Source: a virus. Taken from it: a stretch of DNA of 41,009 nt. A program made the position numbers and the translations under genes. The stretch is from positions 1-41,009 of the IMG/VR virus record IMGVR_UViG_3300005253_000029, one strand, 5' to 3'. A model generated the notes under the pieces. It saw nothing but the letters and a program-made list of their open reading frames with translations. It was not told the origin of the DNA and did no database searches. Below are positions 1 to 41,009 of the stretch, piece after piece (the stretch's first letter is position 1; each line of letters opens with the position of its first letter).

Positions 1-70
1 GGAGAAGCCTTATGAGTGCGGCAAATCCTTTTATAAACTTCATGAAGATGCTATCCCCATCCTCGAATGG
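1..70. repeat. Terminal direct repeat, left copy
   Basis: These 70 bases are identical to 40940-41009. The overlap lies inside one gene whose reading frame continues exactly across the join, so the window is one genome unit of 40,939 bp opened at an arbitrary point. An assembly overlap of a circular or circularly permuted genome is the simplest reading; a true short terminal repeat is less likely because it sits inside a gene. Confidence 0.93.
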
Positions 71-262
71 GAGGTAATCGAGGAGATATTGGAAAAGGCG
101 GGGTATGAATTAGAGATTATTAGAGGTAAGACAAGTAAGGAGTTTTTTATTGGAATCCATTCACTAGATTATCATCGTGTAAGTAGAGCTATGGGCTGTG
201 CCAAATCCCGACAACAGGCAGTTATGAAGGCTGTCATTGAGTTGGGGAAGGAGCAGAAGTGA
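1..262 (+). CDS. C-terminal part of zinc-knuckle protein that spans the genome join
   Basis: This is the end of the gene starting at 40689; joined across the circle it encodes 170 residues. This part is mostly helical and charged, with no catalytic motif I recognise. The zinc-binding cysteines are in the other half. The stop TGA (260-262) overlaps the GTG start of the next gene (259-261) as GTGA, so the two are probably translationally coupled. Function unknown; it is near the end of the replication operon. Confidence 0.8.
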   Translation, partial: EKPYECGKSFYKLHEDAIPILEWEVIEEILEKAGYELEIIRGKTSKEFFIGIHSLDYHRVSRAMGCAKSRQQAVMKAVIELGKEQK

Positions 263-747
263 ACATCATTGAGTTATCATCTATCCAGGATCCTGCGCTA
301 ATGAAAACTGAGGTTGCTCAATTAGCTCATAAACGTAAATGTAGCGAAGATGATATATGGGAGCTTATAAATAATTATAGGCGAACACACGAAGGCAAAC
401 GTTCTAATGTACCTGGTAATATAGGTGATACACTTGATAAGATATTATCCAAGGTTACAATTACCAATAAATCGGCTAATGATATATTATTTGATGAATT
501 GGTTTCACTTAATATACTAGTTTCAGCAAACGTTGAAATAGGTAAATATAAGGTAAGTTTTTTGATAGCCAATCTCATAATTGATATTAATAAGCGTAAG
601 TATACATTATCACCAGATGAACAGGATAATGATTTCAAGCGTCAATTATATCTTATAAAAAAAGGTTATACGATTATAAAGTTTAGTGCTATTGAGATTT
701 CAACGGATGTTGAAAGATGTGTTGATAAGATTGAAAGATTATTATAA
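259..747 (+). CDS. Putative PD-(D/E)XK nuclease-fold protein (DUF559/Vsr-like)
   Basis: 162 residues, GTG start overlapping the preceding stop. The C-terminal half (about 95-162) follows the DUF559/very-short-patch-repair layout: a strand KYKVSFLIANLIIDIN, then a D..FKRQLYLIKKGYTIIKF segment and a last helix. In that family the first strand usually reads VDF and the second ends ExDG. Here the first aspartate is serine and the second strand ends IDIN, so the protein may be catalytically dead or use a variant site. The N-terminal half is helical, perhaps DNA-binding. It is the last gene of the rightward operon. The family call rests on pattern memory only. Confidence 0.5.
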   Translation: MNIIELSSIQDPALMKTEVAQLAHKRKCSEDDIWELINNYRRTHEGKRSNVPGNIGDTLDKILSKVTITNKSANDILFDELVSLNILVSANVEIGKYKVSFLIANLIIDINKRKYTLSPDEQDNDFKRQLYLIKKGYTIIKFSAIEISTDVERCVDKIERLL

Positions 748-755
748 ATAAAATT

Positions 756-776
756 GCGCTGTTTATGGCACAGCGC
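756..776. terminator. Bidirectional terminator between converging operons
   Basis: Perfect 7-bp inverted repeat GCGCTGT / ACAGCGC (756-762, 770-776) with a 7-nt loop, in the 45-bp gap between the rightward gene ending at 747 and the leftward gene ending at 793. T-tracts are poor on both sides, so efficiency is uncertain, but the position is right for both strands. Confidence 0.6.
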
Positions 777-792
777 TAAGCCTTATTGTGTG

Positions 793-1044
793 TTATTTGT
801 TATCCTTATAACCCTTTAATTTAACTTTATATCCTAATATATCACTCGTCCCCTTTATCCATTCATCTATTATTTTTCTATATTTTTTATTCTCCTTCTC
901 TAATAACTCAATCTTATCCTCTAATGCTTTGATTTTTTTATCTAGTCCAGCCACTCTATTCCACTCTTCTATCTTAGCTTTCCTCCTTTCTATCATCTCC
1001 CAATTATCTCTTTCCCATTTGGTTTGTTTCTCGTCTTGTATCAT
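793..1044 (-). CDS. Small coiled-coil protein
   Basis: 83 residues, highly charged, with heptad spacing over about residues 33-60 (LDKKIKALEDKIELLEKENKK), so a coiled coil is likely. Start ATG at 1044 follows AGGAGGGAAAAGGATA. Last gene of the leftward operon. No enzyme motif. The first 40 bp overlap the end of the gene upstream in another frame. Confidence 0.7.
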   Translation of the reverse strand: MIQDEKQTKWERDNWEMIERRKAKIEEWNRVAGLDKKIKALEDKIELLEKENKKYRKIIDEWIKGTSDILGYKVKLKGYKDNK

Positions 1045-1171
1045 TATCCTTTTCCCTCCTTATAATTTTCTTATGAATATCATATCTAGTTATAATCATA
1101 GGACTTTCCTGTATATCTATTATCTTTAGTATATCCCATAACTCTTTATTAGTTTTATTTTTTAGGTTCAT
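1004..1171 (-). CDS. Hypothetical 55-residue protein
   Basis: Open frame in the leftward operon whose ATG (1171-1169) overlaps the upstream stop as TAATG, which suggests coupled translation. It encodes a basic peptide beginning MNLKNKTNKELWDILK and overlaps the next gene by about 40 bp in another frame. Such a long overlap is unusual, so the last third may not be under selection. No recognised family. Confidence 0.5.
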   Translation of the reverse strand: MNLKNKTNKELWDILKIIDIQESPMIITRYDIHKKIIRREKDNDTRRETNQMGKR

Positions 1172-1380
1172 TAGTTACTCCTTAGATATTTCCAATATTC
1201 TTTTACTTCTTCTCTTTTCGTTGTATTTCTTATACTACTTAATGATATTATATAATTATTTATATCTAAGTGCTTCTTTATTACCCACCAATCATTATCA
1301 GTACCCAAAACGAATCCCCTGTGTAACTTACCACAACTATCTTTCCATTCTACCAAATCACCCTTTTTATATTCTCTCAT
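1171..1380 (-). CDS. Small SH3-barrel-like protein
   Basis: 69 residues from ATG 1380, chosen because GGAGG lies about 5 nt upstream; a longer open frame reaches 1431 without a ribosome site. It begins MREYKKGDLVEWKDSCGK and continues HRGFVLGTDNDWWVIK, the alternating pattern of small SH3/KOW-like barrels that start with a KGDLV turn. Fold inferred, function unknown. Its stop overlaps the next start (TAATG). Confidence 0.6.
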   Translation of the reverse strand: MREYKKGDLVEWKDSCGKLHRGFVLGTDNDWWVIKKHLDINNYIISLSSIRNTTKREEVKEYWKYLRSN

Positions 1381-1390
1381 CATATCCTCC

Positions 1391-1561
1391 TTAATCCTTA
1401 TGCTTATCAATAAACTCATCTTCATTTTCACGTAGATAACCTTCTATTATATACTCTATCTGTGCTGACCTGGTTCTATGTTCAGATAATGCTAATCTAT
1501 CTAATTGCTTCATTGTATCAGGATTATGTATTACTATTGTGAATGTTTTATAATTATTCAT
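1391..1561 (-). CDS. Ribbon-helix-helix DNA-binding protein
   Basis: 56 residues, ATG at 1561 overlapping the upstream stop (ATGA) with GGAGGAG upstream. The sequence reads as an Arc/CopG-type ribbon-helix-helix: a strand (KTFTIVIHN), helix A (PDTMKQLDRLALSEH), a short turn (RTR) and helix B (SAQIEYIIEGYLREN). Proteins of this fold bind DNA as dimers, usually as repressors. It is the only clear classical DNA-binding regulator in the leftward operon, so it is a candidate repressor of the divergent promoters at 3332-3443. Confidence 0.75.
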   Translation of the reverse strand: MNNYKTFTIVIHNPDTMKQLDRLALSEHRTRSAQIEYIIEGYLRENEDEFIDKHKD

Positions 1562-1791
1562 GGTTGCTCCTCCAGTGCCATTTCTACTTGTACTGCTGAC
1601 ATTAAATTTTCCACCACCCCCTTGAGTTCTTTCATAAAATATGGAAACAATTCACTCGAACATATTGCTCCTGCTATCGTATTTACAATCATTTCCATTT
1701 CTTTTTCATATAATACATCTTGTTCGGGATTGTTCAGGTTCAATCTTAATTCTAGCGTAAAATCACTTGCCTTTACTTGCTTCGTTATCAT
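1558..1791 (-). CDS. Hypothetical acidic protein
   Basis: 77 residues from ATG 1791, chosen because GGAGGTG at 1798-1804 lies 6 nt upstream; an earlier in-frame ATG (1806) overlaps that ribosome site. Helix-rich and acidic, no recognised family. Its stop overlaps the start of the ribbon-helix-helix gene by ATGA, so the two are probably made together. Confidence 0.6.
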   Translation of the reverse strand: MITKQVKASDFTLELRLNLNNPEQDVLYEKEMEMIVNTIAGAICSSELFPYFMKELKGVVENLMSAVQVEMALEEQP

Positions 1792-1793
1792 CA

Positions 1794-2012
1794 TCACCAC
1801 CTCCATATTGATAAATAATATACTGCTGATAAATAAATTAACCCTGCTAATAATCCTATAGCTATATCATATAATCTATAACTCAACGATAGTTTATTAG
1901 CTTTCCTTTGTTTGCGGTAATCATTCTCAATCCCTTTTATCCATTTACATATTTTTCTTATGTCTTTATTTATTTCATCTATTTGTATTTGTGCTCGAGC
2001 TCCGTTGGTCAT
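1794..2012 (-). CDS. Small membrane-anchored protein
   Basis: 72 residues. A charged N-terminal half (about 1-45), probably cytoplasmic, precedes one hydrophobic segment (about 49-70, [20 protein letters not shown]). GGAG lies just before the ATG, which overlaps the pentapeptide-gene stop (ATGA). Likely an inner-membrane peptide with its coiled N-terminus in the cytoplasm. Role unknown; superinfection exclusion or host takeover would be guesses. Confidence 0.6.
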
Positions 2013-2758
2013 CTTATCTCCTTTATCACTTGGAGTTTGCGTACTCTTATTTTACCATTAGTATTTATAGGTATAGTTATAATATCCTTCCAGTGAACCT
2101 TGACCTGTAATATCCTACCACTACCTTGTTGTCTACACCAAAATTCAGTTGCTACAGATAATCCATAACTGCATTCAGTGAAGATATTATTGTCAACCTT
2201 ATCTACGCTGTATTCTTTGCCGACTTCGTATGTAATCGGATTCGATGAGAAAAAGGATTTGTAGTTATCTTTTACGATTTTATAGAGATAGATATATTCT
2301 TTTGTGGTTTTGATTTTGTAGGTTTTGAGGTAATCATCTAGCGTTAGGATTATTTTAGCGCCACTCAGGTCAGCGCCACTCGGGTTGGCGCCACGCAGGT
2401 TAGCGCCATACAGGTCAGCGCCACTCAGGTTAGCGCCATACAGGTCAGCGCCACTCAGGTTAGCGCCATACAGGTTAGCGCCACGCAGGTTAGCGCCACG
2501 CAGGTTAGCGCCACTCAGGTTAGCGCCATACAGGTCAGCGCCATACAGGTTAGCGCCACGCAGGTTAGCGCCACGCAGGTTAGCGCCACGCAGGTTAGCG
2601 CCATGCAGGTTAGCGCCATACAGGTTAGCGCCATGCAGGTTAGCGCCATACAGGTTAGCGCCACTCAGGTCAGCGCCACGCAGGTTAAAATCCTTTTTTA
2701 CCTTGTCCTTATCAATACCTAATTCTACTAACCTTTCTCTTGTTTCTGTCTTATTCAT
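2009..2758 (-). CDS. Pentapeptide-repeat protein with C-terminal phage domain
   Basis: 249 residues from ATG 2758 (AAGGAGC upstream; an upstream ATG at 2785 lacks a ribosome site). Residues about 1-24 are a helical leader. About 22 pentapeptides of type A(N/D)LxG follow, enough for 5-6 coils of a right-handed quadrilateral beta-helix. The C-terminal 110 residues (from [12 protein letters not shown]) resemble the domain that follows short pentapeptide runs in many phage proteins, with [10 protein letters not shown], a CSYGLSVAT segment and a final [11 protein letters not shown]...IRVRKLQVI. Some pentapeptide proteins mimic DNA and bind gyrase, but most phage ones have no assigned role. Overlaps both neighbours by ATGA. 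Confidence 0.85.
2357..2686 (-). repeat. 22 x 15-bp tandem repeat encoding pentapeptides
   Basis: A continuous array of 15-bp units (plus-strand form CAGGTTAGCGCCATA, with a few substitutions) fills 330 bp, exactly 22 units. Copies are nearly identical at the DNA level, including third codon positions, so the array has grown or been homogenised recently and its copy number probably varies between strains. Confidence 0.95.
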
Positions 2759-2952
2759 TTTAGCTCCTTTTTCTTTTTTAGACACTTAGAGCAACACTCA
2801 TCAGTATAAAGGGTGTTGCTAGACAACATACCTTCTCCTCTATATCTTCCACAAAGAGCTTGACCATTTACGAAACAATGTGCCTTTTTTGCTCTATATG
2901 GGAAGCTCCAACCTATTTTTAGGTCTTTTGTTAATGACATTTCACTTATCAT
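2755..2952 (-). CDS. Small zinc-binding phage protein
   Basis: 65 residues. Cysteines at [11 protein letters not shown] (one pair) and [10 protein letters not shown] (second cluster) make a likely zinc ribbon; the layout 'A-H-C-F ... L-C-G ... C-x2-C-L' is common in short phage proteins of unknown role. Start ATG at 2952 has AGGGAGGATAAG upstream and overlaps the preceding stop (ATGA). Confidence 0.7.
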
Positions 2953-3107
2953 CTTATCCTCCCTAATATTATTTTGATAGTTTTGTTTACTGGCATATTG
3001 ATATATTTATGATAATCAATAATACCATCTATCTTGACGTGATAAGCTGAACGATAACCCCTGCTATGACTATGATAATTAGGTTGTTTTATTATGCGTG
3101 CTGTCAT
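2949..3107 (-). CDS. Hypothetical 52-residue basic protein
   Basis: Open frame from ATG 3107 to TGA 2951-2949, overlapping the next start by ATGA. The product (MTARIIKQPNYHSHSRGY...) is basic and His/Tyr-rich; no family recognised. The ribosome site (AGGAT) is weak. It fits without gaps in a chain of coupled small genes, which is the main support. Confidence 0.5.
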   Translation of the reverse strand: MTARIIKQPNYHSHSRGYRSAYHVKIDGIIDYHKYINMPVNKTIKIILGRIR

Positions 3108-3108
3108 T

Positions 3109-3249
3109 TCAAATTATCCTTTCGACTCTAACGTCTAGTCGTTCAATTAAACCCTCTCTCCCTATTTCTTCCGCTTCTTCTATGCTATCTGCTTCGATAA
3201 TAATACTGTCCGGTGTAATAGATACTTCCCACTCTTTTTGTTCCTTCAT
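3109..3249 (-). CDS. First gene of the leftward operon, 46 residues
   Basis: Open frame from ATG 3249, preceded by GGGGGTGAGATAAG, the best ribosome site in this group, and the first gene after the promoter at 3332-3359. The product (MKEQKEWEVSITPDSIIIEA...) has a strand-strand-helix look ending in DSIEEAEEIGREGL, like small phage proteins in which 'ADS.EEAEE' starts a helix. Function unknown. Confidence 0.6.
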   Translation of the reverse strand: MKEQKEWEVSITPDSIIIEADSIEEAEEIGREGLIERLDVRVERII

Positions 3250-3331
3250 CTTATCTCACCCCCTTTATCTATCTGTGTAGAAAATCGTCAATATAGTATG
3301 GTCTGTCTATATTTATTTTTTATTCTACTAC

Positions 3332-3359
3332 AGTATAGCATAATTATTTACTTTGTCAA
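3332..3359 (-). promoter_or_regulatory. Leftward sigma-70 promoter
   Basis: On the minus strand TTGACA (3359-3354), a 16-bp spacer ending TGC, then TATACT (3337-3332): consensus -35 and near-consensus, TG-extended -10. It faces the leftward operon 80 bp away. The A+T-rich 5' leader reaches ATG 3249. Confidence 0.85.
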
Positions 3360-3414
3360 GTTCACTGTATAATATAACAAGATAAGATGTAGTGATAATG
3401 AGGCTTATAGATAT

Positions 3415-3443
3415 TTGACACAGATAAAGTTATATGATATAAT
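3415..3443 (+). promoter_or_regulatory. Rightward early sigma-70 promoter, perfect consensus
   Basis: TTGACA (3415-3420), 17-bp spacer, TATAAT (3438-3443), then an AAAGGGAG ribosome site and ATG 3485. It lies 56 bp from the leftward -35 and back to back with it, forming a divergent control region at 3250-3484, the natural place for an operator. Confidence 0.9.
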
Positions 3444-3484
3444 ATGAGGGATTATGTTAATAAGGAATAAAAAGGGAGAACATC

Positions 3485-3697
3485 ATGGATAAACAATGTT
3501 ATGATAATTTCTTTTTAGGAGAAGAGTTTGAAGGAAACCGTGTTTTTTGGTGTGAACTTAAGGGTGGTCACAAGGGAAAACACAAGCAGAGTGGCAAGGA
3601 GTATAATTGGGAAAAAGACCATACTATCGTGGATTGGGAAATGGGGTGGCAGAGCAAGAAGAACGCATATCATTATAAACCGTTGGATTATAAATAA
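3485..3697 (+). CDS. Small zinc-binding early protein
   Basis: 70 residues, first gene of the rightward early operon, AAAGGGAGAACATC before the ATG. Cys and His residues are arranged C-x(n)-FWCELKGGHKGKHK, a pattern shared by many short phage proteins ('C-L..GH.G.H') and likely to hold a metal. The C-terminal part is Trp/Tyr-rich. Role unknown. Confidence 0.75.
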   Translation: MDKQCYDNFFLGEEFEGNRVFWCELKGGHKGKHKQSGKEYNWEKDHTIVDWEMGWQSKKNAYHYKPLDYK

Positions 3698-3712
3698 AGG
3701 AGAGAATTATAA

Positions 3713-3934
3713 ATGGATAATAAAATAAAAGATGATACTATACGTTACCTAGCATCCGAGGAAGGATATAAACAACTTACTATTTGTTGTAGATGCGGGA
3801 ATGAAATGAAGGTTGAAGCAAAATTAGAAGAAAAGCATATTTATCATCATTTTGATACATTATTAGATGAGAAGAAATATTATAATGAATTAAGAGCTAT
3901 AGCTAATAAACGTATAAAAGAGATAAATGAATGA
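3713..3934 (+). CDS. Small zinc-ribbon-like protein
   Basis: 73 residues. One CxxC knuckle (TICCRCGNEMKVE, about 24-36) with a preceding Cys gives at most half a zinc ribbon, followed by a long charged helix. GGAG lies upstream. Its TGA overlaps the ATG of a tiny membrane peptide (3931-3934). Confidence 0.65.
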   Translation: MDNKIKDDTIRYLASEEGYKQLTICCRCGNEMKVEAKLEEKHIYHHFDTLLDEKKYYNELRAIANKRIKEINE

Positions 3935-4008
3935 TCATCCGTATAATATTATATTGTGTTATAGGGATTATATTATTAGGTTTATATGGTATATGGAAGG
4001 AGGGTTAA
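3931..4008 (+). CDS. 25-residue membrane peptide
   Basis: ATG overlaps the previous stop (ATGA), and the stop falls inside the AGGAGGG ribosome site of the next gene, so all three are coupled. The peptide is a single hydrophobic helix (MIIRIILYCVIGIILLGLYG) with a WKEG tail: a one-pass membrane peptide. Very short, so it rests on context and hydrophobicity. Confidence 0.45.
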   Translation: MIIRIILYCVIGIILLGLYGIWKEG

Positions 4009-4010
4009 GA

Positions 4011-4256
4011 ATGGATAAGATAGATAGAAAGATTGATATGAATGATACTGGAATACAGATTACTAGCACATCATTGAAGTTATTATGGAGGATAGTTGAT
4101 AAAGTTGATGATCTAATAGAAGGATATAATGAGATAAATAGAGAAATGGGAGTTATAAGGCATGCTCTTATAGATATGGAGTTCTATAGGGTTATGAAGA
4201 GATTAGATAGAATAGATAAGTACATTTTGAAGATAAAGAATAATAAGATGATATGA
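4011..4256 (+). CDS. Helical protein with VDDLIEGYNEI motif
   Basis: 81 residues from ATG 4011, chosen because AGGAGGG lies 9 nt upstream; the open frame runs further upstream without a better start. All-helical, probably coiled coil. The segment KVDDLIEGYNEINREM recurs as KINELVEGYNEIMKRL in the gene at 4593, so the two look like paralogues. Function unknown. Confidence 0.65.
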   Translation: MDKIDRKIDMNDTGIQITSTSLKLLWRIVDKVDDLIEGYNEINREMGVIRHALIDMEFYRVMKRLDRIDKYILKIKNNKMI

Positions 4257-4264
4257 TATGATAA

Positions 4265-4405
4265 ATGAGTAGTTTAATGAAACGAAAAGAAAAGTGTAAT
4301 TGTGGTATATGTAAAAAGAAATTAACAGATTATGAAGAAAGAATAAGGGGATTGTGTGAGGATTGCTACATTCGTTTTATAAGGGGATTACCTCGTAGCA
4401 AATGA
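4265..4405 (+). CDS. 46-residue zinc-ribbon protein
   Basis: Two knuckles, CNCGICKKKL (about 11-20) and LCEDCY (about 34-39), form a compact zinc ribbon. No good ribosome site before ATG 4265; ATG 4277 (MKRKEKC) is the alternative. Part of the early operon's run of small Cys-rich proteins. Confidence 0.55.
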   Translation: MSSLMKRKEKCNCGICKKKLTDYEERIRGLCEDCYIRFIRGLPRSK

Positions 4406-4440
4406 GCAGTTTATAAGTATTATGAAGGGGGGATAATATT

Positions 4441-4521
4441 ATGATAAAATTGGATAAATGTGATTTGTTTTATATTATTGGTGTTATCATAGGGATTATA
4501 ATTGGTAAGTTTTTACTATAA
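4441..4521 (+). CDS. 26-residue membrane peptide
   Basis: ATG 4441 follows AAGGGGGGATAATATT. The product is a short charged start (MIKLDKCDLF) plus one hydrophobic helix (YIIGVIIGIIIGKFLL). The good ribosome site and hydrophobic pattern suggest a real single-pass peptide like that at 3931. Confidence 0.5.
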   Translation: MIKLDKCDLFYIIGVIIGIIIGKFLL

Positions 4522-4592
4522 ATAAACATTGAGCAGTTTATACGCTTATAATGCAGTATTACACTAATAAATAGTAATAAAAGGAGATTATA

Positions 4593-4790
4593 ATGGAGAA
4601 GATATTACAGTATGAATATATAAAGAAGACTAGAACGATTAAAGAGATAACTAGGAAAGATATGGTTGATAAGATTAATGAGCTTGTAGAAGGATATAAT
4701 GAGATAATGAAAAGATTAAGAAGATTAGAAGATGAGCATTGTTGGAATGATAAAATATATAAGGAAATATATCATGATGATAAAGAATAG
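4593..4790 (+). CDS. Helical protein, paralogue of the gene at 4011
   Basis: 65 residues, AAAGGAG 7 nt before the ATG. Charged and all-helical, with KINELVEGYNEIMKRLRRLE matching KVDDLIEGYNEINREM of the 4011 gene in position and sequence. Likely a small coiled-coil protein from a local duplication. Confidence 0.65.
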   Translation: MEKILQYEYIKKTRTIKEITRKDMVDKINELVEGYNEIMKRLRRLEDEHCWNDKIYKEIYHDDKE

Positions 4791-4843
4791 GATGATGATG
4801 TATAATGATATGATAAATGAATAAGATAATATAATATGATGAT

Positions 4844-4859
4844 GGGGGGGGGTGGGGGG
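4844..4859 (+). other. G9-T-G6 homopolymer tract
   Basis: Nine G, one T, six G in a region otherwise nearly all A/T, about 80 bp before the next gene (4940). It is the only such run I noticed in the genome. It could fold into a G-quadruplex, promote slippage or be an assembly artefact. No gene covers it. Confidence 0.8.
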
Positions 4860-4939
4860 CAGCAGCGACTGCGAAGTTGATATAGGTAATATGGAGTCAC
4901 ACATACTATATAATAAAATTTCAAATATGGAGGTGTATT

Positions 4940-5119
4940 ATGAAGGTAAAATATAATAATTATTTCAAGATATATAACATAACGATTGAAGACCAGTGGG
5001 AGTCCGATAGATTATTTGAAATGGCAAAGTATTGTCAGGGTTCTAGTAAGCACTGTCCTCCCAGGGGTATATATAATTTTGCTACAAATCTTTATGAAAA
5101 ATTACAAAAGTTTAACTAA
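4940..5119 (+). CDS. Hypothetical 59-residue protein
   Basis: ATG 4940 follows TGGAGGTGTATT. The product (MKVKYNNYFKIYNITIED...) has two cysteines (YCQGSSKHCPPRG) and a helical C-terminus; no family recognised. It is followed by a fresh promoter at 5144. Confidence 0.6.
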   Translation: MKVKYNNYFKIYNITIEDQWESDRLFEMAKYCQGSSKHCPPRGIYNFATNLYEKLQKFN

Positions 5120-5143
5120 ATATATATAATTTTCAAATAATCC

Positions 5144-5171
5144 TTGACTTCATCATCATTTATGTTATAAT
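5144..5171 (+). promoter_or_regulatory. Internal early sigma-70 promoter
   Basis: TTGACT (5144-5149), 16-bp spacer, TATAAT (5166-5171), 24 bp before ATG 5195, whose AAAGGAG lies just upstream. It would restart transcription of the second half of the early operon. Confidence 0.75.
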
Positions 5172-5194
5172 TATCATAAATAAAGGAGATTATT

Positions 5195-5353
5195 ATGAAA
5201 ACTAAAGCAACGAATATTAATATTTCAGTAGATTTCCATTCTAATATATGTGAGGAGTGTGAAATGGAATTTATAGTAATAGCAATCATATCAGAGAAAA
5301 TGTGGGCAGAACAAGATGTAAGTATTTGTCCATATTGTGGAGCCAAAAAATAA
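5195..5353 (+). CDS. 52-residue zinc-ribbon protein
   Basis: Two CxxC knuckles, ICEECEM (about 18-24) and ICPYCGAKK (about 44-52), in the usual zinc-ribbon order. AAAGGAG lies 8 nt before ATG 5195 and a promoter directly upstream. Probably a host-interaction or nucleic-acid-binding peptide; no specific family. Confidence 0.7.
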   Translation: MKTKATNINISVDFHSNICEECEMEFIVIAIISEKMWAEQDVSICPYCGAKK

Positions 5354-5434
5354 ATGGACAAAATCTTATATAAAAATATAACCATAAATGATAATCTTAT
5401 GCTTATTGTTCAAGATTTGAGCCAATTTGTATAA
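5354..5434 (+). CDS. Possible 26-residue peptide
   Basis: ATG 5354 directly follows the TAA of the zinc-ribbon gene and reads MDKILYKNITINDNLML... to TAA 5434. It has no ribosome site and depends on reinitiation. Listed because it is tightly coupled; it may be chance. The 50 bp after it hold nothing I recognise. Confidence 0.25.
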   Translation: MDKILYKNITINDNLMLIVQDLSQFV

Positions 5435-5485
5435 CAATCAGTTTTGATAAACAAAGAACCATAGAAGCATTAAGGAGGAGATAAA

Positions 5486-5647
5486 ATGATATATTTGTTA
5501 GTAGTTGAAGACGATGATACGTTAACGCCCTTCGATTTGAAGAAATTGATAGAATCACATAAAGCAATTAAATGTGTTAATTATAAAAATTTTGATATTA
5601 ATAAATTAAAAGGTTATCATGATGTTGAAAAGTATTATAAAGAATAA
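5486..5647 (+). CDS. Hypothetical 53-residue protein
   Basis: AAGGAGGAG lies 5 nt before ATG 5486. The product opens MIYLLVVEDDDTLTPFDLKK, a strand plus acidic turn, then helix and another strand (KCVNYKNFDI): a small alpha/beta domain. The VEDDD string recalls response-regulator starts but the protein is far too short, so I do not call that family. Confidence 0.6.
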   Translation: MIYLLVVEDDDTLTPFDLKKLIESHKAIKCVNYKNFDINKLKGYHDVEKYYKE

Positions 5648-5664
5648 AGTGAGGTGATGATTAT

Positions 5665-6084
5665 ATGGCTGTAATGAATGGTGATACTATTACTGCTACT
5701 GCGGGTGGAACACAGGATTGGCCGGATATACCCGTTGCTGTTAGCGGACAAGAATATGCTAGAAGAATTGATGGTGATATGAGTATAAGTGGAAAAATAA
5801 GTAGTAAACAATGGGAAGAATTAGAAGAAGAAGTAAATAAATTAAAGGAGGCCAATAAGATGGCACAAATGGGATTATATGAGGTAAATGTAGTAAATAC
5901 AAAGAAGAATGAAGAAGTTGAAGAGAATATCAGGGTAATAGCCAAAGATGAAGATAGGGCTAAAATGGTAGCATTGACGGAAATAGGAAAATCATTTGAT
6001 ATTGATAATTGTGAGTTCTTTGTTCGTTGTATTGGTCAGTGGGAATCCAAAAAGCCCAAAGAAGTCAAAATAGTCAAAGAATAA
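5665..6084 (+). CDS. Early-operon protein with coiled-coil middle
   Basis: 139 residues after GAGGTGATGATTAT. Residues 1-45 are Gly/Thr-rich and include a possible strand pattern (DTITATAGGTQDWPDIPVAV); 48-70 form a charged helix (SKQWEELEEEVNKLKEANK); the C-terminal part ends in a small alpha/beta region. No recognised family; two small modules appear joined. Confidence 0.6.
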   Translation: MAVMNGDTITATAGGTQDWPDIPVAVSGQEYARRIDGDMSISGKISSKQWEELEEEVNKLKEANKMAQMGLYEVNVVNTKKNEEVEENIRVIAKDEDRAKMVALTEIGKSFDIDNCEFFVRCIGQWESKKPKEVKIVKE

Positions 6085-6094
6085 TGGAGGTAAT

Positions 6095-6301
6095 ATGGTG
6101 GATGCTTTTGAGGTGGGTAAATTATTGGGTAAGATAGAAGTTCGTCTTGATAAATTGGAAGAAAAACAAGAAGAGAGCGAATGGTGGGAATCATCTTGGG
6201 GATGTAATCTAACATTACCAGAGATTATGTCTTTAATATTAGACCATTTAGAGATAACTCCCAAATTAGTAGCTAAGAAAAAGGTACAATCGGACTCATA
6301 A
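6095..6301 (+). CDS. Hypothetical helical protein, last early gene
   Basis: 68 residues, TGGAGG 6 nt before the ATG (TGGTGG follows). Helix-rich (KLLGKIEVRLDKLEEKQEE) with two tryptophans and hydrophobic helix LPEIMSLILDHL. It closes the early operon 75 bp before a strong terminator. Confidence 0.6.
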   Translation: MVDAFEVGKLLGKIEVRLDKLEEKQEESEWWESSWGCNLTLPEIMSLILDHLEITPKLVAKKKVQSDS

Positions 6302-6375
6302 TAGGCTACAAATACATTTCCATAGGAGGTGTCATAACTAGCTAGTAGTAAATTATGTTAAATAAGTGTAAAGAG

Positions 6376-6421
6376 AAGCGTCATTACATAGTTATAATGA
6401 TTATGTTGTGACGCTTTTTTA
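6376..6421 (+). terminator. Rho-independent terminator of the early operon
   Basis: Stem AAGCGTCA / TGACGCTT (6376-6383, 6409-6416) with an inner ACATA/TATGT extension, followed by T6 (6415-6420). A textbook terminator separating the early genes from the regulator and late operon. Confidence 0.9.
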
Positions 6422-6484
6422 TTGAAATATGGTTGTAAATAGGTTGTAGAAATTTCTTATAGTAGGGGGAGGTGAAAAGACTTA

Positions 6485-6805
6485 GTGAGAATACTAAATT
6501 TTTCAGATTTAGATATTATTGATGATGAGGGTAACGTTTTATCCGTTGAAGATAGATTAACAGAAGAAAATAATGTTTTTCGAGAAACTGGTGTTTCTCC
6601 TCGGGTTAGCGAGGAAGAAAGGCTGCTTTATCATATTGCATTAAATAAATTAACGCCTAGACAGAGACAGGTTGTCCTTTGTATGGATTATCACGGAATG
6701 ACCGAGCAGGAAGCTGTCGAAATATTTAATATATCACAGCAGGCAGTTAATAAGCATTATAAAGTAGCAATGAAGAAATTAAGAAAGTTTTGTTTAGATA
6801 AATAA
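6485..6805 (+). CDS. Sigma-70 region-4-like late regulator (ArpU/RinA position)
   Basis: 106 residues, GTG start with GGGGGAGGTG about 12 nt upstream. Residues about 55-102 form a sigma region-4 helix-turn-helix: LTPRQRQVVLCMDYHGMTEQEAVEIFNISQQAVNKHYKVAMKKLRK. It has no region 2, so it cannot act as a full sigma factor. In phages of Gram-positive bacteria, sigma-like proteins of the ArpU/RinA kind lie just ahead of the terminase genes and activate late transcription; this gene has that place and size. It sits alone between the early terminator and the late operon. Confidence 0.75.
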   Translation: MRILNFSDLDIIDDEGNVLSVEDRLTEENNVFRETGVSPRVSEEERLLYHIALNKLTPRQRQVVLCMDYHGMTEQEAVEIFNISQQAVNKHYKVAMKKLRKFCLDK

Positions 6806-6924
6806 ACAATTGTTTAGATAACTAATCACCATGGGGGGTTATGAAAAAAGGTTAGTCTTGCGATAATCCCTCCTTTCAGGCGTGGGTGTGACCGCCGTTA
6901 ATTAGCTAATTAAGAAGGGGATAT

Positions 6925-7169
6925 GTGGGAAATAATGGTAATGTTAGTATTGATAAACAATTAGCTCTTTCTAATTTATTTTATTTTAATAAATATATTC
7001 TTGATTATCTGCAAATGGAAATTACTCCCCATCAAGAATTATGTGACTTTATACAATACTGGGGTAATAAGAAAAGAAAACTTATATTATTACCCAGGGG
7101 TTCATATAAATCCTCAATGGCATCAGTTGGATACCCCCTGTGGCTTATGGTTCAACCAGAGAACTCTCC
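6925..7169 (+). pseudogene. Remnant of an older large terminase gene, N-terminal part
   Basis: About 82 codons from GTG 6925 read as the start of a large terminase: FYFNKYILDY, then PHQELCDFIQ, then KLILLPRGSYKSS (Walker A-like), then GYPLWLMVQPENS. The intact terminase at 8592 has the same blocks (FSKYVLE, APRGFLKTT, WHAVKNPDYERIL). Here homology stops at about 7165, where an opposite-strand gene begins; the frame runs on to 7248 with unrelated sequence. No Walker B or nuclease part follows in frame. Inferred to be a truncated relic. Confidence 0.7.
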
Positions 7170-7289
7170 CTATACCCTGCCATCATTGAGGGAAAGGTGT
7201 TCTTGTAATTTCTTTATCGCTTCCTCTCTATTCTTCGCCCAGATATGATACGAGCCAATTTGAAAGTGTTTTTCTTTTATCTTTCTCAT
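7170..7289 (-). CDS. 39-residue minus-strand protein inserted in the terminase remnant
   Basis: ATG 7289 follows AAAGGAGAAGATA on the minus strand. The product, MRKIKEKHFQIGSYHIWAKN then REEAIKKLQEHLSLNDGRV, has the strand-strand-helix form of small proteins with an 'A.s.EEA...L' helix. It is the only leftward gene in the late region and lies exactly where terminase homology breaks off, so it probably came with the insertion that broke the gene. Confidence 0.55.
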   Translation of the reverse strand: MRKIKEKHFQIGSYHIWAKNREEAIKKLQEHLSLNDGRV

Positions 7290-7390
7290 TATCTTCTCCT
7301 TTATTCTTTATTTTATTGCACCATTATTATAGCAGATTATTATATTTTGTCAAGGCATAACACCGAATTGATAGTTTAGCACAATAATTG

Positions 7391-7441
7391 AGTACTAAGT
7401 ACTTATAAGTTCTTATTATAGTTCTTATAAGTACTAGTACT
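7391..7441. repeat. Long inverted repeat built of AGTACT/CTTATAAG units
   Basis: Left arm 7391-7409 and right arm 7424-7441 are complementary over 18 positions with one missing base; the core AGTACTTATAAG / CTTATAAGTACT is a perfect 12-bp match around a 14-nt loop. It can form a cruciform or hairpin on either strand. Similar AGTACTTAA-type repeats occur at 30555-30622. It may be an operator or a scar of rearrangement. Confidence 0.8.
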
Positions 7442-7465
7442 AATAAATAATAGGAGTTATATAAT

Positions 7466-7679
7466 ATGGTTATTAGTAATAAGGATAAGATTGTTAAGAG
7501 AAGGAAAGAAAATAAAACAATATAGGTCACTATTAGATCCGAATGGTGGAATTTTAATTATCATCGGAACTAGAAATGGGTGGAAGATTAAGTCCAACTA
7601 CCATTCATACTTTATCAACATTATCAGCTTAATAATGAGTATAATCGCTATAATCTCTTATCTATCAGTATTACAATGA
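7466..7679 (+). pseudogene. Remnant of the older large terminase, central motif
   Basis: In the frame through 7491-7574 the sequence reads KKIKQYRSLLDPNGGILIII then GTR, the ATPase coupling-motif region of large terminases (typically 'L.pgG.iivIGTR'). The upstream bases in another frame (ATG 7466, AGGAG before it, ending TAG at 7525) would supply the preceding helix, so a frameshift separates them. After GTR the frame loses resemblance and ends at 7679. With the N-terminal piece at 6925 this marks one decayed gene. Confidence 0.6.
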
Positions 7680-8100
7680 ATTACAAGCTAAATTGACCAA
7701 TCATTCTTAGTTCTTTGATAACTAATGAAGATATAAGCATAGAAAGGAACACAGGGGATTTGGTTCTGATAATAATTATTATGTAACCCAAATAAGATAA
7801 TGTTATGATAGGGGTTGAAGCTATGAAACCTACACTGTGTATAAGTTATAGCGAGGGGGTGAGCTGGGATCAAAAGCCCCCCAAGCCTCTATATATATGT
7901 TATTACCTCACCTCTATATTTCATATCATTTTTCTTATCTTCGTCAACGCTTTATTCATCAGCACTACAGCTATTTCACATTCTGACAGCTTTATTTAAG
8001 GATTATGTCCTCCAAAATATCCAAAGTGGAGAGGTTTACCCTAAATTATGCCAAATAAGACCATAAAGTGGGGAATGACATTTAATTTAAAAGGAAAGAA
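7680..8100. other. 420-bp intergenic remnant region
   Basis: No convincing gene. There are only short frames without family resemblance (a 64-codon plus-strand frame from 7805 has a hydrophobic end and no ribosome site). A G5/C6 inverted pair lies at about 7854-7885 (GAGGGGGT...CCCCCC), and a GGAGG with no start nearby occurs on the minus strand near 8010. I read this as decayed sequence between the old and new terminase genes. Confidence 0.5.
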
Positions 8101-8628
8101 ATGGCAATAAAATTCTGTGATAGATTGAGTGTGTCAGTATACGCAGTTATGCTGTGGAGGTTCGTTGGCTTGCCGCAAACAAAGGTAGCCAAGAAACTTT
8201 CATCTTCTCTCCGCTGGATAGCACAGATTATCGCAGAAGAGAAATACAAAAATGAATATGATAATCTCAGGAAAGTAATAGCTGAGAGTTACCTGGAAGA
8301 TATTGTCAAAGAGAATCCAGAAGAGAACTTAGTTAAGTGGTATCCTGCGCTCCTTGAAAGAATGCACGGTATAGCCACGGGAAAATCTTCAGCCAGACAA
8401 AATGAAATAAGAGCTATAAAAGAGTTAATGGATTTAGCTAATCAATATAAAGAAAAAATGGGACCAACCCAGAAGATAGAAAGGCCGTTAATGTCTGATG
8501 CAAAAGCAACAGAACTTCATAGAGACATGAAATGCCTTATACCATTACATGTAAAACTAATGAGAAAATTAAATGACTGTGGCAGGAAAAATTGTCAACA
8601 ATTACCCAAGATTTTAGAAAGCTCGTAG
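8101..8628 (+). CDS. terS: Putative small terminase subunit
   Basis: 175 residues; AAAGGAAAG lies just before ATG 8101. Residues about 10-45 look like a helix-turn-helix (VYAVMLWRFVGLPQTKVAKKLSSSLRWIAQIIAEE), followed by long charged helices (about 45-130) as in terminase small subunits that recognise DNA and oligomerise. It directly precedes the large subunit and overlaps it by 37 bp. The tail after residue 130 is unlike anything I know and may be affected by the overlap. Called from architecture and position only. Confidence 0.6.
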   Translation: MAIKFCDRLSVSVYAVMLWRFVGLPQTKVAKKLSSSLRWIAQIIAEEKYKNEYDNLRKVIAESYLEDIVKENPEENLVKWYPALLERMHGIATGKSSARQNEIRAIKELMDLANQYKEKMGPTQKIERPLMSDAKATELHRDMKCLIPLHVKLMRKLNDCGRKNCQQLPKILESS

Positions 8629-10109
8629 AAAATGACCTTTATTTATTTAGTAAGTATGTGCTGGAATGTAATCGAGATTCCTATTTAAATTTAGACTTTC
8701 ATTATCCAGTATCGCTCTTTCTCACAATAGAGACATTAAAAAGAAAACAATACGAGGCTCCCAGGGGATTCTTAAAAACAACATTAGCCGTTGAAGACAA
8801 AGCGATTTGGCATGCGGTAAAGAACCCTGATTATGAAAGAATACTTTTTCGCTCATCAGTTCTTCCCAGTGCTAAAAAAACCCTGCATAGTGTCAAGGCG
8901 TACTTTGAGGACTCCGAAATGCTTCAAGTTGTTTTTTCTGAAACCATTCCCCCATTTGATAAAACTCATCGTTGGTCTGATACTCTGGCTGAAATTAAAC
9001 GTAAGATTGCCTGGCCGGAAGGGACATTCACAGCAGCGGGATTAGGAACAACTCTTCCTCGTCAGCACTTTACCCGTTATTTTGAGGATGACCTGCTCAT
9101 TCCCAAAAAGGATGATTTAACGGGAGACCAAATGGTTCCCTCTCGCTCAGATGTAGAAAAAGCGATAGGTGAACATAAATTAGCTGAACCGCTCCTGGTC
9201 AATCCATCAGAAAATGAAATATGTAATGTGCAAAACCGTTGGAGTGAATGGGACCTGATCAGACACATTATGGACAACGAACCCTGGTTTCTCCGTTATC
9301 GGAAAGCATCTGTAATTGAACCAGACAAATGGCCTGATTCTGAGGCTACTTATTCTTCTCGATTTCCTATCAATACGCTTAAACAAATTGAAACAAGGGC
9401 CGGTTCTTATGTGTTCTCCACTCAGTATCTTGGCAAACCATACGATATTACCAAGATGTCCTTCAAGCTCGAGTGGATTAATGTGTATAAAGAAGCACCT
9501 AAAGGTCTTAATATTTATATTGTTACCGATGCCTCGTTAGGTCAGACTAAATATGCGGACTTCTCAGTGGCTATGGTGGTAGGAATTAGTCCAGATAGAG
9601 CATTATACGTTCTGGATTATGTCAGAAAACATCTTGATCCGACAGATTTTATAAATGAGATTCGTGCTCTTAATCATCTTTGGAAGCCACTATCTATCGG
9701 AGTTGAAAACTTTGCACTGGACAAAACAATCGGTCATTTTTTAGCCCAACATGCAGAGTTAAATATTGTTCCGGTTAAGCGCAATAAGGGTGAAAACAAG
9801 GATTTACATATACGCTCTTTAATACCAGTCTGCCGAGATGGGAAATTATTTATTAGAGATGATATGCACGAATTGCGTTCTGAAATTGTTGAGTACCCAT
9901 CGGGCAAGCATGATGATTTAGTAGATGCTTTAGCTGATGTTTTGAAGATAGCTTCATATCCAACGGACAAAGAAAAAACAGAAGAGCCAGGAATGTTTAG
10001 CTTAGAAGCAATATTAGAGGAATTACATAACAGACAATCAGGTAATTTACCTTTCAATTATCAGTTGAGAGAGGAAATACCAGATGAAGTATTTGAGGAG
10101 GTAATCTAA
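8592..10109 (+). CDS. terL: Large terminase subunit (ATPase-nuclease)
   Basis: 505 residues: the DNA-packaging motor and headful/site nuclease acting at the portal. Walker A-like APRGFLKTT at about 56-64, Walker B YFEDD at 163-167, coupling region around residues 199-217. The RNase H-like nuclease has acidic residues at VTDASLG (313), VENFA (372) and GKHDDLVDALAD (441-442, 445). Start TTG 8592 is the only usable start after an in-frame TGA at 8574 (CTG 8577 is the alternative); the ribosome site is weak, so coupling with terS through the 37-bp overlap is likely. Intact, unlike the relic at 6925-7679. Confidence 0.92.
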   Translation: MSTITQDFRKLVENDLYLFSKYVLECNRDSYLNLDFHYPVSLFLTIETLKRKQYEAPRGFLKTTLAVEDKAIWHAVKNPDYERILFRSSVLPSAKKTLHSVKAYFEDSEMLQVVFSETIPPFDKTHRWSDTLAEIKRKIAWPEGTFTAAGLGTTLPRQHFTRYFEDDLLIPKKDDLTGDQMVPSRSDVEKAIGEHKLAEPLLVNPSENEICNVQNRWSEWDLIRHIMDNEPWFLRYRKASVIEPDKWPDSEATYSSRFPINTLKQIETRAGSYVFSTQYLGKPYDITKMSFKLEWINVYKEAPKGLNIYIVTDASLGQTKYADFSVAMVVGISPDRALYVLDYVRKHLDPTDFINEIRALNHLWKPLSIGVENFALDKTIGHFLAQHAELNIVPVKRNKGENKDLHIRSLIPVCRDGKLFIRDDMHELRSEIVEYPSGKHDDLVDALADVLKIASYPTDKEKTEEPGMFSLEAILEELHNRQSGNLPFNYQLREEIPDEVFEEVI

Positions 10110-10403
10110 ATGGCACGAGGATATAAGAGTTCAGGAGAAAAAACTAGCGACACCGCTATTGTAGCGGTTGCAGCACAATTAGGTGGCATACTAATCATAA
10201 CCGACGGAACAAATGATGCCACGGTTATTCTTTATGATAATGCTACAGCAGCTTCGGGGACAAAATTATGGGAAGCAAAAGTGCCAGGTTCTGACGAATA
10301 TGGTGGATGTATGTTTCCCGAACCGGTAGAAGCTATGAATGGTATCTATGCTGATTTAACTGGAACTGGTGCATCTTGCATAGTTTATTACAGGGAGAGA
10401 TAA
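10110..10403 (+). CDS. Small virion protein, possibly head decoration
   Basis: 97 residues, GAGGAGGTAATCTAA before the ATG, immediately after terL. Beta-rich: AIVAVAAQLGGILIITDG, ATVILYDNATAASG, GTKLWEAKV, then a MNGIYADLTGTGASCIVYY end. This resembles the short beta-sandwich proteins that bind capsid surfaces or fibres in many phages. No enzyme motif. Confidence 0.65.
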   Translation: MARGYKSSGEKTSDTAIVAVAAQLGGILIITDGTNDATVILYDNATAASGTKLWEAKVPGSDEYGGCMFPEPVEAMNGIYADLTGTGASCIVYYRER

Positions 10404-10404
10404 T

Positions 10405-11046
10405 ATGGGAATCATTAGAGGTGGAATAAGAAGTGACCAGGGAGTATCTACTACAGATAGTCCTACCTTTGCTGGATTAACTGTTCTTGCGAACAATGCA
10501 ACTGTAAAAATAGAGGATGATAGCGGTAATTATTCAATCTTAAAAACAGGTAATTCACAACTTTGTATTGAAGCTGACCCCGATAACGCTGTTGCGAGTA
10601 CAGATATAGTGTTCAAGATAGATGGGGCTGAGGTGGGAAGATTTGAACAAGGCAAAGGATTTCAAAGCAAGAGGGGTTTTGCAACAGAGTTATGGGATGT
10701 AGCTGGCGGAAATTGGGAAACAGCAGTGGTTAACACAGAATATTACAGTCCAAACCAATGTGGCGGTATCTATGGGACGATTTATAGACAGTATGTTAAT
10801 GCAGTTTTAACCTCAACCAATCCACGACTTGATACTGGAAGTCGTGTTACAAAAATGGTAGATTATGTTTTCCATAGTAAATATACCGGCAATGACCGTG
10901 GTGTGGGTCACGGTAATATGACCGCTTATGGAAGTAGCGATAATCATGCCTATCTTATGTTAAGCGGTGCATCTGGTGGAGGAAACTTATCTCTCGCCCT
11001 TACTGGTTATACAGTACTTACTGGTTGGGTTGATTATACAAGATAA
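10405..11046 (+). CDS. Fibre-like virion protein
   Basis: 213 residues. The N-terminus MGIIRGGIRSDQGVSTTDSP and the following FAGLTVLANNATVKIEDDSG resemble the repeats that start phage tail-spike and fibre proteins. The C-terminal 110 residues are Gly/Ser/Tyr-rich beta sequence without a catalytic signature. It lies between the terminase and portal genes, an uncommon place for a fibre, so it could instead be a head fibre. MGIIR also begins the protein at 11251. Confidence 0.6.
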   Translation: MGIIRGGIRSDQGVSTTDSPTFAGLTVLANNATVKIEDDSGNYSILKTGNSQLCIEADPDNAVASTDIVFKIDGAEVGRFEQGKGFQSKRGFATELWDVAGGNWETAVVNTEYYSPNQCGGIYGTIYRQYVNAVLTSTNPRLDTGSRVTKMVDYVFHSKYTGNDRGVGHGNMTAYGSSDNHAYLMLSGASGGGNLSLALTGYTVLTGWVDYTR

Positions 11047-11077
11047 AGGGAATTAGCTTTACTACAAGGGAAATTAA

Positions 11078-11260
11078 ATGCCAAAAGATAAATCAGAAAT
11101 TGCAAAATATAGAAAAGAACTGATAAAAACGTTAACTGAAGATTTAGCTGACTTAAATAAAGTAATACCGCAGTTAGATTTACAACTTAAACAAAATATG
11201 GGAGCTAGAACATATATACAATTATTACTTAAAAAATTGAAAGATGAAAAGTGGGAATAA
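11078..11260 (+). CDS. 60-residue coiled-coil protein
   Basis: AAGGGAAATTAA before the ATG. Lys/Leu-rich helix with heptad pattern (IKTLTEDLADLNKVIPQLDLQLKQ), probably a short coiled coil. Its end overlaps the GTG start of the adhesin-like gene. Function unknown; perhaps a chaperone or linker for the fibre next door. Confidence 0.55.
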   Translation: MPKDKSEIAKYRKELIKTLTEDLADLNKVIPQLDLQLKQNMGARTYIQLLLKKLKDEKWE

Positions 11261-11847
11261 TTAGACCGAAGGGTCCACGTTGCAGAAAGCAAGTAACAGG
11301 TCAGACTGTGCAATATGATAGTATGGATGATGATGGTCAACTTCAGGAGGGCTATGCTAGGAAATATGTGGCTCTCTCTACAGGAGATTATGCAGGAACA
11401 ACTAACATTACTGTAAATGGCAAAACAATAGCTATGGAAAATGCTTGCGTTATTGACCAAAACAGTGGCCTTATGTGGCTGAAAAATACGCCAGATTCGG
11501 ACATTGGGGTAGGGAATGACGGACTGCTCTATTGGATTGATGCTGTAAATAATGAGGATATTTTTACTTTTTGTGATGCAGCGAATGCAGCGGGGCTGGC
11601 AGGTCATTCTGATTGGCGAGTGCCGAATGTATTTGAGCTTTTCTCACTTATTGTTGAGGATGCTGGGATTCCTGCTCCTTACATAAATACCACTTATTTT
11701 CAGTGCGTTAGCACCACCTATTGGGCATCAACTACCGCTCCCGATAACCCTGTCTATGCTCTGTACGTGGGCTTCAATTACGGCGACATATACAAGGACC
11801 GTAAGACTACTTTGTTGTGCTACGTGCGTCTAGTGAGGGGAGGCTAA
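11251..11847 (+). CDS. DUF1566 (C-type-lectin-like) virion adhesin
   Basis: 198 residues from GTG 11251, overlapping the previous gene; the ribosome site is weak. After a short N-terminus (MGIIRPKGPRCRKQVTGQTV) comes a DUF1566 domain (about 60-198): NSGLMWLKNTPD, then WIDAVNNEDIFTFCDAANAAGLAGHSDWRVPNVFEL, YWASTTAPDNPVYALYVGF and a terminal YVRLVRGG. Such domains adopt a C-type-lectin/FGE fold and often display ligand-binding surfaces. In some phages they are targets of diversity-generating retroelements, but no reverse transcriptase is present here. Likely host-surface binding. Confidence 0.8.
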   Translation: MGIIRPKGPRCRKQVTGQTVQYDSMDDDGQLQEGYARKYVALSTGDYAGTTNITVNGKTIAMENACVIDQNSGLMWLKNTPDSDIGVGNDGLLYWIDAVNNEDIFTFCDAANAAGLAGHSDWRVPNVFELFSLIVEDAGIPAPYINTTYFQCVSTTYWASTTAPDNPVYALYVGFNYGDIYKDRKTTLLCYVRLVRGG

Positions 11848-11885
11848 TATGATTGATTTAGAAAGATTAGTGGAAGATATAGAAA

Positions 11886-12062
11886 ATGCCTCGTGGATTT
11901 GACAACTGTGTTAAAAAAGGTGGAAGAGTTAGAACCATAAAACCAAAAGGTAAGGATTCTTCTGTATATATGCACGTATGTTACTTAAACGGGAAATCTT
12001 ATTCTGGTTACATTAAGCACGCTAGCGCAAAGACGCTAGCCAAGCACTTAGGGAAGAAATAA
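11886..12062 (+). CDS. Hypothetical 58-residue basic protein
   Basis: ATG 11886 to TAA 12062, ending one base before the portal start. The product (MPRGFDNCVKKGGRVRTIKPKGKDSS... SYSGYIKHASAKTLAKHLGKK) is very basic and looks like a small beta-hairpin plus helix. No ribosome site is obvious (AGTGGAAGATATAG 7-20 nt upstream). A 17-codon frame starts at 11850 but is probably only a leader. Confidence 0.6.
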   Translation: MPRGFDNCVKKGGRVRTIKPKGKDSSVYMHVCYLNGKSYSGYIKHASAKTLAKHLGKK

Positions 12063-13778
12063 ATGCCAAGAACACTAGAATTGGAAGAACGTAAAGAAAG
12101 TATAAAGGATGGAATTAAGTTTCAAATAAAATATGGGGAAAGTAAAATATGGAATAAATATTACAAATTTTACCGTGGTCAATTCAAAGAGGGCATTATA
12201 CCTGCTAATTTATTTTTCCCTCTTTCTCGCTCTTTGATACCGAGAGTTTATTTCAGAGACCCGAAGGTTACCGTAACAGCAACTAAGCCAGGCTATGAAA
12301 TTCAGGCAAAGGTAGTAGAGGTAATAGACAACTGGATTATAAGAGAAATCGGTATAAAGAATCAATTAAAACTTATGATACAGGATGCCTTTTTTTATGG
12401 TTCGGGTCCTGGAATACATGGTTTTGATTCTGAGTGGGGTTTTTCGCAACTCCAGATGTTTACCAAGAATTTTTATGAAGAGCAAGGCGTTGAGTTTGAG
12501 GAACAGGATACTGCTCATCAGGATGCCAAAATTAAAAGTGGAATGCCCTGGTTTCTCAGAATCCAGCCAGATGATTTTATTGTCCCCTGGGGCACAGTAA
12601 ACATAGATACAGCCCCTTGGTTTGCTTATAGGGTATATAGACCCCTTGAAGATGTAAAGAAAGACCCCAATTATGAGAATAAAAAAGGATTGAAAGCAAG
12701 TCATTCTCAGAAGGTTGATCCAGATCAGCAATCAGGGAAAGAAATGGAGGAGGAGGGCGATACAGAAGCATTGGGAATAGAGGATCAAGACTATGTAGAA
12801 TTATGGACAATCCACGATGCTAGAGAAAAAAAAGTTATGGTTCTAGCTCCTAATCACGATAAATGGTTAAGGCACGATGACGATGACCTTCAGATAGAGG
12901 GACTCCCTGTTCAGGTTCTACAATTCAATCCTGATGGCAGGCAATTCTGGGCTATACCAGAAGCGAAAATAATTATGCCGCAGCAATTAGAGTTGAATGA
13001 AATAAGAACTCAACAAATGAAGCATAGAAGGATAACCCTACTAAAGATATTGTATAACAAAGGGAAAATTGATAAGGCTGCTTTAGATAGACTTCTCAAC
13101 GAAGATGTAGGTGCGGCAGTGGCGGTTAATGGAAATCCCAATGATTCTGTTATGGCTATGAAGAATGAAATGCCACAATCTTTATCTCAGGATGCGCAAG
13201 AAGTAAGGGGCGATGTGAGGGAATCGGTTGGATTCTCCAGGCTTGAATTGGCTGGTGATGCCGAACCACCCAGAAAAACCAAATATGAAGTCCAGGCAAG
13301 AAGGCAGGCTCATTCAATTAGAATAGATGAAAGAAGGGATATAGTAGCCGACCTCCTTACTAATGTTATACGCAAGATTAATCAGATGATTTTCTCCTGG
13401 TGGACAGTTGAAAGGGTGGCCCCAATTGTAGGAGAAGATTTGGCTACCCACTGGGTTTCTTATACGGGTCCAGAAATCAGGGGAGAATATAATTATAAGG
13501 TTGATCCAGAATCGGGAACTCCATTTACAGAAGAAGTAAGGCGAGGAGATGCTAGTGCTTTATATGACATGTTTAAAGGTGATCCCGATATTAACCAGAT
13601 TGAATTAAAAAAACATATTTTGGCTCAATTTAGAGGTATAAACCCAGAGAAATTTATTGTTGAACAACAAATGATGCCTGGTATGCCACCTCAAAGCGGT
13701 ATGCCAATACCCTTAGGGCAAGCAATACAAAGAGGCAGGATTGCACCACAAATGCAACCCCCAGCACCGAGAAAATAG
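12063..13778 (+). CDS. Portal protein
   Basis: 571 residues; forms the dodecameric DNA channel at one capsid vertex. Early helices (FYRGQFKEGIIPANLFFPLSRSLIPRVYF) and the FRDPKVTVTATKPGYE segment match portal proteins that open with a wing-domain pattern; then a long middle, LNEIRTQQMKHRRITL, and the RKTKYEVQARRQAHSIRIDERRD...NVIRKINQMIFSWW helical stem-crown region. The end is Met/Pro/Gln-rich (PGMPPQSGMPIPLGQA). It lies between terminase and scaffold, the normal portal position. Confidence 0.85.
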   Translation: MPRTLELEERKESIKDGIKFQIKYGESKIWNKYYKFYRGQFKEGIIPANLFFPLSRSLIPRVYFRDPKVTVTATKPGYEIQAKVVEVIDNWIIREIGIKNQLKLMIQDAFFYGSGPGIHGFDSEWGFSQLQMFTKNFYEEQGVEFEEQDTAHQDAKIKSGMPWFLRIQPDDFIVPWGTVNIDTAPWFAYRVYRPLEDVKKDPNYENKKGLKASHSQKVDPDQQSGKEMEEEGDTEALGIEDQDYVELWTIHDAREKKVMVLAPNHDKWLRHDDDDLQIEGLPVQVLQFNPDGRQFWAIPEAKIIMPQQLELNEIRTQQMKHRRITLLKILYNKGKIDKAALDRLLNEDVGAAVAVNGNPNDSVMAMKNEMPQSLSQDAQEVRGDVRESVGFSRLELAGDAEPPRKTKYEVQARRQAHSIRIDERRDIVADLLTNVIRKINQMIFSWWTVERVAPIVGEDLATHWVSYTGPEIRGEYNYKVDPESGTPFTEEVRRGDASALYDMFKGDPDINQIELKKHILAQFRGINPEKFIVEQQMMPGMPPQSGMPIPLGQAIQRGRIAPQMQPPAPRK

Positions 13779-14066
13779 ATGCAAAAAATAGGGATTATAA
13801 AAAGTGGTGAGTATATCAAGTTACCTAATACTATAAAGCCCAAGAAGCGAATCGGCAATTTTAGTTTTCATAGGTTTCCCGAAGGATTATGGAGGGAAAT
13901 GTCTTATAAGGGAGAGAATGTCTCATCTAAAAAAGCATTGAAAGAAGAATGTTATAAGCGAGGAATGATAAGCGAATATTACGATATATATCCAAGGAGT
14001 TCAGGCTATGAACAAGAGCGAGAAGAGGCCAGTAGGAAGACCAAAGAAAAAGAAGGAAAGACCTAA
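13779..14066 (+). CDS. Hypothetical 95-residue protein
   Basis: ATG follows the portal stop with no gap (TAGATG). Basic; beta-rich N-terminus (GIIKSGEYIKLPNTIKPKKR), then helices and a charged tail (QEREEASRKTKEKEGKT) that overlaps the next gene by 59 bp in another frame. No family recognised. Confidence 0.6.
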   Translation: MQKIGIIKSGEYIKLPNTIKPKKRIGNFSFHRFPEGLWREMSYKGENVSSKKALKEECYKRGMISEYYDIYPRSSGYEQEREEASRKTKEKEGKT

Positions 14067-14250
14067 GAAGCCAGTAAAAGCGATAATTATTGATTTTGGC
14101 GGAATCGTACCTAAAGCAAGATTTATTAATACGACTGATACATTTTTTCGAGGCTCTGACCTCGATAAGGCTTATAAAGCAATGAGAAAGGGTTTGATGC
14201 AATATAAAAAGAAAATGAGATTAAAATTAGAAGGAGAACAAAATGGCTGA
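14008..14250 (+). CDS. Small basic protein with AT-hook-like motif
   Basis: 80 residues; AAGGAG lies 10 nt before ATG 14008. The N-terminus RPVGRPKKKKERPKK contains the GRP core of AT-hooks, which insert into the minor groove of A/T-rich DNA; the rest is helical and basic. It overlaps both neighbours and sits between portal and scaffold, so it may be a packaged or assembly protein. Confidence 0.6.
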   Translation: MNKSEKRPVGRPKKKKERPKKPVKAIIIDFGGIVPKARFINTTDTFFRGSDLDKAYKAMRKGLMQYKKKMRLKLEGEQNG

Positions 14251-14908
14251 TGAAGTAGTTAATAGCGAAGAGAGTCAAACAGCTGGTGGCGATGAAACTA
14301 GCACAGAAGAAGTAGCAGAACCAAAAGAGGAGAAGGTCGAAATCAGCAAGACCGAATTGGATGCTCTTAAAAGTGCTGATGGGAAAAAAGGCGAGGAAAT
14401 AGATAACCTTAAAAGGACTATCTATTCCGAAGATTATCTTAACTTTCTACAGAAGAAAGGGACAGCACAAACTCCACCAGCGGAAGAGAATTTAGAGTTT
14501 ATGTCACAGAAAGACTTGCATCAGAAGATTATGCAAACTGTAGATAGTAAATTAAAGAATCTTTATTTAGCCCAAGCAGCACAAAATCAGGAAAAAACTG
14601 TTATCCAACAGATAACAGATGCTCAAGGAAAATACACTGATTACGATGTTATGCGTCCTGCTATGAAGAAAATAGCGGAAAGAGTAGGTGGCAATTTAAC
14701 TGCCGATGACGCTTATCGATTAGCAAAACAAGAGGCAGGACAGCCACTACAATTAAAAAAAGTAACGACAGTATTACCAAAAACAACCGAAAAACCTGGT
14801 GTTGCTTCTGCAACAACGAAGAAAACTGAGTTTTCGGAAGAGGAAGCAGTGGAGGAAGCAGCAAGAGTTTCGGGACTCGATAAGTTCTTAGCTGAACGGC
14901 AAAAATAG
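14243..14908 (+). CDS. Capsid scaffolding protein
   Basis: 221 residues, GAAGGAGAACAAA before the ATG. Acidic disordered start (NSEESQTAGGDETSTEEVAE), a long helical centre (VEISKTELDALKSADGKKGEE..., KIMQTVDSKLKNLYLAQAA) and a helical end (EEEAVEEAARVSGLDKFLAER). Composition and location directly before the major capsid gene are typical for scaffold. It would guide procapsid assembly and then leave. I see no protease domain, so it is probably expelled intact. Confidence 0.8.
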   Translation: MADEVVNSEESQTAGGDETSTEEVAEPKEEKVEISKTELDALKSADGKKGEEIDNLKRTIYSEDYLNFLQKKGTAQTPPAEENLEFMSQKDLHQKIMQTVDSKLKNLYLAQAAQNQEKTVIQQITDAQGKYTDYDVMRPAMKKIAERVGGNLTADDAYRLAKQEAGQPLQLKKVTTVLPKTTEKPGVASATTKKTEFSEEEAVEEAARVSGLDKFLAERQK

Positions 14909-14934
14909 GTTTTTCGATAATGGAGGAAAATTAA

Positions 14935-15915
14935 ATGGGTTTACCAAGTGTAACTACAACCTTTGATAATTTGTATACCTCGACAAATAATATTGTCAGG
15001 AAAAAGGCAGAGGATGTTTTTTTCAAGTCGAGGGCTTTGTGGCAGCAAATTGCTAAAAGAGGAAATACAAGGTCTGAAACTCCAATAGGAACATATATTG
15101 GTATTCCGTTGGAGTATGCGGACAACGAAACCGTTACTGCAATCGGTAAGGGTGGAACGGTAAGTCTTGCCGATACCGAATTCCTGACAGAAGCAAAATT
15201 TGACTGGAAATATATTGTTGGGAATATCACTCGGTATTACCAGGACGAAAAACAGAACAGAGGACGTGCTCAAATTCTGAATCTAGTTAGTGCTAAACTC
15301 AAGAATTGCCGTAAAAGTATAGAGAAAAAACTTAATACTGATGCTTTTGGAGACGGCACTGGTAATAGTGGGATGACTATTGGCGGACTGAATGAGTATA
15401 TAGTAGAGGCTCCTGCCACTGGAACAGTAGCTAATATCAACAGAGCTTCATACGACTGGTGGAGAAATCAGTATTTAGACCTCTCGGCAAAAGAGATAAG
15501 TGTTTATCTGGTTGATTATATGAGAACTCTATTCAACGATTGTTCGGTTGGAGCTGGTGTGGACTCTCCTAACTTTATCATAACCGATCAGGGTAGTTAT
15601 GAGGATTATATGGGAGAAGCTGATGAGATACATAGATTGGTTAATAAAGACCTTTACGATGCTGGTTTTCCTAATGTGGAATTTATGGGTCAACCCTTAA
15701 CCTGGGATGCTGCTTGTAAGGAAAACTCTATGTATTTCCTCAATCTGGATTATACACAAGTGATAACCGATACGGTTAATTTTGAGATGACTGAGTGGAA
15801 ATCGCTTCCGAATCAACCTGGTGACAGGGTAGCACAGATGATATTTGCTGGAAATTTCATTATTTCCAATATGGCAAGACAGGGAGTATTGTTTGATATA
15901 GGAGAAGCAACATAA
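14935..15915 (+). CDS. Major capsid protein
   Basis: 326 residues. The pattern is an HK97-fold capsid protein without a long delta domain: N-terminal arm (TTTFDNLYTSTNNIVRKKAED), E-loop region around residues 45-85 (SETPIGTYIGIPLEYADNET), spine helix (NRGRAQILNLVSAKLKNCRKSIEK), P- and A-domain strands, and FIITDQGSYEDYMGEA. The leader ATAATGGAGGAAAATTAA before the ATG recurs before the gene at 16881. A GC-rich hairpin follows at 15931. Confidence 0.85.
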   Translation: MGLPSVTTTFDNLYTSTNNIVRKKAEDVFFKSRALWQQIAKRGNTRSETPIGTYIGIPLEYADNETVTAIGKGGTVSLADTEFLTEAKFDWKYIVGNITRYYQDEKQNRGRAQILNLVSAKLKNCRKSIEKKLNTDAFGDGTGNSGMTIGGLNEYIVEAPATGTVANINRASYDWWRNQYLDLSAKEISVYLVDYMRTLFNDCSVGAGVDSPNFIITDQGSYEDYMGEADEIHRLVNKDLYDAGFPNVEFMGQPLTWDAACKENSMYFLNLDYTQVITDTVNFEMTEWKSLPNQPGDRVAQMIFAGNFIISNMARQGVLFDIGEAT

Positions 15916-15930
15916 TAAGTAAACCTTCTG

Positions 15931-15952
15931 GGGTCTCCACGCTTGGAGGCCC
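15931..15952 (+). promoter_or_regulatory. GC-rich intercistronic hairpin after the capsid gene
   Basis: Stem GGGTCTCC / GGAGGCCC (8 bp, one G.U) with loop ACGCTT, 13 bp after the capsid stop. No T-run follows, so it is more likely an mRNA-stabilising or partial-attenuation hairpin than a full terminator. Similar hairpins follow the next two genes. Confidence 0.75.
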
Positions 15953-15990
15953 GCTGAGGTAAGCCAAAAATACCAAATGGAGGTAATAAA

Positions 15991-16809
15991 ATGGCTGAAG
16001 TAGAAGTAATTGGAGCAGTAAGGGGTTTTGTATCCCCTGGAGCTATTGTTCCTCCAAAACAAGGGATTTATGAATCAAGCGATGTGGCAAGAACTCGCTT
16101 GGGGACAAGATTGCAAGTTGGACCGAGAATATTCTACTATGCAAAATACGCAGCAGATGTGGCTGTTGGAGAGTTGGTGGGTGTTGATACTTCCGTAGGT
16201 GATGTGGTGGATACTGATGATGTCATTGTCTGCGATGGGAATTACACCGCACCTATAGGAGCTACTAAAATAGAGATTCTTCTGTCTGGTAGAACAAAAG
16301 ACGCACATGCAGGTGGATTTTTCCATATAACTGGTAATACTGGCGTAGGCTATACCTACGGAATCAAAGGAAACAGTGCTACTGGTGAGAAAATAAACTC
16401 CACAGACCTTGCTCTCGATGCAGCTACCTCGTTCATACTTGAGCTTTACGACCCATTAGTATTAGCTCTCGCTAACGATACAACTGATTTCGCAATCACA
16501 GGAAGTCCCTTTAATCATTTAAGGGAATGTCCTTCTTCGGCAGCAGTCGATGATTGTCCTACGGGAGTTTGTCCGATTCCTTTCGATATATCCATAGCTC
16601 CTTATGGATGGGTTCAAACTTGGGGACCAGCTAATGTTCTCCAAGACGGTGCAGCGGCTACAACCAAGGGACAGCCCGCAGCCGTAAGTGATGGCGATGC
16701 AGGAGCAGTTCAACTTGCTAATGCTTACACGGAACATATCGTTGGTTACGGGATGGAAGACGGTGATACTAGTGGACACGCTCCAGTATTTTTGCAGTTA
16801 ATACCGTAA
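15991..16809 (+). CDS. Capsid-associated virion protein
   Basis: 272 residues, TGGAGGTAATAAA before the ATG. Almost entirely beta-rich with Gly/Thr/Asp loops, plus a Cys-rich patch near 180-195 (CPSSAAVDDCPTGVCP). The N-terminal half (FYYAKYAADVAVGELVGVDTSVGDV) resembles proteins that decorate heads of podovirus-like phages. Directly downstream of the capsid gene and separated by hairpins on both sides. Probably a head-surface or minor capsid protein. Confidence 0.6.
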   Translation: MAEVEVIGAVRGFVSPGAIVPPKQGIYESSDVARTRLGTRLQVGPRIFYYAKYAADVAVGELVGVDTSVGDVVDTDDVIVCDGNYTAPIGATKIEILLSGRTKDAHAGGFFHITGNTGVGYTYGIKGNSATGEKINSTDLALDAATSFILELYDPLVLALANDTTDFAITGSPFNHLRECPSSAAVDDCPTGVCPIPFDISIAPYGWVQTWGPANVLQDGAAATTKGQPAAVSDGDAGAVQLANAYTEHIVGYGMEDGDTSGHAPVFLQLIP

Positions 16810-16823
16810 CAAGAAAAATAACG

Positions 16824-16858
16824 GGCGGGAAAACGGTGTCTCAACGGCACCGCCCGCC
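16824..16858 (+). promoter_or_regulatory. GC-rich intercistronic hairpin
   Basis: Outer stem GGCGGG / CCCGCC (16824-16829, 16853-16858) and inner stem GGTG / CACC (16835-16838, 16848-16851). It lacks a U-tract, sits 15 bp after a stop, and precedes the ATAATGGAGGAAAATTAA leader of the next gene. Confidence 0.8.
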
Positions 16859-16880
16859 TCCAATAATGGAGGAAAATTAA

Positions 16881-18113
16881 ATGGCAGCAACACTTACTTA
16901 TGACACAGTAAGATCAGAAAGAATTTCAAGGAATTTATGTATTTTAACTGGAAAAGTAACCTTTGATAATAGTTATCTAGCGGGAGGAGAAAGCATCTCT
17001 GGGATTTCTAATTATTTCAAGGGAACTGTATCTGGTGAGTTAGTAGTAAATTTTGAGCAACATCAAGGTTATAACTTTGAGTGGGATAGAACAAATAATA
17101 AGGTAAAAGTATTTGGGCCTGCTCCTCCAATAGTGTGGGAGGAATTGGTTGACTGTAGTTCAGACCTTGCTTATCTTGCATATCCAGCAGCGTATATCAT
17201 CTATGTAGCATCAGCGAACACAGCTCATAAGGTGATACATGGGTCGCTTACTCCTGCAGCTGGTCAAGTAGCAGTTGATATGGGTGATACCGCAGGAGTA
17301 TTTACTCGTGGGAAGCGTTGTTCTTTAACTTTTCCTAGTGGAGAGGGAGCTGCGAGTACATACATCACTTATATAACTCAAGCATGGAAAGATGTCGTTG
17401 ACAATATTGTAAATGCTAAGTTGACTGCTGGTGCTAGAGTGTATGGGCATGCTAGTTTGGCACTTACTGCCTCGACTCCCGATAGTATTGACCTAGGAGA
17501 AGCAGCCATTGCTATTCAGAGTTACACTTGGGATGATAATGGAACAATCAAGGACTGCGATGCTCTTTACAAAGGAGAGACAGCTGCTACCAAAGAAGTT
17601 ACTATTGATTTCGCAAATGCTACCAATACGACTCTTGAAGTGCTTCAGACTGATACTCAGGATGCAACCACAGACTCCATTTATATCACTTATATCAAGA
17701 AGCCTAGCTCTGGTATGCTGTCTGATAACTTTATAGAGGAAGATGACTTGACTCCATCTACTGATGTTGTGACTGTTTCATCTGGTGCTGACCTCTCAAA
17801 CATGCTTCTCTTTGGAACCTGTGGTGGACTTCCAGGACCAACAACTAAATACACTGATTTGCTCAGAGCTGGAGCAACATTAGGTACTACAGTTACAAAC
17901 GTCAATATGACTACGAACCTCTTTGTTTCCAATGGAACCTATGCTGCTAATACGCTTACACTTGGGTCAGACCACAATGACGCTAACCATCTGAAACTGT
18001 CCTACATCTGGGGAGCAATCCCTGACATTTGGCCTGTTGTTCCTCTTGAAGTTCCTAACGCAACTGACCTTTCACATGTAGTACCTCGATTTATGGCAAT
18101 TGGATTGAAATAA
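16881..18113 (+). CDS. Large virion surface protein
   Basis: 410 residues, with the same ribosome-site leader as the capsid gene, suggesting high expression. Beta-rich throughout: N-terminal TYDTVRSERISRNLCILTGK with FDNSYLAGGESI, a central region of Ala/Thr-rich strands and a C-terminal WPVVPLEVPNATDL. No enzyme motif. By position (third gene from the capsid, before adaptor genes) it could be a second head-surface protein or minor coat protein. I do not recognise the family. Confidence 0.6.
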   Translation: MAATLTYDTVRSERISRNLCILTGKVTFDNSYLAGGESISGISNYFKGTVSGELVVNFEQHQGYNFEWDRTNNKVKVFGPAPPIVWEELVDCSSDLAYLAYPAAYIIYVASANTAHKVIHGSLTPAAGQVAVDMGDTAGVFTRGKRCSLTFPSGEGAASTYITYITQAWKDVVDNIVNAKLTAGARVYGHASLALTASTPDSIDLGEAAIAIQSYTWDDNGTIKDCDALYKGETAATKEVTIDFANATNTTLEVLQTDTQDATTDSIYITYIKKPSSGMLSDNFIEEDDLTPSTDVVTVSSGADLSNMLLFGTCGGLPGPTTKYTDLLRAGATLGTTVTNVNMTTNLFVSNGTYAANTLTLGSDHNDANHLKLSYIWGAIPDIWPVVPLEVPNATDLSHVVPRFMAIGLK

Positions 18114-18125
18114 GAATAATTACAA

Positions 18126-18147
18126 GGGGGTGGCATTGGTCACCCCC
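18126..18147 (+). promoter_or_regulatory. GC-rich intercistronic hairpin
   Basis: Perfect 7-bp stem GGGGGTG / CACCCCC (18126-18132, 18141-18147) with loop GCATTGGT, 12 bp after a stop and directly against the next possible start (18150). No T-run. Third of the series. Confidence 0.8.
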
Positions 18148-18149
18148 AT

Positions 18150-18308
18150 ATGGATATAAATATGCCTGATATTAATGAAGCTACCAAAGAAAGAGTCAGG
18201 CGAGAGCTAAAAGTAGATTTAGATGAATCTGAGCCTGAGGCAATAGCTTGGGCAGTGAAAAAGGCTAAGGCTAAATATAAGAGGGAATTAAATGGCAATA
18301 CTGAATAG
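18150..18308 (+). CDS. Hypothetical 52-residue protein
   Basis: ATG 18150 (or 18162, MPDINEATKERV) to TAG 18308, overlapping the adaptor gene by 17 bp. Charged and helical (KERVRRELKVDLDES, EAIAWAVKKAKAKYKREL). The start is buried at the foot of the hairpin at 18126, so translation may depend on opening that hairpin. Function unknown; could be a head-completion cofactor. Confidence 0.5.
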   Translation: MDINMPDINEATKERVRRELKVDLDESEPEAIAWAVKKAKAKYKRELNGNTE

Positions 18309-18990
18309 AGGAACAATCGTAACTGAAGTAGAGAACGTTATAGATAGAAGTGATTTAACTACTCAGATTCAAACTTATGTTGATTGGGCACAGAAAAGAA
18401 TCACCAGAGCACATCCCTGGCAGGAATTATATAATTTTGATAAGACTTCCCTCGATACTGTAACTGATACCGAAACTGTATCTATAAGCTCGATGACCCC
18501 TAGTGTTCGAGTTATACTTTCTCTTATATTAGAAGATGGAGCTAGTTCGCGAAAATTAGTTAAAGTTTTGCCTCGCCACTGGGATAAAATTCTATCAGAC
18601 CCTTCGCAATATGCTAGTGCAAGGTCTAGTTGGTACACAAAAAAAGGAAGCAGCCTTTATCTTCATCCTATCCCGGGTGCTGTTTATGATTTATGGATTA
18701 GCTTCTTAGCCTGGCCTGCCCTATTAACTGCTGATGGTGATATTCCCGACCTTACTGATAAGGATGACCTAATCGTAACGGCTACTGCTTTAGAGGCAGC
18801 TTATGCAGTAGGAGACGATGCAGATATAAAGATGTGGGAAGCTAGATATAAACGATTATTAGGTGAGGCAATAATGTCTGATATGGAGGACCCTGACTGG
18901 AGCCCAGTCGCACGTGGTTTTGACTCAGGAGGGGGAGCTTACAATATCGGTGAATATTGGGCAAATCCTTTTGTTAATGAAGTAAGTTAA
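18292..18990 (+). CDS. Head-to-tail adaptor (podovirus gp4-type)
   Basis: 232 residues, AGAGGGAATTAA before the ATG. The opening VENVIDRSDLTTQIQTYVDWAQKRITRAHPWQEL matches the start of podovirus adaptor/tail-tubular-A-like proteins, where an N-terminal helical bundle carries 'W.Q..I...fpw..L'. Beta strands (SISSMTPSVRVILSLIL) and a second helical part (LIVTATALEAAYAVGDD) follow. It would join portal to tail. Confidence 0.7.
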   Translation: MAILNRGTIVTEVENVIDRSDLTTQIQTYVDWAQKRITRAHPWQELYNFDKTSLDTVTDTETVSISSMTPSVRVILSLILEDGASSRKLVKVLPRHWDKILSDPSQYASARSSWYTKKGSSLYLHPIPGAVYDLWISFLAWPALLTADGDIPDLTDKDDLIVTATALEAAYAVGDDADIKMWEARYKRLLGEAIMSDMEDPDWSPVARGFDSGGGAYNIGEYWANPFVNEVS

Positions 18991-19229
18991 TGGTTAAAAC
19001 CAAAATTATAATTATTAATAAAATAAAGGGTTCGAAACAAAAAAGTAATGGCGAATGGATTGATATTATCCGTCTTAAATTTACCGTACCTAAGTTTGCT
19101 TATAAAAGTGAAATTCAAATTATAAAAGATGAATATACTCTACAGGAAGCTAAGAAGAGAATAAAAGTAAAACTAAAGAAACATTTCAGGAATACGTTTA
19201 TACCCATTGAGTATGAGGAGGTAATATAA
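18990..19229 (+). CDS. Hypothetical 79-residue basic protein
   Basis: ATG overlaps the previous stop (TAATG). Very basic, beta-strand rich (KTKIIIINKIKGSK, DIIRLKFTVPKFAYKSEIQII) with a Lys-rich helix. It sits among head-tail genes and may be a small connector component. No family. Confidence 0.6.
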   Translation: MVKTKIIIINKIKGSKQKSNGEWIDIIRLKFTVPKFAYKSEIQIIKDEYTLQEAKKRIKVKLKKHFRNTFIPIEYEEVI

Positions 19230-19230
19230 T

Positions 19231-20232
19231 ATGGTATGGCAAGTCGATAAACCTGCGGGCACTGATGCTTTAAAAAATTCTGATGATGATTTAAGGGCTA
19301 ATAATGTTGAGATAGAATTAAGGAGATTAGATAATTTATTAGATAATAGTTCATTTGAATATAGGAGTGCTGGTACTTCAGCTGTGCCAGACGGATGGTC
19401 GTTAGAGGGAACACCAACGGTTGCTTACGATACGGTAGATGTTGGTTATGGTAATTATGCTCTGAAATTGACTGGTAGTGGAGCTTCAAATGAGGGTATA
19501 AATCAAACATTAACCAACCTAAAGGTATCAACGAAATATCAAGTGTTTTGGAGAACAAAGGTCACGGCAGGAGATACCTCATCTCTCATTACGACGGGGG
19601 CTACCACTAATATTGATACTGACTCTACTTCAGCATCTTGGGAAACTAAGATTGGTGAGTTTGTTACTGATAGTTCTGCTACTGACGTTGTCTTGAAACT
19701 GGTTGCGGCAATTTCTACTGATGTGGCTTATTTTTGTGGGATAACCGTTGTTGAGGGTGATATACCTCCATCCAATTTTATCAGACGTATAGACGAAAGA
19801 AATTATGGTATAAAAATTGGAAGCGTTCCATACTTCTTGGTTCGACCCACATCTGACCAAACTAACATTGCTACTGGTTCAGCAATAACGGTAGTTTGGG
19901 GTACAGAGACAGCGGACATTGGTGGTAATTTTGCCTCCAACGCATTTACGGCTCCAGTAACAGGTAAGTATCATTTTGACATAAGCCTCGAACTAGGAGA
20001 ATTGGATAGTGCTGCATCTACTTACGGAGTAGCATTAATCACCACTGGTGGAACATTCCAGAAGGTTATGAATCCCAAGTTGTCTGCTGATGCTAGGTGG
20101 AACATCGCATTAAGTATAACAGTACCAATGACAGCAACAAATACAGCCCATGTTACCATCACTCAAATCAGCGGAACACAACAAACAGATGTAGATACCG
20201 ATAGTTATTTTAGTGGAATATTAGTAGGATAA
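19231..20232 (+). CDS. Tail-fibre-like protein with carbohydrate-binding and C1q-like domains
   Basis: 333 residues, GAGGAGGTAATATAAT before the ATG. Residues 1-38 are a helical anchor. About 40-175 look like a CBM4/9-type jelly roll (LLDNSSFEYRS, VPDGWSLEG, GNYALKLTGSG, FWRTKVTAGD). A linker follows (FIRRIDERNYG), then a C-terminal C1q/TNF-like sandwich (NIATGSAITVVWGTETADIGG, FTAPVTGKYHFDISLEL, terminal FSGILVG). Such heads trimerise and bind host surfaces. Likely a receptor-binding protein. Confidence 0.7.
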   Translation: MVWQVDKPAGTDALKNSDDDLRANNVEIELRRLDNLLDNSSFEYRSAGTSAVPDGWSLEGTPTVAYDTVDVGYGNYALKLTGSGASNEGINQTLTNLKVSTKYQVFWRTKVTAGDTSSLITTGATTNIDTDSTSASWETKIGEFVTDSSATDVVLKLVAAISTDVAYFCGITVVEGDIPPSNFIRRIDERNYGIKIGSVPYFLVRPTSDQTNIATGSAITVVWGTETADIGGNFASNAFTAPVTGKYHFDISLELGELDSAASTYGVALITTGGTFQKVMNPKLSADARWNIALSITVPMTATNTAHVTITQISGTQQTDVDTDSYFSGILVG

Positions 20233-20235
20233 TAA

Positions 20236-21768
20236 ATGGCTAAATTAAAAATAAGACCGATACCCGTTCCACGCAAAGGGCTTGATTATACCAAAGCAGG
20301 TTGGGAGCTTCAGCCAGGATTTTGTCCCAATGCTGAGAATATGTGGTATCATCGTGGTTCTTTTAAAAAAGTAACTGGTTATGTTAATTTTGGTTCAGGC
20401 TTACCATTTACGGGAGAAATAGTATTAGCTGGTGCAGAATTTGAAACCTTTGCTGGCAATAACTATCTATTAGCCATTACTGATTCTGATATTTATAAAT
20501 ATGAAACCTCTAACACTACGTGGACATCATTATCTGGCTCATATTCAGGTGATGTAGATTTACCCATCTCCTTCACCGAGATGAATGATAAATTTATCTT
20601 CACTAATAATGTGGATAATATACAGAAATGGACGGGTACGGGAAACGTAACTGATTTGGCTAACGCTACCGATTATAAATGTAAAGTGGTCAGACAATTT
20701 TATAATCATTTATTTTTGCTCAATACTACAGAAAGTGGTACGGCAGTTCCCCAAAGAGTCAGATGGTCAGATGTGGGAGATCCAGAGGATTGGACAACTG
20801 GTGATGCTGGTTCTAATGACTTAGTAGATACCCCTGGTTGGATAATGGGTGCAGATTTGTTGGGCGACCATCTAGTTATTTATAAAGAAGATTCTATTAT
20901 TTTATGTGACTGGATAGGGGGAACATCTATATATTCTTTTGTTACTAAAGTAACGGGAACTGGATTATACGCACAGAATACTTTAGTTAATGTCAAAGAT
21001 AGACATTTCTTTTTGGGTACTGATAATGTTTATACCTACGATGGCTCTAATGTATCATCTTCCATAGGGGATAATATTAGAGATGAGTTATTTTCTACTA
21101 TAGATGCTCAATATAAAGATAGGTGTTTTGCTTTCAAATTAGACCAATACCATCAATATTGGTTATGTATTCCTACGAGTTCAGCTTATCCAGATATGGC
21201 CTGGGTTTATAATTGGAAAGATAAAAGCTGGTTTAAACGTCCTCTTCCTGCTACAGCGGCTGTTCTTTGGAAAGAGCAAACCCTGACTAACTGGGATTCC
21301 ATTGATGCAACCTGGGATTCTCTCTCTATTTCCTGGGATGATAAAAATTTTAGTGAGGTATATTCAGCATTATTTTTAGGTACTAGCGATGGTTATATCA
21401 ATAAATATGATTTTGCTTCAACCAATGATGACGGTTCAGCTATAGATGGCTTCTTTGAAACACCAGATTATTTCAAAACAGAGGGTCAAGAAGAGAGAGA
21501 TAGGTCAGTTACACCTCTATGGCTCAGATGGTTGGGATTAAAGTTTTATGCCAAGGGAGATGGGGTAACTCTTCATTATTCTACAGATGAAGGAACAACC
21601 TGGACAAGTATTGGCACTACGACGCTAACCTCATCTTTTGCAGAATATACGGTAGATTTAAGCACCTCTGCTGACAGATTACGTTTTAGATTCCGCAATA
21701 ATACCACTAGCGAAACATTTGAAATACAATCTAAATATGACTTAATGTATCAAGAGAAGGTACAATGA
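20236..21768 (+). CDS. Tail hub / DNA-stabilisation protein (P22 gp10- or T7 gp12-like)
   Basis: 510 residues. Opens with PIPVPRKGLDYTKAGWELQPGFCPNAENMWYHRGSFKKVTGY, the 'G.....p..l.pgf.....N......g.lr.r.G' pattern of podovirus tail-tubular-B and packaged-DNA-stabilisation proteins. Repeated beta blades follow (FIFTNNVDNIQKWTG, HFFLGTDNVYTYDGS, YSALFLGTSDGYINKYDF), consistent with a propeller, then a C-terminal beta domain. It would close the tail tube below the adaptor. Confidence 0.75.
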   Translation: MAKLKIRPIPVPRKGLDYTKAGWELQPGFCPNAENMWYHRGSFKKVTGYVNFGSGLPFTGEIVLAGAEFETFAGNNYLLAITDSDIYKYETSNTTWTSLSGSYSGDVDLPISFTEMNDKFIFTNNVDNIQKWTGTGNVTDLANATDYKCKVVRQFYNHLFLLNTTESGTAVPQRVRWSDVGDPEDWTTGDAGSNDLVDTPGWIMGADLLGDHLVIYKEDSIILCDWIGGTSIYSFVTKVTGTGLYAQNTLVNVKDRHFFLGTDNVYTYDGSNVSSSIGDNIRDELFSTIDAQYKDRCFAFKLDQYHQYWLCIPTSSAYPDMAWVYNWKDKSWFKRPLPATAAVLWKEQTLTNWDSIDATWDSLSISWDDKNFSEVYSALFLGTSDGYINKYDFASTNDDGSAIDGFFETPDYFKTEGQEERDRSVTPLWLRWLGLKFYAKGDGVTLHYSTDEGTTWTSIGTTTLTSSFAEYTVDLSTSADRLRFRFRNNTTSETFEIQSKYDLMYQEKVQ

Positions 21769-22049
21769 GAATATTAACACCACGTTCTATTTCCTGGCCT
21801 CAAATACCAGAAGATATGCCTGATGAATGGAAACAGTTTTTAACTAAATTAAAACTACAATTAGATGATTTTGTAAAAGATGTTTATAATGATTTAGCCA
21901 GTGGGAATAGCACATTTAAGATAGATTCATCTGCTCCCACAGTGAGTGAATTAAATGAGGGAGAATTTTTTCTGTACGATGACAATGTGAGTGTTCGTCG
22001 AGTTTACACGAGAATAAATGGCTCATTGCGCTACATATCGTTTACATAA
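21765..22049 (+). CDS. Small tail-associated protein
   Basis: 94 residues; its ATG overlaps the previous stop (ATGA). A helical N-terminus (MPDEWKQFLTKLKLQLDDFVKDV) is followed by a short beta tail (SELNEGEFFLYDDNVSVRRVYTRINGSLRYISF) of the kind that ends small attachment proteins ('eGe.v.y.....rly.r.ng.l..i.f'). Probably a virion component bound to the hub. Confidence 0.6.
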   Translation: MRILTPRSISWPQIPEDMPDEWKQFLTKLKLQLDDFVKDVYNDLASGNSTFKIDSSAPTVSELNEGEFFLYDDNVSVRRVYTRINGSLRYISFT

Positions 22050-22061
22050 TTGGAGGATAAA

Positions 22062-22736
22062 ATGGCAGAGAATAAAAATTGGTTTGATAGTGCATGGGAA
22101 TGGCTTTTTGGTGCACCTGGAAGTGTTGAAACGATTCCCAGTCTCGACCCTAATCAGCAACGAATATCTGGACAATTAGGTGGTCAGCTTTCTCGAAAAT
22201 TGGGGTATGGAGGAGTCGGTGGTGGGCAACAAGCCACTACTCTAAAATCAGGAGATGTAATGAGGGCTTTTATGCAGGGTGGTGGAGCAGTAAAACAACT
22301 GGCTAGTAATCAACTCAATCCTAGCAATGGACTCTCTCAAGCTCTTGGTGGAGGACAAAGTGCTTTTTCTAGCTTAGAGCCAATTGTAGAAAATTATTTA
22401 CAGAGTCTTCTTGGTCAGGGCGTTGGCGGTGGAGGTGATTATAGCGGACTACGAACACCAACTCCTCAATCTATTAGAGGTTATGGCACAATGGGATTAA
22501 GAGCAATACAAGCAGGTAATCAAGCAATATTGGGAAGAGAAGGACAGGGATTAACCAGAGAAGGGCAAAGATTGAGCGGAGCAGGACTAGCTCAAAATCT
22601 CTGGCGAGAACCGTATGAACTAGCATTACAATATCTCGGCATTCCTATGTTAGCTAGTTATATGAATGAACCCAGCTCTGGTGTTGTGGGTGACCTTCTT
22701 GGTATGGGTGCCACAGCTTTAGGCGGTAGGAAATAA
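22062..22736 (+). CDS. Internal virion protein with Gly/Gln-rich region
   Basis: 224 residues from ATG 22062, chosen because TGGAGG lies 5 nt upstream. An amphipathic start (ENKNWFDSAWEWLFG), then low-complexity Gly/Gln/Ser sequence and a helix near the end (LWREPYELALQYLGIPML). Small ejection proteins of podoviruses have similar flexible composition; here it opens a four-gene block of likely internal proteins. Confidence 0.6.
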   Translation: MAENKNWFDSAWEWLFGAPGSVETIPSLDPNQQRISGQLGGQLSRKLGYGGVGGGQQATTLKSGDVMRAFMQGGGAVKQLASNQLNPSNGLSQALGGGQSAFSSLEPIVENYLQSLLGQGVGGGGDYSGLRTPTPQSIRGYGTMGLRAIQAGNQAILGREGQGLTREGQRLSGAGLAQNLWREPYELALQYLGIPMLASYMNEPSSGVVGDLLGMGATALGGRK

Positions 22737-22769
22737 GAAACAATTATATAAATATTAAGGAGTAATATT

Positions 22770-23687
22770 ATGGCTACTTTAATACCACCTTATGACACAG
22801 TTCTTGGTTCAGAAGAACCAATGTATGGCATACCTGGAACACCTGCATGGCCGGGAACATCCCCATGGGAAGGTGCGGAGAAACTGATTGAACCCGAAAC
22901 AACACCCCCTGAAACAACACCCCCTTGGGACCCCTGGAATTTTCCTGATATAAGTCAACCATTCCCCTATCAGGATATACCTCGACACGATTGGATGGCT
23001 GAAGCAGAAAAACTTAGACAAAATGAATATATACAGGGTATTATGGGGCAATTAGAGCGGGGATTGGGACCTATTCGCTCTACTCTGGGTGAACTTATGA
23101 ATATGTCACCAGAGGCTTTACAACAGCGTTATCAGGCTACTATAGAGACACCAGCCTTGAGGTATTATCAAGAGCAAACTCTACCTTCTTTAAGACGTGG
23201 TTTTGTTGGTCCAGGAACATTCTGGTCTAGTATGAGAGCTGGAGCAGAACAGAGGTCAGGAGAAAGATTGAATGAAGCCCTTATGGGTCAAAGAATGAAA
23301 ATGGTAGAAGAGGCAAGAGGAAAAGCTCTAACAGCTTCTCAACTTGGTATGCAATTAGAACAGCAAGCCTTTGGTGGAGGAATGTATCCTTGGGAAACAG
23401 CATTAAAAGCAGCACCCTTTGGAGTGCAGCAAAGAGGACAAGATTTACAGATGCAACTCGCAGACTTACAGAGAAGAGCAACTCTTGAGCAGATGAGACA
23501 AAGAGAAAGAGAGTTATGGGGATATGGTGAATCTTATCCTGGAGTGGGTAGCACACCACCACAAGAGTCATATTGGGGTCATCTATCTGGTACAGGCACA
23601 GTATCACCATCGGGAACACCCATTGGTTACGACCCTTTAAAACCCCAACAGACAGAACCTACAAATATTCTAGGCGCAGCCCTATAA
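22770..23687 (+). CDS. Putative internal/ejection protein, Pro-rich then helical
   Basis: 305 residues, AAGGAG before the ATG. Residues 1-75 are Pro/Thr-rich with a repeated TTPPETTPP; 76-250 are helical (EKLRQNEYIQGIMGQLERGL, REQTLPSLRRGFVG-like helices, TLEQMRQRERELWGYG), and a Pro/Ser-rich tail ends the protein. The Gln/Met-rich helices recall small ejected proteins. No enzyme motif. Confidence 0.6.
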   Translation: MATLIPPYDTVLGSEEPMYGIPGTPAWPGTSPWEGAEKLIEPETTPPETTPPWDPWNFPDISQPFPYQDIPRHDWMAEAEKLRQNEYIQGIMGQLERGLGPIRSTLGELMNMSPEALQQRYQATIETPALRYYQEQTLPSLRRGFVGPGTFWSSMRAGAEQRSGERLNEALMGQRMKMVEEARGKALTASQLGMQLEQQAFGGGMYPWETALKAAPFGVQQRGQDLQMQLADLQRRATLEQMRQRERELWGYGESYPGVGSTPPQESYWGHLSGTGTVSPSGTPIGYDPLKPQQTEPTNILGAAL

Positions 23688-23698
23688 GGAGATAAAAA

Positions 23699-25756
23699 AT
23701 GCCTCTGCAGCATCTCGGAACTTTACCAGCACGTGAACCTATTACTACTGGTATATATAGAGGTATGGGTGCTGGCCTAACTTTACGTAATCAGCTTCAA
23801 TCTGAACAAGAGAAAGCATACGAAAGACGACAGCAAGAGATAGCCAAAGAGAAACAAATCCTAACTATTATGTTCAATCGGTATCTGGGTGCTGATGAAG
23901 CTGGTAGAGCCGATATAAGGTCTAGTAACCATTGGAATGATGCTATAAATATGGCTCAAAAATATCCTGAATTTGCGGTTATGATAAGGGAAATAAAAGC
24001 TGAGACACTAAGAGGGGAAGCGACTGGTAAGATTGGTGCTAATTTAGGAGAACAATTACCACAAGTGCCAATCAGTCCACCTAAAGTTAAAAAGCCTACT
24101 TATGATATTATAGGGCCAGCTAAACCAATTTCCGAATATACATTAAAGGAAAAAGAAACACGCTTCCAAAATGATGTCCCAATTGCCGAAGGATATATCC
24201 CGCCTATAGAAGAAAAAGTATTAACTCCTGGTCAAACGGCTATGAGTGTAATAACACAAATGGCAACACAAGGTATAGAATTAAGTAATATGCCATCGGA
24301 GTTATTGAAAATAGCTGGCGGATATATTCCTCCAGAGGCAGAATTAACCCATACACAGGTTGCTATGAATGAAATAATGGAGCAACTCAGGGCAGGGAAA
24401 AAAGCGAGTGAGATTTCTTCTGAACTGTGGAAGGTGGTTGGTGGATATATTGAACCATCCAAGAAAGAGGGATATACTCTCAAGCCCGGTGAAAAACGCT
24501 TTGATGCAAGTGGAACTGAAATAGCTTCCGTGCCTGGTGAAAATATCATATTAAAACCAGGGGAATTAATTATAGACAAAGATGGCACGACTATAAAAAC
24601 TGCTCCTATGAGTGAGTTCCAAAAAGAGACAATAGGGGTTGAAAAAACCAAAGAAGAAAGACTAATTAAAGAGGGAGAAGTAAAAGCCGAAATAGCTTGG
24701 GCTGGACTTGGTATTAAAATAAAAGAATTAGCGGCTAAAGTTAATGCTACTGAACAAGCTAATACAATTGATACGCTCAATACCACTATTAGACAACAGG
24801 AATCAGCCTCTCTTGATTCTTATCGAGAAGCTCAATCTGCTCAGGGTGCCCAGAGGGTTATTCTTATGAATAAGACACTCGAAGCAGAGATAAATAAGTT
24901 CAAGACAACCCATCAGCATAATATCAAACAAGATTTATTCTATAATAATTTAGCTACCAAGGCAGATAATAGAGCAGACCAACAATTAGTATTAACAGAG
25001 CGAGTGGCTCTTTGGGATAGAGCTAAAGGCGATGCTCAACTTAGTTTGAATCAACTAAAAGAAAAGCATCAAAATTTATTAGGTTGGGCTGAACTAGCCG
25101 ACCAACAGGAAAGAACTACACTTCTGCAACAAGCCGCTGATGCTAAATCTATTATGGATAAATACGAAGATGACTTAAAACAAATTGAGATAAAAGCTAA
25201 TAATGCTAAATTGGCGTTGACTAAAGCACAGACATTGAAGGTTGAGGCGGAAACTGTAAAGATTGAAACTGAACCTACACAGACTAAAAACATCTATAAT
25301 GACTTGATAACTAAAGCCCTGACTAATGTTGTAAAAACATATGCAAAGGGTTTCTTGGATACATTGGGTCAAGAACAACAAGATAAATATAGCCGAGAAA
25401 TTATGAGAAGAGCATATCCATTTTTCGTAGCTTCATTACAAACCGAACCTGGTTTATCAAATGAACAAAAAAGTTATTATAATAATATAGCTCAGAAACT
25501 TTTAGTAGCTGGAGAATCTGACTTTAGCGTTTCGGGTAAACAAGGGGATTTAACTCCTACGGATGTTGAAGAAATGTGGAGGGATGCTGTTAAGAATTTA
25601 TTCTCTGGTGGAGAAGATGGAACAAAGGAAATACGTAAAGATGTAAATGATTATATTAGTGAACAGGGAATGAGTGCGACCCGTGAACAAGTTAGGATTT
25701 ATTTGAAACAAAAAGGATATTCTGATTCGGAAATAAACAAATTCTACGGAGAATAA
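23699..25756 (+). CDS. Large helical internal protein with GGYI repeats
   Basis: 685 residues, AAGGAGATAAAAA before the ATG. Residues about 160-265 hold three related blocks, each ending GYIPP or GGYIEP and carrying 'T..Q.AM..I..Q...G...S....EL.K'. A long coiled-coil region (about 330-540) follows, and the end is EF-hand-free helix (TREQVRIYLKQKGYSDSEIN). Large helical proteins at this place in podoviruses are ejected with the DNA and help form the channel through the envelope. Confidence 0.65.
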   Translation: MPLQHLGTLPAREPITTGIYRGMGAGLTLRNQLQSEQEKAYERRQQEIAKEKQILTIMFNRYLGADEAGRADIRSSNHWNDAINMAQKYPEFAVMIREIKAETLRGEATGKIGANLGEQLPQVPISPPKVKKPTYDIIGPAKPISEYTLKEKETRFQNDVPIAEGYIPPIEEKVLTPGQTAMSVITQMATQGIELSNMPSELLKIAGGYIPPEAELTHTQVAMNEIMEQLRAGKKASEISSELWKVVGGYIEPSKKEGYTLKPGEKRFDASGTEIASVPGENIILKPGELIIDKDGTTIKTAPMSEFQKETIGVEKTKEERLIKEGEVKAEIAWAGLGIKIKELAAKVNATEQANTIDTLNTTIRQQESASLDSYREAQSAQGAQRVILMNKTLEAEINKFKTTHQHNIKQDLFYNNLATKADNRADQQLVLTERVALWDRAKGDAQLSLNQLKEKHQNLLGWAELADQQERTTLLQQAADAKSIMDKYEDDLKQIEIKANNAKLALTKAQTLKVEAETVKIETEPTQTKNIYNDLITKALTNVVKTYAKGFLDTLGQEQQDKYSREIMRRAYPFFVASLQTEPGLSNEQKSYYNNIAQKLLVAGESDFSVSGKQGDLTPTDVEEMWRDAVKNLFSGGEDGTKEIRKDVNDYISEQGMSATREQVRIYLKQKGYSDSEINKFYGE

Positions 25757-25757
25757 T

Positions 25758-28700
25758 ATGCCAAATAGAGTTGATGAATGGTTGGGACAAACCGAATTAG
25801 AACAAATCCCAGATACAGTTAATAATTGGTTAGAACAAACTAAAACTCCCATAATACAAATTGAGGAAGAAGAACCCATCTTAACTCGTACTTATAATTG
25901 GTTGTTCCCGCAAGGTATCCAGGACCTACCCAGACAATATGGTGCTGCATTGCAAGCAGGTGGTATGGCAGCAGGAGAAGCGATGACTTTCCTTGCGAGA
26001 CTTCTGCCTGGTCAAGAGAATTTGCTAGCCTATAAAGACCAATCCTTAGAACGAAAAGCCCTTACAGTAGGTCAAACAGGAGCCACGATAGGCTTGGTTA
26101 CGATGGGGATTGCTCAAGGTATAAATACAGTAACTGGATTACGTAACTGGTTGCGATTCAAACGTGGTGCTGAAATAGCTAATATGAGCAAAGCTGAGTT
26201 ATTAAAACAATCCAAATTAAAAGTTAAACATACTATTACTAAACCATTGGTCACAGAACAAGCGAGAAAAGCTAAACACACCTTTGAATTTGTGCCAAAG
26301 AAAACAGCAGAAAGTGGAGCTTCTTTTACGGAAATAGCCAAACAATTAAAGCAGAGTTTTGCTCAAGTTAAAATTGTGGAGAAATCAGAAGTTTATGATA
26401 GATTATCCCAATCCATATTTACTGCCCTAGAGAAGATTGCACCAGCAAAATTATCAATAACTAGTTCAATAAAGCTTACACCAAAAGCATTATCAGATGC
26501 AGCTATCAATATTACCCAGGAAGTGCTTAAATTTTATCCTGTTGAGTTTAGTCCTAAAGCTATACCTGGTATTATTGACCTTGCTTTTGAAAAATTAGCT
26601 CCCATTGCTCTTAATCAACTTGTAACATTTGGAGAATATACACCATTACAGGCTACTAAAAATATTCCCAAAGAAGATAAGATTGTAAATGAAATAACAA
26701 GGGAGCAGATGGGTAAAGACTTGGCTGAAAAATCATTACAGGGAGAAACATTTACAGCACCAGAAGTTAAGCCAACCGTTACACCAGAAATAGCACCGAA
26801 GGCTGATATACCTGCAATGGAAATTGGTAAGGAATTAGCCAGGGAAGCAGTAAAACCAGGTGAACCAGATATAGACATAGGATTAAGCACTAAGGATATA
26901 AATCAGGGGAAATTGCCTACTTTCATATCTCCCGATATAGCCGATGCAATGCGCTATGACCAGAAAGAGGCTGAATCTACACTAACAAGAGTAAAAGATT
27001 GGTTGGGTAATGCTTTTTATAGGAATTATGCTTTAAGATTCAAGTTAAAAAAAGAAGATACTGATATGTTATTTAGGAATTTCTTCTCCACCAGGGAATT
27101 AAGAGAAAAAGATGTACAAAATTGGCTCAAACATACTTTTGGTAATATAGCGAGTGAAGATGCTATTGCACTGCAACTTCATCAACAAATGCCTAAACAG
27201 TATCCTATTCCCGACAGATTACGACCAGTTGCAGATAAATTAGCCGCTGTTTATGAGTTTATGGATGGTGTTTTGCGGAGTCATGGTGTGTATAAAGAAC
27301 CGATGCCTTTATCACTCATTAAGAGAACACAAAAACAAATTGATGCTATCAAAGAAGAATTAACTTATTTAGTGCAACCAGCATCCATAAAGGAGAGAAA
27401 AGAACGAATAGGAAAATTAGAACAAACCATAGCTCTCCTAGAGGGAACTCGATATTTGCCTCAAATATGGCGTGGCAGAATTCAGGATTTTGTTATTGAG
27501 GAATCAGCCGACCCCATAAAATTAAAACAAGACGTAATGAAACTTATCCCCAGGAGATACCGCAATACTATAAATGCTACATTCAAAGATATATTGGGAA
27601 GGAAAATTCCTACCCTGGAAGAAGGGGCTAAGCAAGGACTTATCCCTGAATTGGACGCTAGAACTACTTTAGGGAAATATCTTTTATATGTAGGAGAGGA
27701 ACTAGCCAAAGTAGAATTAAGTAAAAAACTTATAGCTGATACTGAAGTAGTGTTACCAATAGAACAAGCTCCTGATGATTGGGTCGGAGTAGCGTTGAAA
27801 GCATTCAAGGGATACAAGGTTCATCCTGCTCTAGCTGATGCTATAGATGAGGTAGCGGGTATTAGGGGTAAAACTTGGGGGCCGCTAGAGGTTTATTCTA
27901 AAATAGCCAGCATAGCTAAAAGATTAAAATTTTATATTCCTACAATTATGGTTATGAATAATATGGAGCAGGCTTATTTAGCTGCTGGAGTTAAGTCTGC
28001 TATTGACCCAAAATTATGGAATTGGAGCATTAAGCAAATATTAAGCAATACACCAACCTATCAAGAATTTATAAAAAGAGATTTATTTCCTACTCCACCC
28101 GATATAAGACCATCAAGACAATCTCAAGAGAAGATGATAATGATGTGGGTTCGTCATATGGATAAAAATTATCCCAAAGTAGCCAGAGCATTTGAAAAAT
28201 TAAGTAATGGAGAATTGAACTTTAAGGGTAAGAATCTTGCTCAATCAGGAATATCTACAATCAAGGGTATATACAATATGCTTTGGAATGTTACCTGGAC
28301 AATGGACAGAATACAGAGAATGAATACTGCTAAGCGTCTAATGGAAAAAGGAATGTTCTTTGATGATGCAGTAGAAAAAGCTAGGTTTTTTCATGTAGAT
28401 TATGGTGATTTGCCAGCTATGGCAAGAAAAACCTTGAATATGGTGCTTCTTACTCCCACCTATAGAATTGGTATGGCAAAGGTTTATGGAGCAATGTTTA
28501 CTCATCCCGTAAAATATAAGGGGCCACTATCAAGACTTATTTTAGCTTGGCTGGCTGTAGCAGCGGGAGCTACCGCTGGTGGTTATACTATGAAAGAATT
28601 TTATCGTATGACTAAAACAACGGAAAAAGGTGAGGAAGTTATTATTGTTCCCGGGCCCATAGCAGAGTTGCAAAAGTATCTTGGACGAGGGCCTTTTGGG

Positions 28701-29192
28701 ACATATAATCTTCAATCATCGGTTCCTATTTATATGTGGAATGCACTTGGGAAGAATGAGGATTGGAAGGGTGAAAAAATCTGGCAACCTGGTTCCCCTG
28801 GTGGTAAAGCAGAGCAAGCAACTCAAATAGCTTATTTTGTTTTAAAGAACGTATTTCCTCCGATGGAAGGGATCGAGATGCTTTCTAACAAACAAGAAAG
28901 CCTAAGAAATAGATTATTACGTTTTTTGGCTATAAGTGCTTATACTAGAAAAGACCCAAATATATATAAACATTATAAACTGCAATCCTTAGCTTCTGAT
29001 GCACGACAATATCTTTTATGGAAATATCCTCCAGATGTTTATCCTGATGGTCCTCCATTGGATGCGATTGACGCTGTTGCAAAACGTGCTGAGGAAAGGG
29101 GTGAAAGTCTTATGGAGGGTAAACCATCTATGCTTGATATTGGCGCACAGATACAAAGGGGATTATTATGGGGATTAAATAAATTACGTTAA
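25758..29192 (+). CDS. Giant internal virion protein (polyvalent-protein-like)
   Basis: 1144 residues, the longest protein, GGAGAATAAT before the ATG. N-terminal helices with hydrophobic segments (TGATIGLVTMGIAQGINTV), a helical middle and a C-terminal 550-residue part rich in 'W' and 'R' helices: WRGRIQDFVIEESADP, FYIPTIMVMNNMEQAYLAAG, LLTPTYRIGMAKVYGAMF, LAWLAVAAGATAGGYTM. The last stretch resembles the C-terminal segments of large polyvalent proteins that phages inject (LPD38-like). No protease or lysozyme signature that I can see. Probably ejected into the host. Confidence 0.65.
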   Translation: MPNRVDEWLGQTELEQIPDTVNNWLEQTKTPIIQIEEEEPILTRTYNWLFPQGIQDLPRQYGAALQAGGMAAGEAMTFLARLLPGQENLLAYKDQSLERKALTVGQTGATIGLVTMGIAQGINTVTGLRNWLRFKRGAEIANMSKAELLKQSKLKVKHTITKPLVTEQARKAKHTFEFVPKKTAESGASFTEIAKQLKQSFAQVKIVEKSEVYDRLSQSIFTALEKIAPAKLSITSSIKLTPKALSDAAINITQEVLKFYPVEFSPKAIPGIIDLAFEKLAPIALNQLVTFGEYTPLQATKNIPKEDKIVNEITREQMGKDLAEKSLQGETFTAPEVKPTVTPEIAPKADIPAMEIGKELAREAVKPGEPDIDIGLSTKDINQGKLPTFISPDIADAMRYDQKEAESTLTRVKDWLGNAFYRNYALRFKLKKEDTDMLFRNFFSTRELREKDVQNWLKHTFGNIASEDAIALQLHQQMPKQYPIPDRLRPVADKLAAVYEFMDGVLRSHGVYKEPMPLSLIKRTQKQIDAIKEELTYLVQPASIKERKERIGKLEQTIALLEGTRYLPQIWRGRIQDFVIEESADPIKLKQDVMKLIPRRYRNTINATFKDILGRKIPTLEEGAKQGLIPELDARTTLGKYLLYVGEELAKVELSKKLIADTEVVLPIEQAPDDWVGVALKAFKGYKVHPALADAIDEVAGIRGKTWGPLEVYSKIASIAKRLKFYIPTIMVMNNMEQAYLAAGVKSAIDPKLWNWSIKQILSNTPTYQEFIKRDLFPTPPDIRPSRQSQEKMIMMWVRHMDKNYPKVARAFEKLSNGELNFKGKNLAQSGISTIKGIYNMLWNVTWTMDRIQRMNTAKRLMEKGMFFDDAVEKARFFHVDYGDLPAMARKTLNMVLLTPTYRIGMAKVYGAMFTHPVKYKGPLSRLILAWLAVAAGATAGGYTMKEFYRMTKTTEKGEEVIIVPGPIAELQKYLGRGPFGTYNLQSSVPIYMWNALGKNEDWKGEKIWQPGSPGGKAEQATQIAYFVLKNVFPPMEGIEMLSNKQESLRNRLLRFLAISAYTRKDPNIYKHYKLQSLASDARQYLLWKYPPDVYPDGPPLDAIDAVAKRAEERGESLMEGKPSMLDIGAQIQRGLLWGLNKLR

Positions 29193-29204
29193 GGAGTAAT
29201 AGCG

Positions 29205-30182
29205 ATGAAATTCCAATTTATATCACAATATTCTGATACACTGGGATTAGCTTATAAACTACAAGAAGATGGTCATACTGTATTCTTTTTAAATAATAGC
29301 CAGGCCGGTACTGGTTTATTTGAAAAGAAAAAGGCAGAAGCAGATATAAATATCCTTGATGGTACCAATACTTTAATCGGCAACCATCCTAATAAACTAG
29401 GGGCAAGCAAGGCTACTAATTTATTACTCACTTCTACAGATTATGCTAAAACTGTCCTTACAAGCATAGATTTACCCCTCCTGGATAAGTCTATCTTCAC
29501 CAGAGAGGGTATTTATTCTGTTAATAATAACCCTACTATTCTTTCAACCGATATTGAAATAGTTATCGAGGCTTATTTTAATGGAGAACAATTTCTTAAA
29601 CCACCTTACATTATCTTAAATTGTTTCTTGAAGAAAATAGCGCCAGAAGCAAGACTATATAAAGAATCTTTATTGAAGCTACAAGAGCCACTAAGAGCAA
29701 TGGATTATAAGGGGCCGATTGCTTTAAGGCTTATTGTTAATAAAGAACGTTGGCAAGTTATTCACTTTGAAAGAAGGTTTAGATACAGCTTGTTTGAAAC
29801 ACTAAAGAAAAAGCTCGCACAATTCTTTTCAGAGCTAAATTCATCTTCTATAAAATCATTAAATTTTTCTTCTGATTGGCTTATTGAATTGCCAGTTAAT
29901 ACGCTAGCAATAAAAGACATTCCAATAGAGGGAATAATAAAAGAGAACAAAAGGCATATTTGGTTTAGAGACGTTTATCAAAAGGAAAATAATTTATTAT
30001 CTGCTGGTCAGGATGGCTCTATATTATTTATCACCAGTTATGGCAAAACTCCTAATGAAGCAAAAAGGAGAGCCTACAGAACCTTTTCTAATTTAACAAT
30101 TCCATATTCAAGAGTGCTTTATATAGACGATAAAAAAATTGAGCAAGATTATAAGTCACTATGTGAATGGGAATGGATATAA
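29205..30182 (+). CDS. PurD-like ATP-grasp protein
   Basis: 325 residues, AAGGAGTAATAGCG before the ATG. The layout follows PurD (phosphoribosylamine-glycine ligase): an N-terminal Rossmann-like start (FQFISQYSDTLGLAYKLQED), an ATP-grasp body (VIEAYFNGEQF with the E-x-(F/Y)-x-G-E element, APEARLYKESL) and the PurD-type C-terminal ILFITSYGKTPNEAKRRAYRTFSNL...YIDD. The Gly-rich nucleotide loop and several PurD catalytic residues are not evident, and it is shorter than the usual 420 residues. It may ligate a carboxylate to an amine on another substrate. It closes the structural operon. Confidence 0.65.
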   Translation: MKFQFISQYSDTLGLAYKLQEDGHTVFFLNNSQAGTGLFEKKKAEADINILDGTNTLIGNHPNKLGASKATNLLLTSTDYAKTVLTSIDLPLLDKSIFTREGIYSVNNNPTILSTDIEIVIEAYFNGEQFLKPPYIILNCFLKKIAPEARLYKESLLKLQEPLRAMDYKGPIALRLIVNKERWQVIHFERRFRYSLFETLKKKLAQFFSELNSSSIKSLNFSSDWLIELPVNTLAIKDIPIEGIIKENKRHIWFRDVYQKENNLLSAGQDGSILFITSYGKTPNEAKRRAYRTFSNLTIPYSRVLYIDDKKIEQDYKSLCEWEWI

Positions 30183-30222
30183 TTATCAAATAAAAGGAAC
30201 TAAATAAGGAGAGGATAGGGAA

Positions 30223-30378
30223 ATGGATACAGAAGAAAGAGATTGGATAATAGAAATTAAAAATGATGTGAAATGGTTAAAGAAGGGCTTTTCTAATCAC
30301 TTGAGCCACCACAGATTTTATAGTATAGCTTTTATATCAGTAATCGGTGGAGCAATAATAGCATTTCTATTGAAATAA
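30223..30378 (+). CDS. XhlA-like small membrane protein
   Basis: 51 residues, AAGGAGAGGATAGGG before ATG 30223. N-terminal charged helix (TEERDWIIEIKNDVKWLKKGF), a His/Ser turn (SNHLSHHRFYS) and one membrane helix (IAFISVIGGAIIAFLLK). This is the layout of XhlA/haemolysin-type holin partners in low-GC Gram-positive phages. It lies just before the lysis genes. Confidence 0.65.
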   Translation: MDTEERDWIIEIKNDVKWLKKGFSNHLSHHRFYSIAFISVIGGAIIAFLLK

Positions 30379-30399
30379 TTATTACGATGATAAAGTGTG

Positions 30400-30437
30400 A
30401 ACGCCTATATATAGATTATATCTGTATTATAGGCGTT
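30400..30437 (+). terminator. Hairpin ending the structural operon
   Basis: Ten-bp perfect arms AACGCCTATA (30400-30409) and TATAGGCGTT (30428-30437) with an AGAT/ATCT inner stem. Its right arm overlaps the -35 box of the promoter at 30437. The T-run is short (TTT), so termination may be partial, with possible coupling to promoter use. Confidence 0.65.
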
Positions 30438-30464
30438 TGACATTATAAATAGTTGTGGTATAAT
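30437..30464 (+). promoter_or_regulatory. Sigma-70 promoter abutting the tmRNA-like element
   Basis: TTGACA (30437-30442), 16-bp spacer, TATAAT (30459-30464). The -10 box touches the first G of the tmRNA-like element, so a normal start site 6-7 nt later would lie at the end of its 5' acceptor strand. A full-length RNA would therefore need transcription from further upstream, or an unusually close start. Confidence 0.75.
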
Positions 30465-30527
30465 GGGGCTGAATGATTCGATTGATAGAAATATCAAGAC
30501 TCGCCTTTGAAGGCGACAGCTCCACCA
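30465..30527 (+). ncRNA. Miniature tmRNA tRNA-like-domain element, 63 nt
   Basis: Seen directly: GGGGCTG (30465-30471) pairs over 7 bp with CAGCTCC (30517-30523), including a G.U at the third pair; then A and encoded CCA (30524-30527). A T-arm-like stem TCGCC/GGCGA (30501-30505, 30512-30516) with loop TTTGAA sits directly on the acceptor strand. GATTCGA (30475-30481) lies in the D-loop position, as in ssrA RNAs. TTGATA-GAAA-TATCAA (30482-30497) forms a GAAA-capped stub where real tmRNA has its P2 helix, mRNA-like part and pseudoknots. Known: G3.U70 is the alanine identity pair. Inferred: a reduced tRNA-like domain without tag. An old ssrA fragment is the main alternative. Confidence 0.6.
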
Positions 30528-30596
30528 AAATATCAGGCGGACTTCTTGTATTACTTCAAGTACTAAGAACTAAAGAACTTAAGAATTAAGAAAGAA

Positions 30597-30622
30597 TTAT
30601 ATTTAAGAGTACTTAAATATAA
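30597..30622 (+). promoter_or_regulatory. AT-rich leader hairpin
   Basis: Perfect 11-bp arms TTATATTTAAG / CTTAAATATAA with a 4-nt AGTA loop, 16 bp before ATG 30639. The stretch 30528-30596 before it contains further AAGTACT, AACTTAAG and similar repeats but no gene. May modulate translation of the 30639 gene. Confidence 0.65.
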
Positions 30623-30638
30623 CAAGAAAGAAAAATAA

Positions 30639-30881
30639 ATGAACCCACAAGAATGTTCTCGCTATATTAAATGTTCTGCTTCAATATGTCCGTTAGATGA
30701 TAAAATGGAATTTCGGACATTCTACGAAGAAGACCCTATATGTAAAATAAAACCAAAAGAACTACAAGGGATACTTGGTAAAAAATTGGAAAAGCAATAC
30801 AAGAAATATGTTAAAACAAATCTAGATAGGGGTGCGACATTTGTTCCGTGGAAAGAGGTCGCAAAAAAGTTATGCTTATAA
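30639..30881 (+). CDS. Cys-rich small protein
   Basis: 80 residues; AAGAAAG before the ATG is weak. Four cysteines in the first 35 residues (ECSRYIKCSASICPLDD ... PICKIKPKEL) form a C-x6-C-x4-C-x(n)-C set, likely a metal site, followed by a basic helix (LGKKLEKQYKKYVK). This type is common in phage and bacterial genomes without a known role. Confidence 0.65.
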   Translation: MNPQECSRYIKCSASICPLDDKMEFRTFYEEDPICKIKPKELQGILGKKLEKQYKKYVKTNLDRGATFVPWKEVAKKLCL

Positions 30882-30949
30882 TGCGAGTTTCAAGGGGCAC
30901 TTTGACGAAGCACCAATTATATATAATATGGTTCACATAAGGGAATAAT

Positions 30950-31165
30950 ATGAATTATAATGGAACTACAATAATTAATAAAAATGATTATCAAAATTAT
31001 GACTCCAGTAATGAATTCAAATACTGGGCTCGTAGCAATGGATATATTCCACTGAATGAAGCAAAGAAAATGTTAAGAAATATAATGTGGAAGAGGATAA
31101 GAAATGATTTTATCTTTTGTGGTATTGTCGCTGTGACTTTTTTTATTTTAAGAATAATTCTTTAA
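30950..31165 (+). CDS. Small C-terminally anchored membrane protein
   Basis: 71 residues, AAGGGAATAAT before the ATG. Soluble N-terminal 45 residues and a C-terminal hydrophobic helix (FIFCGIVAVTFFILRIIL). Type and location before lysis genes suggest a role at the membrane, perhaps with the holin. Confidence 0.6.
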   Translation: MNYNGTTIINKNDYQNYDSSNEFKYWARSNGYIPLNEAKKMLRNIMWKRIRNDFIFCGIVAVTFFILRIIL

Positions 31166-31174
31166 GGAGATAAT

Positions 31175-32218
31175 ATGAAGTTAATAAAGTGTGCAGAACA
31201 TAAAGAGATATTCGAGCTAGAGAATAATATTAAACGATGGGTCGAGAATTGGAATACATTCGTTTATCTACATTATGATATAAATAATGTAGAGATTATC
31301 TCATTTAATGAACTGAAATCATATAAGGTAGGTGATACTTTGAAAGTTACAACTGTAACAAAGATTATAAAAGGAAAAGCCCCGAAAGAACTGTTTTATC
31401 CAGATAAGCCAGAAGTACCAGTTAGAAAAATGACTGTATTGGGTACTGTGTTGAATGGTTGTGAACACGTGGCTGCTGATATAGGATGTACTCATATAAT
31501 TGGTAATGGTTATGGTTGGGGTGATTATGATTTATTTGAAGAATTAGGTGGCAAATCAATTATTAACTTAAAGCCTTATGATGCTTCAGCACCAACTAAA
31601 GAATTTATAAAAAAACGAATGGATAAGTGGATAAATAGAAGGGGATGCGGAGGTTGGTGGTGTGATGATGGTATTAGGGGAGAAGAACCTGATGGACAAC
31701 CCTGGACGAAAGAGCACGCAGAGGAACAGTTGGGATGGAGACGATGGCTATACAAAATAGTCAGAGATAAAGATCCTGATAGTATAAATCATCCAGTAGT
31801 TGAGCAATTTAATATGACTGAGCAGGGAGTAGTAGCAGGTGCTTGGAGGTCGGGTTGGAAAGGACAATATTCTGAAAATCCAATGACTTGTGATGTTAAT
31901 TTATGGACTTGTTATACAGCGGGTGAAGGAACTGCTGATGCAATGTATCAAAGCCAATCAAAATGGTATGATGTTTTTCCTGATAAATATATGAAGAAGG
32001 TTCAGTTAATTCCTCAAATATCAGTAGAGCATTATTGGGAACATAGTGGGGATAATTCAATAGCAGCAGCATATAGAAACTGGAAGAAGATAATGTCTAA
32101 TCACGGATTACAAATTGGTGGGATGGCTTATTATAGTTGGTTATTGATTAGAGTAAATGAAGATGCACAAAACGCAATTAAAGAAGTGAATAAGGAGATA
32201 ATAAAGGAGGTGATATAG
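31175..32218 (+). CDS. Putative TIM-barrel glycoside-hydrolase-like protein
   Basis: 347 residues, AAGGAGATAAT before the ATG. Residues 1-85 are an unrelated N-terminal domain. From about 88 the sequence reads like a (beta/alpha)8 barrel: MTVLGTVLNGCEHVAADIGC, THIIGNGYGWGDYD, SIINLKPYDASAPTKEFIKK, GGWWCDDGIRGEE (possible catalytic acids at strand end), VVAGAWRSGW, VQLIPQISVEHYWEH and GGMAYYSWLL. Position just ahead of holin-like and peptidase genes suggests wall or surface glycan cleavage. Family not identified, so function is an inference. Confidence 0.5.
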   Translation: MKLIKCAEHKEIFELENNIKRWVENWNTFVYLHYDINNVEIISFNELKSYKVGDTLKVTTVTKIIKGKAPKELFYPDKPEVPVRKMTVLGTVLNGCEHVAADIGCTHIIGNGYGWGDYDLFEELGGKSIINLKPYDASAPTKEFIKKRMDKWINRRGCGGWWCDDGIRGEEPDGQPWTKEHAEEQLGWRRWLYKIVRDKDPDSINHPVVEQFNMTEQGVVAGAWRSGWKGQYSENPMTCDVNLWTCYTAGEGTADAMYQSQSKWYDVFPDKYMKKVQLIPQISVEHYWEHSGDNSIAAAYRNWKKIMSNHGLQIGGMAYYSWLLIRVNEDAQNAIKEVNKEIIKEVI

Positions 32219-32425
32219 ATGGCAATTAAAGTATATGCAGAAGCAGGTAAATTGGATGCTAATAGCATCGGTATAACATTAGATGTTGATGGTATCAAGA
32301 ATGTTGATGATGTGTTAAAAGTAGTGCAAGCCAGATTATCAAAGAATAATCAGGTAACACTATGGGATGTTATAGTAATTATATTTGCAATCAATAGAGA
32401 AAATAAAAAGGAGAGAAATAAATGA
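32219..32425 (+). CDS. Small protein of the lysis region
   Basis: 68 residues, AAAGGAGGTGATATAG before the ATG. Two short beta strands (KVYAEAGKLDANSIGITLDV), a helix (VDDVLKVVQARL) and a hydrophobic stretch (VTLWDVIVIIFAI) too short to be sure of membrane insertion. Overlaps the holin-like gene by ATGA. Confidence 0.6.
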   Translation: MAIKVYAEAGKLDANSIGITLDVDGIKNVDDVLKVVQARLSKNNQVTLWDVIVIIFAINRENKKERNK

Positions 32426-32613
32426 ATAATAACGAAAACCCTTGGTGGTTGCCTCCAGGAAGCATTAGAGCTGCTTTAGCTGTTATGGTTATAGGTAGTC
32501 TCTGTTATGCTTTTCTAAAAGCAATAGAAGTACCAGACAGACTCTGGGATTTAGGCTTATTGGTACTTGGTGCTTACTTCGTTCAAAAGGTTATAGCAAC
32601 ACTCAAGAAATAA
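32422..32613 (+). CDS. Holin-like protein
   Basis: 63 residues. Two hydrophobic helices (IRAALAVMVIGSLCYAFL and LWDLGLLVLGAYFVQKVI) with a short loop and a basic C-terminus (ATLKK): a class II holin layout. The N-terminal WWLPPGSIRA is common in holin-like phage proteins of this size. Directly upstream of the peptidase, which supports membrane-hole formation for lysis. Confidence 0.7.
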   Translation: MNNNENPWWLPPGSIRAALAVMVIGSLCYAFLKAIEVPDRLWDLGLLVLGAYFVQKVIATLKK

Positions 32614-32632
32614 ACCTGACAATGGAAAAAAG

Positions 32633-33097
32633 ATGTCAACAAAAGAATCCATAAACGACTTTCAAATATCAAGGAACTTTAATCTACGAGAATTTATTTC
32701 TCCCGATAATGATGAAGTTAAAATAGATTATCGTTTGGTAGTAATATGTGAACGATTAAGAAGGGAATTAGATACTCCGATTATCGTTACATCTGGATAT
32801 AGAACGAAAGCTCATAATAAAAGGGTGGGGGGAAGTAAAAACTCATACCACATAGAAGGGCTTGCGGCAGATATGATTGCAAAAGGAGTATCTCTCCGCA
32901 AGCTCTTCATAAAAGCAACTAAGATTAAAGGGGTTGGTGGATTAGGTTGGTATCAAGATAGTCATATTCATATTGATTTACGTAAAAATAGAGTATATTG
33001 GATAAAATTAAAGAATGAACCCATTAAATATTTTGAACATTTTGTAGGCGCTATAAGTTATTATTCTGCTAAAACGATAGCTAAGATAATATTATGA
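32633..33097 (+). CDS. Peptidase M15 endolysin (D,D-/L,D-type)
   Basis: 154 residues; a zinc peptidase that cuts peptidoglycan cross-links or stems. Zinc site SYHIEGLAAD (His73, Asp80) and HIHIDL (His113) are all present, with the preceding VTSGYRTKAHNKRVGGSKN of the M15A/M15_3 type. There is no signal peptide, so release depends on the holin. Ribosome site GGAAAAAAG. C-terminal 30 residues extend beyond the family core. Confidence 0.88.
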   Translation: MSTKESINDFQISRNFNLREFISPDNDEVKIDYRLVVICERLRRELDTPIIVTSGYRTKAHNKRVGGSKNSYHIEGLAADMIAKGVSLRKLFIKATKIKGVGGLGWYQDSHIHIDLRKNRVYWIKLKNEPIKYFEHFVGAISYYSAKTIAKIIL

Positions 33098-33276
33098 AAT
33101 CAATTAAATTATCCGATAATGATTTATCTGAAGTTAAGGAAGGTAATATTATTATTAAAAAAGTTAATGATATGTTAAAGATACAGATAAAGGAATATAC
33201 TATAGGGGATGAAATAGCTGATGAAACTGAAGAAGATGAATGGATATTTGAAAGAGATGTAAGGGGGAGAACATAA
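33094..33276 (+). CDS. Hypothetical 60-residue acidic protein
   Basis: Starts on the stop of the endolysin gene (ATGA). Beta-rich first half (SIKLSDNDLSEVKEGNIIIKK) and an acidic end (GDEIADETEEDEWIFERD). Its TAA overlaps the next ATG (TAATG). No family. Confidence 0.6.
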   Translation: MKSIKLSDNDLSEVKEGNIIIKKVNDMLKIQIKEYTIGDEIADETEEDEWIFERDVRGRT

Positions 33277-33494
33277 TGCCAATGCAAGTACAAAATAGAA
33301 CCTTCATAGAGAATGATCCTCGTTCTACTGGTATGGTTGGTAAGGTATTAGGAGAGGGTTTCTCTTATGGAGAAAGGGTAGTATTTTATTCTATTCATAA
33401 TATGATGGGAGAAATTATAGACCCTAAACATATGGCTATAATAGAGAGTTTTAATAAATATCTTAAGGCAGGTAAACTTCAATGGAGACAATGA
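33276..33494 (+). CDS. Hypothetical 72-residue protein
   Basis: Start overlaps the preceding stop, with AGGGGGAGAACA upstream. Soluble alpha/beta composition (GMVGKVLGEGFSYGERVVFYS, DPKHMAIIESFNKYLK). It overlaps the phosphoesterase gene by 13 bp, suggesting joint expression. No family recognised. Confidence 0.6.
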   Translation: MPMQVQNRTFIENDPRSTGMVGKVLGEGFSYGERVVFYSIHNMMGEIIDPKHMAIIESFNKYLKAGKLQWRQ

Positions 33495-34405
33495 ACTGGT
33501 CAGAACATCAAGATATATATACATTTATCGAAGATAATTGGATGGGTTCCAATGATTACACTTTATCATCTATTATAAAAGAATCATATAATATGGAGAT
33601 AAATCCTGAAACAATTCGCAACCTCAGACGTAAAGAAGGGTGGATAAAGAATGTTTCAACATCTGTTGAAAGTGCTCATAAATTTGAAAAGGTAGTATTC
33701 GTTGGCGATTTTCATATTCCATTCCACGATTATAAATTATTTGAGCTATTTATACAGTTCATTAAATACTTTAAGCCCGATAAATGTTATATTATAGGAG
33801 ACTTATTAGATTGTTATTCAGTAAGCACCTTCAACAAAGACCCCAAAAGAATGGGAAACCTACAAACAGAACTTGATTTAGCTGAAAATATTATAGGTAA
33901 AATTTTCAAACTTTGTAGAGATATAACATTCCTAGAGGGTAATCACGAAAATCGCATTACAAGACATCTTAGAAAGAATCCAGAATTATATGGTTTAGAC
34001 TGTCTTAGTATAGCCTCATTGCTTAGATTAGCTGATAAAGATATAAAATGTCATTCCTATATGAATCCTCCCTTAAAACATCATAAATTTCAAGTAACAC
34101 ACGGTAATATTGTAAGGAAATATTCGGGTTGGAGTGCAAAGGGTGCTTATACTAAATATGCAGGAAATGGAATAATGGGACATTCTCATCGGATTGGAAG
34201 TTTTATAACTAGAAATACTCAAGGTACGTGGGGATGGTTTGAGAATGGCTGTATGTGTTTCCTGGAAGCGGAGTATTTAGATTTCACAGATTGGACTCAG
34301 GGTTGGAGTGTTGCCTATTTTACTAAAGGAGAGCTTTTCCACCTTGAGCAAGTCCCAATTATTAAACATAAATTCTTATTTAATGGTCGTATGTTCTCCT
34401 TATAA
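33482..34405 (+). CDS. Calcineurin-like metallophosphoesterase with N-terminal HTH
   Basis: 307 residues (ATG 33491 is an alternative start). The metal-binding motifs are complete and in order: GDFHIPFHD (75-83), GDLLD (106-110), GNHENR (153-158), THG (206-208) and GHSHR (233-237). Residues 10-55 look like a small helix-turn-helix (TLSSIIKESYNMEINPETIRNLRRKEGW). Phage members of this family act as nucleases or nucleotide/protein phosphatases; substrate here unknown. The HTH suggests it acts on DNA. Confidence 0.85.
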   Translation: METMNWSEHQDIYTFIEDNWMGSNDYTLSSIIKESYNMEINPETIRNLRRKEGWIKNVSTSVESAHKFEKVVFVGDFHIPFHDYKLFELFIQFIKYFKPDKCYIIGDLLDCYSVSTFNKDPKRMGNLQTELDLAENIIGKIFKLCRDITFLEGNHENRITRHLRKNPELYGLDCLSIASLLRLADKDIKCHSYMNPPLKHHKFQVTHGNIVRKYSGWSAKGAYTKYAGNGIMGHSHRIGSFITRNTQGTWGWFENGCMCFLEAEYLDFTDWTQGWSVAYFTKGELFHLEQVPIIKHKFLFNGRMFSL

Positions 34406-34449
34406 TCATACCTTATTATCCTACCATTTAATCTATTTTACAAACTCAT

Positions 34450-34478
34450 TTGACAAAATAAATCCTATATGCTATAAT
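34450..34478 (+). promoter_or_regulatory. Sigma-70 promoter for the mini sigma-4 gene
   Basis: TTGACA (34450-34455), 17-bp spacer ending TGC, TATAAT (34473-34478): perfect and TG-extended. ATG 34513 follows with AGGAG in between. Confidence 0.9.
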
Positions 34479-34512
34479 AATAAATCAATAAAATTATATA
34501 GGAGTTATGTCA

Positions 34513-34659
34513 ATGAAAAAGAAATTTAAGCTCACCAGTAGCCTTATAAACTTCCTTATACACGTTGAAGGATATACATTAGCAGAGATAGGCAGGGTTT
34601 TTAATTTGTCTAGGGAGAGAATAAGGCAAATAAAGAATAAGACAACAGAAAAAGATTAA
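34513..34659 (+). CDS. Stand-alone sigma region 4-like HTH protein
   Basis: 48 residues; AGGAG (34500-34504) is 8 nt before ATG 34513 (ATG 34507 is possible). The core GYTLAEIGRVFNLSRERIRQ then IKNKT is nearly the sigma-70 region 4.2 helix-turn-helix, which contacts the -35 box. There is no other sigma region, so it might compete with or modify the host holoenzyme, or simply bind DNA. It has its own perfect promoter and directly precedes the promoter of the structured RNA. Confidence 0.75.
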   Translation: MKKKFKLTSSLINFLIHVEGYTLAEIGRVFNLSRERIRQIKNKTTEKD

Positions 34660-34663
34660 GCAC

Positions 34664-34691
34664 TTGACATTTTCAAAAATGTTGATATACT
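34664..34691 (+). promoter_or_regulatory. Sigma-70 promoter of the 140-nt structured RNA
   Basis: TTGACA (34664-34669), 16-bp spacer, TATACT (34686-34691). The expected start (about 34698) lies some 14 nt before the first base of the structured RNA at 34712, as expected for a short processed leader. Confidence 0.85.
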
Positions 34692-34711
34692 GTATGTAGT
34701 TTATTGAAAAT

Positions 34712-34851
34712 TAGTTCGCTCTGTGGCGTTCTGGTGAACAACTGCTTTGCTAGTAGTTAGAACGGTGGAAGGAGATACTGATACACGATGCCCCCACGAC
34801 AAGTCAACCATCGGTCTTGTCCGCAGGTTCAAATCCTGCCAGAGCGGGCTA
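34712..34851 (+). ncRNA. Structured RNA with tRNA-like T-arm and acceptor, 140 nt
   Basis: Closing stem 34712-34723 / 34840-34851 (12 bp, two G.U). Inside lie, almost without unpaired bases between them: hairpin A CGTTCT...AGAACG (34727-34764) capped by AACTGC-TTTGCTA-GTAGTT; hairpin B GTGG/CCAC (34765-34797); hairpin C GACAAG/CTTGTC (34798-34821); and a T-arm GCAGG-TTCAAAT-CCTGC (34823-34839) that stacks directly on the closing stem. T-arm and acceptor look like true tRNA; the rest does not, and no CCA is encoded. Loop B holds AAGGAG and an ATG (34788). No RNA family recognised. Confidence 0.6.
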
Positions 34852-34867
34852 AAGAAAGGAGAATAAT

Positions 34868-34984
34868 ATGGATAAGTTTGATGATTGGCGTTATGACTAT
34901 TGGCCAGGAGAAGAGGAAGAAGAAAAGGAAGAAGAATATCAAAAGAAAATAAAAGAAGAAGAGGAAGAAAGGGAGGGAGAATAA
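34868..34984 (+). CDS. 38-residue Glu/Lys-rich peptide
   Basis: GAAAGGAGAATAAT before ATG 34868, just after the structured RNA, so it may share its transcript. Aromatic start (DKFDDWRYDYWPG) and then almost pure E/K helix. Role unknown. Confidence 0.55.
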   Translation: MDKFDDWRYDYWPGEEEEEKEEEYQKKIKEEEEEREGE

Positions 34985-34988
34985 TCCA

Positions 34989-35282
34989 ATGACTACCAAA
35001 GCATTGCACCCACGTTATCCGCTTAATGGCACAGTAGGTAAATCTAATAATGAGGAACTAACTACTCATCTCTATAATATTAAGGCAACAATAGCTATAC
35101 GCTGTGCTGATGAAGGTAAAGCTAGACATTTATTTGGTCGTATAACTAATATAGCTCATAAAAAGGGTATTAAACTTGCATACGTTATTGATGAAGTTAT
35201 AGATATGGGCGAGGTAGCCGATGATTTATATGAAGATTTACATAGATGCTGTGAGATTATGAAGGATAAAAGGAGAACTTAA
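34989..35282 (+). CDS. Hypothetical 97-residue protein
   Basis: GGGAGGGAGAATAATCCA before the ATG. Mixed alpha/beta with a helix-rich centre (NNEELTTHLYNIKATIAIRCADEGKARHLFGRITNIAH). It starts a chain of genes overlapping by one to four bases up to the recombination genes. No family. Confidence 0.6.
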   Translation: MTTKALHPRYPLNGTVGKSNNEELTTHLYNIKATIAIRCADEGKARHLFGRITNIAHKKGIKLAYVIDEVIDMGEVADDLYEDLHRCCEIMKDKRRT

Positions 35283-35359
35283 TGACTAAATCATTACAGA
35301 TTATATTAGAATTTATAAAGCATCTTAAATGGTGTGAAATGTTTATCGGGGGTGTATAA
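35282..35359 (+). CDS. 25-residue peptide
   Basis: ATG shares its base with the preceding stop and its TAA overlaps the next ATG (TAATG), so it sits between two coupled genes. Sequence MTKSLQIILEFIKHLKWCEM plus FIGGV is amphipathic. Short, so uncertain. Confidence 0.4.
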   Translation: MTKSLQIILEFIKHLKWCEMFIGGV

Positions 35360-35505
35360 TGCGTTCAGAGGAAGAAATACGTCAATACATTAAGGGAATA
35401 GAAATCAATCGTGGATTAGCTTTTATAAATGATGAAATGGATATGGTAAAAGAATATGATACACAAATAAATATATTGAAATGGATATTGGAGGAAGGAA
35501 AATGA
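35359..35505 (+). CDS. Small helical protein, MRSEEEI family
   Basis: 48 residues with GGGGG upstream. All-helical; the start MRSEEEIRQYIKGIEI and the end INILKWILEEGK match the protein at 38037 (MRSEKEIKEAIELYKG ... LLTWILKKSK). Small proteins with this 'SE.EI ... L.WIL' plan are common in phages; role unknown. Confidence 0.65.
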   Translation: MRSEEEIRQYIKGIEINRGLAFINDEMDMVKEYDTQINILKWILEEGK

Positions 35506-35645
35506 AAGCAGAAGAAGTTGTTTATAAAATGGTTGCACAGGTTATGGATTTAGCAGAAGAATGTAATCGTATGACGAGTAGAATAGAGAGATTAATAGGA
35601 GACGTACGTTCTTTATATGATGAATTGATAAGGAGTGAAAAATGA
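35502..35645 (+). CDS. Hypothetical 47-residue coiled-coil protein
   Basis: GGAGGAAGGAAA before the ATG, overlapping both neighbours by ATGA. Charged amphipathic helix throughout (VAQVMDLAEECNRMTSRIER). No family. Confidence 0.55.
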   Translation: MKAEEVVYKMVAQVMDLAEECNRMTSRIERLIGDVRSLYDELIRSEK

Positions 35646-36421
35646 GTCCAGTAATAGAAAATGAGATAGAAGAAGTAGTACCAGAGATAATAAAGTATGA
35701 TAGACCCGTAATGAGTATCAAGGAAGCAGAGAAAGAGCTTATAGAGCTACAGGTGTTCATCAAGGGACAGATGGAGAAAGATGTTGACTTTGGTATCATT
35801 CCTAATTGCAAAAAACCATCATTATGGAAACCAGGAGCAGAGAAATTAGTAAACTTTCACGGGTTAAGCGTGGAGTATAAGGAAAGTCCATCAACCATAA
35901 GGGACTGGGATAATAACTTCTTTAATTTTGATTATAAGTGCAAATTAACATCGGGCAGGGGACGAATAATTACGGGAGTGGGTAGTTGTAATAGCAAGGA
36001 GCGGAAATATATTACACAAGATGGTTATACGCTGGTGAATACCATACAGAAAATGGCGAAGAAAAGGGCGTTCATAGATGCGGTATTAACAGCAACTAGA
36101 GCATCATTCTATTTCACGCAGGATATGGAAGAAGTTAAGGATAATGGGGAAGCAGAGAATAAGGTAGAGGAAGGATTCCCACAGGAAGAGCCACAATCCA
36201 AATCAACAGGAAAGAAAACATACCCAGTCTCACCTAATCAACGCAAAGCAATGGAAAAGAATAATATAACCATACCTGATAATTGCTCATATGCACAAGC
36301 AAAAAAACTTATAGCTGATAGTATAGCCAAATCCAAAAAGAAACCAGTGCGGGGTGATGGCAAAGAAGCGTTGATAGCTGACCAAGAACCGTCTGGTACT
36401 TCACAGGAAGATGGATATTGA
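35642..36421 (+). CDS. Putative single-strand annealing / recombination protein
   Basis: 259 residues. The first domain carries AEKELIELQVFIKGQMEKDV then DFGIIPNCKKPSLWKPGAEKL and a beta region (SGRGRIITGVGSC) and NTIQKMAKKRAFIDAVLTAT. These 'D(Y/F)G.IPG..KP.L.KPGAEK' and 'KMA.KRA.vdA.l' blocks recur in a phage family whose members resemble Rad52/ERF-like annealing proteins. The C-terminal tail (after about 190) has a Lys-rich linker and a small 'VSPNQRKAMEKNNI' domain. It lies two genes before RusA, a good context for recombination. Biochemical role inferred. Confidence 0.6.
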   Translation: MSPVIENEIEEVVPEIIKYDRPVMSIKEAEKELIELQVFIKGQMEKDVDFGIIPNCKKPSLWKPGAEKLVNFHGLSVEYKESPSTIRDWDNNFFNFDYKCKLTSGRGRIITGVGSCNSKERKYITQDGYTLVNTIQKMAKKRAFIDAVLTATRASFYFTQDMEEVKDNGEAENKVEEGFPQEEPQSKSTGKKTYPVSPNQRKAMEKNNITIPDNCSYAQAKKLIADSIAKSKKKPVRGDGKEALIADQEPSGTSQEDGY

Positions 36422-36623
36422 TATGCGTAGAGACCAAATCGAACTAGATTATGGTTATAGTGAACATAAACCGAATCCATTAGGCTGTACAGTTTGGGTT
36501 GATTGCACAGATGATAAGCTAGGCAGAATGGTTATGGATAAAGGTAAGGTGCTAGATGATAAATGGTGGCAAGCTAAAATAAAATATGGTAAACATATTC
36601 ATAAAAAGAAGATAATGATGTAA
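36411..36623 (+). CDS. Hypothetical 70-residue protein
   Basis: Overlaps the previous gene by 11 bp (ATG 36423 is an alternative start). Beta-rich (NPLGCTVWVDCTDDKLGRMVMD), with two cysteines and a basic end (KYGKHIHKKKI). Followed within 6 bp by the tRNA-like hairpin element. No family. Confidence 0.55.
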   Translation: MDIDMRRDQIELDYGYSEHKPNPLGCTVWVDCTDDKLGRMVMDKGKVLDDKWWQAKIKYGKHIHKKKIMM

Positions 36624-36628
36624 TAAAT

Positions 36629-36694
36629 TAGCCCGCTCTGTAACGCTCTGAAAAGGTAAGTCGTTAGGAAATATAATCCTAGCAGGGCGGGCTA
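36629..36694 (+). ncRNA. Short tRNA-like hairpin element, related to the 140-nt RNA
   Basis: Closing stem 36629-36640 / 36683-36694: the same 12-bp stem as at 34712, with 3' strand CAGGGCGGGCTA against CAGAGCGGGCTA there. A T-arm-like hairpin TTAGGA-AATATAA-TCCTAG (36664-36682) abuts the closing stem with no spacer, the same junction as in the longer RNA. The intervening 23 nt (36641-36663) have no clear stem except AACG/CGTT, which competes. It directly precedes the ribosome site of the next gene, so it is either a leader element or a processed RNA. Confidence 0.6.
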
Positions 36695-36712
36695 TAAAGG
36701 AGATAGGGAATT

Positions 36713-36892
36713 ATGTCTAAGAAGATAGCGGAAATCAGGAACGCCTTGCAAGTGATACAGATTAACTGCCAGCAAGTACCAGGCAACTGGATGTCAAAGG
36801 ATAGAACGAAGATGACCAAAACTGTTATCGAACAGGTCGAAAGGATTTACAGCCTATTACCGCAAGGAAGTTATAAGGAGCTTATAATATGA
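36713..36892 (+). CDS. Hypothetical 59-residue protein
   Basis: AAAGGAGATAGGG before ATG 36713. Helical with charged ends (AEIRNALQVIQINCQQVPG, KMTKTVIEQVERIYSLL); ends on the ATG of RusA (ATGA). More GC-rich wording in its codons than in its neighbours. No family. Confidence 0.6.
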   Translation: MSKKIAEIRNALQVIQINCQQVPGNWMSKDRTKMTKTVIEQVERIYSLLPQGSYKELII

Positions 36893-37272
36893 TAACATTA
36901 TCAATACCAATGAAGATATTCCCAAAGCCTAGACCACGTATGGGTAAATATGGTAATTTCTATACTCCCAGAGATAAACGAGAAGATAATTTAGAGAGTT
37001 ATTTTAAGGAGTATATGATAACAAATAAACTAAAACCACTTACCAATAATTTAAGGGTTGATTGTGATTTCTATATGGAAAGTAAATCCCGTTCTGACCT
37101 TGATAATTTTATCAAGACAATATTTGATTGTGGTAATGGTATTATATGGAAAGATGATAAACAGATAAAGAGTTGTCTTGCTAGTATATGGGAAAACTGG
37201 AAAGAAGATAAAATAATAATAACCATAGAGGAGGTATTTGATGAGTTGGCAACCAATATTAAAACAAAATGA
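36889..37272 (+). CDS. rusA: RusA-type Holliday junction resolvase
   Basis: 127 residues, near the usual 120. Opens with the strand-loop SIPMKIFPKPRPRMGKYGNFYTP; has the acidic cluster KSRSDLDNFIKTIFDCGNGI, including Asp residues of the active site, and WKDDKQIKSCLASIW, the standard RusA blocks 'P..RPR', 'D.DN..K...D.l...g' and 'DD.qi'. It cuts four-way junctions, clearing branches before packaging or after recombination. Overlaps both neighbours. Confidence 0.88.
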   Translation: MITLSIPMKIFPKPRPRMGKYGNFYTPRDKREDNLESYFKEYMITNKLKPLTNNLRVDCDFYMESKSRSDLDNFIKTIFDCGNGIIWKDDKQIKSCLASIWENWKEDKIIITIEEVFDELATNIKTK

Positions 37273-37663
37273 ATACCTAGATAAACAATTAACTGTAAAA
37301 ATAAGAAGAAAATCTTTAACATTATATATACCATCTAAAATAATGAAAAAAATTGGGATAAAATTTAATGGTTATTTCTGCTTACCCCATAGGTGGATTA
37401 GTAATATTGAAAGTGAAAATAGGCATAAAATGTTACTTCAATTTTCAAATAAACCAATAGATCACTCCAGGAAAATATTTGGAGGAGCCGTTTCAATACC
37501 CAGAATGAAAGTAAAAGAATATTTACCCGAACAAAATAATATAACATTTCATATTCATGCTTTATGTGAAAATGGTAATGTTTTAATAGACTTAAGGGAT
37601 ATAAGGAACTTAGGAGACCTTAATAAAGATAATGGAAATAATGGAGGTGAGGAAGATGGATAA
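37241..37663 (+). CDS. Hypothetical 140-residue protein
   Basis: ATG 37241 (GAGGAGGTATTTG upstream), overlapping rusA by 32 bp. Basic, with a beta-rich centre (LTVKIRRKSLTLYIPSKIMKK, GYFCLPHRW, KIFGGAVSIPRMKVKEYL). The first part recalls a swapped-hairpin AbrB-like strand pattern, but the resemblance is weak and I leave it unassigned. Confidence 0.55.
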   Translation: MSWQPILKQNEYLDKQLTVKIRRKSLTLYIPSKIMKKIGIKFNGYFCLPHRWISNIESENRHKMLLQFSNKPIDHSRKIFGGAVSIPRMKVKEYLPEQNNITFHIHALCENGNVLIDLRDIRNLGDLNKDNGNNGGEEDG

Positions 37664-37823
37664 TCAAGATATTATAGCAGATTTCGCTGAAATACAAACG
37701 GAGTTGGATGATATTAGAGAAGAAATTGGAAAAGTTATGGGAGATGTTGTATATCGTTTAGGAAGTCTTTCAGATATAATAGACAAAGATATTGATAAAT
37801 TACAAAATAACAAGGCTAAATAA
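37656..37823 (+). CDS. Small coiled-coil protein
   Basis: 55 residues from ATG 37656, chosen because TGGAGGTGAGGAAG is upstream. One charged amphipathic helix (DFAEIQTELDDIREEIGKVM ...), probably coiled coil. Overlaps the previous gene by a few bases. Confidence 0.6.
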   Translation: MDNQDIIADFAEIQTELDDIREEIGKVMGDVVYRLGSLSDIIDKDIDKLQNNKAK

Positions 37824-37870
37824 GCCACTTAATAGCCATACAATCAGTTGCAAAACAAGATAAAGATACA

Positions 37871-38044
37871 TTGAAGATTATTAAAAGTGGTAGAAATGGT
37901 TATCTAGGGGGAGGGGACATACATGCTAAGGAATTATTTAAGTATGATTTTATGCCAAAGAAGAATACTAAATTTATACCTCATTGGAAACCTAAAATTG
38001 AATGGTTAATTATAAATATGAATGGAGGTGATAATAATGAGAAG
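37871..38044 (+). CDS. Possible partial or TTG-start protein
   Basis: Open frame that has no ATG start; TTG 37871 is the first usable codon, and no ribosome site precedes it. It reads LKIIKSGRNGYLGGGDIHAK, then ELFKYDFMPKKNT, plausible protein sequence continuing upstream to about 37827 without a stop. It overlaps the next gene by 8 bases. Either a gene with an unusual start or a remnant whose 5' end was lost. Confidence 0.35.
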
Positions 38045-38195
38045 TGAAAAAGAAATAAAAGAAGCAATAGAACTTTATAAAGGATATTTGAAAAATGCAA
38101 TAGAGTGTGACGTGAGAATGGATAAGATATTATATTATAGGCTTATAGAGTTATTAACGTGGATATTAAAGAAAAGTAAGGTCTTACCAATATAA
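38037..38195 (+). CDS. Small helical protein, paralogue of the 35359 gene
   Basis: 52 residues, TGGAGGTGATAATA before ATG 38037. MRSEKEIKEAIELYKGYL ... LIELLTWILKKSK matches MRSEEEIRQYIKG ... INILKWILEEGK of 35359 in both ends, so a local duplication is likely. All-helical. Followed by a hairpin at 38203-38234 (CATAG..ATAGC / GCTAT..CTATG). Confidence 0.6.
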   Translation: MRSEKEIKEAIELYKGYLKNAIECDVRMDKILYYRLIELLTWILKKSKVLPI

Positions 38196-38263
38196 TGACA
38201 CTCATAGGCATAGCAAATAGGCGCTATCTCTATGTTATATGAACATTAAAAAAAGGGGGGATT

Positions 38264-38419
38264 ATGAAAGAAAACATATGCTGGCAATGTGGTGAGGCTT
38301 TACCGAAGGATGATAGCGAGATATTTTGTGTGTTGAATAAAAGAACAGATAAATTAGAACTTAAACAAATTTTGCATACATTTTGTTATATAAAATTAAA
38401 AGATAAGGGTTTAATATGA
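38264..38419 (+). CDS. 51-residue zinc-knuckle protein
   Basis: AAAAAGGGGGGATT before ATG 38264. ICWQCGEALP (residues 5-14) is a rubredoxin-like knuckle; two later Cys (FCVLN, FCYIK) may complete the site. Its TGA overlaps the next ATG. Confidence 0.6.
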   Translation: MKENICWQCGEALPKDDSEIFCVLNKRTDKLELKQILHTFCYIKLKDKGLI

Positions 38420-38553
38420 ATAAATCATTATCAAGAAAAATACCTTATTGCACAGAATGCTTAATGCTAATGAAGATTATCAAAAAAATAGGATTAAATC
38501 ATATTATCTGTGAATGTGATAATTGTGGAAAAATTATAAAGATTGAGGGATAA
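38416..38553 (+). CDS. 45-residue zinc-ribbon protein
   Basis: Starts on the previous stop (ATGA). Knuckles YCTEC (11-15) and ICECDNCGKI (34-43) form a normal zinc ribbon separated by a helical stretch. It directly precedes the radical SAM gene. Confidence 0.65.
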   Translation: MNKSLSRKIPYCTECLMLMKIIKKIGLNHIICECDNCGKIIKIEG

Positions 38554-38554
38554 T

Positions 38555-39388
38555 GTGAAGAAAATATCATTATTAACTGATGCTCCAAAACATAATTTAG
38601 CATTAATGAAGATCAGTACATACGAAAAGGCAAGGGGTAATGAAGTTAAATTAAATATGCCCCTATGGAAAGCTGATTTTACTTATGCCTCCTATATTTT
38701 TGAGGGTGGCATAAGATTCCAAGCAGACGAGATTGGTGGGATCGCTATAAATCCAAAGACTGTTTTGCCAAAGAAAATTGAGAAATTGAAGCCTGATTAT
38801 TCTCTCTTCAACCTTAAACATTCTCTTGGATATACTTTCCGAGCTTGTTTTCGCAAGTGTCCTTTTTGTAAGGTGTCTCTTTTATCAGGGGATAAAACTC
38901 ATCATTCAATCTGGGATTTTTATGATCCCAAATTTAAGACAATAGAATTGCTTAATAATAATACTTTCTTTGATGCTGACTGGGAACACACATTTTGGGA
39001 AATAGACCAACTAAAACTAAGAGTAATAGATAATGGAAATGACCTACGTCTCTTGGACGACCATAGGACTTGGTGGGTCAAGAGGCTTAGGTGGAAAACT
39101 CAGCCTAAGTTTGCTTGGGATAGAATGAAAGATGAGAAGAAGATCATTGAGGGGCTGAAATTACTGCAAAAACACAAGGTCAACGCAATGGTGTATGTCT
39201 TAATGGGTTATGATACCAACGAAGAGCAGGACATATATCGTTGTGAGATAATAAATAGCTTTGGATTAGATCCATTTCCTATGTTATATAAACCCACTAA
39301 ACAATTAAGAAAATTCAGACGGATGATCTATTTACGTTATTACAGAAAATATAAAACCATTACCAAAGCATGGAAAGATTATAAATAA
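38555..39388 (+). CDS. Radical SAM-family protein
   Basis: 277 residues from GTG 38555, chosen for GAGGGATAAT just upstream. RACFRKCPFC carries the C-x3-C-x2-C motif (Cys98, 102, 105) that binds the 4Fe-4S cluster used to split S-adenosylmethionine. The N-terminal 90 residues (ISLLTDAPKHNLALMKISTY, ADFTYASYIF) look like the B12-binding-type start, reduced, found in a phage family that begins 'DVDGHNFPNLALMK.S'. The C-terminal part (HKVNAMVYVLMGYDTNEEQD) fits the barrel end. Substrate unknown; in phages the family is an orphan accessory gene. Spacing to the next gene is only 3 bp. Confidence 0.8.
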   Translation: MKKISLLTDAPKHNLALMKISTYEKARGNEVKLNMPLWKADFTYASYIFEGGIRFQADEIGGIAINPKTVLPKKIEKLKPDYSLFNLKHSLGYTFRACFRKCPFCKVSLLSGDKTHHSIWDFYDPKFKTIELLNNNTFFDADWEHTFWEIDQLKLRVIDNGNDLRLLDDHRTWWVKRLRWKTQPKFAWDRMKDEKKIIEGLKLLQKHKVNAMVYVLMGYDTNEEQDIYRCEIINSFGLDPFPMLYKPTKQLRKFRRMIYLRYYRKYKTITKAWKDYK

Positions 39389-39391
39389 ATA

Positions 39392-40156
39392 ATGGCGAAT
39401 CCACAACGAGAAAATGGTCATATAGATATTGCTAATGAGATAGCCGAACAATTAGCTAAAACTCAATTATCAGGATATGAGTCTAGGGTATTATGGGTAT
39501 TATGGAGAAAAACTTATGGATGGCATAAGAGAAGTGATAGAATTAGTATCAGCCAATTTAGTATGGGTACAGGAATAGCCAGGAGACATATTCATAAAAC
39601 ATTACAGAGATTAGTGGATAGAAATATCGTTACCAAAAACAGTAACAAGTTTATCACTAGATGGGCATTCCAAAAGGATTACAGCAAGTGGAAAGTCGTT
39701 ACCAAAAACAGTAATAAAGATAAACTCGTTACCGAAAATGGGACAAGGGTGCAGAAATCCGTAACAAGATTCGTTACCGATTTCGGTGCACACAAAAGAA
39801 AACTAACAAAAGAAACTAAGTACACAAAAGAAAGTACTATAACACTATCGCAAATCAATAATCTCATTTCTCAATTCCCATCAAACCTTCAATCTCTTAT
39901 AAATGAATATACTGATATAGCACGCTTACAAAACAAAACTGAGAAGATTAGTTTATATCGGCAGAAACGGTTAATAGATGAACTGTTGTTATTATGGCAA
40001 CAGTATAATACAGATAATGAGATAGATAAAGCAGATTATCGTAAAGCATTGAAGATTACCATAAACAATCAAGCACCTAATATAAATTATGTAAGAAAAG
40101 TTATACAAGGCATAGTTAATAAACGTTCAATAAGAATAAAAAGGGGAACAAGATGA
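39392..40156 (+). CDS. Replication initiator, lambda-O-like N-terminal domain
   Basis: 254 residues. Residues 1-75 match the phage replication protein O N-terminal winged-helix domain: GHIDIANEIAEQLAKTQLSG, RVLWVLWRKTYGWHK, SDRISISQFSMGTGIARRHI, KTLQRLVDRNIV. The middle (about 78-130) has repeats VTKNSNK, VTKNSNK, VTENG, VTDFG that correspond to DNA repeats in the gene (see the origin entry). The C-terminal part (RQKRLIDELLLLWQQYN...) would recruit the host replicative helicase or loader. No phage helicase or polymerase is seen. Confidence 0.82.
   Translation: MANPQRENGHIDIANEIAEQLAKTQLSGYESRVLWVLWRKTYGWHKRSDRISISQFSMGTGIARRHIHKTLQRLVDRNIVTKNSNKFITRWAFQKDYSKWKVVTKNSNKDKLVTENGTRVQKSVTRFVTDFGAHKRKLTKETKYTKESTITLSQINNLISQFPSNLQSLINEYTDIARLQNKTEKISLYRQKRLIDELLLLWQQYNTDNEIDKADYRKALKITINNQAPNINYVRKVIQGIVNKRSIRIKRGTR
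39628..39845 (+). other. Candidate replication origin: iterons and A-rich tract inside the initiator gene
   Basis: Four CGTTACC repeats at 39628, 39697, 39727 and 39772, the first two extended to an identical 18-mer CGTTACCAAAAACAGTAA; an inverted GTAAC occurs beside the first (39642) and at 39761. Spacings (69, 30, 45 bp) keep the reading frame. The next 60 bp (39787-39845) are strongly A-rich on this strand with repeated ACAAAAGAAA. Lambda's origin has the same plan (iterons then an A/T-rich stretch inside gene O). Confidence 0.6.
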
Positions 40157-40296
40157 ATTATAATGAGGTATGTTTTTATTGCTCTTTCGATCCGGTTGGC
40201 AACCATGAATGGACATGTCCTTCTCGTATAAAAAATGAAACAACAATACAAACAATCTTTTTTACTATAAATAGGGAGTATAAAAATGAACTATGA
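40153..40296 (+). CDS. 47-residue zinc-knuckle protein
   Basis: Starts on the initiator stop (ATGA). MNYNEVCFYCSFDPVGNHEW then TCPS supplies C-x2-C and H...C ligands, a likely zinc knuckle. Its MNYNE start recurs (MNYEE, MNYEQ) in the genes at 40286 and 40689. Confidence 0.6.
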   Translation: MNYNEVCFYCSFDPVGNHEWTCPSRIKNETTIQTIFFTINREYKNEL

Positions 40297-40381
40297 AGAA
40301 GTAAACAGCGCAAAGGATTTAGCATCACCAGTCAATAAGGTGCTGGAGAGGTTGGAGTGGGAAGGAGGAAATAATGACTAA
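40286..40381 (+). CDS. 31-residue peptide, truncated copy of the 40689 gene
   Basis: GGGAGTATAAAA before ATG 40286. MNYEEVNSAKDLASPVNKVL then ERLEWE matches the N-terminus of the 40689 protein, with 26 identical bases (40337-40362 = 40743-40768). It ends where the longer copy begins its zinc-knuckle part. Either a small protein or a broken duplicate. Confidence 0.45.
   Translation: MNYEEVNSAKDLASPVNKVLERLEWEGGNND
40337..40362 (+). repeat. 26-bp direct repeat, copy 1 (copy 2 at 40743-40768)
   Basis: The two 26-base copies encode KVLERLEWE in the genes at 40286 and 40689 and lie 406 bp apart. Perfect identity across third positions points to a recent duplication or gene conversion; recombination between them would delete the 40374 gene. 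Confidence 0.85.
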
Positions 40382-40688
40382 AGAAATGAAAGAGTACATA
40401 AAGGAGTGTGATTGTCAAGAGATACAGCAGTTATGGAAACAAAGAAAGGAGAGAAAGGATTGTTTGTATATACCTTCACTTTCTTGGGTTAAGAAGGAAA
40501 TGGGTAAGAAATTCCGTAACTTATACACAGAAAATGAAGTTTGGATTTGTACATATTATTCTAAATTCAAATTTGATTTTGCATGGGCAGTAAGGTCGAG
40601 TCCTAGATTAGCCTGCATTGAAGCATTGAAGGCAATCATAAATGAACTGACTAAACTTGAAGCAAATATAGTGATTTCGGAGGGATAG
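40374..40688 (+). CDS. Hypothetical 104-residue protein
   Basis: GGAAGGAGGAAATA before the ATG, which overlaps the preceding gene. It has 'IPSLSWVKKEMGKKFRNL' followed by aromatic strands (VWICTYYSKFKFDFAWAV) and an Ala-rich helix (SPRLACIEALKAIINEL). This W...F...S..aALa.ai plan is common in small phage proteins of unknown role. Confidence 0.6.
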   Translation: MTKEMKEYIKECDCQEIQQLWKQRKERKDCLYIPSLSWVKKEMGKKFRNLYTENEVWICTYYSKFKFDFAWAVRSSPRLACIEALKAIINELTKLEANIVISEG

Positions 40689-41009
40689 ATGAACTACGAA
40701 CAAGCATTACAAGCTAGTAAGTGTAATCCAGCAGAAGTTATGAAGGTGCTGGAGAGGTTGGAGTGGGAGTGCAACAGGTGTAATGGGAAGGGTATATTAA
40801 AAATACCAGAAATAACACTTGGTACTCGTCTTAAAAAAACAGTTAATTGCTCGCATTGTGTTAAGGGCAAACTCTCCTACTCCTGGACTCCACAGGTGGG
40901 GGAGTTCTCTCTTCTTGAAGGAAAGGTATTTCTAGTTAAGGAGAAGCCTTATGAGTGCGGCAAATCCTTTTATAAACTTCATGAAGATGCTATCCCCATC
41001 CTCGAATGG
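40689..41009 (+). CDS. N-terminal part of zinc-knuckle protein that spans the genome join
   Basis: Starts at ATG 40689 (GGAGGGATAG upstream) and continues in frame through 41009 into 71-262 of the left end, 170 residues in total. Residues 1-27 are the MNYEQ...VLERLEWE module; ECNRCNGKG (about 27-35) and CSHCVKGK (about 53-60) form a DnaJ-type zinc knuckle with CxxCxGxG-like spacing. The rest is helical. Role unknown. Confidence 0.8.
   Translation, partial: MNYEQALQASKCNPAEVMKVLERLEWECNRCNGKGILKIPEITLGTRLKKTVNCSHCVKGKLSYSWTPQVGEFSLLEGKVFLVKEKPYECGKSFYKLHEDAIPILEW
40940..41009. repeat. Terminal direct repeat, right copy
   Basis: Identical to 1-70. It falls inside the gene at 40689; joining the copies restores one open frame, so the genome map should be closed here. 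Confidence 0.93.

Follow-up and report, generated by a model that had tools for sequence, protein, structure and literature searches.

The phage genome analysed here (the window, a virus record of 41,009 bases) carries, at positions 30465..30527 on the plus strand, a 63-nt element with the architecture of the tRNA-like domain (TLD) of tmRNA. We call such elements mini-TLDs. As judged by sequence comparison, this identity is well supported: the three helices, the G3.U70 pair, a D-like segment and the CCA are present, and TLD-only RNAs form a broad family in viruses. With moderate confidence, we regard the element as a phage-borne tmRNA cut down to its tRNA-like domain, which would be charged, be bound by SmpB and act on ribosome rescue in the host.

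Sequence and fold of the 63-nt element

The element as a whole was delimited by sequence, fold and covariance model, and all its parts are read on the plus strand. It begins with the 5′ strand of the acceptor, GGGGCTG (30465..30471; sequence, fold and covariance model), in which G3 of the G3.U70 pair is position 30467. Then follow a D-like segment, AATGATTCGA (30472..30481), recognised by comparison with relatives and by the covariance model, and a P2-like stub of 6 bp, TTGATA/TATCAA with a GAAA cap (30482..30497), based on the fold, the covariance model and the covariation of the homologous stubs. GAC links the stub to a T-arm-like hairpin, TCGCC-TTTGAA-GGCGA (30501..30516; fold, relatives and covariance model). 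The 3′ strand of the acceptor, CAGCTCC, and an ACCA end complete the element (30517..30527; sequence and covariance model), with U70 at position 30521.

The minimum-energy fold of the 63-mer is the same as its centroid and contains the three helices (-22.8 kcal/mol, z -3.89; 2/200 shuffles were equally stable), with all 18 pairs intact and the ten bases of AATGATTCGA unpaired. Sequence and predicted fold agree on the 7-bp acceptor with G3.U70, discriminator A and encoded CCA, as well as on the 6-bp GAAA-capped stub, as a sequence-only reading of this DNA had proposed. The D segment has ATTCGA and no D-stem. The family consensus of this segment is GG(A/T)TTCGAC (the final C also being Y), and the window copy has TGATTCGA-T where the family has GG-TTCGAC; TGATTCGA is shared with one relative, L010. 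The stub, which ranges from 3 to 9 bp in relatives, stands in place of the P2-to-pseudoknot region. The mRNA-like domain, with its resume codon and tag, is absent, a total of 63 nt leaving no space for it. A two-piece (permuted) tmRNA was rejected, as the order of 5′ end, stub, T-arm and CCA is the unpermuted one.

No tRNA or tmRNA was called by ARAGORN at 30465-30527. Rfam gave no match to the element, although a 351-nt stretch was searched with E as high as 10, and the RF00023 gathering score (47 bits) was not reached by the window copy, whereas its relatives do match RF00023. Judged as a tRNA, the window copy falls short, lacking an anticodon arm, a D-stem and a match by ARAGORN or RF00005. 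A second copy of its exact motif was absent from 2.9 million viral contigs and 84,980 genomes.

A family of viral TLD-only RNAs

Pattern scans led to at least 90 distinct mini-TLDs (63-85 nt) at no fewer than 122 loci and, among those listed, all but one are viral. Scan rows were accepted as mini-TLDs if they had a 7-bp acceptor (7/7 pairs) and a T-stem (at least 4/5 pairs). Of the 15 viral loci that an initial, relaxed pattern picked out, some ten are clear mini-TLDs, and the T-loop is canonical in almost all of these. When 84,980 bacterial and archaeal genomes were scanned with the A variant of the pattern, which is rarer than the T variant, one true member was found, L061, in an Acidimicrobiaceae MAG contig. 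Since at least 90 distinct sequences came from only a few pattern scans, the TLD-only form is common in viruses. BLAST against annotated phages, with the window region and 16 mini-TLDs as queries, gave no informative match.

Several candidates were dropped. Rows L003, L004, L005, L009 and L015, along with most genome matches, turned out to match by chance or to be antisense to tRNAs, and L110 was a false positive in a coding region. Association with tRNA arrays was rejected as a general feature, only 17 of the 103 distinct loci listed having a same-strand tRNA within 300 nt.

The mini-TLDs fall into two size classes, of 63-73 nt with a simple stub and of 76-85 nt with an inner hairpin. In the larger class (L161, L172, L158, L194, L251 and others) a small hairpin sits atop the stub, and a common inner loop has the recurring motif AARNCC..AAGNG; together, inner loop and hairpin may form a second binding feature. 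Two of the 90 listed relatives (the sequence of L018/L020/L039 and that of L204) are called as a longer tmRNA by ARAGORN and as the short form by Rfam. A second TLD-like element (L010:6723-6803; 81 nt, GGGGATG/CATCTCC, 40 bits) lies directly upstream of the L010 mini-TLD, within a 25-tRNA array. An isolated 3′ end resembling that of ssrA, seen in Pseudoalteromonas rubra (L099:2201-2256), is probably an island integration scar.

The relationship to tmRNA is visible at the level of the Rfam model. RF00023 aligns the mini-TLDs across the full model, positions 1-374, with the middle deleted (54-75 bits), and matches were found in 34/34 carrier records other than the window, 30 of them above the curated cut-off. 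The L017 and L038 records, from two related phages, contain a full-length tmRNA (376 nt, 128 bits) in addition to the mini-TLD.

Covariation was scored with 22 short members, aligned with N-padding to keep the register. In this alignment 97.7% of the cells pair, a percentage that is partly built in for the acceptor and the T-stem, both of which served in sequence selection. Both sides change in 14 of the 18 helix pairs, and the acceptor, stub and T-stem covary with a score of 0.73 versus 0.175 in shuffles. Once the alignment was slid, the score was at most 0.18, one column sufficing to lose the signal. The stub, which was not used for selection, covaries in all six pairs. The compensatory changes in the acceptor and stub that the sequence-only reading proposed as a check are thus found among homologues. 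Its description of a miniature tRNA-like domain without an mRNA-like part is upheld by the homologue family, the strong covariation and the Rfam tmRNA matches to homologues.

The pairs G1-C72, G2-C71 and G3.U70 are invariant in the 91 listed sequences, window copy included. Most scan patterns had fixed U70 and left G3 free, such that A3-U70 would have passed. A scan with position 70 free returned 31 loci, among which G3.U70 is present wherever the acceptor and T-stem are complete; the new loci without U70 lack the T-stem and are chance matches. Because G3.U70 was kept in every clear mini-TLD even with position 70 free, alanine charging seems to be under selection across the family. The charging with alanine suggested earlier for the window element is supported at this level; for the window copy itself, the T-arm and the promoter make function less certain.

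The window copy and its aberrant T-arm

Model R1, a covariance model, was built from 22 other viral mini-TLDs with the window excluded. It finds the window copy at full length (34.7 bits, E 5.4e-6), the next-best place in the window scoring 14.7 bits. Other mini-TLDs that did not go into R1 reach 51-73 bits, against about 27 bits at most for tRNAs at those loci, and the window copy is the lowest-scoring of the members tested. A null set of 78 genome loci sharing the pattern reached at most 32.9 bits, L061 apart, and the best-scoring of these loci have a 3′ end of tRNA-like or ssrA-like type whose T-loop is canonical. The score of the window copy, which has no canonical T-loop, therefore rests on the acceptor, the D segment and the stub. 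We conclude that the window copy is very probably homologous to the viral mini-TLD family.

The T-arm seen earlier in the sequence does fold as a 5-bp hairpin, but it is non-canonical. Its 6-nt loop, UUUGAA, is one nt under the canonical TTCRANT loop of 7 nt; its closing pair is C53-G61, where the 90 listed relatives have G-C (89) or G-U (1); and position 56 is U, where the family has C. These three features are departures at near-invariant positions of the family. The canonical T-loop is itself an unfair criterion of membership, the scans having fixed GTTCRA. Elbow contacts between the D- and T-loop are probably weakened in the window copy. In its details the closest relative is L010, which has TGATTCGA, a 6-nt T-loop and the GACTCG linker. 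The sequences of the T-stem and stub are unlike those of any relative, with pairing intact.

Genomic context and transcription

The window phage has podovirus-like head genes (terminase, portal, capsid protein and stabilisation proteins), and its capsid protein has a distant likeness to those of Mx8 and groundwater phages. No close relatives were found in IMG/VR by the neighbouring protein and the terminase, no mini-TLD was found in four distant relatives, and no integrase was found among the window proteins scanned. The element is placed between short genes, all on the same strand.

A sequence scan identified a promoter at 30437..30464 (+), TTGACA-16 nt-TATAAT with an extended -10 (TGG), which matches the consensus at 12/12 positions. 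Its -10 ends at 30464, at a distance of 0 nt from G1, as the sequence-only reading had cautioned. The predicted start lies at about 30471, within the acceptor, so most of the 5′ strand of the acceptor would be absent from the promoter's own transcript, and in the predicted fold of an RNA starting there the acceptor helix is lost. At L251, L260, L172 and L024, which have recognisable promoters, the -10 is 5-9 nt upstream of G1. Because the adjoining promoter should start too far downstream, a full-length RNA from the window would need read-through and RNase P cleavage. Read-through is possible, since no terminator was found to separate the element from the upstream gene. A strong hairpin, AACGCCTATA..TATAGGCGTT, was found by sequence and fold at 30400..30437 (+), upstream of the element; it is not followed by a T-run and is therefore no standard terminator.

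The window has four perfect 12-of-12 promoters of the sigma-70 type, at 3415 (+), 7353 (-), 30437 (+) and 34450 (+), all with an extended -10, and these probably outline the phage transcription units. Elsewhere in the window, a 131-nt tRNA-like RNA at 34717-34847 (+), preceded by a strong promoter at 34664-34691, was missed by ARAGORN and matched RF00005 below the curated score (25.6 bits, E 0.002). It has a 7-bp acceptor, a canonical T-arm, an anticodon-arm-like hairpin with UGC and no CCA, and about 62 extra bases with a hairpin of their own at the variable-loop position. Finally, the C-terminal part of a repetitive protein encoded at 2009-2785 (-) matches RIIB lysis-inhibitor families.

Proposed function and alternative explanations

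Competition with the host tmRNA at stalled ribosomes is the likeliest role of the element, and we infer every step after folding. Transcription running on from the late operon upstream, and then a cut by RNase P, would supply the full-length RNA. Host AlaRS would charge it with alanine, and host SmpB and EF-Tu would bind the charged form. The charged TLD-SmpB could then enter ribosomes stalled at mRNA ends, taking the place of the host tmRNA and, having neither resume codon nor tag frame, would leave the protein untagged. Two outcomes are conceivable: trans-translation would be blocked, with SmpB and stalled ribosomes tied up, or rescue would proceed without a tag or with untemplated addition of alanine. 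The phage may gain from reduced or altered host ribosome rescue and from less or altered tagging of its proteins during infection. Genes for SmpB, release factors (or their domains) and peptidyl-tRNA hydrolase were found in none of the 35 carrier records, window included, some of which are fragments; host factors would therefore be used. An RNA like that of DS6A, a mycobacteriophage with a TLD-only tmRNA, is reported to inhibit E. coli tmRNA strongly, "perhaps acting by titrating SmpB" (PMC4131195, PMC11915505, citing Mao et al. 2009).

The aberrant T-arm, a score of 34.7 bits against 51-73 for other members, the silence of Rfam and a promoter start predicted inside the acceptor could also mark a relic in decay. 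On this view the mini-TLD worked in the past, its T-arm then degenerated, a promoter acting downstream evolved over it, and its RNA is no longer made or used. We consider this unlikely: a neutral relic should show mismatches, yet 18/18 pairs are intact in spite of T-stem and stub sequences unlike those of every relative, and the fold has a z of -3.9. Position between same-strand genes, with no terminator nearby and read-through transcription needed, would also suit a tRNA-like fold that only guides an RNase P cut of the late operon transcript at 30464/30465, leaving a stable end. This we judge improbable, since G3.U70, the D segment and CCA would go unexplained, and they are kept in relatives from many different contexts. 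A likeness by chance, or a copy of a host ssrA left at an integration site, is more improbable still. Although ssrA or tRNA 3′ ends alone score up to 32.9 bits with R1, they owe this to a canonical T-loop; the window match has none and takes in the acceptor 5′ strand, the D segment and the stub, and the runner-up place in the window has just 14.7 bits. Moreover, only one end of ssrA would be expected in an att copy, whereas the window copy has both TLD ends, and no integrase was found among the proteins scanned.

The strict G3.U70 indicates that the charged form matters, as a plain SmpB sponge would need no charging, and tag-less rescue or alanine addition is therefore a serious alternative to titration. 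In tag-less rescue, Ala-TLD-SmpB would take the nascent chain and free or reset the ribosome, the protein staying unmarked, with alanines possibly added. As an account of the element we find this doubtful. We know of no release step for a complex of this type, which counts against it, while the strict G3.U70 of the family, needless for SmpB titration alone, counts in its favour. TLD with SmpB yields polyalanine in vitro without mRNA (PMC3929946), and tag-less rescue has been proposed for mitochondrial tmRNAs that have lost the tag frame and are conserved (PMC11915505), both of which also speak for it. Against this, a TLD-only RNA is reported to be inhibitory in E. coli (PMC4131195, PMC11915505). 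For its part, the full-length tmRNA of the two carriers L017 and L038 fits awkwardly with a simple anti-tmRNA role. The divergent T-arm positions of the window copy, its missing Rfam match, its abutting promoter and the failure to find a close relative of the phage that carries the element also weigh against our main reading.

Competition with host tmRNA is the reading that we retain for the window element. More widely, the family suggests, as far as sequences can tell, that many phages may use a stripped-down TLD RNA to interfere with or reroute host ribosome rescue. A bolder reading, which we offer tentatively, is that viral TLD-only tmRNAs are widespread, strictly selected for alanine charging, and convert host trans-translation into tag-less or alanine-adding rescue that suits the virus, rather than merely sponging SmpB. 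The commonness of the form in viruses makes an old question testable: what phages gain when they interfere with ribosome rescue in bacteria or reroute it.

Comparison with known systems

The sequence-only reading knew of no phage RNA like this, and here the record corrects it: the tmRNA of mycobacteriophage DS6A is "TLD only" (tmRNA Website tmID 11587; PMC4131195, PMC11915505). A 2025 tmRNA database paper counts 79 unique phage tmRNA sequences and mentions a single phage with the TLD-only form, DS6A; besides this phage, two plastids are recorded there as carrying the kind (PMC11915505). The kind itself is thus known; new here are the breadth of the TLD-only class in viruses, apparently undescribed in the literature searched, and the divergent member in the window. 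DS6A and the window copy, likened through the description of DS6A only, are both phage TLD-only RNAs; they come from different phages, and the window side has the aberrant T-arm and abutting promoter.

Among organelles, the CDS-less tmRNAs of Mallomonadaceae plastids (about 65 bp) are like the window copy in size and content as described (PMC11915505), but the window copy is viral. The mitochondrial tmRNAs of jakobids and oomycetes are also without a tag reading frame (PMC11915505); they differ in that the gene is usually permuted and organelle-encoded and a nuclear SmpB co-occurs. Standard bacterial and phage tmRNA (RF00023) and the mini-TLDs have in common the acceptor with G3.U70, the D segment, the start of P2, the T-arm and CCA, whereas the P2-to-pseudoknot region, the resume codon and the tag are all missing in the mini-TLDs. 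The same architecture, both tmRNA ends joined via a capped P2 stub, was used in the artificial Thermus TLD, closed by UUCG, of the SmpB-TLD crystal structures (PMC3929946). That RNA is man-made and the window copy natural, and the viral mini-TLDs are natural counterparts of the TLD constructs from structural work.
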